From Methylophilus sp. DW102 (GTDB lineage: Bacteria; Pseudomonadota; Gammaproteobacteria; Burkholderiales; Methylophilaceae): a stretch of 64,000 nt of DNA. The stretch is from NCBI RefSeq assembly GCF_037076555.1, contig NZ_AP029023.1, positions 930,001-994,000 of the forward strand, given 5' to 3'. Numbering within the stretch: position 1 is the stretch's first letter; each line of letters begins with the position of its first letter. Made by a program: the position numbers and the translations under genes. This document shows, piece after piece, positions 1 to 64,000 of the stretch. Under the pieces are notes generated by a model, which was given only the letters and a program-made list of their open reading frames with translations, had not been told where the DNA came from and searched no databases.

Positions 1-438
1 ATGGCCAGTGACTAGCGTCACGCCATGGTTGTAGGCACGGTGGGTCACCGGTACCTCCATGCTGGCGCAACTGGCAAGGCCACTGGTCATGCCAGGAATA
101 ATTTCGTAATCAATATTGGCTGCACGCAGTGCCAGCATTTCTTCGCCACCCCGGCCAAACACAAACGGGTCACCGCCTTTCAGGCGGGCCACGGTTTGGC
201 CTTGTTCGGCCAGGGCGATCATCATGCGGTGAATAAAATGCTGTGGCGTAGACTTGCAACCGCCGCGCTTGCCCACCGGCACAATACGCGCCTGCGGGCA
301 ATGCTTGAGCAGTTCCGGGTTGACCAGGTCATCGACCAGCACCACCTCTGCCAGCTGCAAGGCCTTGACTGCCTTGAGCGTGATGAGCTCAGGGTCGCCA
401 GGACCGGCACCGATTAAATACACTTTGCTTGCTGACAT
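1..438 (-). CDS. cobA: Uroporphyrinogen-III C-methyltransferase (SUMT), 3' part outside window
   Basis: The first 146 codons are visible; the gene runs off the left edge. SUMT methylates uroporphyrinogen III at C2 and C7 with SAM, giving precorrin-2 for siroheme (nitrite and sulfite reductases) or cobalamin. The N-terminus shows the family's YLIGAGPGDPELITLKA loop at residues 7-23, the VVLVDDLVNPELL region, and the VARLKGGDPFVFGRGGEE motif near residue 90, followed by PGMTSGLA. The start is set by an AAGGAG sequence about 8 bases upstream. It lies 34 bp after the porin gene at the end of the nitrate-transport cluster, which suggests supply of siroheme for assimilatory nitrite reductase. The family call is firm; the choice of siroheme over B12 is inferred from context. 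Confidence 0.93.
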   Translation of the reverse strand, partial: MSASKVYLIGAGPGDPELITLKAVKALQLAEVVLVDDLVNPELLKHCPQARIVPVGKRGGCKSTPQHFIHRMMIALAEQGQTVARLKGGDPFVFGRGGEEMLALRAANIDYEIIPGMTSGLASCASMEVPVTHRAYNHGVTLVTGH

Positions 439-472
439 GAGGGGCTCCTTTGCTTACAGACGAGACGTCCGT

Positions 473-1903
473 TTAGAACGTATACATGGCGGTCAGCCAC
501 AGTTTTTCGGTATCACGGAAACGGCCACGTGTGCCAGCAGCATTGCTGGTGGTATTCGGCCCAAGTCCAAACTGGTCACCTTCACTGAATTTTCCGTATT
601 CAAACTTGGTCATCCAGTTTTTATCGATATTCCAGGTGACGGCGGCATTCCATTCCGTGCCGTAACGGCTGCCATTACGGTTGGTGCCGCTGCCCACGGT
701 ATAAAAGTCATTGTCAGAGTCAATCACGTGGTAATCGGCAAAGAACAGAAAGTCGCCGTAACGGTAAGTGGCTGTGACAAAGGTATCTTTAATGCCCTCA
801 CGTGGGGTGACCAGAAACTTGTCTACCCAACCTTGAAACAGGTGGTTGGTACCAAAAGGAGTCTGGAACGCGAAAGTATTGTTGTTGCTGGAGAGCAATT
901 CCTGATCGACACGCATATTGAAGTTATCAATCCCGAAGCCACCGCCCAGCTTGTAGTAATGCGCATCAATGCGGCTATCACCACCCCGGTAATTATCCTG
1001 TTTGGCATATTCGGCAGTGTAGTGCGCGCGGTAGTTCGGGGTGAATGGATGTGTGCCATCGAGGCGTACGCCAAACGTTTTGTTGGACTGGCTGGCGGCA
1101 TAATTGGCTGTTCCGGTGCCAAACCAGGCATTGCCAAAGCCCAGATTGTCAAAATCGCTCAGGTAAGCGTAGCCAACCAGAAATTCGGTCGGGGAAATAC
1201 GGTATCTGGTGTTCAAAATGTCGAGGTCGCCGCTTCTGTGCGTCGTGAAAATCTGGCGGACACGGTCAAAGTGAGCATAGAAAATTTCAGTATCTGGAAT
1301 TGACTTGTTCAAGATGGACAGACCATCAAAGACCTGTGTATTTTGGCGGAAAGCAATATCCCCAATAAAACGCACATTGTCCAGGTTGACAATTTGTCGT
1401 CCCAAACGCACCTTGGTATTTTTAATGCCGGTCCAGTCTACAAACAGCTGGTTCACATCGGTATAGTCAGGATCCACTACTTTGGCGTAATTAATCTTGT
1501 CGCTCTCATTAGAGGCGCCATTGACACGCACTGGGTTAGTGCCATCGTTGAAATCATCTTGCAGTTTGCTGACGTTGGTAAGTTGCGCGGCAAAACTCCA
1601 GTTGTGGTACGGGGCCGTTTGCCAGCCAACCAGGCTGCGCATCGTCATGGCGTTGGCGTTGTCCAGGGCTTGATTGGCAGTCGGGTTAGGGCTGCCGTTG
1701 GCAAAAGTGGCCGGCTGTAAGCCATCCTGATCGACATACTCATAACGTAGTCTGAAACTGGTCAGATTTTTACCGGTTTTAATCGCGTCCATAAAAGTGT
1801 ATTCAGGCAGAACTTCTTCTTCTGCCATTGCAGGGGAGCCAAGTGCCGCCAGCAAGATGGCTGCGGAAACTTGACGCAAGCGTGGGTGTAGGTTAGCGTT
1901 CAT
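473..1903 (-). CDS. Outer-membrane porin, alginate-export/OprD-like beta-barrel
   Basis: A 476-residue protein with an N-terminal signal peptide (ILLAALGSPAMA, cleavage near residue 27). It has many alternating hydrophobic/aromatic strands and ends in MYTF, a C-terminal phenylalanine typical of barrels inserted by BamA. The segment with RLRYEYVDQDG and the VRLGRQIVNLDNVRFIGD stretch resemble the alginate_exp porin family. The chosen ATG has an AGGAG sequence 8 bases upstream; a longer reading frame starting at 1996 lacks one. It sits between nrtD and cobA on the same strand, so it may be the outer-membrane entry for nitrate or another small anion. That substrate is inferred from position only. 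Confidence 0.72.
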   Translation of the reverse strand: MNANLHPRLRQVSAAILLAALGSPAMAEEEVLPEYTFMDAIKTGKNLTSFRLRYEYVDQDGLQPATFANGSPNPTANQALDNANAMTMRSLVGWQTAPYHNWSFAAQLTNVSKLQDDFNDGTNPVRVNGASNESDKINYAKVVDPDYTDVNQLFVDWTGIKNTKVRLGRQIVNLDNVRFIGDIAFRQNTQVFDGLSILNKSIPDTEIFYAHFDRVRQIFTTHRSGDLDILNTRYRISPTEFLVGYAYLSDFDNLGFGNAWFGTGTANYAASQSNKTFGVRLDGTHPFTPNYRAHYTAEYAKQDNYRGGDSRIDAHYYKLGGGFGIDNFNMRVDQELLSSNNNTFAFQTPFGTNHLFQGWVDKFLVTPREGIKDTFVTATYRYGDFLFFADYHVIDSDNDFYTVGSGTNRNGSRYGTEWNAAVTWNIDKNWMTKFEYGKFSEGDQFGLGPNTTSNAAGTRGRFRDTEKLWLTAMYTF

Positions 1904-2003
1904 GTGTTGCTCCTTTTCTCTATTGGGGTAACCTTGCTTGGATGAGGATTGCTTTTGATAAGCAAGTGGTGCTGACAGGTGGCCGCCTGCCAGCACCTTT
2001 CAC

Positions 2004-2813
2004 TTAGGCCGCCTTTTTGGCGTGCCGCTCATACAGAAACTTCAAAACTTCGCTGCGCAGATGCGTATACGCTGGGTCTTCCACCAGCTCCAGGCGTTTG
2101 CGCGGACGGGGTAAATCGACCGTCAGGATTTCACCGATGGTGGCTGCCGGGCCGTTGGTCATCATGACGATGCGGTCAGACAGCAACACGGCTTCGTCCA
2201 CATCGTGCGTCACCATGACGGCAGTACAACCAGAACGTGCCATGATGGCCATCAGTTCGTCTTGCAGGCCGGCACGGGTCAGTGCATCGAGTGCGCCAAA
2301 AGGCTCATCAAGTAATAGCACTTTAGGTTCCATGGCGAGGGCGCGTGCAATGCCGACACGTTGCTTCATGCCGCCAGAAATTTCGTTCGGGCGTTTTTCC
2401 ATGGCGTGGCTCAAGCCCACCAGCTCCAGTGCCGCGCGGGTACGTTCTGCCAGTTGTGCTTTGGTTTCGGTGGCAGCAAACACGCGTTCCACCGCCAGGT
2501 AGACGTTTTCAAAACAGGTCAGCCATGGCAGCAGGGAGTGGTTCTGGAACACCACGGCGCGTTCAGGGCCGGGCTTGGCGATTTCGCGTCCGGCACAAAA
2601 CAGGTAGCCGTCTGTCGGTTGCAGCAAACCGGCAATCAGGTTGAGCACGGTCGATTTGCCGCAGCCGGAGTGGCCGATGATGGAAATGAATTCACCTTCC
2701 TGGATAGACAGGTTGATGTCTTTTAAGGCCTGGAAACTGCCTTTTTTAGTGTTGAAAATCATGTTGACGTTTTCAATCAACACATAGCGGTCTTGTTTTA
2801 CAGCGGTGGTCAT
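2004..2813 (-). CDS. nrtD: Nitrate/nitrite ABC transporter ATP-binding protein
   Basis: A 269-residue ATPase of the NrtD/NasD (taurine-nitrate) ABC group; it powers import through NrtB at the inner membrane. Visible motifs are Walker A GHSGCGKS near residue 47, the Q-loop (VVFQNHSLLPWLT), signature SGGMKQRVGIARAL, Walker B VLLLDEPFGALD, and the switch histidine in MVTHDVDEAV. It has no C-terminal NrtA-like extension, so it is NrtD-type rather than the cyanobacterial NrtC fusion. An AAAGGA sequence precedes the start. It lies 36 bp after nrtB, consistent with one operon. Confidence 0.9.
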   Translation of the reverse strand: MTTAVKQDRYVLIENVNMIFNTKKGSFQALKDINLSIQEGEFISIIGHSGCGKSTVLNLIAGLLQPTDGYLFCAGREIAKPGPERAVVFQNHSLLPWLTCFENVYLAVERVFAATETKAQLAERTRAALELVGLSHAMEKRPNEISGGMKQRVGIARALAMEPKVLLLDEPFGALDALTRAGLQDELMAIMARSGCTAVMVTHDVDEAVLLSDRIVMMTNGPAATIGEILTVDLPRPRKRLELVEDPAYTHLRSEVLKFLYERHAKKAA

Positions 2814-2849
2814 GATCAGAGTCCTTTACCAGTCAATGAGGTGTCGTGG

Positions 2850-3785
2850 TTATTCGTAGCTATAGCGTTTGGCCAGCATGACCAGGCACTGCTCCAGCAA
2901 CAGGCCGACGATGCCCACAATGAAAATCGCGATGATGATGTGCTCAACGTTCAGGTTGTTCCATTCATCCCACACCCAGAAGCCAATGCCCACGCCGCCG
3001 GTCAGCATTTCTGCCGCCACAATCACCAGCCAGGCGGCACCGATGGAGAGACGCACACCGGTCATCATGTAAGGCATGACATACGGCAGCAGGATTTTGG
3101 TGATGACTTTCCACTCGGACAGGTTCAGTACCTTGGCCACGTTCATATAGTCTTGCGGCACTTTGCTGACACCAACGGCGGTGTTGATGATCATGGGCCA
3201 GACCGCGGTGATGAAAATCACCCAGATCGCGGCCGGGTTGGCCGCTTTGAATACCAGCAGGCCGATCGGCAACCAGGCCAGTGGGGAGACCGGCTTGAGC
3301 AGGCTGATAATCGGCGCCGCCATTTTTGACATAAAGGCATAGCGGCCGATGATAAACCCCATGGGGATGCCGACAATCGCTGCCAGCGCAAAGCCGGTGG
3401 CGACGCGTTTGAGCGAGTTCAGGATGTTCCAGCCGATACCCATATCATTCGGGTTGTTGATATAAAACGGGTCGCTAAACAGCTCCACCGCCGAATGCCA
3501 GGTCTGCACCGGCCCTGGCAAGCCCTGAGTCAGGGCGGCCACGGTAGACCAGATGGCGCCAAAGATCAGCAAGCCAATCACAGGCGGCAACAGTCCTTCA
3601 AAGACACGTTTGGCCATTGCCGCCCATGCCCCGGCTTTTTTGCTTGCCGGGGTGGCTGCTGTTGCGGTGGCCGAGAGAGGGCTCACCACCGCGACAACCG
3701 GTTTTGCTTGCTTGGCTGGCATTGCTTTGGCAGCCTGCTCACTGTTTTGCATGATTTTTTCCTTGTTAAAGCTGACGACACTCAT
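2850..3785 (-). CDS. nrtB: Nitrate ABC transporter permease
   Basis: A 311-residue inner-membrane permease with an Ala/Pro/Lys-rich N-terminal segment (about residues 1-50) and about six hydrophobic helices. The EAA cytoplasmic loop is seen around VAKVLNLSEWKVITKILLP, followed by MMTGVRLSIGAAWLVIVAAE, as in NrtB/SsuC permeases. The start has AAGGAG 8 bases upstream; a second ATG 11 codons later is possible. It lies 20 bp after nrtA and 36 bp before nrtD. Nitrate specificity comes from the neighbours (NIT-domain regulator, NrtA, cobA) rather than from the permease itself. Confidence 0.9.
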   Translation of the reverse strand: MSVVSFNKEKIMQNSEQAAKAMPAKQAKPVVAVVSPLSATATAATPASKKAGAWAAMAKRVFEGLLPPVIGLLIFGAIWSTVAALTQGLPGPVQTWHSAVELFSDPFYINNPNDMGIGWNILNSLKRVATGFALAAIVGIPMGFIIGRYAFMSKMAAPIISLLKPVSPLAWLPIGLLVFKAANPAAIWVIFITAVWPMIINTAVGVSKVPQDYMNVAKVLNLSEWKVITKILLPYVMPYMMTGVRLSIGAAWLVIVAAEMLTGGVGIGFWVWDEWNNLNVEHIIIAIFIVGIVGLLLEQCLVMLAKRYSYE

Positions 3786-3805
3786 GGTGACTCTCCTTGA
3801 AAGAA

Positions 3806-5107
3806 TTACGCTTTAACCTTGAAGCTGTTGGCATAGGCTTTGGGGTCTTTACCATCCCAGACCACACCGTCAATCAGCTTGCTGCTGCGCATCACGTCTG
3901 TCGGCACGCTGATGCCCAGAGATTTGGCGGCTTCGGTATAAATATCAATGCGGTTAACCTTTTTCGCCACGCCGAGGTAATCCGGGTCAGACTTGAGCAA
4001 GCCCCAGCGTTTGTGTTGGGTCAGGAACCACATGCCGTCTGACAAGTAAGGGAAGCTGACCTTGCCGTCATTGAAGAACTTCATGTAGTTGGGGTCTTCC
4101 CATTTTTTGCCGATACCATTGTCGTAGTGGCCGAGGAAGCGACCTTCAATCACTTCTTCTGGCGCATTGACATAGGCTTTGCCTGCGATCAACTTGGCCA
4201 CTTCGGCACGGTTTTTGGTCGCATCAATGTAGCGTGAGGCTTCGAGGATGGCTTTGGTTAACGCCAGCGCGGTATTCGGGTTCTTGGCGATAAAGTCAGC
4301 GGTGGTGCCCAACACTTTTTCCGGGTGGTCTACCCAGATATCTTGTGAGGTGGCGACGGTGTAGCCGATCTTGTCGTAAATGGCACGGGCGTTCCAGGGT
4401 TCGCCCACGCAGTAGCCATCCATATTGCCAATCCGCATGTTGGCGACCATTTGTGGCGGCGGTACGACGATGGTTTTCACGTCCTGCATTGGATTGATGC
4501 CATAGGTCGCCAGCCAGTAGTACAACCACATGGCGTGCGTGCCGGTGGGGAAGGTCTGGGCGAAGGTAAAGTCGCGGTTTTCGTTATCCAGCAAACGTTT
4601 CAGCGTCGCACCACTGGTCACGCCTTTTTCCTTAAGCTGGTTAGCCAGCGTGATGCCCTGGCCGTTGTTGTTCAGCGTCATCAGCACGTTCATGTCTTTT
4701 TGCTGGCCGCCGATGCCCATTTGTACGCCGTAGATCAGGCCATACAACACATGTGCAGCATGCAATTCACCATTGACCAGCTTGTCACGTACACCTGCCC
4801 ACGAAGCTTCTTTAGACGGTACAATCTTGATGCCATATTTTTTATCAAAGCCCATTTGCGCGGCGACAATAATCGGCGCACAGTCCGTCAGCGGGATAAA
4901 GCCGACTTTCACTTCGGTGATTTCTGGCGCATCAGAGCCTGCCGCCCAAGCTTGGCTACGGATGGCGGAAGGCACCATGTTCATCATGGCGGCAGCACCA
5001 AACGCGCCTGCCAGCGTATTCATAAAGAAATGGCGGCGTTGCTGGTTAACCTGGTCAACCGGCGTTGCCTCGGTGGGGGATACATTTTTTTTGTCAGAAC
5101 TGCTCAT
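3806..5107 (-). CDS. nrtA: Nitrate ABC transporter substrate-binding protein with Tat signal
   Basis: A 433-residue periplasmic binding protein of the NrtA/CmpA group. Twin arginines R24-R25 followed by HFFMNTLAGAFGAAAMM look like a Tat signal. The mature domain starts with VKVGFIPLTDCAPIIVAAQMG and contains the NrtA-type GVRDKLVNGELHAAHVLYG and MDGYCVGEPWNARAI segments. It is first in the nrtA-nrtB-nrtD operon. The 383-bp region upstream carries an NtrC-like dyad, a sigma-54 promoter, a hexaloop hairpin and an intrinsic terminator, so expression should need both nitrogen limitation and NasR antitermination. The family call is strong; nitrate versus nitrite preference is not resolved. Confidence 0.92.
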   Translation of the reverse strand: MSSSDKKNVSPTEATPVDQVNQQRRHFFMNTLAGAFGAAAMMNMVPSAIRSQAWAAGSDAPEITEVKVGFIPLTDCAPIIVAAQMGFDKKYGIKIVPSKEASWAGVRDKLVNGELHAAHVLYGLIYGVQMGIGGQQKDMNVLMTLNNNGQGITLANQLKEKGVTSGATLKRLLDNENRDFTFAQTFPTGTHAMWLYYWLATYGINPMQDVKTIVVPPPQMVANMRIGNMDGYCVGEPWNARAIYDKIGYTVATSQDIWVDHPEKVLGTTADFIAKNPNTALALTKAILEASRYIDATKNRAEVAKLIAGKAYVNAPEEVIEGRFLGHYDNGIGKKWEDPNYMKFFNDGKVSFPYLSDGMWFLTQHKRWGLLKSDPDYLGVAKKVNRIDIYTEAAKSLGISVPTDVMRSSKLIDGVVWDGKDPKAYANSFKVKA

Positions 5108-5157
5108 GTCGGCTCCTTGAGATTTGATTCGAAAAAGGGGTTCGGAAAATACAAAAC

Positions 5158-5206
5158 AAAAAAGGCGTCCTGAATGCAGACCGTGGTCTACACTCAGGAC
5201 GCCTTT
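5158..5206 (-). terminator. Leader terminator (attenuator) upstream of nrtA
   Basis: Read on the minus strand, AAGGCGTCCTGA pairs perfectly with TCAGGACGCCTT. The stem continues inward through TGTAGACC/GGTCTGCA, and the 3' arm runs into six T residues. It lies between the predicted promoter (+1 near 5320) and the nrtA start at 5107. It would therefore end transcription in the leader unless relieved, as in nasF-type leaders controlled by NasR. Confidence 0.85.
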
Positions 5207-5288
5207 GTCCTTATCTTTGCCAGCCGTGGATGATGAAACAGCAACGGCTAGTCAGAAATTCAAACTGGGGTTTCCAGTTAACTCACTA

Positions 5289-5320
5289 CAAGCAACGCAC
5301 CGCCTTTGGTATATTGCTTG
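5289..5320 (-). promoter_or_regulatory. Candidate ANTAR-binding hexaloop hairpin in nrtA leader
   Basis: On the minus strand CAAGCAATATACC and GGTGCGTTGCTTG form a 13-bp stem with one mismatch and two G-U pairs. They enclose the six-base loop AAAGGC (5307-5302). ANTAR-protein RNA targets are known to have hexaloops with A at position 1 and G at position 4, and this loop fits both. The hairpin begins at the +1 predicted from the sigma-54 promoter. A second small hairpin follows (5263-5279, AACTGG/CCAGTT), but its five-base loop does not fit the consensus. Confidence 0.6.
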
Positions 5321-5330
5321 ATTTCATATA

Positions 5331-5346
5331 AGCAAAGCCTGTGCCA
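5331..5346 (-). promoter_or_regulatory. Sigma-54 (-24/-12) promoter of nrtA
   Basis: The minus strand reads TGGCACAGGCTTTGCT, a full match to the RpoN consensus TGGCAC-N5-TTGCW with GG-N10-GC spacing. The predicted transcription start is close to 5320, leaving a leader of about 210 bases before nrtA. It implies RpoN with an enhancer-binding activator, most likely NtrC. Confidence 0.82.
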
Positions 5347-5433
5347 AGTGGGTTATTGTTTTTAAATGCTTGATTTTTATTGGGTTTTAACGGAACTTTT
5401 TTCAAGTAGGGCTTAAGAAGGGGGCATGCCTCT

Positions 5434-5450
5434 CGCACCACGTGGGTGCG
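5434..5450 (-). promoter_or_regulatory. NtrC-like dyad upstream of nrtA
   Basis: CGCACC-ACGTG-GGTGCG is a perfect dyad matching the NtrC pattern GCACC-N5-GGTGC. A further half-like TGCACCAA follows at 5453-5460. It lies about 115-130 bp upstream of the predicted +1, a usual distance for NtrC enhancers. The dyad is seen directly; NtrC binding is inferred from the match and the sigma-54 promoter. Confidence 0.65.
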
Positions 5451-5490
5451 GATGCACCAATTTGAAGGTCTGGGAGCGTTGTGAAAACCG

Positions 5491-6807
5491 TTATCGCGTC
5501 ACGGTGTGATGGGCCAGAATATTTTCCGCCACATCAATAATTTTACGGTTCTGCTCCATGGCCAGGCTACGCATGGTTTTGTAGGCTTCCATTTCATTGA
5601 GACCGCGCGTACTCATGAGCAAGCCCTTGGCGCGCTCAATCAATTTGCGCTCGGTCAGCGCCTTTTTGGTGTCTGACAGCTCTGTTTCCATGTCGGCAAT
5701 TTGCCGGGACTGGTGTTGCAGCAAGGCGATCATAGACGCCATGGGATAGGTTTGCGAGGTGTCATGGGCCTGAAAATTCAGCGCATTTTCGATGGGAATC
5801 GCCAGGTTGAAAAACGTGCTGTTCAAGTTGGCCTGCGGACTGGCCTGGATAGTTTGCAGGTACTGCCGGGTTTGCTCATAATCTTGTTTGGCCTGGCGGG
5901 TGAGCCCGGCCAGCAGTTCATGCATGGTGTCGACCAACTGGCACTGAATCTGCCACATCTCGCTCAGGCGGCGGCTGCATAAGTCAAACCAGAGGTCGGC
6001 ATGGCTGGGGGTCAGGGTTTGTTGGTCGCGCGCGCTGGTCAGCTTGGCGCGGTACTTGGCATGTTGCTGCTGCCAGTCACTGGCTTGCCACTGTTGCCAG
6101 GCCTCACACAGCTCTTTGCTGCCAAACTGGCACACCAGTTCAAAGTGCCGTTCCTGCTGCGCAATCAGTTCAAACAGCTTTTGCTGGTGCGGCAGTTGCA
6201 GGCTGCCAGAGCCAAATAAATAAGCGCCTACCGCACGCTCCTGCCCGGCAAACTCCTTGCCCTGAATCAGGTTATACAAGGTGAGCAAACAGGTGGAGAT
6301 CTTGCTGTTGACCGAGCTGTCGGTGATCTCGAATATCAGCGCAATCAAGCTGCCGATCAAGCGGTTAAAAGATTCGATGCTATCGGCAAACGAGATATTG
6401 AGCAGGGTGATTTGATGCCGCAGTGTGGTGAGCTGGTCCAGGCCCAGCAATATCCAGGAGATCAGCGTCAGTTGCTTGGCATCGGCGCGACTGTTTTTAT
6501 CCAGATGCTGCTGCAACGCTGCCCGGAAGCCGGTTTCAATGGCTTGATTCTGTGCGACAGCTTCTGCGCGCTCTGTGGCAAACCGCTGGCCACCGGAGGC
6601 AATATACAGACAACTGGCGCCGCGCTCAATTTGCAACTGGTGAATCAATTGACCAATTTTCTCAACAAACGCAATACAGCTATCCAGGCGCTCAAGCTCC
6701 TCGATATGCCTGATCTTGGCCAGCGTAATGGTTTGTGCGGGGGAAATGTCGGTATTCATCAGGCTTGATAAAGCAAAAACTGTGCGCAGGCAGCAACCTG
6801 CAGCCAT
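5491..6807 (-). CDS. nasR: NIT-ANTAR nitrate-responsive antiterminator (NasR)
   Basis: A 438-residue cytosolic regulator. Residues about 45-310 resemble the NIT nitrate/nitrite-sensing domain (IEELERLDSCIAFVEKIGQL, then QIERGASCLYIASGGQRF). The C-terminal 60 residues are an ANTAR RNA-binding domain with the characteristic LIERAKGLLMSTRGLNEMEA followed by AYKTMRSLAMEQNRKIIDVAE. NasR proteins bind leader RNA on sensing nitrate and let polymerase pass a terminator. Such a leader lies directly downstream, before nrtA. A GCAGG sequence supports the start at 6807; an internal ATG at 6759 (422 residues) is an alternative. It begins 16 bp after amiR, so the two are probably co-transcribed. Confidence 0.9.
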   Translation of the reverse strand: MAAGCCLRTVFALSSLMNTDISPAQTITLAKIRHIEELERLDSCIAFVEKIGQLIHQLQIERGASCLYIASGGQRFATERAEAVAQNQAIETGFRAALQQHLDKNSRADAKQLTLISWILLGLDQLTTLRHQITLLNISFADSIESFNRLIGSLIALIFEITDSSVNSKISTCLLTLYNLIQGKEFAGQERAVGAYLFGSGSLQLPHQQKLFELIAQQERHFELVCQFGSKELCEAWQQWQASDWQQQHAKYRAKLTSARDQQTLTPSHADLWFDLCSRRLSEMWQIQCQLVDTMHELLAGLTRQAKQDYEQTRQYLQTIQASPQANLNSTFFNLAIPIENALNFQAHDTSQTYPMASMIALLQHQSRQIADMETELSDTKKALTERKLIERAKGLLMSTRGLNEMEAYKTMRSLAMEQNRKIIDVAENILAHHTVTR

Positions 6808-6823
6808 TTAAAGGGCCTGCATT

Positions 6824-7513
6824 CTAACGGGATTTGGTTGGATTGGACAGTAGACCGTCGGTTTGCAGCAGCGACCGTGCAATTTCTTCCACCGTCACGC
6901 GCTTGAGCATGGCTTGTTCGCGCAGAATTTTATAGGCCTCGACTGCACTAATGCCGCGCGCATGCGCCAACATGGCTTGGGCAGCACTGATTTCGCCTGC
7001 GGCTTGCAGTTTTTCTTCGAGCCGCTGGGTCCGTTTGCGCAAGGTTTTCAGTTGCTGGCAGTGATGCATGGTCATGATCAACGTCGACAGCAGCCCCTTG
7101 GCCTGCAACGGCCGTACCAGCATGCCATGGCAGCCCAGCGCGGTGGCTGTTTCCAGGGTGGTCGGGTTTTCATAATCCAGCACCCCAATCAGCGGGATCG
7201 CCGACTCTGGTGTCAGCCATGGCAGTTTCTTTTTCGCGCTGGCTTGGGCATCTAGCAGAAAAATCACCAGCTCGGTCTGCGCGGGCAGCTCAGCCACCGG
7301 CGGCCATAGCGCGACCGTCTGGCAGCCAATCCGGTGCAGTTGCTGTGTTAATACCTCGCGGTTTTCGTCCTCAGGATGAAAAATCGTGATGCAGGCATGC
7401 CGCAAATGGCGGAACAGCTCCAGCGTGGAGCGCTGCGCCTGCGCCTGCTTGGCCTGGCGCTGACCAGGGTGAGGGGCGGTGGGCGACTCAGCCAACACGA
7501 TACTCCGCCGCAT
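6824..7513 (-). CDS. amiR: AmiR-type ANTAR antiterminator
   Basis: A 229-residue protein: an N-terminal extension of about 30 residues, a CheY-like pseudo-receiver (CITIFHPEDENREVLTQQL to about residue 155), a coiled-coil linker, and a C-terminal ANTAR domain (AQAMLAHARGISAVEAYKIL, EEIARSLLQT). In the amide operon of Pseudomonas, AmiR is held by AmiC and released by amide to antiterminate the amiE leader. The gene overlaps the end of amiC by 26 bp, typical of such co-translated pairs. An amidase gene with a leader terminator lies upstream. A shorter start inside the extension is possible. Confidence 0.88.
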   Translation of the reverse strand: MRRSIVLAESPTAPHPGQRQAKQAQAQRSTLELFRHLRHACITIFHPEDENREVLTQQLHRIGCQTVALWPPVAELPAQTELVIFLLDAQASAKKKLPWLTPESAIPLIGVLDYENPTTLETATALGCHGMLVRPLQAKGLLSTLIMTMHHCQQLKTLRKRTQRLEEKLQAAGEISAAQAMLAHARGISAVEAYKILREQAMLKRVTVEEIARSLLQTDGLLSNPTKSR

Positions 7514-8654
7514 AAGGCAGGTTGTTCCAGCTGGCGCCTGGGTGCGTCACCAGATAAGGGTCGGGGATCACCGCTGCGGCACCGCCACCGGCGATGATTT
7601 CGAACTGGCCAGCCGCATTGACGCGCGCAATGCGCGGGTGTAGCCGGGTATGGTGGTTGCCGGCATCAATGGCAATGCGGCCTTGCGGCGCGTCAAAGGC
7701 ACGGCCCAGCAGTTGTGGCAACAGGGCATCATATTGGTCGCTACCGGCCGCGCGCATCGCTTCGGCAAACAGGTGGGTTTGAAAATACGCCGCTTCCCAA
7801 GCCATATTGGGCGCAATCTCGTGGCCATACTGTTGCCTGAAGCGCGCGATGCAGGCCTGGTTCTCGGTACTGGTAATGCTTTGAAAATAGGGCGCAGACG
7901 TGATGTGGCCCTGGGCCGCACCGCCGCCCATTTCTGCCACCTCTGCTTCTGAGGTGGTCAGGCTGGCAATCGGGGTGTGCTGGGCATCCATGCCGATCTC
8001 GGCATAAGCCTGGTATAACAGGCGGGTGGCTTGCCCCACCACGGTAGAAAACACAAAGTCTGGCGATTTGGCCTTGATGTCACGCACCACCGCTAAAAAA
8101 TCCTTTTCTGTCGCCGTCAGCGGCACGTAGCGCTCGGCCAGTTTTTTGCCGCCTGGAACTTCAAGGATAAAGTCACTCATGATGCGGTTGGACTCATACG
8201 GGTAAATGTAGTCGCAGCCGATCATGTAGACGCGCGCGCCAAAATGTCGCGTCATATAGTCAGCCAGTTGTGCACTGTTCTGGTTGGGCGCCGCACCTGT
8301 ATAAATCACATGCGGCGAGAATTCAAAGCCCTCGTAAGGCGTGGGGTAAAACAGCAGCTTGCGCCATTTTTCCACCACCGGAATCACGGCTTTGCGCGTG
8401 CTGGACATATAGCAGCCAAAGATCACATTGACGCCATCCTCGCGAATCATGCGTTCGGCCAGCATCTGATATTGTTGCGGCATGCCCTGCGGATCATAGT
8501 GGACGGGCACCAGTTCACGACCAGCGATGCCGCCCGCGGCATTGATTTCTGCGATGGCAAAGAAAGTGGCAAATGCCTGTGAGCGTTCTATGGTCGCCGT
8601 GGCGCCGCTGGTGGAAAACAGCACGCCGACCGGGATCGGGTCAGTGTTTGCCAT
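7488..8654 (-). CDS. amiC: AmiC amide-sensing negative regulator
   Basis: A 388-residue protein of the periplasmic-binding-protein fold (Leu/Ile/Val-binding type) without a signal peptide, as expected for the cytosolic sensor AmiC. Family segments include PVGVLFSTSGATATIERSQ, NVIFGCYMSSTRKAVIPVVE, LLFYPTPYEGFEFS and YMIGCDYIYPYESNRI. AmiC binds short amides and controls AmiR by sequestration. It shares the operon with amiE (138 bp upstream) and overlaps amiR. An FmdD-type amide or urea transport component is the main alternative. The missing signal peptide and the overlap with amiR favour AmiC. Confidence 0.88.
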   Translation of the reverse strand: MANTDPIPVGVLFSTSGATATIERSQAFATFFAIAEINAAGGIAGRELVPVHYDPQGMPQQYQMLAERMIREDGVNVIFGCYMSSTRKAVIPVVEKWRKLLFYPTPYEGFEFSPHVIYTGAAPNQNSAQLADYMTRHFGARVYMIGCDYIYPYESNRIMSDFILEVPGGKKLAERYVPLTATEKDFLAVVRDIKAKSPDFVFSTVVGQATRLLYQAYAEIGMDAQHTPIASLTTSEAEVAEMGGGAAQGHITSAPYFQSITSTENQACIARFRQQYGHEIAPNMAWEAAYFQTHLFAEAMRAAGSDQYDALLPQLLGRAFDAPQGRIAIDAGNHHTRLHPRIARVNAAGQFEIIAGGGAAAVIPDPYLVTHPGASWNNLPYAAEYRVG

Positions 8655-8671
8655 GAGATTCTTTCATCAGT

Positions 8672-8692
8672 GGCTCCGGCCGGGCCGGAGCC
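8672..8692 (-). promoter_or_regulatory. Strong GC hairpin just before amiC
   Basis: GGCTCCGGC and GCCGGAGCC form a perfect 9-bp stem around a CGG loop, ending about 17 bases before the amiC start. There is no T-tract, so it is not a standard terminator. Between amiE and amiC it could act as an mRNA-end stabiliser or lower expression of the downstream regulators relative to the amidase. Function is inferred. Confidence 0.55.
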
Positions 8693-8713
8693 ATTGTGTT
8701 GCGTTGCGGCGAT

Positions 8714-8768
8714 CAACTCTAGTGTGATCTCGCCTAGTTTCATCTAGTCTAGTTTCATCTAGTCTAGA
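8714..8768. repeat. CTAG-rich tandem repeat in amiE-amiC gap
   Basis: The unit TAGTTTCATCTAGTC occurs almost twice in tandem, and six CTAG tetramers fall within about 50 bases. The block is flanked by GTGATC-type words. CTAG is usually scarce in proteobacterial DNA, so the cluster stands out. It lies downstream of amiE and upstream of the amiC hairpin. No function is known to me. Confidence 0.6.
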
Positions 8769-8792
8769 GTGATCGCCAGTCAGAATATCCGA

Positions 8793-9815
8793 CTATTCGT
8801 TAGGTAAGCCTGCGATGGGCGCCTCTTTGGTGCCCAACGTCGAGCGCGTAAACGATTCTACCATGTCGCGCGCAGCCGCCGGGTCCTGTACCCATTTGCT
8901 GTAGAAGCTATATGGGCACTGCGCCACGCCCTGATCGCCATCGCCTGAGTTGAGCACACCGGTGTAGCCACGGTGCAGCAACTTGAACAGGTGGTTTTCG
9001 GACTGGCCATGTTTGCGGAAATCGCGGATCAGGTGTTTGCTTAAGGCCGCATATTGCACGCCATTTTCTTCCTCGCCGCATTCGCCCAGCGTCCGGCCAT
9101 CAAAGCCGATAATCGCCGAGTGGCCGAAGTAGGAATAGACGCCATCAAAGCCGGCCGCATTGGACACGGCCACGTAGGTGTTATTGGCAAACGCCATCGC
9201 CTTGCTGATCAGGATCTGCTGCTCTTTGGCCGGATACATATAGCCCTGGCAACGCACAATCAGTTCGGCGCCTTTCATGGCACAGTCGCGCCAGATTTCA
9301 GGGTAGTTGCCATCGTCACAGATAATCAGGCTGACCTTGAGGCCTTTGGGGCCTTCGCTGATAAAGGTTTCCTTGCCTGGGTACCAGCCCTCGATAGGCA
9401 CCCATGGCATGATCTTGCGGTACTTCTGCACGATTTCACCTTGGTCATTCATGAGGATCAGGGTGTTATACGGGGCTTTTTTCGGATGCTCTTCGTGCTG
9501 CTCGCCGGTGATCGAGAATACGCCCCAGACTTTGGCCTTGCGGCAAGCCTCGGCAAAAATATCGGTTTCCGGGCCGGGCACGGTGGTGGCATTGTCATAC
9601 ATTTCCTGACCGTCATACATGATGCCATGCGTGCTGTATTCCGGGAAAATCACCAGATCCATGCCGGGCAGACCGGCTTTCATATTCACCACCATGTCGG
9701 CGATGTTGCGACAGTTGGCCAGAATCTCGGCTTTGGTATGCAAGCGGGGCATTTTGTAATTGACGACGGCCACACCGACGGTGTCCTGGCTGCTGGAAAT
9801 ATCACCATGTATCAT
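8793..9815 (-). CDS. amiE: Aliphatic amidase
   Basis: A 340-residue cytosolic nitrilase-superfamily enzyme that hydrolyses short aliphatic amides to acid and ammonia. It aligns with Pseudomonas AmiE from the first residues ([19 protein letters not shown]). The catalytic triad falls at the classical numbers: Glu59 in FPEYS, Lys134 in YRKIMPW, Cys166 in [18 protein letters not shown] precedes the ATG. AmiC and AmiR follow, and the 5' leader carries a terminator, matching the inducible amide operon layout. No amiB or amiS transport genes lie alongside. Formamidase (AmiF) is the closest alternative, but the N-terminus and length fit AmiE. Confidence 0.95.
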
Positions 9816-9874
9816 GAAGCTTCTCCTGAAAAATTTAAAAAAGGCTAATGACTCGATACATACCGATTACGCAT

Positions 9875-9916
9875 AAAAAAAGCCCACCGGCCATCAAATG
9901 GCGGGTGAGCTTTTTT
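9875..9916 (-). terminator. Leader terminator (attenuator) upstream of amiE
   Basis: On the minus strand AAAAAGCTCACCCGCCAT pairs with ATGGCCGGTGGGCTTTTT around a three-base loop, with two mismatches, and runs into seven T residues. It lies 60 bp before amiE and downstream of a sigma-54-like promoter. This is the expected place for the AmiR-controlled terminator known from amide operons. Confidence 0.82.
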
Positions 9917-9921
9917 GCTCG

Positions 9922-9952
9922 AATCATCACCGGCGCTGTTGACGGTGTGATT
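9922..9952 (-). promoter_or_regulatory. Leader hairpin preceding amiE terminator (AmiR target candidate)
   Basis: AATCA-CACCG and CGGTG-A-TGATT form a 10-bp stem with one bulged base and a 10-base loop (TCAACAGCGC on the transcript). An inner C-G pair would leave a six-base loop, but its G is at position 5, not 4. It is therefore only a partial fit to ANTAR targets. Its place just before the terminator suggests an antitermination role. Confidence 0.4.
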
Positions 9953-9984
9953 AAAATGTGGGGCGTAGCAGGTATTAACCTTGG

Positions 9985-10000
9985 TGCTAATTTAACGCCA
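9985..10000 (-). promoter_or_regulatory. Sigma-54-like promoter of amiE
   Basis: The minus strand reads TGGCGTTAAATTAGCA, keeping the GG-N10-GC core and most of the RpoN consensus (TGGC, and GCA at -12). The +1 would be near 9974, upstream of both leader hairpins. The match is weaker than at nrtA, and no NtrC dyad was seen upstream. Confidence 0.5.
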
Positions 10001-10054
10001 GCCAGGCCCGCACGCCATACGTTAATTTGCGTACAAGGTCATTGATGATACCGC

Positions 10055-11758
10055 TTAATGCGGGCGTTCAAAGCGCCGCAACACATGGGCAGACATGCCC
10101 TTGGCCAGTTCTTCCTCGCCAAAAAACACCGCTTCGGTCTCGCCCAGTTCTTTTTGCAGGCGCAGGTATTCGTCCTCATGATGGGTGCGGATCACGACTT
10201 CGATATCCGGTTTGAGCTGCTTGGCGATCTCGACCATCTTGCGGATATTCATGGCATCCGGCGTGGCAATAATCAGCAGAGAGGCATTGGCAATGTGGGC
10301 CTGGATCAACACCATCGGGTCCGCCGCGTTCCCCGAGACGGCTGGTTGCCCCTGTTTGCGCAGTTTTTCCACCACTTCACGGTTTTGTTCAGCGACCACG
10401 TAGGGGATGGCGGCAGCGGTCAGCGACTGCGCAATGCGTTTGCCCACCCGGCCATAACCGACCAGCACCACCTGGCCTTCGAGGAATTTGCGCTCGGTAG
10501 TCATCGGCAACTCACCATAGGGGTCCATGCGTAACGAGAACTGCCGGGCCAGATCAGACTTGCTGACCACCCAATTGGCCAGGGGCTTGATCGAGGCAAA
10601 CACCAGCGGGTTCAAGGCAATGGAAATGAGCGCGCCTGCCAGTACCAGGCTCATGCCATCGGGGGACATCAGGTTGAGTGAGACCCCCAGCCCGGCCAGA
10701 ATAAACGAGAACTCACCGATTTGCCCGAGGCTGGCGGCTACGGTTAACGCGGTATTTAAGGGATAACGCAAGGCCAGCACAATGGCCACCGCCGCCAGCG
10801 ACTTACCCAGGATAATAATGGCTACTACAGACAATACCTGTAAGGGCTGTTTGATCAGAATGCTGGGGTCAAACAACATGCCGACCGAGACGAAAAACAA
10901 CACGGCAAAGGCATCGCGGAACGGCAGCGAATCTTCAGCGGCACGGTGGCTGTATTCTGATTCACGCATGATCATGCCGGCAAAAAACGCACCCAATGCG
11001 AACGAGACATTAAATAAGGTAGAGGCAAAAAACGCCACCCCGATCGCCACCGCGATCACGGTCAGCGTGAACAGCTCGCGCGAGCCGGTGCCCGCCACAT
11101 ACCAGAGCAACCACGGCAACACACGCTTGCCGACCACGAGCATGATGGCAATAAAGCCTGCCACTTCGAGCAAGGTCATGCCTATGGTTTGCCAAATGGC
11201 GGCAACACTGGTTGCTTCACTCTGGCTACCGCCCAACACGCCCGTCAGGGCAGGCATCAACACCAGTACCAGCACGGTCACCATGTCTTCCACCACCAGC
11301 CAGCCGACTGCAATCTTGCCGTTCATGCTTTCCAGAATGCGGCGTGACTCCAGCGCCTTGAGTAATACCACCGTACTGGCGCAAGACAGGGACAAACCAA
11401 ATACCAGGCCTTCGCCCCAGCTCCAGTGCCAACTCCAGGCGACCAGCATGCCCAGCAACGTTGCCAGCGTCATCTGCGCCAGTGCGCCGGGCAGGGCGAT
11501 GCGTTTGACCGACAGCAGGTCTTGTACCGAAAAATGCAGGCCGACGCCAAACATCAATAACATGACGCCGATTTCCGACAGCTGCGAGGCAATTTCAAGG
11601 TCGGCGACAAAGCCTGGGGTGGCGGGGCCGATCATGATGCCGGCCAGTAAATAACCAATCAGCGCAGGCAGTTTGAGTTTTTCGGCAATTAGTCCAAACA
11701 CCAGTGCCAGCGCAAACGCAACGGCAATGGTGGTAATCAGGCTCAGGTTATGGTCCAT
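10055..11758 (-). CDS. Kef/CPA2-type cation:proton antiporter with TrkA-N domain (YbaL-like)
   Basis: A 567-residue inner-membrane protein: about 12 hydrophobic segments in residues 5-385 (Na+/H+ exchanger fold, LIGYLLAGIMIGPATPGFV early), then a cytosolic Rossmann TrkA-N/RCK domain starting at VVLVGYGRVGKRIAQ near residue 430. It probably exchanges K+ or Na+ for H+ under ligand control. Length and order match YbaL/KefB relatives. It stands alone: 239 bp separate it from amiE, which has its own promoter, and the TetR gene upstream is on the same strand 210 bp away. Ion specificity cannot be read from the sequence. Confidence 0.85.
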   Translation of the reverse strand: MDHNLSLITTIAVAFALALVFGLIAEKLKLPALIGYLLAGIMIGPATPGFVADLEIASQLSEIGVMLLMFGVGLHFSVQDLLSVKRIALPGALAQMTLATLLGMLVAWSWHWSWGEGLVFGLSLSCASTVVLLKALESRRILESMNGKIAVGWLVVEDMVTVLVLVLMPALTGVLGGSQSEATSVAAIWQTIGMTLLEVAGFIAIMLVVGKRVLPWLLWYVAGTGSRELFTLTVIAVAIGVAFFASTLFNVSFALGAFFAGMIMRESEYSHRAAEDSLPFRDAFAVLFFVSVGMLFDPSILIKQPLQVLSVVAIIILGKSLAAVAIVLALRYPLNTALTVAASLGQIGEFSFILAGLGVSLNLMSPDGMSLVLAGALISIALNPLVFASIKPLANWVVSKSDLARQFSLRMDPYGELPMTTERKFLEGQVVLVGYGRVGKRIAQSLTAAAIPYVVAEQNREVVEKLRKQGQPAVSGNAADPMVLIQAHIANASLLIIATPDAMNIRKMVEIAKQLKPDIEVVIRTHHEDEYLRLQKELGETEAVFFGEEELAKGMSAHVLRRFERPH

Positions 11759-11968
11759 GGTCAGGGTTTCTTTTAAGTTATTTTATTTGCGCAGGCATAC
11801 GCAATATGGGTTTCGCAAGCGTTGATGCTATTTCAAGCACAGGCATACCGCCTGTTCAGACTGACCGTGTGCTGGCCAAAAAGTTGAAATTAATTGCGAT
11901 CAATGCATTATTTTATCTTGCAGCAAGAAGCCATGCCGCGTCAATCACCAATCGCAGGCGGCACGGGG

Positions 11969-12580
11969 TTAAGGCTGAGAAAAAGGCATGGACAAGCGTT
12001 GCAGGCTGTAGGTACACAATTGTTCTGCGCGCTGCCAACGTTCACTTTCGCTCATGCTGCCAAAGTAAACAATGCTGAATACGCCTTCGATCACCGATTG
12101 GCAGTAGAGACTGACCAAGTCAAAATCGACGTCAGCGGGCAGCTCTTTGTGGGCAATGGCCTGTGTCAGCAGGCTGTTGATTTGCGCAATGCGTTTTTTC
12201 TCCCAGTTGTAGCGCAGTTGCAGCAGCTCGGGCGAATCATCAATGCCCACATACAGAAAAAACAGCACGCGCTGGATAGAGCTGGGTTCGATATAACTGC
12301 GGACTTCCTGCAAACAGTAGTGTTTCAGGTTTTCTAGTGCGCTATGCGCCGGTTGCCCCTGAAACGGCGAGGCTTGCTGGATGACACGCTCGGCCATGGC
12401 CGTGGCGACTTCAAGCTTACCTTTATAATGCCCGTATACGGCGCCGCGTGACAGTTGCGCGGCTTCGGCAATATCGGCCATGGTCGCCTGCGTAAAGCTT
12501 TTGCCGTAAAACACAAGCTCAGCTGCATCCAGAATCTGGTCACGGGTTTTTTGCGCGTCTTCTTTGGTTTTTCTAGCCAT
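11969..12580 (-). CDS. TetR/AcrR-family repressor of the RND efflux operon
   Basis: A 203-residue regulator. The N-terminal helix-turn-helix is clear (ILDAAELVFYGKSFTQATMA, then AEAAQLSRGAVYGHYKGK). The C-terminal ligand domain contains an ESERWQRAEQL-like tail as in AcrR/TtgR proteins. It is divergent from the acrAB-like operon, with 146 bp between starts. A near-perfect 30-bp palindrome in that gap is the likely operator. It probably represses the pump and itself until a drug-like ligand binds. Confidence 0.88.
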   Translation of the reverse strand: MARKTKEDAQKTRDQILDAAELVFYGKSFTQATMADIAEAAQLSRGAVYGHYKGKLEVATAMAERVIQQASPFQGQPAHSALENLKHYCLQEVRSYIEPSSIQRVLFFLYVGIDDSPELLQLRYNWEKKRIAQINSLLTQAIAHKELPADVDFDLVSLYCQSVIEGVFSIVYFGSMSESERWQRAEQLCTYSLQRLSMPFSQP

Positions 12581-12650
12581 GTCGGGTGGTTCTAGCCTGG
12601 CGGCTCGGTGACAGTCCAGTCGTTGATGATGGCCGCTATCATACCAAAAA

Positions 12651-12680
12651 ATAATTAATCAGTCATGATTGATTAATTAT
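12651..12680. promoter_or_regulatory. 30-bp palindromic operator between repressor and efflux operon
   Basis: ATAATTAATCA and TGATTAATTAT are perfect inverted arms around GTCATGAT, and even the spacer is nearly symmetric. Length and nesting fit TetR-family operators bound by one or two dimers. It lies 46 bp before the adaptor gene and 70 bp before the repressor gene, so it can control both. Confidence 0.7.
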
Positions 12681-12726
12681 AAAAGTGCCGCTAGAATATT
12701 GTCATCCATACAATTAAGGGTAGTGC

Positions 12727-13890
12727 ATGTCCCGTATTTCTCACTCGACGCTGGCGCTTTCGGCGCTATTGATCTTGCAATTGGCTGCGTGCAGCAAGCC
12801 GAAAGAAGCCGCTCAGCCCGCAGGCGCGGCGCCTGTGGTGGAGGTGGTCAAGGTGCAGGTGGCAGATATTCCCGATGAGGTCGAACTCCCTGGCCGGGTC
12901 GAGGCCTACCGCATTGCCGAGGTGCGCGCCCGTGTCTCTGGTATTGTCGCCAAACGCCTGTACCAGGAAGGGCAGGTGGTGAAAGCCGGTACGCCGTTAT
13001 TCCAGATCAATCCCGAGCAGTTGCAAGCCAGCAAGCTCGAAGCCGAGGCTGAGTTGGCGCGGACCGAGGCCAACCTGGTCAATGCCAACGACAAATTGCA
13101 GCGTTATCAGGCTTTGATTGGTGACCAGTCTGTGAGCCAGCGTGATTACCGCGCGGCACAAGCTGAGGCGCAACTGGCAAAAGCCGAGGTGGCCTCTGCC
13201 CAGGCCAAACTTAATCGTGCCCGGCTGGATTTGGGGTATGCCAATGTGACCGCGCCAATTGATGGCGTGGCCCGTCGCGCACTGGTCACCGAGGGGGCGC
13301 TGGTCGGCAAAGATGAAGCTACGCAACTGACCACCGTCGAGCAGGTCAATCCGGTCTATGTTAATTTTTCCCAGTCGTCTTCTGAAGTGTTTACCTTGCG
13401 CAAAGCGCTGCGCGATGGCCAGCTCAAAGGCAACGATGGTGACTTTAAAATTAAACTGGTCTTGCCGGATGGCTCCATGTACGCCCAAGCAGGAAAACTT
13501 TCATTCTCGGACGTCTCCGTCAACCAAACGACCGACTCTGTGGTCATGCGTGCCATTTTTGAAAACCCGCAGCAGGTGTTGATGCCAGGCGCATACGTCA
13601 GAATCAAAATCCGTCAGGCCACCAATCCGAATGCGATTCTGATTCCCAGAGATGCGTTGATGCGTGACCAGTTTTCGACGCGTGTGTGGGTGGTGAATGC
13701 CAAAAACGAACTGGAGTCACGCGAGGTACAAGCCGGCCGTGTCATAGACAAACAGTGGGTCATTGAGCAAGGGCTGCAAGCCGGTGAGCAAGTGGTGGTC
13801 ACCAATGTGGCGGCACAAACGGCTGGCAGCAAGGTGACGCCTAAACTGATCAGTGCCCAAGACAATATCACCAAAGCCGTGGCCCCTTAA
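12727..13890 (+). CDS. RND efflux periplasmic adaptor (AcrA/MexA-type lipoprotein)
   Basis: A 387-residue membrane-fusion protein. A lipoprotein signal ends in LAAC with acylated Cys22. It is followed by the first barrel/lipoyl half (VEVVKVQVADIPDEVELPGR), a long alpha-hairpin (about residues 100-165, rich in Ala, Glu and Gln), the second lipoyl half and a C-terminal beta domain. It links the inner-membrane pump to the outer-membrane channel. It is the first gene of a complete three-gene efflux operon. The pump substrate cannot be told from sequence. Confidence 0.93.
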   Translation: MSRISHSTLALSALLILQLAACSKPKEAAQPAGAAPVVEVVKVQVADIPDEVELPGRVEAYRIAEVRARVSGIVAKRLYQEGQVVKAGTPLFQINPEQLQASKLEAEAELARTEANLVNANDKLQRYQALIGDQSVSQRDYRAAQAEAQLAKAEVASAQAKLNRARLDLGYANVTAPIDGVARRALVTEGALVGKDEATQLTTVEQVNPVYVNFSQSSSEVFTLRKALRDGQLKGNDGDFKIKLVLPDGSMYAQAGKLSFSDVSVNQTTDSVVMRAIFENPQQVLMPGAYVRIKIRQATNPNAILIPRDALMRDQFSTRVWVVNAKNELESREVQAGRVIDKQWVIEQGLQAGEQVVVTNVAAQTAGSKVTPKLISAQDNITKAVAP

Positions 13891-13923
13891 CCGGGCAGCG
13901 CGCAGAAAGACAGGAACCAGGCC

Positions 13924-16900
13924 ATGAGCCGTTTTTTTATTGATCGCCCCATTTTTGCCTGGGTGATTGCCATTCTAATTGTGTTGGCCGGCCTCATCGC
14001 CATCAAACAATTACCGATTGCCCAGTATCCTGATATTGCCCCGCCTGTGGTCAATATCGCCGCGACTTATCCAGGCGCCTCGGCCAAAGTGGTGGAAGAA
14101 ACCGTGACCTCGATTATCGAGCGCGAGATGAATGGCATGCCGGGCCTGATGTATGTTTCTGCTACCAGCAATGTCGGCATGGCCTCCATCAGTGTCACTT
14201 TCCGTCAGGGCACCAATCCTGATCTGGCTGCCGTGGATGTGCAAAACCGCCTCAAAAGTGTCGAAGTGCGTTTGCCGGAAATCGTGCGTCGCAGTGGCAT
14301 CACGGTAGAAAAGTCTGCTGACAGCTTTCAGCTGATTGTATCGCTGACTTCGGAAGATAACCGCTACAGCGAGATTGATCTGGGCGAGCTGTCATCGGCC
14401 ACGGTGATGCCTACGCTCAAGCGTGTGCAAGGCGTGGGTAAAGTACAATCGTTCAGCCCGGAATACGCCATGCGCATCTGGCCGGATCCGCAAAAAATGG
14501 CCGGTCTCAATGTTGGCGTGACCGAGATCGTGAATGCCTTGCGCAGCTACAACACCCGCCTGACCTTGGGGCAGGTGGGGGCCAGTGGTGTGCCGGACGG
14601 TGCGCCGCTGAGTGTCTCACTCGAAGCCGAGGCTACGTTAAAAACGGTAGACGATTTTGCCAATGTGCCTATCCGCATGCAGGCAGATGGCTCAGCCCTG
14701 TTGATTAAAGATGTGGCGAAGGTTGAGCTGGGCAGCAGTGACTACACCTACAGTTCTAGGGTCAATGGCAAGAATGCCGCCGGGATGGCGATTAAACTGG
14801 CGCCGGGTTCCAATGCGGTTGAAACCATCAAGCGAGTCAAGGTCGCGATGGAGCAGATGCAGCCGTATTTCCCGCCCAATGTCGCCTTTCAACTTTCGTA
14901 TGACTCGTCAGCATTCGTTTCGATTTCGATCAAAAAAGTGATCCAGACTTTGGTGGAAGCCATTGTGCTGGTGTTCCTGGTCATGTACCTGTTCATGCAA
15001 AACCTGCGTGCGACGCTGATCCCGACCATTGTCGTGCCAATTGCCCTGATGGGGACGTTTGCCGTCATGTACTGGCTGGGCTACTCGATCAACGTGCTGA
15101 CCATGTTTGGCGTGGTGCTGGCGATTGGCATTCTGGTGGATGATGCGATTGTGGTGGTTGAAAACGTCGAGCGCCTGATTGTGGAAGAGGGCTTGTCCGC
15201 TTACGATGCCACGGTCAAAGCCATGTCGCAAATCAGTGGTGCTGTGGTCGGCATTACGGCGGTGTTGGTGTCGGTGTTTATCCCCATGGCCTTTTTCAGT
15301 GGCGCGGTGGGCAATATTTACCGCCAGTTTTCGCTGGCTTTGTCCGTGTCTATCAGCTTTTCGGCCTTTTTGGCGCTCTCACTCACGCCGGCCTTGTGCG
15401 TGACGTTGCTACGCCACGAGACAGGCAACAAAGCGCGCTTTTTTGTCTGGTTTAACCGCAGCTTTCAGCGCATGACCGAGCGCTATACCCACTTGACTGG
15501 CGGCCTGCTCAAAAAGCCCTTGCGCTGGCTGGCCGTGTTTGCCTTGATTGTCGCGCTGGCAGGCTGGCTACTGGTGCGTTTACCAAATGCGTTTTTGCCC
15601 GAAGAAGACCAGGGTAACTTTATGGTCATGGTGTCGTTGCCACAAGGCGCGACGCTGGCAGAAACCGCCAAAGTGCTGGGCGACATGAGTGAATATATAC
15701 AGGCACATGAGCCCGTTGATATTATCTTTGAGGTGAGCGGCTTTAGCTTTTATGGCACCAGTACCAATAGCGGCATGCTGTTTATCACGCTCAAAGACTG
15801 GGCAGAACGGCCAAACCCAGATCAACAGGTGCAGGCGATTGTAAACCGCGTCAACCAGAAGTTTTTTGGTCGCCCCAATTTGACTATTTTTGCCATGAAT
15901 GCGCCGCCCTTGCCCGAGTTGGGCAGTTTTGGCGGCTTTGACCTGCGGCTGGTAGACCGTGCCAGCGTGGGTGTTGAGGCGCTGATGAAAGCGCGCGACC
16001 AGTTGCTGGCTGAGTCTGGTCAGCGGCCAGAGTTGGCCAATGTATTGTTTGCTGGCTTGTATGACACGCCAGTGGTCAACATGCAGCTAGACCGCAGCAA
16101 GGCCAAGGCGCTGGGCGTGTCACTGGATGAAATCAACGACTCGCTGGCGACACTGCTCGGCTCGAATTACCTGGGTGATTTTGTCTATGGTAACCAGGTG
16201 CGGCGCGTGATTGTGCAGGCCGATGGCAAGCAGCGGCAAACGCTGGAAGATATCAAGAAAATCCGCCTCAAAGCGGCGGATGGCAGTCTGGTGCCACTGG
16301 CTTCCATCATGACGCTGGACTGGGCCATGGGTACGCCGCAACGCACGCGCTTTAATGGTTTTCCGTCATTTAACATTAATGGCGGTCCCGCGCCTGGCTT
16401 TAGCAGTGGCGAAGCCATGCGCACCATGGAAACCCTGGTGAATGGCCTGGGCAAAGGCATCGGCTATGAGTGGGCTGGGCAATCACTGGAAGAAAAACAG
16501 TCGGGCAGCCAGGCCAGCCTGCTGTTTGGCTTGTCCATTCTGGTGGTGTTTCTGGTATTGGCCGCCTTGTATGAAAGCTGGGCGATTCCGTTTGCGGTCA
16601 TGCTGGTGGTGCCATTGGGCGTGCTAGGCGCCTTGCTAGGGGTGACCTTGCGTGAATTACCCAATGATATTTATTTCAAGGTCGGCCTGATTGCAACCAT
16701 CGGTCTGTCAGCCAAAAACGCCATTCTGATTGTGGAGTTTGCGCGCGAACACGTGTTGCAAGGCATGCCGCTGATGGAAGCGAGCTTGATGGCCGCCAAA
16801 GAACGCCTGCGCCCGATTGTGATGACCTCGCTCGCCTTTGGCGTCGGCGTGATCCCGTTAGCATTTTCAACCGGTGCCGCTTCAGGCGCACAAGTAGCCA

Positions 16901-17034
16901 TTGGCACCAGCGTGCTCGGTGGGATTATCACAGCTACCTTGCTCGCCATCTTTTTTGTGCCGTTGTTTTTTATTGTCGTGGGCCGCTGGATGAAACAGCC
17001 AGCCTCACAGCAAAGGGTGTCTCATGAAGTTTAG
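13924..17034 (+). CDS. RND multidrug efflux pump (AcrB/MexB-type, HAE1)
   Basis: A 1036-residue inner-membrane proton antiporter with the standard HAE1 layout: FFIDRPIFAWVIAILIVLAG at the N-terminus, two large periplasmic loops and twelve membrane helices. The proton-relay residues are visible: two aspartates in GILVDDAIVVVENV (TM4) and the lysine in GLSAKNAILIVEFAR (TM10). Length matches AcrB. It lies 33 bp after the adaptor gene and overlaps the outer-membrane factor gene by 11 bp, so all three are expressed together under the divergent TetR repressor. Confidence 0.96.
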   Translation: MSRFFIDRPIFAWVIAILIVLAGLIAIKQLPIAQYPDIAPPVVNIAATYPGASAKVVEETVTSIIEREMNGMPGLMYVSATSNVGMASISVTFRQGTNPDLAAVDVQNRLKSVEVRLPEIVRRSGITVEKSADSFQLIVSLTSEDNRYSEIDLGELSSATVMPTLKRVQGVGKVQSFSPEYAMRIWPDPQKMAGLNVGVTEIVNALRSYNTRLTLGQVGASGVPDGAPLSVSLEAEATLKTVDDFANVPIRMQADGSALLIKDVAKVELGSSDYTYSSRVNGKNAAGMAIKLAPGSNAVETIKRVKVAMEQMQPYFPPNVAFQLSYDSSAFVSISIKKVIQTLVEAIVLVFLVMYLFMQNLRATLIPTIVVPIALMGTFAVMYWLGYSINVLTMFGVVLAIGILVDDAIVVVENVERLIVEEGLSAYDATVKAMSQISGAVVGITAVLVSVFIPMAFFSGAVGNIYRQFSLALSVSISFSAFLALSLTPALCVTLLRHETGNKARFFVWFNRSFQRMTERYTHLTGGLLKKPLRWLAVFALIVALAGWLLVRLPNAFLPEEDQGNFMVMVSLPQGATLAETAKVLGDMSEYIQAHEPVDIIFEVSGFSFYGTSTNSGMLFITLKDWAERPNPDQQVQAIVNRVNQKFFGRPNLTIFAMNAPPLPELGSFGGFDLRLVDRASVGVEALMKARDQLLAESGQRPELANVLFAGLYDTPVVNMQLDRSKAKALGVSLDEINDSLATLLGSNYLGDFVYGNQVRRVIVQADGKQRQTLEDIKKIRLKAADGSLVPLASIMTLDWAMGTPQRTRFNGFPSFNINGGPAPGFSSGEAMRTMETLVNGLGKGIGYEWAGQSLEEKQSGSQASLLFGLSILVVFLVLAALYESWAIPFAVMLVVPLGVLGALLGVTLRELPNDIYFKVGLIATIGLSAKNAILIVEFAREHVLQGMPLMEASLMAAKERLRPIVMTSLAFGVGVIPLAFSTGAASGAQVAIGTSVLGGIITATLLAIFFVPLFFIVVGRWMKQPASQQRVSHEV

Positions 17035-18421
17035 CCGTATTTCCATCATCCTTGCCGTGGCTTTTGCAATGGGCGGTTGCTCGCTCGTGCCTGAATATTT
17101 CAGGCCCGCCGCGCCAGTGCCTGAGGTTTATCCAGGCCAGCCAGCAAGTGACACCGTGACCAATACACCTGTCACTGAGGCGCCGCCACTTAGCTGGCAA
17201 AGCTACTTTGCAGATGCTGATTTGCAGCGCCTGATTCAGGTTGGGCTGGCGCATAACCGTGACCTCAAAACCGCCGTGTTGCGCATGGATGAGGCCAAAG
17301 CCACCTATGGCGTACAAAAGGCCGACCGCCTGCCAACCATACAGGGCAACCTCAACTATGACCGTAGCCGCACCGTGTTCAGCTCCAGCCAGGCATTTGA
17401 GGCGGAGCTTTACCGCGTTGGTGTGGGTATTTCTGACTACGAAATCGATGTGTTTGGACGCGTGAAAAGTCTGACGCAATCCGCGCTGGAGCAATACCTT
17501 GCCGTGAGCGAAAACCGGCAAGCGGTACAAACCACGCTGATCACCGAGATTGCCACCCAATACGTCAATTTTTTAGCGATCAACGACCAGCTCAAGCTCG
17601 CCCAGCAAACGCTGGATGACCGTAAGCAAACCCTGCAACGCACCCAGCGCCGCTTTGAAGCCGGGCTGGATCAAGTGCTGGACGTGAAAGCCGCGCAAAT
17701 TCAGGTCGAGCAAGTGCAAGCGCAGCTCGCACAATGGCAGCGCCAGCTCGCCACTACGCAAAATGCCTTGTATCTGCTACTGGGCGAAACCTCACACCGC
17801 ACGCCACTGCCAGTCAAGCCGCTCGCCGCCTTGAAACTGGCCGACGTTACGCCAGGTTTGCCTTCCACATTGCTCACCAGACGTGCCGATATTCGTGCCG
17901 CCGAGCATCAGCTCAAATCCGCCAACGCCAATATAGGGGCTGCCAGAGCCGCGTTTTACCCACGCCTGCAACTCACCACCAATGTCGGTTTGGTCAATTC
18001 AGACTTCTCCAAATTGTTCTCGGATACAGGCAGCAACTACTGGGCCTTCAGCCCGCAACTGGTGCTCCCGATCTTTAACTACGGCCGCAACAAAGCCAAC
18101 CTCAACCTGGCCCAAGCCCGCCAGCATATCGAGGTCGTCAATTACGAAAAAACCATCCAGACTGCGTTTAAAGAAGTGATGGATGTGCTTAGTACACGCA
18201 CAGTGATTGCCGAAGAGTTTGCCGCCAGAGAACGTTTGCGAGAGCTGGAGAGCAGTCGCTTGCAACTGGTGAAACGCAAGCTTGATCAGGGACTGGTGAC
18301 TTATTTAGAGTTGCTTGATGCACAACGCAGCGTGTTGGACGCGCAGTCGCAAGCCGTGCAGATTCAACAGCAGGCGTTGCAGAATCAGGTAGGGTTGTAT
18401 AAGGCGCTGGGGGGAAGTTAG
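17024..18421 (+). CDS. Outer-membrane efflux channel lipoprotein (OprM/NodT-type)
   Basis: A 465-residue TolC-superfamily channel. The lipobox MGGC gives acylated Cys19. The start of the mature protein (VPEYFRPAAPVPEVYPG) and two repeated coiled-coil/strand halves (NIGAARAAFYPRLQLT in the second) match OprM-like factors. The start codon overlaps the 3' end of the pump gene by 11 bp, indicating translational coupling. It completes the tripartite pump. Confidence 0.93.
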   Translation: MKFSRISIILAVAFAMGGCSLVPEYFRPAAPVPEVYPGQPASDTVTNTPVTEAPPLSWQSYFADADLQRLIQVGLAHNRDLKTAVLRMDEAKATYGVQKADRLPTIQGNLNYDRSRTVFSSSQAFEAELYRVGVGISDYEIDVFGRVKSLTQSALEQYLAVSENRQAVQTTLITEIATQYVNFLAINDQLKLAQQTLDDRKQTLQRTQRRFEAGLDQVLDVKAAQIQVEQVQAQLAQWQRQLATTQNALYLLLGETSHRTPLPVKPLAALKLADVTPGLPSTLLTRRADIRAAEHQLKSANANIGAARAAFYPRLQLTTNVGLVNSDFSKLFSDTGSNYWAFSPQLVLPIFNYGRNKANLNLAQARQHIEVVNYEKTIQTAFKEVMDVLSTRTVIAEEFAARERLRELESSRLQLVKRKLDQGLVTYLELLDAQRSVLDAQSQAVQIQQQALQNQVGLYKALGGS

Positions 18422-18532
18422 ATTTTCACAAAAAGCGTGATTGACGGGTTTAGGTTTGTATTTTAGGATGGACTAAAATTTAATAACAATATGAAAATGT
18501 TAAATAAAGCCCTTAAGTCTTCAATCAAAAAA

Positions 18533-18585
18533 GCATCAATGACGGAATGTTTTCCGTCATTTAGGATGCCTACATTACGTTAGCC
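18533..18585 (+). other. Left boundary of cassette array: hairpin plus GTTAGCC
   Basis: GCATC-AATGACGGAA pairs with TTCCGTCATT-(TAG)-GATGC around a TGTT loop, a 15-bp stem with one three-base bulge. It is followed by GTTAGCC at 18579-18585, which fits the integron recombination core GTTRRRY. The next ORF starts four bases later. A matching RYYYAAC core upstream is not convincing, so this may be a degenerate attC or an attI-like remnant. Confidence 0.4.
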
Positions 18586-18589
18586 CATC

Positions 18590-18844
18590 ATGAATCGAGA
18601 ACATACTTTATTTCACTTACAAGAGGCTTCGGAAGAGTTGGCTCGTATGATTAATGAAATAAAAACCGACCAAAGTTATAGCTCGGGAGAGCTGTATGTC
18701 TCTATGGCGCATCTGTATCATCATATAAATACTGCTTGGAACGCTCGTGAAATATCTTCATCACAAGCTCAAGAATGTTCTGAAGAAAACTTCAAGTTAT
18801 GGCAGCAGTTTCCAACCGATATTGATTTAAGCAATGAGTCCTAA
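18590..18844 (+). CDS. Cassette-encoded small protein, unknown function
   Basis: An 84-residue acidic, soluble-looking protein (helical, with ASEELARMINEIK near the N-terminus and SSQAQECSEENFKLW near the C-terminus). I do not recognise the family. It has no membrane segment or signal peptide. It begins five bases after a GTTAGCC core, with no clear ribosome-binding site, and its stop codon touches the first base of an attC site. This is exactly the packing of an integron gene cassette. Base composition is AT-richer than the efflux operon before it. Confidence 0.6.
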   Translation: MNREHTLFHLQEASEELARMINEIKTDQSYSSGELYVSMAHLYHHINTAWNAREISSSQAQECSEENFKLWQQFPTDIDLSNES

Positions 18845-18955
18845 GGCTAACCCATCAGTCAAGCGGGACTGGCGAAAAGGTGCTTCTATGATATGTTTAT
18901 TAATAACGAGGGTTGAGCCACCAATGTCGCCAGCCCCTTACTTCAAACGTTAGGC
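18845..18955 (+). other. attC recombination site 1
   Basis: It starts with GGCTAAC (R'', RYYYAAC) and ends with GTTAGGC (R', GTTRRRY). Inside, AAGCGGGACTGGCG (18861-18874) pairs with CGCCAGCCCCTT (18928-18939), leaving unpaired bases as in L''/L' boxes. A variable terminal region of about 50 bases lies between. The 111-bp length is within the attC range. The site sits directly after the 84-residue ORF, in the same orientation. Confidence 0.78.
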
Positions 18956-18975
18956 CTCTTGACTACGGAGCAGCT

Positions 18976-19428
18976 ATGGTTAGCTTCATCAAAAAACTGT
19001 TTGGTTCAAACAAGGCTCAAGCTCCGCTTTATTTCAAGGATGCGGAAGCTGCTTTCCAATACGCCTGCCAATTTCTTTCGGCCGAGCTCACCAGCAAAGC
19101 GATCTTGCCTGCTTTGGTCGTAGACGCACGTGAGGCACTGGGCGCAGACAGTCCAGTCTTGCCTATGCCAAATGGAGGCCAAATGCTTGCTTTACGTGTT
19201 TGCGCTAAAGACGGCGGCTTCCTGGTGCTGGCCGGCACCATTTCCGCGACCGGCCCAACATTGCATCCTGGACATTTGGTTGCATGGCAAGCGGGTCAAC
19301 CGATTGAGCGCCAAGCAGAAGAGTTAAACAAGGATCCACGCTCAAATTGGGTCGGTGCGGTACTAGCCAAGCTAAAGCCCGAGTACACAGTCGGTCGTGG
19401 CTGGTCCATTGACGAGCCTTTCAAGTGA
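18976..19428 (+). CDS. Cassette-encoded protein, unknown function
   Basis: A 150-residue protein, family not recognised. It starts MVSFIKKLFGSNK, has a mixed alpha/beta pattern with a hydrophobic core stretch (GGFLVLAGTISATGPTL near residue 85) and ends with RGWSIDEPFK. There is no signal peptide or membrane helix. The start at 18976 has GGAG upstream; a reading frame extended to 18913 would run through the attC site and is rejected. It lies between attC 1 and attC 2 and forms cassette 2 (18950-19540). Confidence 0.65.
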   Translation: MVSFIKKLFGSNKAQAPLYFKDAEAAFQYACQFLSAELTSKAILPALVVDAREALGADSPVLPMPNGGQMLALRVCAKDGGFLVLAGTISATGPTLHPGHLVAWQAGQPIERQAEELNKDPRSNWVGAVLAKLKPEYTVGRGWSIDEPFK

Positions 19429-19461
19429 TGAACGCCGCAACGAATCTTGCATCTCGCACAA

Positions 19462-19546
19462 GCCTAACTGGGCGTTGCAGGGGACGCTCATACGTCTCAT
19501 CGCTTCGGTCACGCCATATGGGCGCCCCTGAACTTGGGCGTTAGTC
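19462..19546 (+). other. attC recombination site 2
   Basis: GCCTAAC (R'') at 19462-19468 and GTTAGTC (R') at 19540-19546 bound an 85-bp imperfect palindrome. GCAGGGGACGC (19477-19487) pairs with GCGCCCCTG (19522-19530) with one extrahelical A, as in attC L boxes. It follows the 150-residue ORF by 33 bp. Three bases after it begins the REP element of the transposase unit. Confidence 0.78.
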
Positions 19547-19548
19547 AT

Positions 19549-19573
19549 GTAGGGTGGGCAACTCGTTGCCCAC
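19549..19573 (+). repeat. REP palindrome, left flank of transposase gene
   Basis: GTAG followed by the palindrome GTGGGCAAC-TC-GTTGCCCAC: a tetranucleotide plus hairpin, the standard form of REP units recognised by RAYT transposases. An inverted copy lies at 20157-20181 and a diverged copy at 21213-21236. Confidence 0.8.
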
Positions 19574-19600
19574 GCGGTAATACTCACGTACAATTCCACC

Positions 19601-20113
19601 ATGTCACGTTATCGTCGCGCCAATACTGCTGGAGCCACTTACTTTTTTACAGTTGTGACTTACCGCAGGCAAAGATTTCTTTGTGATGATGTACGTGATG
19701 CGTTAAAACATGCCATCCAAAAAGTCCGTACTGACCTCCCGTTTACAATCGACTCATGGGTGTTGTTGCCTGACCATATTCATTCCATATGGACGCTACC
19801 ACCCAATGATGCAAACTTTGCGCTTCGTTGGCAACTCATCAAACGCTATGTAAGCCGTGCTTGCGGTGCGCCCTTAAACCATACTGAATGGATGTCAGCG
19901 TCCAAAACAAAACATCGTGAATCGACCATTTGGCAACGCCGTTATTGGGAACATCAAATTCGCGATGATAACGATTATGCAAAGCATATGGATTATTTGC
20001 ATTTCAACCCGCTTAAACATGGGTTGGTGAATAATGTGAAATATTGGCCTTATTCAACATTCACAGACATGTTAAAGCGGGCGTTTATGATGAGGATTGG
20101 GGTTTGGGGCTAG
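19601..20113 (+). CDS. REP-associated tyrosine transposase (RAYT, Y1/HUH family)
   Basis: A 170-residue single-strand transposase-like protein of the IS200/IS605 superfamily. It starts with RYRRANTAGATYFFTVVTY and has the metal-binding H59-x-H61 pair in LLPDHIHSIW. Candidate catalytic tyrosines Y126 and Y132 lie in DDNDYAKHMDYLHFNP, followed by LKHGLV. RAYTs process REP sequences; here inverted REPs flank the gene at 26 and 43 bp. The ORF is intact. It begins 55 bp after attC 2, so it may have landed in, or been carried by, the cassette array. Confidence 0.9.
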   Translation: MSRYRRANTAGATYFFTVVTYRRQRFLCDDVRDALKHAIQKVRTDLPFTIDSWVLLPDHIHSIWTLPPNDANFALRWQLIKRYVSRACGAPLNHTEWMSASKTKHRESTIWQRRYWEHQIRDDNDYAKHMDYLHFNPLKHGLVNNVKYWPYSTFTDMLKRAFMMRIGVWG

Positions 20114-20156
20114 ATTTTGTGGAAGGAGCGTTTGGTGACGGATAACGAGTTTACGC

Positions 20157-20181
20157 GTGGGCAACGAGTTGCCCACCCTAC
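20157..20181 (-). repeat. REP palindrome, right flank of transposase gene (inverted)
   Basis: GTGGGCAAC-GA-GTTGCCCAC followed by CCTAC, the reverse complement of the left unit including its GTAG tetranucleotide. The pair forms a BIME-like inverted arrangement around the transposase gene. Confidence 0.8.
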
Positions 20182-20227
20182 AGACTGAGCGACACCGCAA
20201 CGCGATTTCTTCAACATAGCGAGCATG

Positions 20228-20265
20228 AAATACGGGGTCAGGTCTCAAGACCTGGCCGCGTATTT
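20228..20265. repeat. Long hairpin with GGGTCAGGTCT motif downstream of RAYT
   Basis: AAATACG-GGGT-CAGGTCT pairs with AGACCTG-GCCG-CGTATTT around a two-base loop, an 18-position stem with one mismatch. GGGGTCAGGTCT-type words commonly accompany RAYT genes in proteobacteria (from memory). It lies in the 309-bp gap before the PEP-CTERM gene; the rest of that gap shows no coding signal. Confidence 0.55.
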
Positions 20266-20422
20266 TGCCATTTGACTACGGTGAAAAAGATACTTGAAAT
20301 ACACTTTGCAGTAACTTTGCTATAATCCTGTAGAAGTAGCATTTCATTTTTTGCTTTTGACGGGCTTGTAGAGGTTCTGGTTGCTTGAGCGCCCGCTGCT
20401 CTGATACTAATGGGAGAACTTG

Positions 20423-21064
20423 ATGTGGCCGATTAGATTTTTATTCGCCGTAGGACTGTTATCGCTAGCGGCGCCTTCTTCAGCCGATGTGATCCTGGCG
20501 CTCACACCTACCGCCAGGATCGACTTTGAGACGCAAGTAAAGATCACCTATACGTTGACCGGTAGGGCTAGCAGTCCTGGAGGGCAGAATGTAGGTGAAT
20601 TTATCTTCCGAATCGCGCCTATGAGTCTGCCCACCGCAGGCAATATAGCCTCGGTCTTTAATCCAACCATCGCACTTACCGGCCCCTGGGCGAATCCAAA
20701 TTTCGGCACACGTGGTGCCATTATAGCTGCTACTAATAGCAGAGTAGGTTTCGATGCATTCAATTCAGAACCGGGTAAGTTTAGTACGATCGATGCGACA
20801 GGTGGAGTTGTGGGCACATTTGACATAATCTGGAACCGTCTGCTTGCGGGCCAGTACGACGCGGCTATACCCGCTTCTGCGATGGGTGGTGTTTACTCGC
20901 TCACAACATCGGGTGACTTTGATTTCTCTCCAACCATTGCAACGTCCTCCGGTGTATCCACATTTATCACGGCGGTTCCTGAACCGGGATCGATGTTACT
21001 CATGGCGATTGGAAGTTGCGGATTGCTCTTGCGGCATCGTCACCAACAGAGAAACCGCCAATAA
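20423..21064 (+). CDS. PEP-CTERM sorted exported protein, unknown function
   Basis: A 213-residue protein with a signal peptide (FLFAVGLLSLAAPSSA) and a C-terminal PEP-CTERM signal: VPEPGSMLLMAIGSCGLLL followed by RHRHQQRNR. The body resembles a cohesin/beta-sandwich-like secreted domain (VGEFIFRIAP, VGTFDIIWNRLLAG). PEP-CTERM proteins are processed by an exosortase and usually go to the surface with exopolysaccharide. The ATG at 20423 has GGGAG upstream. It is a single gene in the accessory patch next to mobile elements. A second PEP-CTERM protein lies at 55210-56133. Confidence 0.82.
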   Translation: MWPIRFLFAVGLLSLAAPSSADVILALTPTARIDFETQVKITYTLTGRASSPGGQNVGEFIFRIAPMSLPTAGNIASVFNPTIALTGPWANPNFGTRGAIIAATNSRVGFDAFNSEPGKFSTIDATGGVVGTFDIIWNRLLAGQYDAAIPASAMGGVYSLTTSGDFDFSPTIATSSGVSTFITAVPEPGSMLLMAIGSCGLLLRHRHQQRNRQ

Positions 21065-21212
21065 GGTTCGACAACTGAAATGGATTCCGCCAATACGTAT
21101 CAACGACGCAAACGCAAGTGCGCGTCGAACAAGGTCGTGCACCAAAGTTCGCGGTCTGGTACTTTCGAAATGGTGGGGCACTCGCGCGCACTTGGTTACG
21201 ACCAGCCGAGTA

Positions 21213-21236
21213 GTAGGGTGGGCAATTGATTGCCCA
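21213..21236 (+). repeat. Third, diverged REP unit
   Basis: GTAGGG followed by TGGGCAAT-TG-ATTGCCCA, the same tetranucleotide-plus-palindrome design with compensating changes in the stem tip (AAT/ATT instead of AAC/GTT). It lies in the 347-bp gap before hflX, which otherwise shows nothing I can assign. Confidence 0.72.
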
Positions 21237-21411
21237 AGATTCATTTAAATGTGTGCAGTGATGCCAACTCATTAATCGCGACTATATCCATTTAGTCCCC
21301 GGACATACCCAAAACAATCCCCATTAACACTTTATCTCGCCACCCATAGTGGTGATTCCCGCATTTGCAGGTACTATCTGCCCTCTACCATTCAAGAAGC
21401 GTCGTTCCCTC

Positions 21412-22752
21412 ATGCAAAGTGAAGTCAAAGAGCCCGTCAGCCATGCCCTTGTGGCGGCCGTGCAATTGCCCAATGTCAGTGATATGGAGTTTGAAGCTTC
21501 GCTGAATGAGCTGCGTGAACTGGCAAAAACACTGGGCTACAAGATCGTCCACACCTTTGTGCAGAAGCGCGCAGGCTTTGATATCACGGGTTATCTGGGC
21601 GTGGGTAAGCGCGAAGAGATTCGTGATTATGTACGCAGTATGGCTGGAGACCCTGAGGCGTTGGTGTTTAATCCCGATGCGCTGAATATTGAGGCGGTGC
21701 TGGTGGACCATGAAATCTCGCCGTCGCAGGCGCGTAACCTCGAAATTGAAGTGGGTTGCGAGGTGATGGACCGTACCATGGTCATCCTGGAGATTTTTCA
21801 CCGCAACGCTCGCTCACGTGCGGCACGTGCACAGGTGGAGATTGCGCGGCTGGGCTATATGGCGCCACGTTTGCGCGAGGCGGCGAAACTGGCGGGCCCG
21901 CAGGGGCGGCAGCGTAGCGGGGCGGGTGGGCGTGGTGCCGGTGAATCGCACACCGAGTTGGATAGACGCAAGATTCGTGACCGCATCGCTGAACTGCAAC
22001 AAGAGATTGTGATCATGGATGGCGAGCGCCGCACGCAGCGTGCTCGGCGTCAGGAGCGGCAGACGATGGCGAGTGTGGCGCTGGTGGGTTACACCAATGC
22101 CGGTAAATCTACCCTGATGCGCGCGCTCACGGGCAGCGAAGTGCTGGTGGCGAACAAGCTGTTTGCCACGCTGGATACCACGGTGCGCGCCTTGTACCCG
22201 GAAAGCGTGCCGCGCGTGCTGGTCAGCGATACGGTCGGCTTTATTAAAAACCTGCCGCATGGCCTGGTGGCTTCTTTTAAATCCACGCTGGATGAGGCAC
22301 TGGATGCGGCGTTGTTGCTGCATGTGATTGATGCCAGCGACCCTGGCTTTGAGCGTCAGCTGGAAGTCACGGACAAAGTGCTGGAAGAAATTGAAGCAGA
22401 CACCGTGCCGCGGATTCGCGTGTTTAACAAGATAGATTATGTGGGCGATGCCGCCGCACAAGCCGAGTGTGAGGCGGCGTTGCGCCTGAAATATCCAGAT
22501 TGCATCGTCATGAGTGCACGCCGTCCAGATGAAGTGGCTAGTCTGCGGCAGAAGATCGTCGACTTTTTTCAGCAAGACCTGGAAGAAACCGAGCTTTTCC
22601 TGCCATGGTCGGCACAACAAGTGCGCGGCAAAATTTATAGCAGTTGCCAGGTGTTGAGCGAGCGCTCTGAGGAGGAGGGCACCTTCTTCACCTTGCGCGG
22701 TGAGCCCAATACCTTCGCGCAATTGCGCGAGCAAGTTTTGCAGCTACAATAA
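21412..22752 (+). CDS. hflX: GTPase HflX, ribosome-associated
   Basis: A 446-residue GTPase. The N-terminal HflX domain includes GVGKREEIRDYV and LNIEAVLVDHEISPSQARNLE, then a Gly-rich linker GPQGRQRSGAGGRGAGES. The G domain has G1 GYTNAGKST, G3 DTVGFIKNLPH and G4 NKID. HflX splits stalled or heat-inactivated ribosomes. Length is near that of E. coli HflX. The start chosen (MQSEVKEP) is where family similarity begins; an upstream frame from 21349 lacks support. It is not beside hfq as in many proteobacteria, and its 5' region is repeat-bearing accessory DNA. Confidence 0.92.
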   Translation: MQSEVKEPVSHALVAAVQLPNVSDMEFEASLNELRELAKTLGYKIVHTFVQKRAGFDITGYLGVGKREEIRDYVRSMAGDPEALVFNPDALNIEAVLVDHEISPSQARNLEIEVGCEVMDRTMVILEIFHRNARSRAARAQVEIARLGYMAPRLREAAKLAGPQGRQRSGAGGRGAGESHTELDRRKIRDRIAELQQEIVIMDGERRTQRARRQERQTMASVALVGYTNAGKSTLMRALTGSEVLVANKLFATLDTTVRALYPESVPRVLVSDTVGFIKNLPHGLVASFKSTLDEALDAALLLHVIDASDPGFERQLEVTDKVLEEIEADTVPRIRVFNKIDYVGDAAAQAECEAALRLKYPDCIVMSARRPDEVASLRQKIVDFFQQDLEETELFLPWSAQQVRGKIYSSCQVLSERSEEEGTFFTLRGEPNTFAQLREQVLQLQ

Positions 22753-22851
22753 ATCGCCAGCCTCGAATGCTCACCTGTTGACCTCCATACACGGCACTGG
22801 CAACATGCAGGAATCATTGTTTTAAAAAGCCTTGTTAGCGCTTTGCCTATC

Positions 22852-23607
22852 ATGAAAGAACGCCTGGTCTGCCCCGTTTGCAAAACTGCCGGATCACTGC
22901 TGGATGTGGTGGATTTAAACAAATCTTGCGAGGAACAGCGTGGAAAGTATCTGCCTCTCGCAGGCGTTGCCGTCTATTACAGCCTGTGCAATCACTGTGG
23001 TTTTTGCTGGGCGCCTGAGCTGCACCAATGGCCTTTAAGCAAGTTTGAGGAAGATATCTACAACGCGGACTATGGGGTGGTCGATCCTGACTATCTTCAG
23101 ATCAGGCCAACCTCAAATGCAGAGGTTTTGCGTTCGATCTTCCCTGTTTTTCCGCCTACGTTACGGCATCTGGATTATGGCGGCGGCAACGGGTTGCTCT
23201 CACGGCAATTGTCAGCGGCAGGTTGGCTTTCTAGGTCGTATGATCCCTTTGTAGACAAGCACACAGACATTGCATCGCTCGGACAATTTGAGCTCATCAC
23301 CGCCTTTGAGGTGTTCGAGCATGTGCCTGATGTATGGGCGCTGATGTCAGACTTGTCATCGTTGCTGGCTCAAGACGGATTGGTGTTGTTTTCTACCTTG
23401 CTCTCTGACGGTAATATCCATCCAAACCAGCGGCTGAGCTGGTGGTATGCATCCCCGCGTAATGGCCATATCAGCCTGTTTTCAAGAAACGCGCTCACCC
23501 TGCTAGCCCAGAGCAAGCAATTTAACTTTGGAAGCTTTAATAGCGGCTTCCATGCTTTGTACACCACCGTACCATCTTGGGCGAGCCATCTGATTCGTGT
23601 GGGTTAG
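22852..23607 (+). CDS. Class I SAM-dependent methyltransferase with N-terminal zinc-ribbon-like motif
   Basis: A 251-residue protein. The N-terminus has CPVC (residues 7-10) and CNHCGF near residue 46, a possible zinc site. It is followed by a methyltransferase core with motif I LRHLDYGGGNGLLSRQL near residue 105, an acidic FEVFEHVPD motif typical of Methyltransf_23 enzymes, and ALTLLAQ near the end. Substrate unknown. It stands alone, about 100 bp after hflX and convergent with metR (33-bp gap). Confidence 0.72.
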   Translation: MKERLVCPVCKTAGSLLDVVDLNKSCEEQRGKYLPLAGVAVYYSLCNHCGFCWAPELHQWPLSKFEEDIYNADYGVVDPDYLQIRPTSNAEVLRSIFPVFPPTLRHLDYGGGNGLLSRQLSAAGWLSRSYDPFVDKHTDIASLGQFELITAFEVFEHVPDVWALMSDLSSLLAQDGLVLFSTLLSDGNIHPNQRLSWWYASPRNGHISLFSRNALTLLAQSKQFNFGSFNSGFHALYTTVPSWASHLIRVG

Positions 23608-23640
23608 CCACCAATCAAAACGGCTAACCGCACGGGTGCA

Positions 23641-24519
23641 TTAAGCCTGTGCCAAGCTAATAAAGGCCTGTACGTAATCAATCTGTATATCTGCTTCTCG
23701 AATCCCTAAGTAAATCTGCTTGGCAATACCTTGCTTACCTAGCTTGACCGGCACCACGTCAAACCGGGCTTGATATTCCTCCACTAACCAACGCGGTAAA
23801 GCTGCCACTCCGCGTCCGCTGGCGACCATTTGCAGCATGATATCTGTGGTTTCTATGGGCTTATGCAGGTGCGGACTGATGCCGGCGGGTTGTAGAAACT
23901 GGTTGTAAATATCGAGGCGGTCTATGTCTACCGGGTAGGTGATCAGCGTTTCACTGCTGAGTTGCTCGGGTCGCACGTAGTCTGCTTGCGCGAGTGCATG
24001 TTGACGATGCACGACGAGCACTTGTTCGTAATCAAACACTGGCTGAAACAGCAGGCCGGGTTTATACAAGGGGTCTGGCGTGACCAGCATGTCGATCTCG
24101 TAGCCAAACAGCGCGCCGATGCCGCCAAACTGGAACTTCTGTTTGACGTCTACATCCACATCCGGCCAGTCGGCCAGGTAGGGCGAAACCACTTTGAGCA
24201 GCCATTGGTAACATGGGTGGCATTCCATGCCGATGCGCAGGGTGCCGCGTTCGCCTTGCGCAAATTGGCGCAGCCGCTCTTCAGCCAGTGATAACTGCGG
24301 TAGCAGGCGGTTAGCGACGGCGAGCAGGTATTGTCCAGCCTGAGTCAGGCGCAGGCTGCGGCCTTCGCGTAGCCAGATATCCGTCCCCAGTTTTTGTTCG
24401 AGCTTTTTAATCGAATGGCTGAGTGCCGACTGCGTGAGAAACAGTTTTTCAGCAGCGGCGGTGAGTGAGCCTTGTTGCTCGACCTCGCGGATAATCGCCA
24501 GATGGATGCGTTCTATCAT
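23641..24519 (-). CDS. metR: LysR-type regulator of methionine synthesis (MetR)
   Basis: A 292-residue LysR-family protein: winged helix at the N-terminus (SLTAAAEKLFLTQSALSHSI) and a periplasmic-binding-like effector domain with the MetR-type segment RIGMECHPCYQWLLKV near residue 95. MetR activates metE with homocysteine as co-effector. It is divergent from metE across 103 bp of AT-rich DNA, the classical arrangement. No clean TGAA-N5-TTCA box could be fixed by eye in that gap. Confidence 0.93.
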   Translation of the reverse strand: MIERIHLAIIREVEQQGSLTAAAEKLFLTQSALSHSIKKLEQKLGTDIWLREGRSLRLTQAGQYLLAVANRLLPQLSLAEERLRQFAQGERGTLRIGMECHPCYQWLLKVVSPYLADWPDVDVDVKQKFQFGGIGALFGYEIDMLVTPDPLYKPGLLFQPVFDYEQVLVVHRQHALAQADYVRPEQLSSETLITYPVDIDRLDIYNQFLQPAGISPHLHKPIETTDIMLQMVASGRGVAALPRWLVEEYQARFDVVPVKLGKQGIAKQIYLGIREADIQIDYVQAFISLAQA

Positions 24520-24622
24520 GTGTTATATATGAATTAAATTAATAGATGGTTGAAATAATACCATTTTACTTCATGGGTTGTGCTTTCTAGAATGCCGGTT
24601 CTGATTTGTTAAGGAACCCATC

Positions 24623-26920
24623 ATGATCACGACCCACAATCTCGGTTTTCCACGCATAGGCGCACAGCGTGAGCTCAAGTTTGCGCTGGAGGCTTACTGG
24701 AAAGGCCAGTCTTCGTTAGACACCCTCAAGCAGATAGGCAAAGACCTGCGGCAACAGCACTGGCAATTGCAATCGGTGCTGGATTTTGCACCTGTGGGCG
24801 ACTTTGCGTTTTATGACCAGGTGCTGGACATGAGTTTTACGCTGGGCAATTTGCCTGCGCGGGTCCAGGATTTTCATGGTGACCCACTGGATAACTATTT
24901 CCGTGTGGCGCGTGGACGCTCGGCTGAGTCTGCGGAAGCGCATGCGCAATGTTGTGGTGGTGTGGCGGCAGGCGAGATGACCAAATGGTTTGATACCAAT
25001 TATCACTATATCGTGCCCGAGTTTACGGCCAACACCCATTTCAAGCTGGATGCGTCGCGCCTGCTTGCGCAATTGGCCGAAGCGAGGGCACTGGGCGTGC
25101 AAGCCAAGCCGGTGATCATTGGGCCGGTGACTTATCTGGCGATTGGCAAGGCCAAGGATGATTCAGACCGGCTGGCGCTGTTGCCGCAATTGCTCAATGT
25201 GTATGCCGAATTGCTGGAAACGCTGGCGCAGCAGGGCGTGGCGTGGGTGCAGGTGGACGAACCTGTGCTGGTGACCGAGCTGACACCGGAATGGCAGCAT
25301 GCGTTTAACCTGGCCTATCACCAACTCAAGAGTAGCCGCGTCAAGCTGCTGCTGGCGACCTATTTTGGCCCGCTGGCGGATAACCAATACCTGGCAGCCA
25401 ACTTGCCGGTGGCTGGCTTGCATATAGATGCCATCAATGCACGCCATGAAATTGTGCCGTTGCTGGCGATGTTGCCTGCACACAAGGTGCTGTCATTGGG
25501 CGTGATCAATGGCCGCAATATCTGGAAAACCGACTTGAATGCGACACTGGACTGGCTGGCGCCGATTGCCGAGCGTCTGGGGGACCGTTTGTGGCTGGCG
25601 CCTTCTTGTTCGCTGTTGCATGTGCCGGTGGACCTTGACAGCGAGCTTAAACTGGATAGCGAAATCAAGTCATGGCTGGCATTTGCCAAGCAAAAGCTCG
25701 AAGAGCTGCAGGTGCTGGCCACGGCCTTAAATCATGGCCGCGAGGCGGTGAAAGTGGCTTTGGCCGTCAATCAGGTGGCGATAGAGGCACGTCGGTTGTC
25801 CAGGCGTGTGCACAATCCGGCCGTGAAGGTCATGCTGCAAACATTGACGCCGCAACTGGGGCAGCGCCAGAACGTTTATACGCAGCGCGCTGCCAAACAG
25901 GCCGCCTTGTTCAATCTGCCCAAATTCCCCACCACGACCATCGGTTCGTTCCCGCAGACGGCAGAAATCCGCCAGGCGCGTCGCCAGTTCAAGGCAGGTG
26001 AGTTGGATCAGGCAGGTTATCAGGCCGTCATGAAAGCCGAAATTGCGCGTAGTGTGCGTGAGCAAGAAGCGCTGGGGCTGGATGTGCTGGTGCATGGCGA
26101 GGCGGAGCGCAACGACATGGTGGAGTATTTTGGCGAGCAACTGGAGGGCTATGCCTTCAGCCAGTTTGGCTGGGTGCAGTCCTACGGCTCACGTTGCGTC
26201 AAGCCGCCTATCCTGTTCGGTGATATCAGCCGCCCGCAAGCCATGACAGTGCAATGGATTGAATACGCGCAATCACTGACCAGCAAACCGATGAAAGGCA
26301 TGCTGACCGGCCCGGTGACCATGTTGAACTGGTCGTTTGTGCGCGATGACCAGCCACGTGAAGTGTCTTGCTACCAGTTAGCGCTGGCCATACGCCAGGA
26401 AGTGCTAGACCTGGAAAAAGCCGGTATCCGCATCATCCAGATTGACGAGGCGGCCTTGCGTGAGGGCTTGCCCCTGCGTAAATCAGACTGGAAAAAGTAT
26501 CTGCAATGGGCGGTGGCATCGTTCCGTATCACGGCAAATGGGGTGGCAGATGAAACGCAGATCCATACCCATATGTGTTACTCCGAATTCAATGACATTA
26601 TTGCCGAGATTGCCGACATGGATGCCGACGTCATCACCATAGAAACCTCGCGCTCGGACATGGAGTTGCTGGATGCGTTTGATGACTTTAACTACCCGAA
26701 TGAAATTGGGCCCGGTGTTTACGATATTCACTCGCCGAATATTCCAGAACCTGACCGTATGGTCGCCTTGATGCAAAAAGCGGCGGCGCGCATCCCGGCC
26801 GAACGTTTATGGGTGAACCCGGATTGTGGCTTGAAAACCCGCCAATGGGCAGAAGTGATCCCGGCCTTGCGCAATATGGTGTCTGCGGCCCAGCAGTTGC
26901 GTGCACAGGCCGCACTTTAA
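24623..26920 (+). CDS. metE: Cobalamin-independent methionine synthase
   Basis: A 765-residue cytosolic enzyme transferring the methyl group of methyl-tetrahydrofolate polyglutamate to homocysteine. Two TIM-barrel halves are evident: the N-terminal [21 protein letters not shown] and the C-terminal [17 protein letters not shown]. Zinc ligands His and Cys lie in HTHMCYSEF, with a downstream Glu and the Cys in NPDCGLKTR. Length matches the family. It is transcribed divergently from metR, and an intrinsic terminator follows 35 bp after the stop. There is no B12 riboswitch here, unlike at nrdA. Confidence 0.97.
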
Positions 26921-26955
26921 GCCAGCGTACTAAAATCACTTACACATTCACTTAC

Positions 26956-26982
26956 AGGGCCCGCATACCGGGCCCTTTTTTA
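26956..26982 (+). terminator. Intrinsic terminator of metE
   Basis: AGGGCCCG and CGGGCCCT form a perfect 8-bp stem around CATAC, followed by a T-run of about seven. It lies 35 bp after the metE stop. Confidence 0.92.
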
Positions 26983-27017
26983 TCACGCGAGGAGGCGGTA
27001 AACAATTATTTTTTATT

Positions 27018-27036
27018 GATAATGATTTTCATTTGT
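27018..27036 (+). promoter_or_regulatory. Fur box upstream of first FecI-type sigma gene
   Basis: GATAATGATTTTCATTTGT matches the 19-bp Fur consensus at 14 positions, including the whole first nine. It lies 54-72 bp before the preferred sigma start and implies repression by Fe-Fur. It overlaps the ATG at 27033, which argues against that ATG as the true start. Confidence 0.7.
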
Positions 27037-27089
27037 ATTTTTTCTTGCCTGCCGCTAAGATATGGTTTTTATTGATTGTCTTTCACGCA

Positions 27090-27599
27090 GTGCATCTTCA
27101 TCCTGAACATTCCAAACTCGTGGTTGCCTTGGTCTATCACTACGACGAATTGGTGAGCTATGTCAGACGCCGTTTTGGCGACCAGCATTTCGCCAGGGAT
27201 GTGGTGCATGATGTCTGCCTGGAGATCATGGAGCGGCCGCCGCAACTGGCGGTGCAAACGCCGATGGCGTTTTTGCGCAAGCTGTCGCGTCACCGCGCGA
27301 TTGACCGCTACCGGCAGTATCAGACGCAACAATCCCACCTCAATCACTTGCAGCAGACAGCAGAGCACGCGCACCAGATCGATGGCGAACGCGTCATGCA
27401 TTTTGTACAACGTCTTGAGGCTTTGAAGCGCATTATAGAAGCGCTGCCAGCTCGGCAACGGCAAGTGTTTTTGCTGCATCGCCTGCACGACATGCCGCAG
27501 CAGGAGATTGCCGATGCACTGGGTATTTCACGCAATATGGTGACGCAACATTTTAACAAGGCCATGGGCAGCATCCAGCGACAGTGGGCGGGGCTATGA
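27090..27599 (+). CDS. ECF sigma factor, FecI-type (module 1)
   Basis: About 169 residues from a GTG at 27090. Sigma region 2 is seen at VALVYHYDELVSYVRRRFGD and HDVCLEIMERPP, and region 4 at LPARQRQVFLLHRLHDM followed by PQQEIADALGISRNMVTQHF. FecI proteins direct transcription of TonB-receptor genes on a signal from FecR. The frame is open to an ATG at 27033, but that codon overlaps the Fur box and adds a hydrophobic stretch foreign to the family. No good ribosome-binding site marks any start. The stop overlaps the fecR-like start (ATGA). Confidence 0.88.
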   Translation: MHLHPEHSKLVVALVYHYDELVSYVRRRFGDQHFARDVVHDVCLEIMERPPQLAVQTPMAFLRKLSRHRAIDRYRQYQTQQSHLNHLQQTAEHAHQIDGERVMHFVQRLEALKRIIEALPARQRQVFLLHRLHDMPQQEIADALGISRNMVTQHFNKAMGSIQRQWAGL

Positions 27600-28444
27600 A
27601 AGCATCTGACCACACATTGAGTGCGCCCAACCAGCCTGCTGACCATCAAGATCCGCTGGCGCCATACGCTGACGCCTTGCGCGCACACTTTCCCTCCAGG
27701 GAGGCCTTGCTGCAGGAAGCCATGGAGCAAACACGGCAACGGCGTCGAATAAAACAGGCGGTGGCAACCACCGCTTGCGGCCTGTTGGCGGCCGTGATCT
27801 GCTATGACCCGGTATTGTCCAGCCAGCACCTGCAGACGGCAATTGGTCAGTCTGCCCACTTCCAGTTACCGGATGGCTCTGCTGTCAGTCTCAATACCAA
27901 CACCGTTCTGGTGGCCGAGCAACATCTGCGTTCGCGGCAATTAACGCTGGTACAAGGAGAAGCACTGTTTAAGGTGAAACACGCCTGGCAACCGTTTACC
28001 GTGGATGCCAACCAGGTGAAGATTCGCGATATCGGTACCGTGTTTAACGTCCGCAATACCGCGGAGGGGGCCATGGTCACGGTGCTGGAGGGCAGTGTAG
28101 ACGTGATCACTGCGCAGGCACAGCGTCGGCTGACTAAAAATCTCTCGGTGACCACCCGCGGCGCAGCCATTTCTGGAAACCGGTGCACCAGTGCCGAGGC
28201 GGCTACCGCCTGGCAGCACGGGCGATTGATTTTTGATGGGCTGCCACTGCGTGACGTGGTGGCCGAATTGCAGCGCTATCACGCTGGTCAGATCACATTG
28301 GCGGATGCCCGGGTGGGGCAATACCGCCTGTCCGGCGAATACGATATCAATGGTATCGCATCCTTGCTGGCCGTGTTGCCCGAGATTTTGCCCGTGCGTG
28401 TGGAAAAACAGGCAGAGGCTGACGTGGTGATCCGGCAGCGTTAA
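27596..28444 (+). CDS. FecR-type anti-sigma regulator (module 1)
   Basis: A 282-residue inner-membrane protein: cytosolic N-terminus, one membrane segment (VATTACGLLAAVICY near residue 60), and a periplasmic FecR domain (SAHFQLPDGSAVSLNTNT, VQGEALFKVKH, VRNTAEGAMVTVLEGSVDV). The C-terminal region (LPLRDVVAELQRYHAGQITL) is STN-like. It relays receptor occupancy to the sigma factor. The cytosolic part lacks the usual W-rich DUF4880 look seen in the module 2 homologue. Translation is coupled to the sigma gene by an ATGA overlap. Confidence 0.87.
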   Translation: MKASDHTLSAPNQPADHQDPLAPYADALRAHFPSREALLQEAMEQTRQRRRIKQAVATTACGLLAAVICYDPVLSSQHLQTAIGQSAHFQLPDGSAVSLNTNTVLVAEQHLRSRQLTLVQGEALFKVKHAWQPFTVDANQVKIRDIGTVFNVRNTAEGAMVTVLEGSVDVITAQAQRRLTKNLSVTTRGAAISGNRCTSAEAATAWQHGRLIFDGLPLRDVVAELQRYHAGQITLADARVGQYRLSGEYDINGIASLLAVLPEILPVRVEKQAEADVVIRQR

Positions 28445-28584
28445 TTGGTGCGGTTAAGCCGGATTCGCCGGTTCGATCACGCTGAGTCAGGATCATCCTT
28501 AAAAAAATTTCTAAAGGACATCAACATTGGCGAAGGCTGGCACGACATACCCATGTCATTCATTATTTATTCAATGGGAAGAAG

Positions 28585-30981
28585 ATGTCATTTACTCGCA
28601 ACTCTGCCTTGTTCGCCGCTTTGCTCTCCAGCCTGTCTGTGCATGCCGTCGAGCTTGATATGCCCGCACAACCGCTAGACAAGGCGTTGAAGGCCCTGGC
28701 CCACCAGACCGGGGAAAGCATTATTTTTTCAACGGAACTCACCGAGCACAAGCAGGCACCTGCGCTCAAAGGTGATTTGAGCGTGCGGCAGGCGCTGGAA
28801 AAACTGCTGGCAGGCAGCGGACTGGTGTTAAAGACCACCGCCTCTGGCTATACGCTGACTAAAGCCGCGCCTGTGACGCCACATACGCATAGTGAGCCAC
28901 AAGACCTGCCGGAGGTCAGCGTGTCTGGGCAAACTGTACAAGAACCCGCCAATGGGCCAGTCAAAGGCTATGTTGCCAAGCGTAGCGTGACGGCGACCAA
29001 AACAGATACTGCCCTGATCGAAACGCCGCAATCGTTGTCGGTGGTGACGCGTGACCAGATGAACGCACAGGGCGTGCAGTCGGTAGGCGATGCCTTGCGC
29101 TATACCGCTGGTGTGCAGTCCGAAGCAAACGGGCCAGACCCGCGCGCTGACAATATCGGCATCCGTGGCTTTAGCCTGGGCCGGGACCAGTTCCGCGATG
29201 GCTTGCGTAATTACGCATTTAATAATCAGGGCGGTACGGTGGTTGAGGCTTATGGCCTTGAGCGCATTGATTTATTGCGCGGCCCTTCCTCAATTGTGTA
29301 TGGCCAGGGCGCGCCGGGTGGGCTGGTTAACCTGGTCAGCAAACGGCCTACGGATAAACCGCTGCATGAGCTGGGGTTGACCTTGGGACAGTATGACCGG
29401 CAACAGGTGCGTGGCGATGTCAGCCAATGGCTAGATGATGAGGGCGTGTGGTCTTACCGCCTGGTGGGTTTGGTGCAAAAAAGCGATACGCAGATCGACC
29501 GTGTCACTGACGACCGCGTCTATCTGGCGCCTTCATTGACCTGGCGACCTTCGGACGCGACCCAGCTGACCTTGCTGACCGACTACCAGAAAAATGACCG
29601 TGGCCAGGGCTACCAGGCATTGCCGCGGGTCGGCACGCTTGTGAGCAGCCCCTTTGGCAAAATTTCCACCAGCCGGTATGTGGGTGAGCCAGGCCTGGAT
29701 AAATACGTGCAGGAACGATATTCGGTGGGCTACCAGTTTGAACATGCGTTTAATGAGCACTTGACCCTGCGTCAGAACCTGCGCTACCAGCAACTGCGCA
29801 CCGATGCCATTTCAACCTATTTGGTGAGCTTGCGCGCAGACCAGCGCAGCATCAACCGGGCCGCGATGGGCACCGATGAAAATGTCGACAATGTGGTGGT
29901 TGATACGCATCTGCAAGGCCACTGGACGCACGGCATGTTTGAGCATACGGTGCTGGCGGGGATAGACAGCCAGCGCCTGGATAACCATGTGCTGCGTACA
30001 TCAGGGACGGCGAGTCCGCTGGATCTGTATACGCCGGTGTATGGAGCGACGCCGGTGAACCTGGTGTTGTCAGCCAATTTGAAGCAACAGCAACGCCAGA
30101 CCGGGATTTACTTGCAGGACCAAGTAAAAATTGACCGCCAGTGGGTGGCAACACTGGGGGTTCGTCAGGACCACACCCGCATGCAAACAGACAATGTGCT
30201 GAGTCCTGCTGCCTCCTCGTCGCAACGCGATCAGGCAGAAACCTGGCGCAGCGGCCTGGTTTACCTGGCAGAGAATGGCCTTGCGCCGTATGCCAGTTAC
30301 ACGGAATCATTTTTACCGGTGATCGGCACCATGTTTGATGGCAAGGCCTTTGCCCCTGAAACTGGCAAGCAATATGAGCTTGGCATCCGCTACCAGCCTA
30401 AAGACAGCCAGACACTGTTAAGTACCGCCGTCTTTGATTTGCGCCGCCAGAACGTGACCACGACTGACCTGCAACATCCTACGTTTAATCTGCAAAATGG
30501 GGAAGTGCGTACCCGCGGGCTGGAGCTTGAAGCCAAGACCCAGTGGGACGCCTGGTCGCTGATAGGTAGTTATACTTATATGCTGCCTGAAATCACGCGC
30601 AGTAATAATAGCTTGCAGGGGGTGCCGTTCCAGGGCAAAGATCCTAACCATGTGCCTCACCATACTGCCGCATTATGGACCGACTACCGCTTGCCTGGGC
30701 AATGGCTGCCCGGCCTGGTGGTCGGCGGGGGCGTGCGTTACACCGGTAGCCGTTTCGGTAACGATGCTAACACCTTCAAGCTGCCGTCTTATACGCTGGT
30801 AGACTTGGCGGTCCGTTATGATTTGTCCCAGCTGGGCACAAGCTGGAAAGGCTGGCAGTTTGCACTCAATGCCAGTAATTTGTTTGATAAGGAGTATGTG
30901 GCCAATTGTGCATACAGTGGCGACGGTTGCAAATGGGGCTACCGTCGTAATGTGATGGCCAATTTAAATTTTCAATGGTAA
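28585..30981 (+). CDS. TonB-dependent siderophore receptor with signalling (STN) domain
   Basis: A 798-residue outer-membrane receptor. In order: signal peptide (AALLSSLSVHA), STN domain (residues about 25-95, LDMPAQPLDKALKALAHQTG), plug (IETPQSLSVVTRDQMNAQ, IRGFSLGRDQFRDGLR, LLRGPSSIVYGQGAPGG) and a 22-strand barrel ending in NLNFQW. The C-terminal pair of cysteines around CAYSGDGC and the final YRRNVMANLNF are typical of FhuE/FpvA-like ferric siderophore receptors. The STN domain would contact the FecR-type protein encoded just before it. GGAAGAAG precedes the ATG. The exact siderophore is unknown. Confidence 0.9.
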   Translation: MSFTRNSALFAALLSSLSVHAVELDMPAQPLDKALKALAHQTGESIIFSTELTEHKQAPALKGDLSVRQALEKLLAGSGLVLKTTASGYTLTKAAPVTPHTHSEPQDLPEVSVSGQTVQEPANGPVKGYVAKRSVTATKTDTALIETPQSLSVVTRDQMNAQGVQSVGDALRYTAGVQSEANGPDPRADNIGIRGFSLGRDQFRDGLRNYAFNNQGGTVVEAYGLERIDLLRGPSSIVYGQGAPGGLVNLVSKRPTDKPLHELGLTLGQYDRQQVRGDVSQWLDDEGVWSYRLVGLVQKSDTQIDRVTDDRVYLAPSLTWRPSDATQLTLLTDYQKNDRGQGYQALPRVGTLVSSPFGKISTSRYVGEPGLDKYVQERYSVGYQFEHAFNEHLTLRQNLRYQQLRTDAISTYLVSLRADQRSINRAAMGTDENVDNVVVDTHLQGHWTHGMFEHTVLAGIDSQRLDNHVLRTSGTASPLDLYTPVYGATPVNLVLSANLKQQQRQTGIYLQDQVKIDRQWVATLGVRQDHTRMQTDNVLSPAASSSQRDQAETWRSGLVYLAENGLAPYASYTESFLPVIGTMFDGKAFAPETGKQYELGIRYQPKDSQTLLSTAVFDLRRQNVTTTDLQHPTFNLQNGEVRTRGLELEAKTQWDAWSLIGSYTYMLPEITRSNNSLQGVPFQGKDPNHVPHHTAALWTDYRLPGQWLPGLVVGGGVRYTGSRFGNDANTFKLPSYTLVDLAVRYDLSQLGTSWKGWQFALNASNLFDKEYVANCAYSGDGCKWGYRRNVMANLNFQW

Positions 30982-32231
30982 CGAGACACGCACTTGTGGT
31001 TTGGCATCGCTGGGTAGGCCTGGCGATGGCCGCTTTTTTGGTCATTGCCGGCTTTACCGGCGCCATCATCGCTTTTCAGGATGAGCTCGATGCATGGCTC
31101 AATCCACACCTGTATCAAGCGTTATCGCAACCAGGCCAACCCATGCTGGACGTGTACCAGCTGCAAGCGCAGGCGCAACAGCAGGCGCCCGCCAATACCC
31201 GGGTCGATGAATTGCAATTCAAATTGCCACAAAGCGCGCTGGAAGATCACCACGCAGAAGCCGTGATCTTCCGCCTCACGCCTGTGGATCCGCAGGCCAG
31301 CATCCCGGCAGATCAACTGTTTATCAACCCGCAATCAGGTAAGGTGCTGGGGTCACGCTTATCCACGGCGGGTCCTTTCCAGCGCGAGACGCTATTACCG
31401 TTTTTGTATAAGTTGCATTATTCGCTGGCTTTGCCCGGTGTCAGCGGCCGCCTCATCATGGGCATCGTTGCCGTGCTGTGGACGCTGGATACCTTTGTGG
31501 CGTTTTTCCTCACCTTGCCCCGGCGGCAGCCACAATCCAAAAGCAGTTACTGGCAACGCTGGAAACCGGCCTGGCTGGTCAAATTGCAAGCTTCGACCAC
31601 GCGTATCAACTTTGACCTGCACCGTGCAGTCGGGCTCTGGCTGTGCAGCGTGTTGCTGGTCTTTGCCTGGTCCAGCGTCATGTTCAACCTGCGCGAGCAG
31701 GTCTATCTGCCCATCATGACCAAGCTGATGCCGTTTGATTTGTCCTGGCGCAGCATCCCCAAATTGCCGCAACCGCTGACCAGCCTGCCCATGCCCTGGC
31801 CGCAGGCTCACCAGTTGGCGCAGCAAGCCATGCAAGGCTTTGCAAAAAATCATCAGCTGCAGATTGATTATGAAGACCGTTTGCGTCTGGACCGCGAGCG
31901 CGGCGTGTACCAGTATTTTGTGCATAGCTCGGCCGATTTGCGGCAAGACCGGGGCAATACGGCCATTGCGATAGATGCCTATACTGGTGAAATCAAAGGC
32001 CACTGGCTGCCGACGCAAGACCAGTCCGGGAACACCTTTAGCAACTGGCTGGGAGCCTTGCATATGGGGCAAGTGTTTGGCATGCCCTACCGCATCTTTG
32101 TCTGTTGCACTGGCTTGTCACTGGTGCTGGTGACAGTCACGGGTGTGCTGATCTGGAGTAGAAAGCGCGCAGGTAAATCGCGTGTCACCTTACGCGCGCC
32201 ACAGCCTGCCAATACACTGCAACGGCATTGA
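30975..32231 (+). CDS. PepSY-associated membrane protein (putative ferric-siderophore reductase)
   Basis: A 418-residue inner-membrane protein with about four hydrophobic helices: WVGLAMAAFLVIAGFTGAII at the N-terminus, two pairs around residues 155-180 and 220-240, and a last one near 380. Conserved histidines (LHYSLALPG, FDLHRAVGLW) may bind haem. Such PepSY_TM proteins often sit beside siderophore receptors and are proposed to reduce iron released from the siderophore. The start overlaps the receptor stop by 7 bp, so the two are co-translated. The reductase role is inferred from family and context. Confidence 0.8.
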   Translation: MVTRHALVVWHRWVGLAMAAFLVIAGFTGAIIAFQDELDAWLNPHLYQALSQPGQPMLDVYQLQAQAQQQAPANTRVDELQFKLPQSALEDHHAEAVIFRLTPVDPQASIPADQLFINPQSGKVLGSRLSTAGPFQRETLLPFLYKLHYSLALPGVSGRLIMGIVAVLWTLDTFVAFFLTLPRRQPQSKSSYWQRWKPAWLVKLQASTTRINFDLHRAVGLWLCSVLLVFAWSSVMFNLREQVYLPIMTKLMPFDLSWRSIPKLPQPLTSLPMPWPQAHQLAQQAMQGFAKNHQLQIDYEDRLRLDRERGVYQYFVHSSADLRQDRGNTAIAIDAYTGEIKGHWLPTQDQSGNTFSNWLGALHMGQVFGMPYRIFVCCTGLSLVLVTVTGVLIWSRKRAGKSRVTLRAPQPANTLQRH

Positions 32232-32297
32232 TTCAGCGCCGTAGTTTCTGGCGTAACCATACTGCGGCTCAAACATGCCACCCGCGCGGATAGATGA

Positions 32298-32316
32298 TAT
32301 AATGAGAATTATTATC
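32298..32316 (+). promoter_or_regulatory. Fur box upstream of second FecI-type sigma gene
   Basis: TATAATGAGAATTATTATC matches the 19-bp Fur consensus at 16 of 19 positions. It ends 25 bp before the sigma start codon, so iron-dependent repression of module 2 is likely. Confidence 0.78.
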
Positions 32317-32341
32317 ATTTATTGCATATGATCCATTTGTT

Positions 32342-32857
32342 ATGCTGGCAAACGAATATACGCTGCAACAAACAGTAGGCGCCTTGTATATCGATCATCA
32401 CCAATGGTTGCGCGCATGGTCGCGCGGCAAGCTCGGTTGTAGTGAGCAAGCTGCCGATCTGGCGCAGGATACGTTCTTGCGCATGATGCATGGCAAGCGC
32501 AATGTGCATGCCCTCGAACAACCCCGCGCCTACCTCACGCAGATTGCCAAGCATTTGCTGATTGATCACTGGCGCCGGCAAGCGGTGGAACGTGCCTGGC
32601 AGGAGACGCTGGCTGTGGCGCCTGAGACTTTTGTTGCCTCACCCGAAGAGCGTGCCCTGATTCTTGAGGCGCTGGTCCGCATTGACCAGTTGCTGGACTG
32701 CCTAAAGCCCAAAGTACGCGAAGCTTTCCTGTTATCACAGCTGGATGGCCTCGGCTATCGAGACATCGGTGAGCGGCTGGGGGTAGGCGAGCGCATGGTG
32801 AAAAAATACATGGCACAAGCCATGTTGGCTTGCCTGATGATGGATGAGGGGCCATAA
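32342..32857 (+). CDS. ECF sigma factor, FecI-type (module 2)
   Basis: A 171-residue ECF sigma factor. Region 2 contains AADLAQDTFLRMMHGKR and LTQIAKHLLIDHWRRQAVE; region 4 contains LKPKVREAFLLSQLDGLGYR followed by DIGERLGVGERMVKKYM, the characteristic FecI/PvdS-group form. The ATG has a Fur box 25 bp upstream. The stop is 2 bp before the fecR-like gene, and a haem-receptor-like gene follows. It is clearly diverged from the module 1 sigma, so the two should not be exchangeable. Confidence 0.92.
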   Translation: MLANEYTLQQTVGALYIDHHQWLRAWSRGKLGCSEQAADLAQDTFLRMMHGKRNVHALEQPRAYLTQIAKHLLIDHWRRQAVERAWQETLAVAPETFVASPEERALILEALVRIDQLLDCLKPKVREAFLLSQLDGLGYRDIGERLGVGERMVKKYMAQAMLACLMMDEGP

Positions 32858-32859
32858 CC

Positions 32860-33861
32860 ATGCATCACAACCAGGCGGATGAGCAGCGTATTTTAAATCA
32901 GGCGGCAGAGTGGTTCGCGCGTTTGCAGGATCAGTCCCTGCATGCACAAGAGCTTGCACAGTGGCAAGCCTGGTTGGCGGCCGATCCTGCGCATGCACGG
33001 GTTTGGCAGCGCGTTGAAGCTATCAGTCAACCCTTTAAACAGCTGGCGACCACCGTGCCTGCCGCCACGGCACGAGCGACCTTAAAGCAGGTGCAGTCTG
33101 TCGAGCGTCGCCGTACCTTGCGCCGTTTGGGTTTGGGCGTGACGGTGCTTGCCAGTGGCTTGCTTATGCGCCAGGCCTTGCCGTGGCGTGGTTGGCTCAA
33201 TGCCTATGCAATTGCGCATGCCGGTTATCGCACGCAGATCGGCGAGCGCAAAACCTGGCGCCTGCCAGAAGGCACCTTGCTGGCATTGAATACGGCCACC
33301 GCTGTCGATGTGCACTATGACCCGCATGTGCGCCGCATCGTTTTGCATCAAGGCGAAATTCTTGTCACCACCGCGCGTGATCTGCAGCGCCCGTCCAGGC
33401 CATTGGTGGTCGATACCCTGCATGCCCGGTTGACCGCACTCGGCACGCGCTTTACGGTACGTGGTGATTTGCAGGGCGGGCATGTGGCCGTATTTGAAGG
33501 CGCCGTACGCATTCGCCCGCATGATGCTGCCAGTGTGGATATCCTGGCAGGGCAGCAGGCGAGGTTCACGGCAACTGGGGTAGTCGCCGATGGGCGGGCA
33601 GACCTCGCGCGTGAAGCCTGGTCACGCGGGCAAATCGTCGCGGACAATCTGCCGTTAGCCAATTTTATTGCCGAGTTGAATCGGTATAGCAACGTCCCTA
33701 TCCGCGTGCAGCCAGCGGTGGCGAATTTGCATCTGGTCGGTGTGTATCCTCTCAATCATCCCACGCAGGACATCCCCTTGATCCTGGCTGCGATTGAAAA
33801 CGTATTGCCAGTGCGCATCCATCAGGATGCGGCTGTTGGTCTGGCGATCACCGCACGATAA
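32860..33861 (+). CDS. FecR-type anti-sigma regulator (module 2)
   Basis: A 333-residue protein with the full FecR layout: an N-terminal DUF4880-like cytosolic part (QAAEWFARLQDQSLHAQELA, WQAWLAADPAHARVWQRVE), one membrane segment near residue 95 (LGLGVTVLASGLLM), and periplasmic FecR domain (WRLPEGTLLALNTATAVDV, HQGEILVTTARD, TALGTRFTVRGD). The C-terminal STN-like tail includes LPLANFIAELNRYSNVPIRV. It should transmit the receptor signal across the inner membrane to the adjacent sigma factor. The receptor gene starts 88 bp downstream. Confidence 0.92.
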   Translation: MHHNQADEQRILNQAAEWFARLQDQSLHAQELAQWQAWLAADPAHARVWQRVEAISQPFKQLATTVPAATARATLKQVQSVERRRTLRRLGLGVTVLASGLLMRQALPWRGWLNAYAIAHAGYRTQIGERKTWRLPEGTLLALNTATAVDVHYDPHVRRIVLHQGEILVTTARDLQRPSRPLVVDTLHARLTALGTRFTVRGDLQGGHVAVFEGAVRIRPHDAASVDILAGQQARFTATGVVADGRADLAREAWSRGQIVADNLPLANFIAELNRYSNVPIRVQPAVANLHLVGVYPLNHPTQDIPLILAAIENVLPVRIHQDAAVGLAITAR

Positions 33862-33949
33862 ACAATTTCCCTGGCAGAGTTCCCTTTTTTGAAGTTCATC
33901 CGGCATACCAGTTGAAACCATTCAATATTCAACCTTGGAGCCTGATGTT

Positions 33950-36220
33950 ATGCCATCCGTTATTATGTTTCGTCCACACTTGCTCACGCTTGCAGTTCGT
34001 AGTGCAATGTTGTTGCCTGTCACGCTGCTAAATCCATTTGCGTCCGTTGCTTGGGCACAAGCTGTAGAAACCACGCAAATGTTTGATATTGCTGCCGGGC
34101 CGCTTTCAACGGCGTTGACGCAAGTCGCGGCACAAACCGGCATTAGCCTCAGCGCAAATGCCGCTTTGATTGGCGATAAAAAAGCCGCAGCCCTGAAAGG
34201 CCGCTACAGCGCACAGCAGGCCTTGCACACCTTGTTGCTTAATAGTGGCCTGGCCTTGAAGCAAACAGGAGACACACATTTTACGGTGGTACTGGCAAGC
34301 AAAGAACAAACTCCCCAGCCACTCTCTCAACAGGCCGAAACACTGCCTGAAGTGGCGGTATCTGCCAGGGTTGATCAGTCTATGCCTGTTAAGGAGCCTG
34401 TCACCATACTGATTGACGAAGCAGCACTTGCGCGCAACAACCCGAGTGACGTACGCGGTATTTTTAACGGGCAGCCTTCAGTGAAGGTGGGCGGTTCTAC
34501 GCCAATGTCGCAAAAGGTCTATGTGAACGGGATTGAGGAAAACAATCTCGCGGTCACCATCGACGGTAGTCGTCAAAACAATAAGGTCTTTCATCATAAC
34601 GGGACGACATTGATCGATCCATTATTTATGAAGGCAGTGAGCGTCAATGCGGGCGTGGCACCCGCGGATGCAGGCGCTGGTGCCATTGCTGGTGCCATTG
34701 CCTACGAAACCAAAAACGCGCGTGATTTTCTCACTTCGCCCGGCAAGGGCGCTTATATCCGCTCCAGCTTTAATACCAATGGCGATGTTTTCAGCCAGAC
34801 CCTGGCCGGATATGCTGCTTCTGAACAACTGGATGGATTAGCCTATTTAACCGTTGCCAACGGCAACAGATTTGAAGCGGGCAATGGTGACAAAGTCGAT
34901 GGCACGGGCACCGACCTGGTCAGCGGTTTCTTTAAATTAGGCGCTGAAGCAGCAGATGGTCACAGATTACAATTAAGTCATGAGCGGGTGCGTGACGATG
35001 CTGCACGTCCTTTCCGTGGCAATATCGGGTTTATTTCAGGCCGCCCGGCATGGGAGCCACGTGTGCGTGACTATGAGATGACCCGCGACAATACTGTTCT
35101 GCGGTATACGCAAGTGAACCCTGACCACTGGTGGAATCCAACGGCACTGCTAGCCTATAGCAAGACTGAAATCACTGTGCCTATTTTTACTGCCGGAGGG
35201 ACTGTGATTTATCCGGGTACAGGAGAAACCAGCAGCTTTAACGGTAAGTTTGAAAACCGTTTTCCAATTGATACTGGTAGCATTACGGCAGGTGTCGATT
35301 TCTATCGTGATAAAGCTGATTACAAGGATCGCACTTTCCAGGCTGAAGAGAAAGCAAACAACCGAGGTGTTTATGTCCAGGCGAGAATCAATCCCTGGCA
35401 ACCTTTGCACGTTTCCGCAGGTGTTCGTAACGACCACCATGAACTCACGGGTACTCAAGGCAGCAGTTGGTCACATTCCGGACTCAGTTCCAACATTTCG
35501 GGTGAGTTGGCTGTGGTGCCTGAGCTGTTAACAGTGAAAGCGGGTTATTCTGAGGTGTTTAGCGGTAGCCAGATGGCAGAAAACTTTATCATGAACACGG
35601 CATGGAACTACGGCCGTGGTCCAAAAGCCACCAAAGCAGATAACTATTTCTTTGGTTTGCAAAGCCGTTTTTATGGCTTTACTGCCGATGCCAAGGTATT
35701 TGAAACGCAGATAGACAATGCGCGTGCGGCCCGGTTTGCTGTCAACAGCGGCGTATTGGCCAGAGATGTACGCACACGTGGATATGAGCTTGGTCTGGCT
35801 TACCAGTGGGAGCAGAGTTTTGCCCGTGCAAGACTGGCAGATATTGATGTGACGATTGACGGTGCGCCTACCGACAGCGATACAGGTAATTACTTGGCAA
35901 CACCGGTTGGCGAGATTTTATATGTGACCGTGGGACATCATTTTCCGTCTGTCAACGTGACCGTCGGCGGCGATGCAGAGTTTGCGCAAAAGTACAATAA
36001 AGTCAGCGCAGGTACGTTATCGTTCCCGTCGTATGAAGTGTTTAATCTCTATGCCGAATATCAACCTCAGTGGACAGTTAAAACCAAGTGGCGCGTGGAT
36101 GTGCGTAATTTGTTTGATGATGCCTACGCGGACCGTGCTACCTATCAAGGCTTTGGGACCGTCACGCCACTTTATCAGCCAGGGCGTAGCGTGCTGTTCA
36201 GTGTGGCTGCCACTTTTTAG
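33950..36220 (+). CDS. TonB-dependent receptor with STN domain, haem-receptor-like
   Basis: A 756-residue outer-membrane receptor: signal peptide ending near VAWA, STN domain (FDIAAGPLSTALTQVAAQTG), plug (NPSDVRGIFNGQPSVKVGG, VYVNGIEENNLAVTIDGS, VNAGVAPADAGAGAIAGAI) and barrel ending in LFSVAATF. The plug wording and the GYSEVFSGSQMAENF barrel segment resemble HasR/BhuR-type haem receptors. Its coupling to an ECF sigma/anti-sigma pair also fits HasR-like systems. GGAG lies 9 bases before the ATG; an alternative start five codons later exists. No hemophore or haem oxygenase gene is nearby, so haem is a likely but unproven ligand. Confidence 0.82.
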   Translation: MPSVIMFRPHLLTLAVRSAMLLPVTLLNPFASVAWAQAVETTQMFDIAAGPLSTALTQVAAQTGISLSANAALIGDKKAAALKGRYSAQQALHTLLLNSGLALKQTGDTHFTVVLASKEQTPQPLSQQAETLPEVAVSARVDQSMPVKEPVTILIDEAALARNNPSDVRGIFNGQPSVKVGGSTPMSQKVYVNGIEENNLAVTIDGSRQNNKVFHHNGTTLIDPLFMKAVSVNAGVAPADAGAGAIAGAIAYETKNARDFLTSPGKGAYIRSSFNTNGDVFSQTLAGYAASEQLDGLAYLTVANGNRFEAGNGDKVDGTGTDLVSGFFKLGAEAADGHRLQLSHERVRDDAARPFRGNIGFISGRPAWEPRVRDYEMTRDNTVLRYTQVNPDHWWNPTALLAYSKTEITVPIFTAGGTVIYPGTGETSSFNGKFENRFPIDTGSITAGVDFYRDKADYKDRTFQAEEKANNRGVYVQARINPWQPLHVSAGVRNDHHELTGTQGSSWSHSGLSSNISGELAVVPELLTVKAGYSEVFSGSQMAENFIMNTAWNYGRGPKATKADNYFFGLQSRFYGFTADAKVFETQIDNARAARFAVNSGVLARDVRTRGYELGLAYQWEQSFARARLADIDVTIDGAPTDSDTGNYLATPVGEILYVTVGHHFPSVNVTVGGDAEFAQKYNKVSAGTLSFPSYEVFNLYAEYQPQWTVKTKWRVDVRNLFDDAYADRATYQGFGTVTPLYQPGRSVLFSVAATF

Positions 36221-36274
36221 TCGGTTGAAAACCATGTATTACGCCATGATCAAGTGAAAAAAATCCTTGTGAGA

Positions 36275-36306
36275 GTGCAGGCTGGCCTTCTGGGAAGGGC
36301 CTGCAC
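36275..36306 (+). terminator. Hairpin after haem-receptor-like gene
   Basis: GTGCAGGC/GCCTGCAC with a further CCTT/AAGG segment forms a 12-bp stem with a three-base bulge, 55 bp after the stop. It lacks a T-tract, so it could stop transcription only weakly or act as an mRNA end stabiliser. Confidence 0.5.
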
Positions 36307-36529
36307 GCAAAAGCCTATAACATCGTCATTTTCAAAAATCTGCTGCATGTATTTGCGTTAAAAACACCAGGCGTGCAAGCACATTTTGTGCGCGGCAAAT
36401 CGTTAAAAAATATTCCCCAATAAAAACAACCAGTTGCCCGTTGTCAATCAAAATAAATCAATATATTGTGTTTTCTTCAATTGAAAAGCCATAGATATTG
36501 TTTTATAGTCGCATCCATACGGTACGCTG

Positions 36530-36710
36530 AAGAGTGTCCTCTTCTGTGTTTAATAGGGAACCTGGTGCGTGAAACTGCGCAGGAATCACTAAACCAGGGC
36601 TGCCCCCGCAACTGTGATCAGCGAGTTGTTTGCTGCAATCGACGCCACTGAGTAAATTCGGGAAGGCACAAGCAAATAATGGTGACCTGAGAGCCAGGAG
36701 ACCTACCGTG
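36530..36710 (+). ncRNA. Cobalamin riboswitch upstream of nrdA
   Basis: Hallmarks of the AdoCbl riboswitch appear in order: AATAGGGAA near 36552, CAGGGCTGCCCCCGCAACTG (36595-36614), GCCACTG (36644), GGGAAGGC (36660), and the B12 box AGCCAGGAGACCTACC at 36692-36707. It ends about 150 bp before nrdA. B12 should repress the B12-independent class Ia reductase. Such control of class Ia RNR is known in some bacteria that also hold the B12-dependent class II enzyme. A T-run follows at 36711. GGTGACC at 36681 is complementary to GGTCACC at 36825, near the nrdA ribosome-binding site. Confidence 0.9.
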
Positions 36711-36857
36711 ATTTTTTTCTTGTTAACGTTTGAGGCGGGGTGTCCTCGGCAGATACGATTTTTCAGAATCGGGCTTGATATTGGGGTTGCTCGGCCTGAA
36801 AAATGTTGTCTATGCCACTTGTCGGGTCACCTTCGCTGCCGGAATTGGGAGCCCATA

Positions 36858-39137
36858 ATGTCACAATACGAATCCATGCAGGCCACGAAACGCGATGGCC
36901 GCAAGGAACCTATTAACCTCGACAAAATACATCGCGTCATTGATTGGGCCGCACAAGGCCTCAATAATGTCTCGGTGTCACAAGTTGAATTGCGCTCCCA
37001 TATCCAGTTTTATGATGGTATCCGCACCGACGATATCCATGAAACCATCATCAAATCTGCTGCCGACCTGATTTCGGAAGAAACCCCGGATTACCAGTAC
37101 CTGGCTGCACGCCTGAATATTTTTCACCTGCGCAAAATTGCTTATGGCCAGTTTGAGCCACCGCATTTGTTTGACCATGTGACCAACCTGACCGCGCTGG
37201 GCAAATACGATCCGCACCTGCTCAAGGATTACAGCCGCGAAGAGTTTGATACGCTGAATGGCTATCTGGACCACTGGCGCGATATGAATTTCTCTTACGC
37301 CGCTGTCAAGCAGCTTGAGGGCAAATATCTGGTACAAAACCGCGTCACCAAAAAGATCTACGAGAGCCCGCAGTTCCTTTACATTCTGGTGGCGATGAGC
37401 CTGTTTGCCAACTACAAGGGCCAGGCACGCCTCGATTACATCAAGCGTTTTTATGATGCGGTGTCTACCTTCAAGATCTCACTGCCGACGCCAATTATGT
37501 CTGGCGTGCGGACGCCGACACGCCAGTTCAGCTCTTGCGTGCTGATTGAGTGTGACGACAGCCTGGACAGTATCAACGCCACCTCCAGCGCGATTGTGAA
37601 GTATGTGTCGCAGCGCGCCGGTATCGGCGTCAACGCGGGCCGTATCCGTGCGCTGGGCAGTGAAATCCGTGGTGGTGAAGCACAGCACACCGGCTGCCTG
37701 CCGTTCTACAAGTTGTTCCAGTCTGCGGTCAAATCCTGCTCACAGGGCGGCGTGCGCGGCGGGGCGGCGACGTTGTTCTACCCATTGTGGCACCTTGAGG
37801 TTGAATCCCTGCTGGTCCTCAAAAACAACCGCGGCGTGGAAGAAAACCGCGTGCGCCACCTCGACTACGGCGTGCAGATCAACCGCCTCATGTACCAGCG
37901 CCTGATCAAAGGTGAACAGATCACCTTGTTCTCGCCGCATGATGTGCCCGGTCTGTATGACGCGTTCTTTGCCGATCAGGATACCTTTGAGCGCCTCTAC
38001 ACCCAGTACGAAGCCGATGACAGCATCCGCAAGCGCAGCTTGCCTGCAGTAGACTTGTTCTCGCTCATGATGCAAGAGCGCGCCGGTACCGGCCGTATCT
38101 ACATCCAGAACGTGGACCATTGCAACACACATAGCCCGTTTGATCCGGCCGTTGCACCGGTGCGCCAGTCCAACCTGTGTATGGAAATCGCACTGCCGAC
38201 CAAGCCACTCAATGACATCAACGACACCGAAGGCGAAATTGCGCTGTGTACCCTGTCAGCATTTAACCTGGGCGCGCTGGAATCGCTGGACGAGCTCGAA
38301 GGTCTGGCCGACCTCGTGGTTCGTGCATTAGATGCCTTGCTCGAATACCAGGATTACCCAGTCAAAGCCGCGCTCAACGCCACCAATAAGCGCCGTTCAT
38401 TGGGCGTGGGCGTGATCAATTATGCCTATTACCTGGCCAAAAACGGCACCAGCTATACTGACGATGCTGCGCTGGGCCTGACCCACCGTACCTTTGAGGC
38501 GATTCAGTACTATCTGCTAAAAGCGTCCGTACAACTGTCTCGCGAGTTTGGCGCGTGTGGTGCGTTTAACGAGACCACTTATGCCAAAGGCATTTTGCCG
38601 ATTGATACCTACAAAAAAGACCTGGATGCCGTGTGCAACGAGCCGCTGCGTCTGGATTGGGAAAGCCTGCGCAAGGAAATCCAGAAAGATGGCTTGCGCA
38701 ATTCCACGCTGACGGCGCTGATGCCTTCCGAGACTTCCAGCCAGATTGCCAATGCCACCAACGGCATTGAGCCACCGCGTGGCCTGGTCTCGGTCAAGCA
38801 ATCCAAAGACGGCATCTTGCGCCAGGTGGTGCCTGAGATTGACCGCCTGCGTAACCAGTACCAGTTGTTGTGGCGCATCCCCAGCAATGACGGCTACCTC
38901 AAGCTGGTGGGCGTGATGCAGAAGTTTGTCGATCAATCGATTTCAGCCAATACCAACTACGACCCAACCCGTTTTGAAGGCGGCCGCGTGCCGATGAAGC
39001 AACTGCTGAAAGACCTGCTGCAAGCCTACAAACTTGGCGTTAAAACGCTGTACTACCACAACACCCGCGATGGTGCGAGCGAGGGCGGTACGGAAGCCGA
39101 GGACGATGGGTGTGCCAGCGGAGCCTGCAAAATTTAA
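36858..39137 (+). CDS. nrdA: Class Ia ribonucleoside-diphosphate reductase, alpha subunit
   Basis: A 759-residue catalytic subunit reducing NDPs to dNDPs in the cytosol. It has an N-terminal ATP-cone (KRDGRKEPINLDKIHRVIDW). The redox and thiyl cysteines are in FSSCVLIEC, SNLCMEIALP and LCTLSAFNLGALE; the radical-transfer region (GVGVINYAYYLAKNG) and the C-terminal shuttle pair CASGACKI are also visible. Length matches E. coli NrdA. The start follows GGGAGCCCATA; an open frame from 36630 runs through the riboswitch and is rejected. nrdB follows after a repeat-bearing 209-bp gap. Confidence 0.97.
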   Translation: MSQYESMQATKRDGRKEPINLDKIHRVIDWAAQGLNNVSVSQVELRSHIQFYDGIRTDDIHETIIKSAADLISEETPDYQYLAARLNIFHLRKIAYGQFEPPHLFDHVTNLTALGKYDPHLLKDYSREEFDTLNGYLDHWRDMNFSYAAVKQLEGKYLVQNRVTKKIYESPQFLYILVAMSLFANYKGQARLDYIKRFYDAVSTFKISLPTPIMSGVRTPTRQFSSCVLIECDDSLDSINATSSAIVKYVSQRAGIGVNAGRIRALGSEIRGGEAQHTGCLPFYKLFQSAVKSCSQGGVRGGAATLFYPLWHLEVESLLVLKNNRGVEENRVRHLDYGVQINRLMYQRLIKGEQITLFSPHDVPGLYDAFFADQDTFERLYTQYEADDSIRKRSLPAVDLFSLMMQERAGTGRIYIQNVDHCNTHSPFDPAVAPVRQSNLCMEIALPTKPLNDINDTEGEIALCTLSAFNLGALESLDELEGLADLVVRALDALLEYQDYPVKAALNATNKRRSLGVGVINYAYYLAKNGTSYTDDAALGLTHRTFEAIQYYLLKASVQLSREFGACGAFNETTYAKGILPIDTYKKDLDAVCNEPLRLDWESLRKEIQKDGLRNSTLTALMPSETSSQIANATNGIEPPRGLVSVKQSKDGILRQVVPEIDRLRNQYQLLWRIPSNDGYLKLVGVMQKFVDQSISANTNYDPTRFEGGRVPMKQLLKDLLQAYKLGVKTLYYHNTRDGASEGGTEAEDDGCASGACKI

Positions 39138-39148
39138 ATAAGCATTGA

Positions 39149-39265
39149 CTCAGTGGCTGCGCGGGCAAATTGCTGCGTTGTGCGGTGCGCGAAATCCTCA
39201 TGTACTCTCGTGTACATTCCGGTTTCTGTGCTCCGTACGCCTTGCACTTTATCCCGCTCGCTCAC
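39149..39265. repeat. Long imperfect intergenic palindrome between nrdA and nrdB
   Basis: The segment centres on ATGTAC-TCTCGT-GTACAT (39200-39217). Outer parts continue the pairing: GCGCGAAATCC with GGTTTCTGTGC, and CAGTG at the start with CACTG at the end. Its right arm (CGCCTTGCACTTTATCCC then GCTCGCTCACT) recurs, diverged, after nrdB at 40520-40550. This looks like a dispersed non-coding repeat or MITE-like element in the operon rather than a simple terminator. Confidence 0.55.
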
Positions 39266-39346
39266 TGATTCAACGCTTATTGCAGTGGGGTAATAAGTAC
39301 AATTTAAAAACAGTTTGAGCATTAAACTTAAACATTAGGAACACAG

Positions 39347-40480
39347 ATGGCCTACAGCATCTTCACCAAAACAGATAACGATCAACTCAAAGAACCCATG
39401 TTCTTTGGGCAGCCCGTCAATGTGGCGCGCTACGACCAGCAGAAATATCCGGTATTCGAGAAGCTGATCGAGAAGCAACTCTCCTTCTTCTGGCGCCCGG
39501 AAGAGGTTGACGTGTCGCAAGACCGTTCCGACTACCAGAATCTGCCCGAGCACGAAAAGCATATTTTTATCAGCAACCTCAAGTATCAGACCTTGCTGGA
39601 TTCGATTCAGGGCCGTAGCCCCAACGTCGCTTTGCTGCCACTGGTGTCTCTGCCTGAGCTGGAAACCTGGATTGAAACCTGGGCGTTTTCCGAGACCATA
39701 CACTCGCGTTCCTACACCCACATCATCCGCAATATCGTCAATGATCCGTCGGTGATGTTCGATGACATCGTGCGCAATGAAAACATCACGGCACGCGCTT
39801 CGGATATTGCGCATTATTACGATGAGCTGATTCAGCAAACCATGCTGTACTCGCAGCTGGGCGAGGGCAATCATGTCATCAATGGCGAGACCAAAGTGGT
39901 CAACAAGCGCGCGCTCAAAAAGCTGCTGTACCGTTGCCTGATGAACGTGAATATCCTCGAAGCGATCCGTTTTTACGTCAGCTTTGCTTGCTCGTTTGCC
40001 TTTGCCGAGCGCAAGGTGATGGAAGGCAACGCCAAAATCATCCGCCTGATTGCGCGTGATGAGGCCTTGCACCTCACCGGCACACAGCATATGCTCAACA
40101 TCATGCGTTCTGGCCAGGATGACGCCGAGTTTGCCGAGATTGCCGCAGAACTGCATACCGAGTGCTTCGAGATGTTTAAATCCGCCGCCGAGCAGGAAAA
40201 ACTGTGGGCCGAGTACCTGTTTAAAGATGGCTCAATGATCGGCCTCAATAAAGACATTCTTTGCCAGTACGTGGAATACATCACCAACACTCGCATGGCG
40301 TCGGTGGGTCTGCCACCCGCGTTCCCCAATGCCAAAAACAACCCGATTCCATGGATCAACACCTGGCTGTCATCAGACACCGTACAAGTGGCCCCTCAAG
40401 AGGTAGAATTAAGTTCTTATTTGATCGGGCAGATTGATTCAGAAGTCTCGGCTGACGATCTCAACGACTTTGAGCTTTAA
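39347..40480 (+). CDS. nrdB: Class Ia ribonucleoside-diphosphate reductase, beta subunit
   Basis: A 377-residue diiron-tyrosyl radical subunit. Metal ligands and the radical tyrosine are visible in [19 protein letters not shown]: Glu116, His119 and Tyr123 correspond to E. coli E115, H118 and Y122. The second helix pair has [20 protein letters not shown] followed by EALHL. It ends in DLNDFEL, the C-terminal tail that docks on NrdA. AGGA precedes the ATG. It is followed after 86 bp by the ferredoxin gene, as in the nrdAB-yfaE layout of enterobacteria. Confidence 0.97.
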
Positions 40481-40482
40481 AA

Positions 40483-40551
40483 GCGGGCAAATGGCGGTGT
40501 GACGCGGGTTTGCCCTCTGGGCGCCTTGCAGTTTACCCCACTCGCTCACTT
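40483..40551. repeat. Diverged, shorter copy of the nrdA-nrdB intergenic repeat
   Basis: AGCGGGCAAAT near the start and CGCCTTGCAGTTTACCCC then ACTCGCTCACT at the end parallel GCGGGCAAAT and CGCCTTGCACTTTATCCC then GCTCGCTCACT of the 39149-39265 element, with the central part missing. It fills most of the gap between nrdB and the ferredoxin gene. Confidence 0.5.
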
Positions 40552-40566
40552 TGATTTTTATGATTT

Positions 40567-40977
40567 ATGATTAGTGTCCGCAGCCAACATACCCGCTTTA
40601 GCCTGATCCCGCATGAAACTTTGCTGGAAGGGCTGGAGCGCACCGGGCACGAGGTCGAGTACCAATGCCGCGGGGGCTATTGTGGTGCCTGCCGCGTGCG
40701 TCTGCTTGATGGTGAGGTCGAATACCTGGAACAGCCGCTCGCATTTATTGCCAGTGACGAAATCCTGCCCTGTTGCTGTGTCCCCAAATCGGATATCCGC
40801 CTCGATTGTGAGCTGCGGCCAGAGCTGCAAGTGTTCCAGGCACAAGAAGAGCTGTTCCCAGCCCAAGGCTCACTGTTTGATGATGACTTGCCCACGCTGG
40901 ATAGCCGCGTCAAAAAGCTGGCCAGAAGACGCATCCCCAGGCCGGTTTCTACTGCCAGCAACTTGTCCTTGTTTTAA
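40567..40977 (+). CDS. 2Fe-2S ferredoxin for NrdB cofactor maintenance (YfaE-like)
   Basis: A 136-residue plant-type ferredoxin with the CRGGYCGAC motif (C-x4-C-x2-C) near residues 34-42 and the fourth ligand in LPCCCVPKSD. In E. coli YfaE reduces the diferric site of NrdB to restore the tyrosyl radical. The position directly after nrdB supports this role. It carries a C-terminal extension of about 45 residues (LFPAQGSLFDDDLPTLD, then a basic tail) that E. coli YfaE lacks; its purpose is unknown. A terminator follows 36 bp downstream. Confidence 0.87.
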   Translation: MISVRSQHTRFSLIPHETLLEGLERTGHEVEYQCRGGYCGACRVRLLDGEVEYLEQPLAFIASDEILPCCCVPKSDIRLDCELRPELQVFQAQEELFPAQGSLFDDDLPTLDSRVKKLARRRIPRPVSTASNLSLF

Positions 40978-41013
40978 GTTTCAGGGCTTACCGTTTTAAA
41001 TGGCATCAATAAT

Positions 41014-41046
41014 AAAAAAGGCGCGAATCTTTATCGCGCCTTTTTT
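41014..41046 (+). terminator. Intrinsic terminator of the nrd operon (bidirectional)
   Basis: AAAAAAGGCGCG and CGCGCCTTTTTT flank a nine-base loop. A/T tracts on both sides allow it to serve the nrd operon on the plus strand and the small gene at 41091 on the minus strand. Confidence 0.9.
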
Positions 41047-41090
41047 ATGGTTTGCCTGAAATAGCTTCTGATGGGAAATCAGCTCATGCA

Positions 41091-41318
41091 CTAGCCCGCG
41101 GCACGCGGTGCCGGTCGCACCCATTGCATTTTGAGGTTGGGCGCACGTGTATCTAGGTCCGCGACCAGCTTGCAACTCAAAATTTCGCAGCGCCAATACA
41201 TCTGGCGAATTTTCTCATCCGCTTCGGCACGGGATTTACCGTACACCTGCAGATTCTCTACCAACACCCCATTGGCGCTACGTATGGAGTACAAATATTT
41301 TCCAGATCTTTTAGCCAT
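41091..41318 (-). CDS. Small basic protein, unknown function
   Basis: A 75-residue basic protein (MAKRSGKYLYSIRSANGVLV at the N-terminus, then YGKSRAEADEKIRQMYWRC) that I do not recognise. It has no membrane helix or signal. The start at 41318 is chosen because the charged N-terminus looks native; the frame stays open to 41414. It is convergent with the nrd operon and shares its terminator. It could be a phage- or plasmid-like remnant, but nothing shows this. Confidence 0.45.
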   Translation of the reverse strand: MAKRSGKYLYSIRSANGVLVENLQVYGKSRAEADEKIRQMYWRCEILSCKLVADLDTRAPNLKMQWVRPAPRAAG

Positions 41319-41655
41319 AATCGAATTTACCCACCCCGGGAACAATGCGTTGTAAAACATCGTAATTCTTTTAGTTATAAACACCATATCAGAGTTTTTT
41401 ACTGATGTATACACCGCTAAGCGGTAGATAAGTGATTCAATTCAATACTTTAAGGGGGTATTTGCATAAAACACCTAAAATTTAGAAGCTAACTTAAGTT
41501 TTTTGGGGCGTCTTTAAGCAATAAATCTCTCATCATTTGCAGGAGAGGCTAGGTAAAGCAGAGCAGAAGCAGCGACTGACATCTCAAAAAAGGCTTTACT
41601 CATATCCACGAGCTGTTTAAACTAAACTAACTAAACTTAGTTTAAGTTGGACATC
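41319..41655. other. Non-coding gap upstream of toxin-antitoxin pair
   Basis: A 337-bp AT-rich stretch without a credible reading frame. Apart from the inverted repeat at 41617-41645 before the antitoxin gene, I see no hairpin terminator, RNA gene or known repeat in it. Confidence 0.5.
41617..41645. promoter_or_regulatory. Inverted repeat, probable operator of toxin-antitoxin operon
   Basis: TTAAACTAA and TTAGTTTAA are perfect 9-bp arms with centres 20 bp apart, embedded in AACTA repeats and ending 10 bp before the antitoxin ATG. Phd/VapB antitoxins usually repress their own operon at such palindromes. Confidence 0.55.
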
Positions 41656-41898
41656 ATGCAAATTATCAATATTCACGAGGCAAAAACACAACTTTCTAAA
41701 CTGGTGGATCAGGCTGTCAATGGGGAGTCTTTCATTATTGCCAAAGCGGGTAAGCCGCTGGTAAAAGTCACCCGACTAGAGGCGACTGAGCCGCCCGCAA
41801 TCAAGCGTATTGGCTTTATGCAAGGTCAAATTCAGGTGCCTGCCGATTTTGACGAGATGGGCAAAGCCGAAATGTCAACCCTGTTTGGCCTAGAGTAA
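41656..41898 (+). CDS. Phd/VapB-type antitoxin
   Basis: An 80-residue protein of the Phd/YefM fold. The N-terminal INIHEAKTQLSKLVDQAVNG and FIIAKAGKPLVKVTRLE are the family's DNA-binding half. The C-terminal IGFMQGQIQVPADFDEMGKA is the toxin-binding tail that typically sits in the PIN active site. The toxin gene starts 1 bp after its stop. Autoregulation through the upstream inverted repeat is likely. Confidence 0.9.
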   Translation: MQIINIHEAKTQLSKLVDQAVNGESFIIAKAGKPLVKVTRLEATEPPAIKRIGFMQGQIQVPADFDEMGKAEMSTLFGLE

Positions 41899-41899
41899 G

Positions 41900-42286
41900 A
41901 TGAAGCTGTTACTCGATACCCATATTTTGCTTTGGGCAGCGGCGGGGGCAGACCAACTGCCAAGCAAAGCAAAAGCCCTCATTGAAGATACAGGCAATCA
42001 ACTCTACTTCAGCAGCGCCAGTCTGTGGGAAATCGCCATCAAAAACACCCTGGGCCGGGCGGACTTTAAAGTGGACTTGGCCGTATTGCGGCGTAACTTG
42101 CTGGAGAACGGTTTTGAGGAGATCGCGATCAATAGCAGCCATGCCATGAGCGTCGCCACCTTGCCAGAGGTGCATAAAGACCCTTTTGATCGCATGTTGC
42201 TTGCGCAGACGCAGGTCGAAGGGGTGACGTTAATGACGGCAGATCGCCAGCTCGGCGGCTACCCGGTCGCCTTAATCATGGTCTAG
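41900..42286 (+). CDS. vapC: VapC-type PIN-domain toxin (ribonuclease)
   Basis: A 128-residue PIN-domain protein. The acidic Mg2+ site is intact: Asp6 in LLLDTHILLW, Glu44 in SLWEIAIKN, Asp94/Asp97 in HKDPFDRMLLAQ and Asp115 in LMTADRQL. VapC toxins cleave RNA, often tRNA or rRNA, when their antitoxin is degraded. It is paired with the antitoxin gene 1 bp upstream. The RNA target cannot be read from sequence. Confidence 0.92.
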   Translation: MKLLLDTHILLWAAAGADQLPSKAKALIEDTGNQLYFSSASLWEIAIKNTLGRADFKVDLAVLRRNLLENGFEEIAINSSHAMSVATLPEVHKDPFDRMLLAQTQVEGVTLMTADRQLGGYPVALIMV

Positions 42287-42303
42287 CGGCATATTGTTAG
42301 GCT

Positions 42304-42337
42304 GCGCTCAGCAGCTTGATATCCATCTGCTGAGTGC
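42304..42337 (+). terminator. Hairpin after the toxin gene
   Basis: GCGCTCAGCAG and CTGCTGAGTGC form an 11-bp stem with one G-T pair and a 12-base loop, 17 bp after the vapC stop. There is no T-run, so termination by it is uncertain. Confidence 0.45.
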
Positions 42338-42541
42338 AAGGCTGATGCTGTTATGGCCTGCATTAAAAAATCCTTTTAAAAAATAGCTCATCATTTACAA
42401 TCATTAAAAAAATAGCGCGCCAGACTGTTTGATCCCCGTGATTAAACGCATACAACAAAACTAGGCGTGCAACGATTTCCTCATCTTGATTCGACCATGA
42501 CTGGAATGGTTTTGGCTTTGGTGTAAAGGGGTAGGTAGCGC

Positions 42542-44446
42542 ATGCGTGAAACATCTTTAGAGAACCTGATTACGCGGTCCGAAAGGCTGGCCGAGCAAAA
42601 TTACAGTACCTATTTTGTCCGCGTCATTCTCGTGAGCCTGCTAGGCTTTTTGATTCTGGGATTTGCCATCTTGATGGCCTTGATCCCGCTGGCCTTACTC
42701 ATAGGCTTGGTCGCGCTGACCTTTGTTGCTGGTGGTGCAGTGCTACTCATCTTGCTCAAGCTGGGCAAATTGCTGATTTTAATGATCTTGCCCGCTTTCT
42801 TGATGCTTAAAGCTTCCTTCAAAGTCTTGTTCAGCCGCTTTGATAAGCCAGTGGGCACCGAGCTCACGTCCGACCAAGCGCCTGCGCTGTGGCAAAAAAT
42901 CAAGTCACTCGAAACCGCGCTCGCCGGCCCAAAAATCAGCCATGTGCTGCTCACCCACGATATCAATGCGGCGATTATTCAATATCCGCGCTTTGGCCTG
43001 TTTGGCTGGGAAACCAATTACCTGATGCTGGGCCTGCCGCTGTTGCAAGGCCTCACCGAAGGCGAGGCGATGGCGGTAATCGCGCATGAGTATGGGCACC
43101 TTTCTGGCGACCATAGCCGTTGGTCCGGCTTTATTTACCGCTTACGCTCCACCTGGGCGCGCCTGCACGACATGGCCAGTGGCTGGCGTGACTGGGGCTC
43201 GCGCTATGTGGCCAAAATGTTTGGCTGGTATGCGCCTTATTTCAACGCCTACAGCTTTGTGTTGGCGCGCAAAAACGAATATCAGGCCGACCATGTCTCG
43301 GTCAAAATCGCCGGGGTAGAAAACACCGCCAGCGCCTTGTTACGCGTGCACGTGCTCTACCAGCTCGAAAAAGAATGCCTGCATGCGCACATCCAGCAAC
43401 GCGTTGCCACTGAGCCCAAACCCATGCAAGATAAAAGCGCCGTTTGGCAATCTATCGTCAACCAAACGCTAGAACCAGACACCCTGCATCGTTACATAGA
43501 CATCGCCTACACCTACGAGACCAACCATCTCGATACGCATCCCGCCATCAAAGATCGCCTGAAAGCCATAGGCGTTGAGCTTGAGACCCTGAAAACCCTG
43601 CCACGCGCAGACAATAGCACCTCCGCCGCCGATGCCTGGCTAGGGCCCGAGCTGCCACACTTCACCCACAAGCTCGATCAAGAATGGCAGTCCAGCATCG
43701 AGCAAAACTGGACCGCACGCCATCAGGATATTCAGGCACAAACCGCTACCTTGAATGAGCTGCTCGCCAAAGAAACACTGACTGCAGACGAGCAATGGCA
43801 AGTCATCGCCATTAAAGAAGACCTGACGCCAGACGAACCGCAACGCGCGGCCATTGAAGCCTTTGTGCAGCAATACCCTGAGCATTTGCAAGGCCGCTAT
43901 AGAGTAGGGGTGTATAAACTCCTCGACGATGATGAAACCGGCATTGAAGATTTAGAGTACGTGATGGCGCAAGACGAATCCGCCATCCTCGCCGCCTGCG
44001 AGCAAGCCTATCACTACTACGCCGCCAAGAACCCGGCCCGTGCCGATGAATACCTGCAACGCTACCAAGCCCGCGCCAACAAGTTGCAAGCCATTCACCA
44101 GGAGCTCTCGACCTTAACCCCCGCCGCAACGCTGGCAAAACATGATCTTGATGACGCCACCGTGCAACAAATCCGGGCCGTCATCGCCAGCGACGCCAAA
44201 GATATTAAAAGGGTCTATTTACTCAAGCGGGTATTAGATGCCGACAACACCAAGGGCGACTATGTGCTCGCCTTTGAAATGCCCACTTTTTCGCTCACCG
44301 ACCCCTCGAATAAAGTCATCGAGCGCTTGGTCAGCAAAGAGTTTCCCATCCATTTGTTTATTGTGTCGCTCAAGTCTGGCGCGTTTAAGCCATTTAGGAA
44401 AAGAATTAAAAAGTTGGGTGTGGAGCCGATTTATGCAAAAAATTAA
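42542..44446 (+). CDS. M48-family membrane metalloprotease
   Basis: A 634-residue protein. It has two or three N-terminal membrane helices (residues about 25-100, LVSLLGFLILGFAILMALIP). The zinc motif HEYGH lies in AVIAHEYGHLSGDHSRW (near residue 182), and the third ligand is probably the Glu in ARKNEYQADHVSV. The long C-terminal half is helical and repeat-like, with no recognised catalytic function. M48 proteases (HtpX/Ste24 group) cut membrane or periplasmic proteins. It has no operon partner here: VapC lies 255 bp upstream and the RloC-like gene is convergent. Confidence 0.85.
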   Translation: MRETSLENLITRSERLAEQNYSTYFVRVILVSLLGFLILGFAILMALIPLALLIGLVALTFVAGGAVLLILLKLGKLLILMILPAFLMLKASFKVLFSRFDKPVGTELTSDQAPALWQKIKSLETALAGPKISHVLLTHDINAAIIQYPRFGLFGWETNYLMLGLPLLQGLTEGEAMAVIAHEYGHLSGDHSRWSGFIYRLRSTWARLHDMASGWRDWGSRYVAKMFGWYAPYFNAYSFVLARKNEYQADHVSVKIAGVENTASALLRVHVLYQLEKECLHAHIQQRVATEPKPMQDKSAVWQSIVNQTLEPDTLHRYIDIAYTYETNHLDTHPAIKDRLKAIGVELETLKTLPRADNSTSAADAWLGPELPHFTHKLDQEWQSSIEQNWTARHQDIQAQTATLNELLAKETLTADEQWQVIAIKEDLTPDEPQRAAIEAFVQQYPEHLQGRYRVGVYKLLDDDETGIEDLEYVMAQDESAILAACEQAYHYYAAKNPARADEYLQRYQARANKLQAIHQELSTLTPAATLAKHDLDDATVQQIRAVIASDAKDIKRVYLLKRVLDADNTKGDYVLAFEMPTFSLTDPSNKVIERLVSKEFPIHLFIVSLKSGAFKPFRKRIKKLGVEPIYAKN

Positions 44447-44654
44447 TTTGCAATAATCATGATGGTAAGTAATCTTTTCGTATTAAGATTATTTGTTAAT
44501 TTCTGTGGCATGCTTAGGCCTTTTCATTGTAGTTTTTCTACAGTGTATAAAGGCTTTAGCAAACCATAAGTAAACAATTAAACAAAATATTTGTCTCGAA
44601 TTTCTTTAACTTTTGAAAAGTGGAGCTAATTCAATTTGTTTATCAATCAACTAT

Positions 44655-46883
44655 TTATGCTGCAAAAACAGTATCTGGAATAGTAGTTTCAATACCCATC
44701 ATCATGTTGTAGTGACCTTCTTGTCCAGCATTTACAAATATCCTCTGAAAGACTTGTAAATAACTATCATTAGTTTGAGTGCCATAGTTAATGTAGAGGT
44801 CATCATGAACGGAATGTGACCCATCGTTAACCCATGAGAATAAGGACTGACATATTAATTTTTCGCGTCCTTCAAACATTTCACAAATTTCGTCTTTACC
44901 TTTCCCACCCCACATAGTGAAATAGTTCTCAAGAATTCTGCGTAAGGTATTTTGTAATGTAAGGCTTGAAGGGTGTACAGATTTGACTTCGCTCCATAGC
45001 AATTCGTAGGCAGATTTAATTGGATTTTCAGGACATCTTTCAACTATAGTGCCTGTTGACAATTTTTTAACCATCCAAAATGATTCCTCAGTAAATGGTA
45101 CGTTACCTGAGCGACGAGAGTTAAAACTAATTTCTTTATGGAAATAAACATTGTGGGTAAGCACAAATACTTGCTTGATATTGCTAGCTGGAGATTTCAC
45201 CTCCTCAAATACACCTTTTATCAAGCTACTAACAATGTATAAAACATCACTATCAAGACTTGAAATTGGGTCGTCAAAAACTACGACTCGATTAGTAGTT
45301 GTGCCTTCAGCAGTCTGAGAGCCCTTGATCAGTGAGTAAAAGTATAAAAAGGTAATAAATGTTTTTTCACCTTCACTAAGGGATTTACGTGCATCTCCTC
45401 CATCCGCTCTAGAAATCTTATATTGGCCTTGTTCATTTGCAATTTCAATCGTGAAGGAAGTAAAACCAAATACTTTCAATAAAGAGTTAATAGCATCTTT
45501 TGTAGGCTGAATAGAGGTCGATTGTCTCTCTAGAGTTTTGATTTCCTCCTCAACCATTCTTTTTCTATTTTGCGCTTCACTTAAGCTTTGCTCCATACCT
45601 CTAATCGTTCCTTCTAAGCGCGCTTTCGTCGTCTGATAATCTGAAATGTCAGCTTTCAATTCCTCAAGTACAAATTTCCATATTTGGGCTGTTAGTTTTA
45701 ATCTTTCTTGCCCTAGATTTGTGATGATTAGATTGAAGTTAGTGATTTTTATATTTGCTTGAGTAATATGATGAGAAAGCTTCTCTGCTAGATCGGTTAC
45801 CGATTCAAGTGTCAATCTTCTACTTGGTTCCTGAATTTTGTTCAAAATAAGGCCAAAATTTCGATCAAGCAAATCCTCAAGCAAACTTGCTTCAGCAGCA
45901 AACAATTCATTATTAAGAAATTGAGAGTCTATTCGCTTGACACTGGCAATAATCGCCTTAAGTGTGTTTGTTGCTGATTCGTAATTGGATTTTAATTGTT
46001 CAACCTCTTGAAGATCATCTTGATAAACCTGATTGAAGAATTGATTCAATTCGTCAGTAAATTCAGGGGAAGTTTTCTGCTGACAAAATGGGCATGTACC
46101 ATTTGCTTGTTCGTGAAAATGCAATCCTTGTTTAACCCAATCTGCATTTCCTAATTGATTTATTAGTGCAGCTATATTTACATCTTGGCTACCTATAATT
46201 GGTTTCTGCAAAATTTTATTTGATTCATATGAAACCAAATTAGTGTATGAAATTAAAGGCAGTGGATTTGCAAATACCAAAGCTGACGAAAATATAGTGG
46301 AGGCTTTTTCTTTTAAGACGGTGAGATCAAGCAAATCAGCGTTATTACTTAGAGTTTCTTGCAGTACTCTTTCTTTAAATTTTTCTGCGCTATTTCTAGC
46401 GCCCGTGAAAGCAATCTGAAAATAATCATCGTGTTTTTGCTTTTGTTTAAAAGCTTTTTCACGAAATGAGATTTCTAGGCTCGCTAGTTCTTGTCTTATT
46501 CCTGATTGCTCAGGGCTACCATCAAGCTGATTCGATAATGCAGTGATTCTTGCTGACTGTCGCTCAACCTCAGGTCTTAAAGTTGCAATTTGTGCTTCAG
46601 CCTGAACTTGATTTTCACCTAGCGTAAATACTCCACGAACTGGACTGGAAAGGTTAAAGTTTCTCTCGACAAAATCACGGTTGTAAACCATAACTTCCAT
46701 CGGTGTTTGTCCTGCCCAGTGTACTTCACAGTCAATGTGCCCATCTACTTGCTCAATTGCTCGCCCAATGGTAGTTTTACCGCTCCCATTAGGCCCAAAT
46801 ATGAAGTTTATTTTTCGCAGATCGTCAAGAGTAACTGGAGAGGTGTATGAAGCAACATTCTGAATCGTTATCGCATTGATCAT
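44655..46883 (-). CDS. rloC: RloC-like anticodon nuclease (AAA/ABC ATPase with zinc hook)
   Basis: A 742-residue protein. The ABC-type ATPase head has Walker A GPNGSGKT (30-37), signature LSEGEKT (502-508), Walker B VVVFDDP (533-539) and the switch histidine in LTHN. Between the halves lie coiled coils with CPFC (264-267), a Rad50-like zinc hook. The C-terminus has R648-x3-E652 in LRRILENYF and histidines 690/693 in NDGSHSVHDD, fitting the Arg-Glu-His triad of PrrC/RloC anticodon nucleases. RloC excises the wobble base of tRNA after DNA damage or phage attack. Length equals typical RloC. The gene is much more AT-rich than its neighbours, suggesting transfer. No restriction system accompanies it. 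Confidence 0.8.
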   Translation of the reverse strand: MINAITIQNVASYTSPVTLDDLRKINFIFGPNGSGKTTIGRAIEQVDGHIDCEVHWAGQTPMEVMVYNRDFVERNFNLSSPVRGVFTLGENQVQAEAQIATLRPEVERQSARITALSNQLDGSPEQSGIRQELASLEISFREKAFKQKQKHDDYFQIAFTGARNSAEKFKERVLQETLSNNADLLDLTVLKEKASTIFSSALVFANPLPLISYTNLVSYESNKILQKPIIGSQDVNIAALINQLGNADWVKQGLHFHEQANGTCPFCQQKTSPEFTDELNQFFNQVYQDDLQEVEQLKSNYESATNTLKAIIASVKRIDSQFLNNELFAAEASLLEDLLDRNFGLILNKIQEPSRRLTLESVTDLAEKLSHHITQANIKITNFNLIITNLGQERLKLTAQIWKFVLEELKADISDYQTTKARLEGTIRGMEQSLSEAQNRKRMVEEEIKTLERQSTSIQPTKDAINSLLKVFGFTSFTIEIANEQGQYKISRADGGDARKSLSEGEKTFITFLYFYSLIKGSQTAEGTTTNRVVVFDDPISSLDSDVLYIVSSLIKGVFEEVKSPASNIKQVFVLTHNVYFHKEISFNSRRSGNVPFTEESFWMVKKLSTGTIVERCPENPIKSAYELLWSEVKSVHPSSLTLQNTLRRILENYFTMWGGKGKDEICEMFEGREKLICQSLFSWVNDGSHSVHDDLYINYGTQTNDSYLQVFQRIFVNAGQEGHYNMMMGIETTIPDTVFAA

Positions 46884-47013
46884 TTTAATTTTATCCTCTG
46901 TTTTCAGCTTTTATTATCGCGAATAAATTTCAGCCTATTCCACTATTGCTCGTTAAGTTTATCCCCAAATGCACCCTTAGCTTGGTCAACTGGCTGAGCT
47001 GTAAGACTCTGAA

Positions 47014-49599
47014 TTAGCCCGTAATGCCTATTCGAGCAAGTATCTCTGGTATGTGTTCTGCGGCGACCGGGCGGCTAAACAGATAGCCTTGTATTTCGTC
47101 GCAATGACTGTCGGTGAGAAAAGCCAGTTGCTGCTCAGTTTCTACCCCTTCTGCAATCACCGTGAGTTGCAAAATGTGCCCAAGTTGGATGATCGCACGG
47201 ACAATTTCTGCACTGTCTTGGTCTTTGTGAAGGTCACGGATGAAGGATTTATCAATCTTGAGTTTGTCGACGGACAGGCGTTTAAGATAAGACAGGCTGG
47301 AGTAGCCGGTGCCAAAGTCATCAATGGCTAGTTTGACACCTATGTGTTTTAGCGTGTGCAGGGTGCTGATGACGGATTCTGTGTCCTGGATCAGGATGGA
47401 TTCTGTCAGTTCGAGCTCCAGGCATTGCGGGGGCAGGCCGAAATCATGCAGTGCAGCGCTGATGGTTTCTACAATATTGCCATGCCGGAACTGGTGTGAG
47501 GATAAGTTGACCGCCACCACCAGCTGGGTTTGCCCTTGCTGGTGCCATGCGGCCAGTTGCCGGCAGGCTTCCCGCAGCACCCACTGACCCATCTGGATAA
47601 TCAGCCCGCTTTGTTCTGCGATAGGAATGAACTCGCTTGGTGGGAGCATCTGTCCATCGGCGTTTTGCCAGCGGATTAAGGCTTCAATCCCACTGATGCG
47701 ACCATCAGATAGGCGTATTTGTGGCTGGTAGTGCAGTAAAAACTCATTATTTTTAAGTGCTGTGTGCAGGTCTGTTTGAATTCGCATGCGCTTTTGCGCG
47801 TCGGCATTCATCTGCGTGACAAAAAAGCGGTAGGTATTGCGGCCACAATCTTTTGCCAGATACAAGGCGGCATCGGCGTTTTTGCGTAGGGTTTCAAAGT
47901 CTTTGCCATCGTGCGGATAAAGGCTGATGCCAATGCTGAAAGACGCATGCAGTGTGTTGCCGCTGACCTCAAACGGCTCTTGCATGGCGTTAAGAATTTG
48001 CTGTGCGGTTTGAGTCACGATATCGGACGCGTGGGCGTTGTTGATCAGCAGCACAAACTCGTCACCGCCCTCGCGGCTGAGCATGCAAGCCTCTGACAGC
48101 ATACGTTCGAGGCGCCTGACCACCTCTTTTAGCAGCGCATCGCCTATGGCATGACCAAAGCTGTCGTTAATCTCTTTGAAGTTATCCATATCAAGAAACA
48201 GCATGGCGAGGCCGTATTCGCGCTTGTTGGCTTGATGGATAAACTGTTCAAAACGCTTGCGCAGTAACAGGCGGTTAGGGAGGCCGGTCAGTGGGTCATG
48301 GTGGGCTAGGTATTCCAGTTTTGTTTCTGCGTCCCGATGTTCGGCACGGATACGCAGGGACTGAATGCCAAACGCCAGGTCATTGGCGAGTTCATCGAGC
48401 AGGGTGACCTCTTCATCAGAAAACGCATAGGTGCGGGAGGCGTAGATCGTGATCACGCCTATGGTCTGTTTTGCCACTTTGAGTGGCAAGGCGATGCATG
48501 AAAGCAGGCCTTCCTGGCTGGCGAGGTCGCCCAAATTATTCAAGCGGGCTGCATTGGGATAGTCCTGGATAATCTCTACACGCTCGCTTTGAAAGGCTTT
48601 CACGGCCAGGCTGATTTCCGGGGTTTGCTGCTCAAGCGCAATCGTCTTCGTCAGCTTTTGACCGGCCATTGCGGCAATACGCAGCGGTTGGTAGGTGCCA
48701 TAGTTGGGATAACCCACCCAGGCCAGTGGATAGCCCCCAGAGTCAATCACCAACTGGCAAATATCGTTGAGCAGGTGTTGTTCGTTTTCTGCATGAATGA
48801 GTGTCTGATTACAGCTACTCAACAAACGCAGTGAACGATTGAGTGTCAGCATTGCTTTTTCGGACTGCTTTTGCTGGGTGATATCACGCAAGATGCAAAG
48901 CACCCCCGAGACCTCGCCGATGGCATCTTTTTCCTGCACAAGACGGAGCTCAATGACGCGGTCATGCGGCCAGTGGCTCTCAATGGTGCAAGCGGTTTCT
49001 TGCTCTAGGGTTTGCAAAATCGCGTGGTGAATTTTTTTGCGTTCTGCTGGCGTGGCAATCTGGTCAGATTCAAGCAGGGTCTTACCCAGCAGCATGGATT
49101 CCTCGATGCCAAACAATGCTGTGAAAGAAGGGCTGACGTAGCTGTATCTGGCATGCTGGTCAAAGCGGGTAATATGGTCAGGATGGTTTTCAATGAGTGC
49201 GCGTAAACGTTTTTCACTTAACTTGAGTGCCGTGATGTCATGCGCAATCGCAAGGGCACCCACCACGTTGTTATCACCATCCAACTCGGGGACGGCATGA
49301 ATTCTGAGCACCTTGGTATGGACATTCGGGCCATCCGGTAGCCGGTCTAGAAAAAAATCAAACTCGGTATCTGTGCCGGTTTCTATGACGCCGCGGATTT
49401 TTTCTTGGTAGTGTTGTAAGGCGACGGAGGAGGGTCTGAGCGAGCTGGGAGTTTTGCCTTCAAGATCTTTAGCCGGTTCGCCAATCAGTTTGATTGCGGC
49501 TGGATTGAGATAAGTGCGCTGGCAATCACGGTCATAATGTATGACAGGCTCATGCAAATAATCAGTCAGCATGATGAATTTTCTGTCATCAGCAGCCAT
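47014..49599 (-). CDS. Cyclic-di-GMP sensor-enzyme, PAS-PAS-GAF-GGDEF-EAL
   Basis: 861 residues. In order: PAS (LTDYLHEPVIHYDRDC), PAS (LIENHPDHITRFDQHARYSY), GAF (LLSSCNQTLIHAENEQHLL to about residue 415), GGDEF (intact catalytic motif SREGGDEF) and EAL (EALIRW, ELTES, DDFGTGYSS, EGVETE, all apparently intact). It can in principle both make and break c-di-GMP; the net direction is not predictable. There is no membrane helix, so it is cytosolic. The ATG at 49599 follows AGGGG; a GTG at 49650 extends the frame but is poorer. Single gene. Confidence 0.9.
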   Translation of the reverse strand: MAADDRKFIMLTDYLHEPVIHYDRDCQRTYLNPAAIKLIGEPAKDLEGKTPSSLRPSSVALQHYQEKIRGVIETGTDTEFDFFLDRLPDGPNVHTKVLRIHAVPELDGDNNVVGALAIAHDITALKLSEKRLRALIENHPDHITRFDQHARYSYVSPSFTALFGIEESMLLGKTLLESDQIATPAERKKIHHAILQTLEQETACTIESHWPHDRVIELRLVQEKDAIGEVSGVLCILRDITQQKQSEKAMLTLNRSLRLLSSCNQTLIHAENEQHLLNDICQLVIDSGGYPLAWVGYPNYGTYQPLRIAAMAGQKLTKTIALEQQTPEISLAVKAFQSERVEIIQDYPNAARLNNLGDLASQEGLLSCIALPLKVAKQTIGVITIYASRTYAFSDEEVTLLDELANDLAFGIQSLRIRAEHRDAETKLEYLAHHDPLTGLPNRLLLRKRFEQFIHQANKREYGLAMLFLDMDNFKEINDSFGHAIGDALLKEVVRRLERMLSEACMLSREGGDEFVLLINNAHASDIVTQTAQQILNAMQEPFEVSGNTLHASFSIGISLYPHDGKDFETLRKNADAALYLAKDCGRNTYRFFVTQMNADAQKRMRIQTDLHTALKNNEFLLHYQPQIRLSDGRISGIEALIRWQNADGQMLPPSEFIPIAEQSGLIIQMGQWVLREACRQLAAWHQQGQTQLVVAVNLSSHQFRHGNIVETISAALHDFGLPPQCLELELTESILIQDTESVISTLHTLKHIGVKLAIDDFGTGYSSLSYLKRLSVDKLKIDKSFIRDLHKDQDSAEIVRAIIQLGHILQLTVIAEGVETEQQLAFLTDSHCDEIQGYLFSRPVAAEHIPEILARIGITG

Positions 49600-49888
49600 G
49601 GTGGTAACCCCTGAAGAATGTCGTTTTATTCTTTGAAGAATATCACACAAACTTAATTGTTTTTGACTTCATTTTACGAGACGCGAGTGCTGACCGTTTT
49701 ACGGGTCTGCACACTTGCTTCAAGCATCTGGACTCAGTGTTTCAACGGCGGGGCTAGCAAAGTTTCACTCTCTATTCGACTTGAGTTTGTAGCCAAGTAA
49801 GCAATCAGCGTTGCTGCTAAATTAGGTCGCCTGAATGTTGTGAGGGATAATAGCGGTTTTCGCTCAAACGTCATTTTCGGAATCCCCC

Positions 49889-52087
49889 ATGGAAGTTAAA
49901 GTCAATTTTCTCGATAAGCTCCGCCTTGAAGCCAAGTTTGATGACTTCACGGTGATTGCCGACCAGCCTATCCGCTACAAGGGCGATGGCTCGGCGCCGG
50001 GGCCGTTTGATTACTTTTTGGCTTCGTCTGCGCTGTGTGCGGCGTATTTTGTGAAGCTGTATTGCAGCACCCGTAATATTCCAACCGAAAACATCCGCCT
50101 GTCGCACAACAATATTGTCGACCCGGAAGACCGTTACAAGCAGATTTTCAAGATACAGATTGAGTTGCCTGCGGATATCTCTGAAAAAGACCGCATTGGT
50201 ATTTTGCGCTCGATTGACCGCTGCACGGTGAAAAAAGTAGTGCAGACCGGGCCTGAGTTTGTGATTGAAGAAGTGGCCAGCCTGGATGCCGATGCGCAGG
50301 CCTTGCTGACGGTGAACCCGGCGGCGGAGACGCAGACGTATATCACCGGCAAGGATTTGCCGCTGGAGCAAACCATTGCCAATATGACCGGTTTGCTGGC
50401 GAGCCTGGGTATCAAGATCGAGATCGCTTCGTGGCGCAATATTGTGCCTAACGTGTGGTCGCTGCATATCCGCGATGCGCATTCGCCCATGTGCTTTACC
50501 AACGGCAAAGGCGCGACCAAGGAAAGTGCGCTGGCCTCGGCGCTGGGTGAGTATATTGAGCGGCTGAGTAACAACCATTTTTATGCCGGGTCTTACTGGG
50601 GCGAAGACATTGCCAATGCGCCGTTTGTGCATTACCCGAACGAACGCTGGTTTAAGCCGGGGCGCAAAGATGCGTTGCCGAAAGAGATTCTGGATGACTA
50701 CACGCGGGCCATTTACAACCCCGATGGCGAGTTGCGTGGCTCACATTTGATTGATACCAACTCTGGCAATCGTGAACGCGGCATTTGTGCGCTGCCGTTT
50801 GTGCGGCAGTCAGATGGCGAGGTGGTGCATTTTCCGTCTAACCTGATTGAAAACCTGTACGCCAGCAATGGCATGAGCGCAGGCAATACGCTGGCCGAGG
50901 CGCAGGTGCAATGTTTATCTGAGATTTTTGAGCGGGCGGTGAAGCGCGAGATTATTGAAAGTGAAATGGCGTTGCCGGATGTGCCGCCAGCGGTGCTGGC
51001 CAAGTATCCCGGCATTGTGGCGGGCATTGAGGGGCTGGAGGCGCAGGGTTTTCCGGTGCTGGTGAAAGATGCGTCGTTAGGCGGACAATATCCGGTGATG
51101 TGCGTGACGCTGATGAACCCGCGCACCGGCGGTGTGTTCGCCTCATTTGGGGCACACCCGAAGCTGGAAGTCGCGCTAGAGCGCAGCCTGACCGAGTTGC
51201 TGCAAGGCCGCAGTTTTGAAGGCCTCAACGACTTGCCGCAGCCGACCTTTGTCAGCGAGGCGGTGACTGAGCCGAATAACTTTGTTGAGCATTTTATTGA
51301 CTCTAGCGGTGTGGTGTCGTGGCGCTTTTTTAGTGTCAAATCGGACTACGAGTTTGTCGAATGGGACTTTTCAGGTAATGGCGACAATGCCAACGCTGAA
51401 GAAGCCGCGACCTTATTCGGCATTTTGGCCGAGATGGGCAAAGAGGCCTATGTGGCGGTGTATGACCAGCTGGGCGCGACGGCATGCCGCATCTTGGTGC
51501 CTGATTATTCTGAGGTGTATCCGGTGGAAGATCTGGTGTGGGATAACACCAATAAAGCGTTGTTGTTCCGCGAAGATATCCTGAACCTGCATCAGCTGGA
51601 CGATGACAGCCTGCAGGCCTTGCTGGAGCGGCTGGAGAATAACGAGCTGGATGACTACAGCGATATTGCGACTTTGATCGGCATCCAGTTTGACGAGAAC
51701 ACGGTATGGGGCCAGCTCACGGTGCTGGAGCTTAAGCTACTCATCAACCTTGCTTTGCAGCAGTTTGAGGAGGCTCAGGATCTGGTGGGGGCGTTTTTGC
51801 AGTACAACGACAACACCCTGGAACGCGGTTTGTTTTACCAGGCCCTGAATGCAGTGCTTGGGGTGGAGCTAGACGAGGAGCTGCACCTGGCCGATTACGA
51901 GCTAAACTTCCGCCGCATGTTTGGTGATGCGCGTATGGACGCGGTGCTAGGCTCTGTCGATGGCAGCGTGCGCTTTTATGGCCTGACACCGACCAATCTG
52001 CAGCTGGATGGGTTGGACAGACACCATAGACTGCTGGACAGTTACCGGAAGTTGCATGCCGCACGCGCCAAGGCTGCGGCCGCTTAG
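49889..52087 (+). CDS. ycaO: OsmC-YcaO fusion protein
   Basis: 732 residues. Residues about 1-130 form an OsmC-like domain (DDFTVIADQPIRYKGDGSAP, then GPFDYFLASSALCAAYFVKLYC). Residues about 170-560 are a YcaO domain (GKGATKESALASALGEYIER, EAQVQCLSEIFERAVKREII, with many acidic ATP/Mg ligands), and a helical C-terminal tail follows. E. coli YcaO, linked to methylthiolation of ribosomal protein S12, lacks the OsmC part. YcaO enzymes activate amides with ATP. There are no peptide or azoline-cluster genes around, so a natural-product role is unlikely. rlmF, a ribosomal RNA methyltransferase gene, starts 36 bp downstream. Confidence 0.88.
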   Translation: MEVKVNFLDKLRLEAKFDDFTVIADQPIRYKGDGSAPGPFDYFLASSALCAAYFVKLYCSTRNIPTENIRLSHNNIVDPEDRYKQIFKIQIELPADISEKDRIGILRSIDRCTVKKVVQTGPEFVIEEVASLDADAQALLTVNPAAETQTYITGKDLPLEQTIANMTGLLASLGIKIEIASWRNIVPNVWSLHIRDAHSPMCFTNGKGATKESALASALGEYIERLSNNHFYAGSYWGEDIANAPFVHYPNERWFKPGRKDALPKEILDDYTRAIYNPDGELRGSHLIDTNSGNRERGICALPFVRQSDGEVVHFPSNLIENLYASNGMSAGNTLAEAQVQCLSEIFERAVKREIIESEMALPDVPPAVLAKYPGIVAGIEGLEAQGFPVLVKDASLGGQYPVMCVTLMNPRTGGVFASFGAHPKLEVALERSLTELLQGRSFEGLNDLPQPTFVSEAVTEPNNFVEHFIDSSGVVSWRFFSVKSDYEFVEWDFSGNGDNANAEEAATLFGILAEMGKEAYVAVYDQLGATACRILVPDYSEVYPVEDLVWDNTNKALLFREDILNLHQLDDDSLQALLERLENNELDDYSDIATLIGIQFDENTVWGQLTVLELKLLINLALQQFEEAQDLVGAFLQYNDNTLERGLFYQALNAVLGVELDEELHLADYELNFRRMFGDARMDAVLGSVDGSVRFYGLTPTNLQLDGLDRHHRLLDSYRKLHAARAKAAAA

Positions 52088-52123
52088 GCGCGCTACCCAA
52101 GTGCAATTGGCGAATACTTAGGC

Positions 52124-53044
52124 ATGAAGCCCGTCAGTTCTTCATCTGCATGGCATCCACGCAATCTGCACCGCGAGGGCTATGACTTTGCGCTGCTGGT
52201 GCAGGCGCATCCGGCCCTGGCGCCCTATGTGCGCCCGAATGCCTATGGCGATGACTCGATAGACTTTGCTCATCCGCAGGCAGTGAAAACCTTAAACCAG
52301 GCCTTGCTCAAGCAGTATTATGGCGTGGCGGTGTGGGATATTCCCAAGCATTACTTATGTCCGCCTATTCCTGGCCGGGCCGATTATGTGCATTACCTGG
52401 CGGATTTGTTGACAGAGTCTGGTCATACGCAATCTGTGCGTTTGCTCGATATTGGCACGGGCGCCAATCTGGTCTATCCGCTGATTGCGGCCCAGACTTA
52501 TGGTTGGGAGTGCGTGGGCGTGGATATTGACGCCAAGGCCTTGCGCAATGCGCAGCAGCTGATTGAGGCCAATGGCTTGCAGCCAAAGATCAGTGTGCGT
52601 CAGCAGCCAAATGCGGCGGCGATTTTTAAAGGTGTGATCTTGCCGAGCGAGCATTGGACGCTGACCATGTGTAACCCGCCTTTTCATGCCTCGGCGGCTG
52701 AGGCACAGGCGGGCACTCAGCGTAAATGGCGCGGGCTGGGCAAGCGGCCACCGCAGGCGCTGAATTTTGGTGGGCAAGCCAATGAGCTGGTGTATGAGGG
52801 CGGTGAGGTAGCGTTTTTAACCACCATGATTCACGAGAGCAGGCATTTTTCCCAACAGTGTGTATGGTTTACCACGCTGGTCTCCAAAGCCAGCAACCTA
52901 CCGCTGGTGATGCGTGAACTCAAAAAAGCGCGGGCAGTGAGGGTAAAAATGGTGGAGATGGCGCAAGGCCAGAAGCAAAGCCGCTTTGTGGCGTGGACGT
53001 TTCAGACGATCACCACGCAAAAAAGTCCGTCATCCGTGGCTTGA
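52124..53044 (+). CDS. rlmF: 23S rRNA (adenine-1618-N6)-methyltransferase
   Basis: A 306-residue enzyme methylating A1618 of 23S rRNA. Recognised from HPRNLHREGYDFALLVQAHP and AVWDIPKHYLCPPIPGRADY at the N-terminus, the SAM motif LLDIGTGANLVYPLI, and the N6-adenine motif NPPFHAS near residue 184. Length matches E. coli RlmF (YbiN). It lies 36 bp after the ycaO gene, probably in one transcript; both touch ribosome modification. Confidence 0.93.
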   Translation: MKPVSSSSAWHPRNLHREGYDFALLVQAHPALAPYVRPNAYGDDSIDFAHPQAVKTLNQALLKQYYGVAVWDIPKHYLCPPIPGRADYVHYLADLLTESGHTQSVRLLDIGTGANLVYPLIAAQTYGWECVGVDIDAKALRNAQQLIEANGLQPKISVRQQPNAAAIFKGVILPSEHWTLTMCNPPFHASAAEAQAGTQRKWRGLGKRPPQALNFGGQANELVYEGGEVAFLTTMIHESRHFSQQCVWFTTLVSKASNLPLVMRELKKARAVRVKMVEMAQGQKQSRFVAWTFQTITTQKSPSSVA

Positions 53045-53170
53045 TTGGATGCAGACATTTTTAAATACAGTGTTTGCGTAAATAGCGGGTATAATGTAGC
53101 TACCCTGTGAACTACCAATCCTCACAGCGGCCTTGTCATAAATCATCGATATAATCCTCGTTCGTCCAGA

Positions 53171-53196
53171 TTGGTGTTGCTGCGGCAACAGACCAA
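53171..53196 (+). promoter_or_regulatory. Hairpin in the long rhlE leader
   Basis: TTGG-TGTTGC-TGCG-GCAACA-(GA)-CCAA forms a stable hairpin with one two-base bulge, in the 219-bp gap between rlmF and rhlE. A TATAAT at 53090-53095 could be the -10 box of a promoter giving a leader of about 160 bases. RNA-helicase genes often have regulated leaders. The role here is inferred. Confidence 0.35.
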
Positions 53197-53263
53197 CGCC
53201 CAATAATTTGTTGCATGCCTGTCTTTTGTGATGGGCGATGCACACTATTAAAGTTGAATAACC

Positions 53264-54748
53264 TTGTCACAAGAAAATACCCCTGCAAACACGACGTTTG
53301 CTGATTTGAATTTGTGCGCGCCTGTGTTGCGCGCGATTGCCGATGCCGGCTATACCTCACCGACGCCGATTCAGGCGCAGGCGATTCCTTATGTATTGCG
53401 CGGTGGCGATTTACTGGCCGGAGCGCAAACCGGGACAGGCAAAACCGCTGGCTTTACCTTGCCGATTTTGCATCGCTTGTCTGAAACCCCGTTAAAACAA
53501 ACTGCCGCAGGCAAGCCGCGTTGCCTGATTCTGTCGCCAACGCGCGAGCTGGCGGCGCAGATCGGCGAGTCAGTGACCACTTACGGTAAATATCTGCCGC
53601 TGAAAAGCATGGTGGTGTTTGGCGGGGTGGGCATTAACCCGCAAATCAGCCGCTTGAAAAAACCACTCGATATCATGGTGGCGACGCCGGGCCGCTTGCT
53701 CGACCTCACCAACCAGAAGGCGCTGGAGTTGTCTGGCATTGAAATTCTGGTGCTGGATGAAGCCGACCGCATGCTGGATATGGGCTTTATTCACGACATT
53801 AAAAAAGTGCTGGCCTTGCTGCCCAAGCAGCGGCAAAACCTGCTGTTCTCGGCGACGTTTTCCGATGAAATCAAACAGCTGGCAGATAATCTGCTGAATA
53901 ACCCAGACCTGGTTGAAGTGGCGCGGCGGAACACCTCAAACGCGCTGATTGAGCAAAGCGTGCATATGGTGCCGCAGTCGCACAAGCGTGAGATGGTGAG
54001 CTTTTTGATCAAGCAACATCAGTGGGAGCAAGTGCTGGTGTTTACGCGTACCAAACATGGCGCGAACCGGCTGGCGGAGAAGCTGGTAAAAGACGGCATC
54101 CCGGCGATGGCGATTCATGGCAACAAGAGCCAGAATGCCCGCACGGCGGCGCTGGCCGAGTTTAAAGCGGGGGGAATCACCGCGCTGGTGGCGACCGATA
54201 TTGCTGCACGTGGCCTGGATATTGACCAGCTGCCGCAAGTGGTGAATTTTGAGCTGCCTAACGTGCCCGAAGACTATGTGCACCGCATCGGCCGGACTGG
54301 CCGTGCTGGTGCCACTGGGGCGGCGGTGTCACTGGTGGATAGGGAGGAACTCAAATTGTTGAAAGACATTGAGAAGCTGATTAAGCGTGAGATCCCCAAG
54401 CTGCCAGTAGAGGGCTTTGTCGCCCCCGAAAAAAACAGTGAAGAGCCGGATCGGCCATCACGGACTCAGCCGCGCGGTCAACGGCCTGCGCCTAAATCGG
54501 GCCAGGCGCCACGTGACGCATCGCGTAGTCAGAAACCAGGCCAACCCAGGCAACATCAGCCTAAACCAGGCCAACCCAACGCTGCCCCAAGCAACCCGCG
54601 CAACGCTGGACAACACGCTGGCCAGAAAAAACCGGTGAATGCATCTGGTCATTCTGCAGCCCAGCAAAAATCTGCGCGTCAGCCTGGGGGCCACAAACCA
54701 CAAGGCGGCGCGTTATTTAGCGCCAGACCGGTGCCGAAAGCCGGTTAA
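53264..54748 (+). CDS. rhlE: DEAD-box RNA helicase RhlE
   Basis: 494 residues from a TTG start ([20 protein letters not shown]); no ATG in frame fits better. Helicase motifs in order: Q motif ([13 protein letters not shown]), I AQTGTGKT, Ia [14 protein letters not shown] ([13 protein letters not shown]), III SAT, IV-V ([26 protein letters not shown]) and [10 protein letters not shown]. The last 90 residues are a basic, Pro/Gln/Gly-rich tail with repeated KPGQP words, typical of RNA-binding RhlE tails. It acts in ribosome assembly and RNA decay. The stop overlaps the yaiI start by one base. Confidence 0.94.
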
Positions 54749-55200
54749 TGCGGATTTGGGTGGATGCCGATGCCTGCCCGGGCGTGATCAAGGACATCTT
54801 GTTTCGGGCGGCGGAGCGTAGTCAGGTCATGACTACCTTTGTCGCCAACAAAGTGCTCTATGTGCCGCCCTCAGCCCATTTGCGCGCCTTGCAAGTCGCC
54901 AAGGGCTTTGATGTGGCAGATAACGAGATCGTGGCGATGCTGGAAGCGGGCGATTTGGTGATTACGGCAGATATCCCGCTTGCCGCGCAGGTGATTGAAA
55001 AGCAAGCGCATGCGTTGAATCCACGCGGGGAGTTTTATTCGGCAGAGAATATCCGCGAGCGGCTGGCTATGCGCGACTTTATGGAATCACTGCGCGCCAG
55101 CGGGGTGGAAACGCAGGGCCCCAATGCCATGCAGGCGTCTGACCGTCACGCGTTCGCGCGGCAACTGGATCAGTTTTTGGCGCGCAAACGCATGGCTTAA
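54748..55200 (+). CDS. yaiI: YaiI/YqxD family protein (DUF188)
   Basis: A 150-residue protein starting [16 protein letters not shown], with a PIN-like acidic pattern and the conserved [17 protein letters not shown] helix near residue 110. The UPF0178 family has no firmly established function; a nuclease-like fold is suspected. The ATG overlaps the rhlE stop (TAATG), so it is translated with rhlE. It converges on the PEP-CTERM gene with a 9-bp gap. Confidence 0.9.
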
Positions 55201-55209
55201 CTAGCCTTG

Positions 55210-56133
55210 CTAAGCGTATGCGTTGATTACCGTTTGACGTCTGCTGCCAAGGTTGCGTCTGTATAGCAGGCCAAGCAACAGGCCGCCCGCCAACAGATTC
55301 AGGCTGATGCTGGATTCAGGCACCGGTGTTACGACCGACCAACCGATGGCCGCCATGCCTGCATAATCCAGATCGGTAAAATATTTGCGTGTGCCCGGGG
55401 TAATGTCTGGGTCCATCACCGTCTCTTGTAGTGTTCCGCCAACCGTGCTCATGGTGCCGGGTGCCCAGTGCGCCAGGTCATTGCTGAGGGCGACGGTCCC
55501 GGTTTCGCTACTGTTAAAATTGCTGCCGTTCACCTGTGCTTCAAACGATGGGGCCAGGCCAAAGCCAAGCACATGGGCAATTTCGTGTACGGCCACCGTG
55601 TAAAAATCAAATTGTGTATTGGTCAACCCTGCCTGATCCTGGCCAAAATACCATGAGGTTGAACTGTTGAAGCTGATCATGCCACCCCAGGTGGCAAAGT
55701 CGGTGGCACTGTTACCCGTGGTGTTAGTCTGGCCACGGTCTACGGCATTGGCGCAAAAACTGCCTAGTCCACTACATGAATAGCCGCCGGACCCGCCTGC
55801 ACCAATGGTGAAGCCACCAAGGTTATCGCTACCCACATATATTTTGATCACATTTGCCGCCACACTCAGATTGGAGAGCGTTTGCGTCTGGTTAATATCC
55901 GAGGGGTCAAGAATCAGACCCTGGAAGTTGTTGAGGCCGCCTGAATTAATGGCGCTTAGTGAGTCGGTAATACGGGTTTCAAACACCGAGGCAGCCGCAT
56001 TGAGGGTTTGAATGTTGGTGCTGTTAAAGAAGCCGCTGGTATCGTAACTAAAGTCAAATTGGATATCAATATTGGCAAATGCGGACGGGGAAGCAACGAG
56101 CAAAGCAGTAAGAGACCAGGTTAACAATTTCAT
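55210..56133 (-). CDS. PEP-CTERM metalloprotease-like exported protein
   Basis: 307 residues: signal peptide (LTWSLTALLVASPSAFA), a secreted domain with the zinc motif HEIAHVLGFG in FYTVAVHEIAHVLGFGLAP near residue 185, and a C-terminal sorting signal VPESSISLNLLAGGLLLGLL followed by YRRNLGSRR. The motif is VPES rather than VPEP, a known variant form. The HExxHxxGx pattern fits NF038122-like/metzincin-type PEP-CTERM proteases, but the third ligand is not obvious (Ala-Pro follows where His is usual). Likely exported and exosortase-processed. It lies 169 bp downstream of nadD. Confidence 0.78.
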   Translation of the reverse strand: MKLLTWSLTALLVASPSAFANIDIQFDFSYDTSGFFNSTNIQTLNAAASVFETRITDSLSAINSGGLNNFQGLILDPSDINQTQTLSNLSVAANVIKIYVGSDNLGGFTIGAGGSGGYSCSGLGSFCANAVDRGQTNTTGNSATDFATWGGMISFNSSTSWYFGQDQAGLTNTQFDFYTVAVHEIAHVLGFGLAPSFEAQVNGSNFNSSETGTVALSNDLAHWAPGTMSTVGGTLQETVMDPDITPGTRKYFTDLDYAGMAAIGWSVVTPVPESSISLNLLAGGLLLGLLYRRNLGSRRQTVINAYA

Positions 56134-56302
56134 CGCAGACGTATCCTCTTGATAAGTAATTTAGAGTTGTTTTAATCGCAGTATAGCGACTTTATGTCTG
56201 CTGTTGAGCATACTGCCGTGTCTGGGCTAAAAATAGCCATGATGCAGCCTGCGTTTAGGGCAAAATGCGACAGCATGCCACCCGATGGGGTCCGTAAGGG
56301 GC

Positions 56303-56953
56303 TTAAGCCGACTGATATAGATGGTGCTGCTGGATATACTGGAGCACAGACGCAGGCAACTGGTCTGTCAAATTCTGGCCTGGATGCGCCAGTGCTGTAC
56401 GGATGCCGGTCGAGGAAATCGCTGGTGGGCTCTCGGGCAAATAACCGATGAAGCCATGCGTGGCTGAAGAGCATTGGCTGCTAAACGCTTCGCCAGCGAG
56501 GAATCTTTGTGTGTGTTCTGCATGCAAAACTAGTTCGGTTTCCAAGTCTGCACGGTGCACAACCAACAGATGGCAATACTCCAGCAGTTCCTGCCAGCGG
56601 TGCCAGGTCGGCAATTGCTGGTAGCTATCCTGGCCCATGAGCAGACAGAGGGATTGCTCGGGGAAACGCTGGCGGAGCAGGTGTAACGTCTCTATGGTGT
56701 AAGAGGGGCCCTGGCGATCCAGTTCACAGCTGTCGAGCACGTATTGCGGATGCGCCTGAATGGCAAGCTTGACCATGGCAGCACGGTGTTGCGCCGTAAC
56801 CGCTGGGGCAGTCTTGTGCGGGGGCAAGGCAGCTGGCACAAAGCGGATTTGCGTACAGTGCAGCGTGTCCAGCACGGTCTGTGCGAGCGCCAGATGCCCG
56901 TTGTGAATGGGGTTAAAGGTGCCGCCGAATATGCCTATGCATTCCATCTTCAT
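56303..56953 (-). CDS. nadD: Nicotinate-nucleotide adenylyltransferase
   Basis: 216 residues. The nucleotidyltransferase motif GGTFNPIHNGHL is at residues 10-21, VPAALPPHK follows, and ISSTGIRTAL lies near the C-terminus. NadD makes deamido-NAD from NaMN and ATP. It starts at MKMECIGIFGG (the third-codon ATG is also possible). It lies 66 bp after proA on the same strand. In related genomes rsfS and rlmH usually follow; here a PEP-CTERM gene follows instead. Confidence 0.95.
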   Translation of the reverse strand: MKMECIGIFGGTFNPIHNGHLALAQTVLDTLHCTQIRFVPAALPPHKTAPAVTAQHRAAMVKLAIQAHPQYVLDSCELDRQGPSYTIETLHLLRQRFPEQSLCLLMGQDSYQQLPTWHRWQELLEYCHLLVVHRADLETELVLHAEHTQRFLAGEAFSSQCSSATHGFIGYLPESPPAISSTGIRTALAHPGQNLTDQLPASVLQYIQQHHLYQSA

Positions 56954-57019
56954 GACTCTTTGGGTAGATTATGGCGTTGCGCATCTAGCATTGCACAAGC
57001 CAAACGGCTGCCAGCGTGA

Positions 57020-58276
57020 TTAAGCGCGGACGTGGCCGTCACCCAAAACGACATATTTGAGGGAGGTTAAGCCTTCCAGACCGACCGGGCCACGCGCATG
57101 CAGTTTGTCGGTAGAAATACCGATTTCTGCACCAAAGCCATATTCAAAGCCATCGGCAAAGCGGGTAGAGGCATTGACCATCACACTGCTGGAGTCCACT
57201 TCACGCAAAAACTGGCGTGCCTTGGTGTAGTTTTCGGTCACAATCGCCTCGGTGTGCTGGCTGGAATACTGGTTGATATGCGCAATCGCTTCATCCACAC
57301 CACTGACTACTTTGCAAGAAATTATCGCGGCCAGATATTCGGTGTAATAGTCTTCTTCAGTCGCTGCCTTTGCCTGTGGCACGATGGCACGCGTTTCGTC
57401 GCAACCACGAATTTCCACACCTTTGCCTAGCAGCATCTCGGCCAGTTGAGGCAGGGCGGTGCTGGCGATGCTGCGAGCGACTAGCAGTGACTCTGCCGTG
57501 TTGCAGGTGCCCAGACGCTGGGTTTTGGCGTTTTCGAGGATACGCACGGCTTTGGCCAGGTCAGCTTCGTCATCGACATAGACATGGCAGTTACCATCCA
57601 GGTGTTTGATCACAGGGATGCGGGCATCGTTGCTGATGCGCTCGATCAGGCCTTTGCCGCCGCGTGGCACGATCACATCCACATATTGCTTCATGGTGAT
57701 GAGTTCACCGACGGCAGCGCGGTCAGTGGTCTCGACCACGAGCACGGCCGCTTGTGGCAAGCCTGCTTGTTGCAAGCCCTGATGCACGAGTTTGGCCAGC
57801 GCCTGGTTGCAATGGATGGCCTCGGAGCCGCCGCGCAGAATGCAGGCGTTGCCGGATTTGATACACAAACCCGCCGCATCGACCGTCACATTAGGACGGG
57901 CCTCGTAAATAATGCCGATCACGCCCAGCGGTACGCGCATCTGGCCGATCTGGATGCCGGAAGGACGGTATTTGAAATTGCTCATTTCGCCAATTGGGTC
58001 TGGCAGGCTGGCAATTTGTTCCAGGCCTTCTGCCATGGTTGCCACCGATTTCTCGCTTAATGTCAGGCGGTCCAGCATGGCGGCTTCCATGCCATTGGCT
58101 TGGGCGGCTTGCAGGTCTTGCTGGTTGGCGGCGAGCAGGGCTTTTTCGTGCTGACGGATCAGGGCGGCAATATTGCGCAGCGCCTGGTTCTTGGTGTTGG
58201 TGTCAGCTTTTGCCATCAAGCGGGAGGCGGCGCGTGCCTGCTCCCCCAGTTGTTTCATATAGTGTTGAATGTCCAT
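57020..58276 (-). CDS. proA: Gamma-glutamyl phosphate reductase
   Basis: A 418-residue aldehyde-dehydrogenase-superfamily enzyme of proline synthesis (gamma-glutamyl phosphate to glutamate semialdehyde, NADPH). Visible are [31 protein letters not shown], the catalytic Cys in [13 protein letters not shown] and [20 protein letters not shown] near the end. The start at MDIQHYMKQ gives the family length; an open frame to 58366 overlaps holA and is rejected. It lies 23 bp after holA. Confidence 0.96.
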
Positions 58277-58299
58277 AATCGCTATTCTAACTGAAAACC

Positions 58300-59343
58300 T
58301 TAACGAGACCTGCCTGCGGCGGTTCTGGCCGTCTTGTTGGCTGCCATGCGCGCAATACCTGTACATAGCCTTGACAGCTCCAGCCAGGCATCGCCATCGC
58401 CCACGCCTTTTGCCATGCGGTCTATGTCAGACAGTTTTTGCAAAGCAGCTTCGATATGTTTTTGCGGTAAAAATTCCAGCGCGCGCCTGACTAATTGCTG
58501 GCGGTCACCAAATAGCCTGGCCTGACTCAGCGCTGCTTGCATGGCGATGCCTTGTTGCATGGCCAGCCTGACTTGCAACAATGGGCGGAACAGCCAAATC
58601 AGCGGGTTCATGACCGCCACCGCGGTTTCGCCTTCTTCACGCAGGCCTTCCAGCATGCGCATCACGCGTTGCGGATCGCCTTGCAACATGGCTTCCCCCA
58701 ATTGCGAGACATCAAAGCGGGCCACATTAAGCACGCATTGGCGGATGGCGTCTTCACTGAGCGGGCCGGGTGGGTAGAGCAAGCCCAGTTTTTGTATTTC
58801 CTGATGGGCAGCCAGCAGATTGCCTTCGACCTGCTCGGCAATAAAGCGGCGTGAGGCTTCATCAGCAGTTTGCTGTTGCATGGCCAGTCGTTGCGCAATC
58901 CACTCCGGTAGTTGTGCCAGTGGCACCTGATTCAGTACCAGCAGCACCCCATGTTGCGACAGGGCTTCATACCAGGCGCTGCTGGTCATGTCACGGTCTG
59001 GGGCGGGCAGGGTGAGGATGATGGTGGTATCAGCCGCAGGCTGTTCTGCTAGTTGCTGCAAGGCTTTGGCGCCTTCCACGCCGGGCTTGCCGGTGGGGAG
59101 GTTGATTTCAAGAATACGTTGCTCGGCAAACAGCGAAAAGCTCTGCAGAAACTGGCTGACTTGTCCCCAGTTGAAGTAGCGCTCCACTGTAAAACTGGCA
59201 CGCTCTTGCGCGCCATGTTGGCGTGCGGCGGCGCGGATCTGGTCTATGGCCTCGGTGATGGAGAGGGGCTCATCGCCCGCCAGCACGAACAAATGCTGTT
59301 TGGGAGGCAAATATTGCGTAAGTTGCGCCGCCTGAATGCGCAT
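58300..59343 (-). CDS. holA: DNA polymerase III delta subunit
   Basis: A 347-residue clamp-loader subunit. The N-terminal [39 protein letters not shown] and [20 protein letters not shown] match HolA, followed by the collar domain ([19 protein letters not shown]). It opens the beta clamp. It lies between lptE (2-bp gap) and proA in the conserved leuS-lptE-holA block. Confidence 0.95.
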
Positions 59344-59345
59344 GG

Positions 59346-59861
59346 CTATTCGGCTTTTTTAAGGGCAGACAGTCGTCGCATGATGCCGTTGAGCACGTCT
59401 AACTGCATGCTGTCACTGAGCATTTTTTGCTCGGCCTGCTTGGCCAGCAAGTTGGCGTCGTTATAGGTATAGTCACGACGGCCTTCCATGATCAACGGCA
59501 GTGCCCAAGTGGGCTCACCGGTGACTTTGGTACGGTATTGCACGCGGTAGTACAGCTCGTATTCTCGCACCACCCCGGTCCCGCTCAGAGACAGAATACG
59601 TTGTTCGTTTTCTTCATTCAGCAATTCCAGTTGCAGCTCAGCCTCTTCGGCGTCGGTCACAACCTTGACACCCTGTTCTACCAAGGCCTTTTTGAGCGCA
59701 ATATTGATTTGCGTAGAGCCCTTGATAAAAATGGTTTTAAAGGCAATCGGTGACGGTTGGCGCAGGTGAAACCCGCAAGCAGACAAGAGCGCGGTCAGCA
59801 CGGCGATGCTGCACCACAGAGTGATCGCGTGAATCCAGCGGGTAGGGGTTGTCTGCTGCAC
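59346..59861 (-). CDS. lptE: LPS-assembly lipoprotein LptE
   Basis: A 171-residue outer-membrane lipoprotein. The lipobox LLSAC gives acylated Cys29, followed by GFHLRQPSPIAFKTIFIKGS, the standard LptE/RlpB start. LptE plugs the LptD barrel and helps place lipopolysaccharide at the cell surface. The position between leuS (23-bp gap) and holA (2-bp gap) is conserved in proteobacteria and supports the call. Confidence 0.93.
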   Translation of the reverse strand: MQQTTPTRWIHAITLWCSIAVLTALLSACGFHLRQPSPIAFKTIFIKGSTQINIALKKALVEQGVKVVTDAEEAELQLELLNEENEQRILSLSGTGVVREYELYYRVQYRTKVTGEPTWALPLIMEGRRDYTYNDANLLAKQAEQKMLSDSMQLDVLNGIMRRLSALKKAE

Positions 59862-59884
59862 AATGCGCTCCTCGAAAGAAAGGG

Positions 59885-62500
59885 CTAAGCCACCACAATA
59901 TTAATCAGTTTGTTGGGCACAACGATGATTTTTTTCACGCTGCCTTCATTCAGGAATTTTTGGACGAAGTCCTGATTAACGGCAGTCGCTTCAATCTGCT
60001 CTTTGGCCATGCTCTTGGGGATGCTGATGCTGCCACGCAGCTTGCCATTGACCTGCACCACGTATTCCACCTCGTCCTGTACCAGGGCTGAGTTGGCTGG
60101 TTCTGGCCATTTGGCAGACAGAATGTCTTCGCCAAGTTTGAGCGATTGCCACATCACTTGCGTGATGTGCGGTGCAATCGGCGATAGCAGACGCAACAGG
60201 ATGCTGTAGCCTTCAAACGCCACGGCGATCCAGTCTTTTTCTGCCTCTTTTTGCACTTTCTCCAGCGTGTTGAGGATTTTCATGCAGGCAGAGGCCACCG
60301 TGTTGAACTGTAGCTTGCCCAGATCGACATTGGCCTGTTTGAGCACGCTGTGCACTTCACGTCTGTGGTTGGCCAGCTCGCCGGTCAGTTTGTTTGGCAG
60401 GTCAGCCGGTGTTTGTTGGGACAAGACATGGCCAAAATTCCATACCCGTTTCAAGAAACGGTGTGAGCCTTCCACGCCACTGTCTGACCACTCCAGCGTT
60501 TGTTCTGGCGGCGCCGCAAACATCATAAAGAAGCGGGCAGTATCCGCGCCATATTGTTCAATCAGCGATTGCGGGTCGACGCCATTACGCTTGGACTTGG
60601 ACATGGTGCCTATGCCCTGGTAGTCAATAGCCGAGCCATCTTTGAGCAGCTTGGCACCAGTCACCTTGCCGTTGTTATCGTGTACCAGCTCGACTTCTTC
60701 CGGCGCAAAATATTCAATACCGCCTTTAGCCGTGCGGCGCGAGAAGATATGATTCAGCACCATGCCTTGTGTCAGCAGGTTGGCAAATGGCTCATCATAA
60801 TTGACCAGGCCGAGGTCGCGCATGACCTTGCTCCAGAAGCGGGAGTAGAGCAAGTGCAGAATTGCGTGTTCAATGCCGCCAATATACTGGTCTACCGGCA
60901 TCCAGTGATTGGTCTGTGCATCCACCATGGCTTCATTGCTAAAGCCTGAGGCATAGCGTGCGTAGTACCAGCTGGAATCGACAAAGGTGTCCATGGTGTC
61001 AGTTTCGCGCTTGGCGGGCTGGCCACATTTGGGGCAGGTGCAGTTTAAAAAGTCTTCGCGCTTGTTGAGCGGATTGCCTGAACCATCCGGGACACAATCT
61101 TCCGGTAATTTCACCGGCAGCTGGTCGTCGGGCACAGGCACATCGCCACAGCTGTCGCAATGAATGATCGGAATCGGGCAACCCCAGTAGCGCTGACGGG
61201 AAACGCCCCAGTCGCGCAGGCGCCAGTTGGTCTGCTTGCCGCCCAGATTTTTTTCTGCCAGATCAGCTGCCACAGCCTCAACTGCTTCTGCGTAGCCCAG
61301 ATCGTTATATTTGCCAGAGTGGATGCACACGCTTTTGGTTTTATCGCCATACCACTCTTGCCAGGCTGCCAGGTCAAATTCCTGACCGAGCACGCTGATC
61401 ACTTGTTTGATCGGCAGGTTGTATTTTTTGGCAAAGCCGAAATCACGTTCGTCGTGCGCAGGCACGGCCATGACGGCGCCTTCGCCATAGGTCATGAGGA
61501 CATAGTTGCCTATCCACACCGGCACTTGCTCGCCGGTCATCGGGTGGGTGACGGTCAGGCCGGTGTCCATGCCTTCTTTTTCCATGGTGGCCATGTCGGC
61601 TTCCATGACGGAGCCTTGCTTGCATTTGTCGATAAATGCTTGCAGCGCCGGGTTTTGTTGTGCGGCTTGTGTCGCCAGCGGATGCTCGGCTGCCACGGCA
61701 CAGAAGGTCACGCCCATGATGGTGTCGGCACGGGTGGTGAATACCCACAGTTTGCCGTCATCAATCAATTGGCCGTCATTGTTTTTGATGTCGTGCGTAA
61801 ACGCAAAACGCACGCCCACGCTCTTGCCTATCCAGTTGGCCTGCATGGTTTTGACACGCTCAGGCCAGCCTGGCAGTTTGTCCAGATCATCCAGCAATTG
61901 CTGTGCGTAGCCGGTGATGTTGAGGTAGTAGCCAGGGATTTCGCGTTTTTCTACGATCGCCCCCGTGCGCCAGCCGCGGCCATCAATCACCTGCTCATTG
62001 GCGAGCACGGTCTGGTCGACCGGGTCCCAGTTCACCACCTGGGTTTTTTTGTAGGCGATGCCTTTTTCCAGCATGCGCAAAAACAGCCACTGGTTCCATT
62101 TGTAATAGTCAGGCTGGCAGGTGGCCAGCTCGCGGCTCCAGTCGATGGCAAAGCCCAGTGACTTCAACTGCTTGCGCATGTAGGCAATGTTGTCATATGT
62201 CCATTGCGCTGGTGGCAGGCTATTCTGAATCGCCGCGTTCTCGGCAGGCAAGCCAAACGCATCCCAACCCATGGGTTGCAACACGTTAAAGCCTTTCATA
62301 TGGTGATAGCGGCTTAATACGTCGCCGATGGTGTAGTTACGCACATGCCCCATATGCAACTTGCCACTTGGGTAGGGGAACATCGACAAGCAATAGTATT
62401 TGGGCTTGTGACTGTCTGCCTTGGCCTGGAAACTCAGCTTGCTGTCCCAGTGCTGTTGGGCCTGTTGCTCGACTTCTTTAAATGGATACTGCTGTTGCAT
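59885..62500 (-). CDS. leuS: Leucyl-tRNA synthetase
   Basis: An 871-residue class I synthetase. The HIGH-type motif is in [20 protein letters not shown] (near residue 40), the editing domain lies in the middle ([23 protein letters not shown]), zinc-type cysteines occur in [10 protein letters not shown] and CTCPKCGQP, and the KMSKS loop is in [14 protein letters not shown] near residue 630. Length matches bacterial LeuS. It is the first gene of the block leuS-lptE-holA-proA-nadD. Confidence 0.97.
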
Positions 62501-62802
62501 GCTGAAATGGGTTTGAAATAAAAAACAAGATTATACCTGACTAAGGTTCTGCTGGATGGTGGGGATGATTTTCCTGAAGCGGAATTTTTAACGCCTGCAT
62601 ATCCACGTAAGTGGTGGTTGATATTAACCAATTCTAAATCGGATTGGTTTTTTTGGACCAGTGATTAAATTGATTTATCATTAATATATAGTCATAAAAT
62701 AGATTATTTTTATAACAATAATATAGTTAATAATTATCGCGATATGTTGGCATGTTGTTTGCAGCCTTGACACACTCTGTTGTCATTTTTGGGGTTACAC
62801 AC
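62501..62802. other. AT-rich gap between leuS and the FecA-like receptor gene
   Basis: This 302-bp divergent region has no credible reading frame. AACCAAT/ATTGGTT (62626-62649) followed by a T-run forms a weak terminator-like hairpin on the plus strand. The stretch 62660-62740 is strongly AT-rich and holds a Fur box at 62726-62738. Promoters of both flanking genes should lie here. Confidence 0.5.
62726..62738 (+). promoter_or_regulatory. Fur box upstream of FecA-like receptor gene
   Basis: GTTAATAATTATC matches 11 of the 12 defined positions of the Fur core GATAATnATTATC. It lies 64 bp before the receptor start codon. This predicts iron repression of the receptor. Confidence 0.6.
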
Positions 62803-64000
62803 ATGCAAAAACCAAGAAAAAAACTGATTGTCGTTGCGACGGCATTTTCATTACATGCCTATGCGCTACAGGGGCTGGCAGAAGACCAGTCTCAAGCGAG
62901 CAAGTCGGTGGCGCTGGATAAACTCGAAGTCCGTGGCATTTTGCCCGACCGCCTGGACTCCGTGCCGGGGTCATACGATTTAATTGATGAAAAAGCACTG
63001 ATGGAGCGCCGCCCATTCTCAATTCAGGAAGCGTTGAACAATGTGCCTGGTGTGAATGTCGTTGGGGAGAATACATTTGGTTTGGGCGTGAATATCGGGA
63101 TTCGGGGATTAAACCCTCGCCGGACTTCACGTATCTTGTTAATGGAAGATGGGATGCCTATCTTTCTGACGCCTTATGGAGATCCGGCAGCGCATTACAC
63201 CACACCGCTTGAGCGTGTACAGCGTATTGAAGTTGTAAAGGGGTCCGGCCAGATTCTTTATGGACCACAGACCGTGGGCGGCATGATCAACTTCGTGACT
63301 CGGCCTGTGCCAACGGATGGACAAGTGCATGGAAGTGTACAGGCGACGTTGGGTAACCATGACTTTAGCAGTCTTTACGGCACGATAGGCGCTGGTGATG
63401 AGCGTGGAGGACTGATGATAGATGCCCTACATAAAAAAGGCGATGGCATCCGCAAGCATCATGACTTTGAGATTCAGGAGTATACGGCGAAAGGACAGTT
63501 AAACTTGTCGGACCGACATACGTTGATTGCTAAAGCCAGTTATTTCCGCGAGGACTCGCATGTATCAGAAACCGGTTTGGGCCTTGTGGAGTATAACGAA
63601 GATAAGTATCAGGCACCTACTGGCAAGAATGATGTGTTTCAGCATGAGCGGACTACCTTTCAATTGCAGCACCTGTTTCAGGTCAATGAGCAGGTGAAAT
63701 TGAGTACGCAAGCGTATTATGCAAAATCTGAACGGGCATCATTCAGGCAAATCAACAACCCAGGTGAAAATGCGGGTCGATCCCAACTGGAAAGATGTCC
63801 AGCAGGCATTGGCGGTAATGGTAACCCTAATCTGGCGTTAGCTGATCAATGCGGCGGGCGTTGGCGGCCACGTGAGTTTGAATATTGGGGGATTGAGCCA
63901 CGTCTGGATATTCAACACAGCCTATTCGGGATCGAAAGTAATGCAGTATTGGGCTTCAGATATCATAAGGAAGACATCGATCGTAAACAATATCGTGGTG
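62803..64000 (+). CDS. TonB-dependent receptor, FecA/ferric-citrate-like (3' part outside window)
   Basis: 399 codons are visible; the frame stays open to the right edge. A signal peptide (VVATAFSLHAYALQGLA) is followed directly by a TonB-box-like LDKLEVRG and the plug (RPFSIQEALNNVPGVNVVGE, IRGLNPRRTSRILLMEDGMP, VVKGSGQILYGPQTVGG). There is no STN domain. The barrel segments RCPAG..., CGGRWRPREFEYWGIEPRL resemble Fe3+-dicitrate receptors of the FecA group that lack the signalling domain. Regulation is probably by the Fur box upstream. The ligand is inferred. Confidence 0.85.
   Translation, partial: MQKPRKKLIVVATAFSLHAYALQGLAEDQSQASKSVALDKLEVRGILPDRLDSVPGSYDLIDEKALMERRPFSIQEALNNVPGVNVVGENTFGLGVNIGIRGLNPRRTSRILLMEDGMPIFLTPYGDPAAHYTTPLERVQRIEVVKGSGQILYGPQTVGGMINFVTRPVPTDGQVHGSVQATLGNHDFSSLYGTIGAGDERGGLMIDALHKKGDGIRKHHDFEIQEYTAKGQLNLSDRHTLIAKASYFREDSHVSETGLGLVEYNEDKYQAPTGKNDVFQHERTTFQLQHLFQVNEQVKLSTQAYYAKSERASFRQINNPGENAGRSQLERCPAGIGGNGNPNLALADQCGGRWRPREFEYWGIEPRLDIQHSLFGIESNAVLGFRYHKEDIDRKQYRG

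Follow-up and report, generated by a model that had tools for sequence, protein, structure and literature searches.

Background

In integrons, the integrase (IntI) recombines the attC site of a cassette, folded as its bottom strand, with an attI site. Groups of at least two attC sites with no intI nearby are described as CALINs, and in surveys of these elements attI sites outside class 1 were not sought, as far as the accessible part of PMC9024848 goes. According to the portion of PMC12444791 available, Xanthomonas integrons lost intI at ilvD while CALINs occupy seven other conserved loci, and a functional IntI can mobilize CALINs in trans. Recombination with integrase and attI carried on separate plasmids is reported from an assay in the available part of PMC9892861.

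The array considered here lies in a 64,000 nucleotide stretch of the Methylophilus sp. DW102 chromosome (genome G000), hereafter called the window. It resembles a CALIN in having at least two attC sites and no intI nearby, but differs in that an attI-like site and a predicted promoter stand at its start. Like a chromosomal integron, it shows the customary order of attI, predicted Pc and attC cassettes; unlike one, its intI is not adjacent, being 0.82 Mb away and of another lineage, and the locus does not qualify as a complete integron. The likeness to Xanthomonas consists of integrase loss and of arrays at conserved loci away from intI. However, the accessible text of PMC12444791 describes no attI at the distant CALINs and reads them as ancestral remains, whereas here each distant array has an attI and contents vary within the species. 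Insertion at attG sites (Loot et al. 2024, as cited in later papers) likewise places cassettes away from intI, although the target here is an attI homologue rather than a non-classical site. A literature search found no report of intI-less attI sites exchanging cassettes; it covered few subscription journals and is weak evidence of novelty. The phrase 'attI-like site' was met in a single integron paper, PMC10127599. A standard integron finder does not search for orphan attI sites.

A two-cassette array in the window

A first-pass annotation of the window, made from the letters alone, had described positions 18579–19546 as a two-cassette CALIN, in which each of two open reading frames has behind it an attC site of matching orientation. 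The list of reading frames and a covariance model bore this out. The features of the locus are:

18441–18584, forward strand: orphan attI-like platform of type A with promoter (79–94% copies in the genus; intI-adjacent homologues; alignment A3)
18441–18469, forward strand: predicted Pc promoter, TTGACG-17-TAGGAT (consensus scan, 9/12)
18540–18559, no strand assigned: palindrome TGACGGAATGTTTTCCGTCA inside attI (sequence)
18580–18949, forward strand: cassette 1, from the attI cut to the cut in attC1 (sequence, attC1)
18590–18844, forward strand: reading frame of cassette 1, 84 aa, predicted helical, function unassigned
18845–18955, forward strand: attC1 (GGCTAAC ... GTTAGGC), model R1 74.3 bits, E = 1.3e-18
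18950–19540, forward strand: cassette 2 (sequence, attC2)
18976–19428, forward strand: reading frame of cassette 2, 150 aa, predicted OB-like barrel, function unassigned
19462–19546, forward strand: attC2 (GCCTAAC ... GTTAGTC), model R1 18.5 bits, E = 0.009
19549–20181, forward strand: right border, a RAYT-like Y1 transposase gene (19601–20113) between inverted REP-like hairpins

Model R1 was built from 14 attC sites in two other arrays of G000 (12 from L033 and two from L035), with the window's own sites excluded; its calibration was short and its E-values are therefore rough. The annotation had proposed such a search, and on both strands of the 64 kb R1 returned exactly two matches at E ≤ 10, at 18845–18954 and 19462–19545. 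The stretch is a genuine two-cassette array. BLAST found six copies of attC1 elsewhere in the genome (101–123 bases, 81–93% identity), plus two of 31 bases. Taken alone, attC2 was a weak match, to which its position and orientation add support. Folding energies were close to those of shuffled sequences (bottom-strand z = -0.68 and -1.32), so that support for the attC sites comes from the covariance match. It is next to inconceivable that the palindromes are something other than attC sites and that both genes are ordinary: the weakness of attC2 and the modest folding energies would suit such a reading, but the score of attC1 and its near copies in other arrays exclude it for that site. An earlier scan, which combined pattern matching with RNA folding, recovered attC1 amid inverted repeats unrelated to it but missed attC2; the covariance model was used instead. 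Scanning the window against Rfam gave nothing at the array and one match elsewhere, a cobalamin riboswitch (36503–36724, 100 bits).

Neither protein matched a Pfam family above cut-off, which agrees with the annotation's view that both genes lack a recognised function and provides no pointer to the defence or stress role that it had suggested. Predicted models of both proteins gave no Foldseek match at E ≤ 0.001. The second frame encodes 150 aa from an inner ATG and is open from a TTG at 18913 (171 aa); its protein is predicted to adopt an OB-like barrel and had two plasmid matches at 28.6%. The name 'membrane-bound inhibitor of C-type lysozyme', attached by the source to two relatives, had no other support and was set aside. 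The annotation had also considered that the two genes might form a fixed pair without attC, against which two of the three genome loci in the alignment of the second protein (L118 and L119) were flanked on both sides by attC-like sites, as judged by eye; the third, L117, had degenerate attC-like sites only. The CALIN description was therefore sound in its two attC sites and the absence of a nearby intI, but incomplete, since the array starts at a promoter-bearing attI-like platform. The start given for it, 18579, is the attI cut, and the attI ahead of this point had been missed.

The attI-like platform and its locus

The 144 bases ahead of cassette 1 had a second copy at 810 kb on the same chromosome (79% over 143 bases). 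Matches at E ≤ 0.01 occurred in 14 of 22 genus genomes, some of only 25–37 bases, and in G012 the end of a contig fell inside the homologue. The homologue lay 15–116 bases from an integrase match in G020, G019 and G013, which is the position of attI; the window's platform matched the intI-linked attI at 72% over 143 bases in G020 and at 69% over 124 bases in G013. These alignments show that 18441–18584 is homologous to the attI-promoter DNA adjoining intI in relatives, and the platform is called attI-like on the strength of this homology. The 16 fuller copies (alignment A3) had few gaps and ran from TTGACG and TAGGAT through about 110 bases to the core, with the consensus GCCTACTTTACG^TTAGG; the expected cut in the window follows G 18579. 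Within the promoter boxes of these copies, T2, G3, A4 and G6 (first box) and T24, A25, G26 and G27 (second box) were invariant; the consensus scan by which the promoter is predicted returned 3 such sites in the stretch, where 1.5 would be expected. In G020 and G013, intI runs on the opposite strand and its first bases overlap the TTGACG box. In the window, the end of an efflux gene lies 19 bases ahead of that box, and intI is absent.

A chance genomic site of the attG type, entered through off-target IntI action, has precedent in the attG insertions of Loot et al. 2024, as cited in later papers, but is scarcely credible here; the insertion site is a conserved attI homologue, and that homology largely excludes it. 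Covariation in the attI_A palindrome (81.3% of cells paired) was not above shuffles (86/500; covariation score 64/500), and a structured attI is thus not claimed. Model R2 of attI_A scored 117 bits at the window, which was discarded as an independent test because R2 contains the window's own copy.

The neighbouring efflux gene was found at E ≤ 1e-100 in 15 of the 22 genomes. A fuller platform follows it in G000, G002, G006, G014 and G015, and a degenerate or truncated one in G001, G007, G009, G016 and G017, while a platform search behind the gene found none in G003, G004, G005, G010 and G021. No copy of the efflux locus had an intI (by IntI similarity search on the fuller copies). In related genomes, this platform is shown to occupy the corresponding locus with different cassettes behind it. 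The interval from the efflux gene to an HflX-like gene (18421–21349) was variable in the genus, with unrelated DNA in other species; in G003, the HflX-like gene lies within about 160 bases of the efflux gene.

At the right border, the RAYT-like gene scored 31.1 bits for PF01797 (cut-off 23). The element has two full copies in the genome, in the window and at 810 kb, each ending a type-A orphan site, and a stretch of about 640–656 bp at 90–93% identity was present downstream of 5 of the 14 type-A orphan sites in the comparison. In three places, the hairpin GTAG begins 9 bases past the G of the last GTTAG core. The right border in G002 differs from that in G000. Besides the window, orphan arrays with such a RAYT-like right border were L032 (the 810 kb copy), L033 (near 8384) and L085 (G014), and REP-like pieces were seen at 1171–1173 kb and 726 kb.

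Orphan sites in the genus and family

Among 29 orphan attI sites in 14 genus genomes, 28 showed no IntI similarity over at least 1.6 kb to the left and 4 kb to the right. The other, at 353 kb in G004, retained a piece matching IntI residues 4–52 at the expected place, which fits an origin of orphan sites by loss of intI. An attC match (E < 0.01) lay behind 22 of the 29. The seven others were G000 at 810 kb, the G002 efflux locus (where an attC-like site is visible by eye), G009 at 2276 kb, G001 C25, G013 C31, G019 C15 and G016 at 1507 kb. Decayed attI cores were seen at 810 kb in G000 and in G014. Kept apart from both A3 and the 29 sites were the degenerate or truncated efflux-locus copies (G001, G007, G009, G016 and G017) and G006 at 1034 kb; the sites read also leave aside the orphan matches G011 C15 and G008 at 276 kb, and the partial matches G000 1764669, G009 1970411 and G021 C339.

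Type-A copies at different loci begin to match at or next to TTGACG, and there are three of them in G002 and two in G000. These features would be expected if the attI-promoter segment were itself a mobile unit, copied to several loci and collecting cassettes where it lands. Such an origin is very unlikely: no enzyme, end repeats or target duplication was seen, and the intI remnants show that loss of intI alone can produce an orphan site.

In the family, 44 of 63 attI_A rows (E ≤ 1.1e-6) were counted as stronger type-A matches and compared with the intI rows of the genomes concerned, minus one G002 fragment. Fifteen were within 2.5 kb of intI, 19 were not near intI although the genome has one, and 10 were in genomes where none was found; many of these genomes are drafts, so that contig breaks inflate the orphan counts. 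Six orphans lay 0.44–1.34 Mb from intI in genomes of a single contig (G000, G008, G009, G109 and G114). The 19 rows dropped include both linked sites (G186, G143 and G145 C30) and orphan sites (the window, G004 and G006).

Six attI sites and one integrase in the chromosome

The chromosome of G000 contains six attI sites, recognised by homology, of three types; five have no intI beside them:

Type A: the window (18441–18584) and 810 kb, both orphan
Type B: one linked to the intI at 1769 kb, and a second at 1648 kb, orphan
Type D: 1178 kb and 1276 kb, both orphan; type D is the kind found beside intI in G001

The core is missing from a further type-B fragment, at 1764.7 kb. Across the 3.017 Mb chromosome, R1 gave at least 21 matches at E ≤ 1 (150 of 809 candidates scored), comprising 12 at 1173–1178 kb, three at 1276–1278 kb, three at 1648–1649 kb, one at 1768 kb, attC1 of the window, and a lone match at 2126 kb; attC2 fell below this list. 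Each of the five attC clusters read, the lone match at 2126028 being left aside, begins at an attI. The window array is an integron platform from which intI has probably been lost and in which the docking site has been kept, one of five such sites in the chromosome. At 810 kb, the attI has a mutated core, no attC match, and a broken cassette reading frame overrun by a RAYT element. The attI types resemble one another in the final bases ahead of the cut (GCCTACTTTACG, GTCTAATTAACG, GTCTACTTTACG and GTCTATATTACG), a similarity by which one enzyme might be able to use several of them.

No IntI similarity was detected by tblastn in the whole 64 kb, as the annotation had stated, and the search for an intI elsewhere that it advised located one, at G000:C1:1769134-1770063 (TIGR02249, 409 bits, cut-off 265). 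This is the sole full intI of the chromosome, 0.82 Mb from the window array and of a different lineage. Four weaker TIGR02249 matches, located at 343 and 2653 kb, scored far under the cut-off, and matches at that threshold occurred in 14/14 control genomes as well. The G000 protein was 57% identical to the IntI of G020 and matched the solved IntI 2A3V with 274 bits over residues 19–325. In both G000 and G002, Asn replaces the box-II His, the other catalytic residues being kept (by eye). Among 20 genus IntI, a set that leaves out the G012 IntI and the G002 fragments, box II had 12 His, 7 Asn and 1 Gln; the Asn type also occurs in G004, G015, G010, G016 and G003. Loci with Asn-type IntI were L001 (G000), L068, L070–L073 and L075, and no attI core was seen beside the Asn-type IntI of G003, G010 and G016. 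Between G000 and G002, intI had 22 synonymous and 7 non-synonymous changes (dN/dS = 0.085), and the gene thus looks constrained and unlike a pseudogene. The activity of the resident IntI is doubtful, both because the box-II His is absent and because the linked array is unchanged between G000 and G002. Besides its full intI, G002 has two broken integrase pieces (C7:540992-541393 and C7:721540-722337; L158 and L077), one of which adjoins a type-D attI. If the Asn form cannot use attI, changes at these sites need another enzyme (compare the broken pieces of G002) or homologous import of arrays.

Cassette differences between strains

Genome G002 is classified as the same species as G000. All five orphan loci of G000 have a counterpart there, and G002 has one more type-A site without a counterpart. 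Homology from the left ended 5–6 bases past the G^TT cut at the window and 3–5 bases past it at the other four orphans; it was 94–95% over long pieces, and 87% for the attI piece at 810 kb, where the comparison uses the decayed G000 copy. Right of the orphan arrays, homology returned at 95.6–98.5%. Between these borders there were only matches of 34–108 bases, on attC or REP-like sequence, and no common cassette body; at 1178 kb, the G000 array measured 4.9 kb and its G002 counterpart 2.1 kb. The intI-linked array was 97.5% identical over 13.5 kb, cassettes included. Contents therefore change at the G^TT cut, as at a cassette boundary, in 5/5 orphan loci and not in the linked array. The presence of different DNA behind all five orphans in a genome of the same species makes it likely that a recombinase encoded elsewhere still fills these sites.

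Sixteen cross-genome pairs, from two loci, were compared on either side of the cut. In 15 of them, the 30 bases past it showed lower similarity than the 30 preceding it; only G006/G014 departed from this (0.57 before, 0.64 after), and there the G014 core is decayed. From 30 bases past the cut onward, identity was 0.42–0.55 in 16/16 pairs, the level of unrelated sequence. Cassettes related to one another recur in different genomes behind attI sites of differing type, both intI-linked and orphan. Identity was 92.5% over 467 bp between G000 (type-D orphan) and G009 (type-B orphan), 92.9% over 481 bp between G004 (orphan) and G009 (linked array), and 83.6% over 360 bp between the G000 type-D orphan and the linked array of G020, which is of type A. 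This comparison lists matches of at least 170 bp, and no cassette of that length was common to two arrays of one genome. Dips in identity adjoin several attI sites, and are compatible with weak non-coding constraint as well as with array import.

Discussion

In the window, the two cassettes follow a conserved attI-like site that has a predicted promoter but no intI beside it, and they were probably inserted by an integrase acting in trans. An ancestral integron would have lost intI while keeping attI and Pc as a platform; an IntI, which may be the resident one, one since lost or one in a donor strain, would have joined the folded bottom-strand attC of a cassette to the window's attI, and the predicted Pc would transcribe cassette 1. 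Confidence in this is held at that level by the Asn form of the enzyme, by the possibility of another enzyme or of homologous import, and by the ambiguity of the identity dips. The seven orphans without an attC match, the decayed copy at 810 kb and the lack of a cassette of at least 170 bp common to arrays within a genome also count against it.

An integron fossil, in which platform and cassettes are inert and strains differ because homologous recombination has swapped whole arrays through conserved flanks, would account for the absence of intI nearby, its remnant in G004 and the broken intI of G002, and equally for the decayed attI at 810 kb and in G014, the identity dips beside attI sites and the box-II Asn of the resident IntI. 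This is unlikely, since some IntI must still have assembled the donors' arrays at the same orphan attI; moreover, promoter boxes and core are kept across species, and the five orphan loci differ where the linked array does not.

The chromosome might, as a tentative suggestion, be regarded as holding a distributed integron: several attI-promoter slots of differing lineages, mostly without intI, would be expressed in parallel and share one cassette pool, served in trans by an integrase of another lineage, and many CALINs may be unrecognised slots rather than dead integrons. Should orphan attI sites retain promoter and core and continue to exchange cassettes, the genome as a whole, rather than a single locus, would be the working unit, and the first, best expressed position could be held by several cassettes simultaneously.
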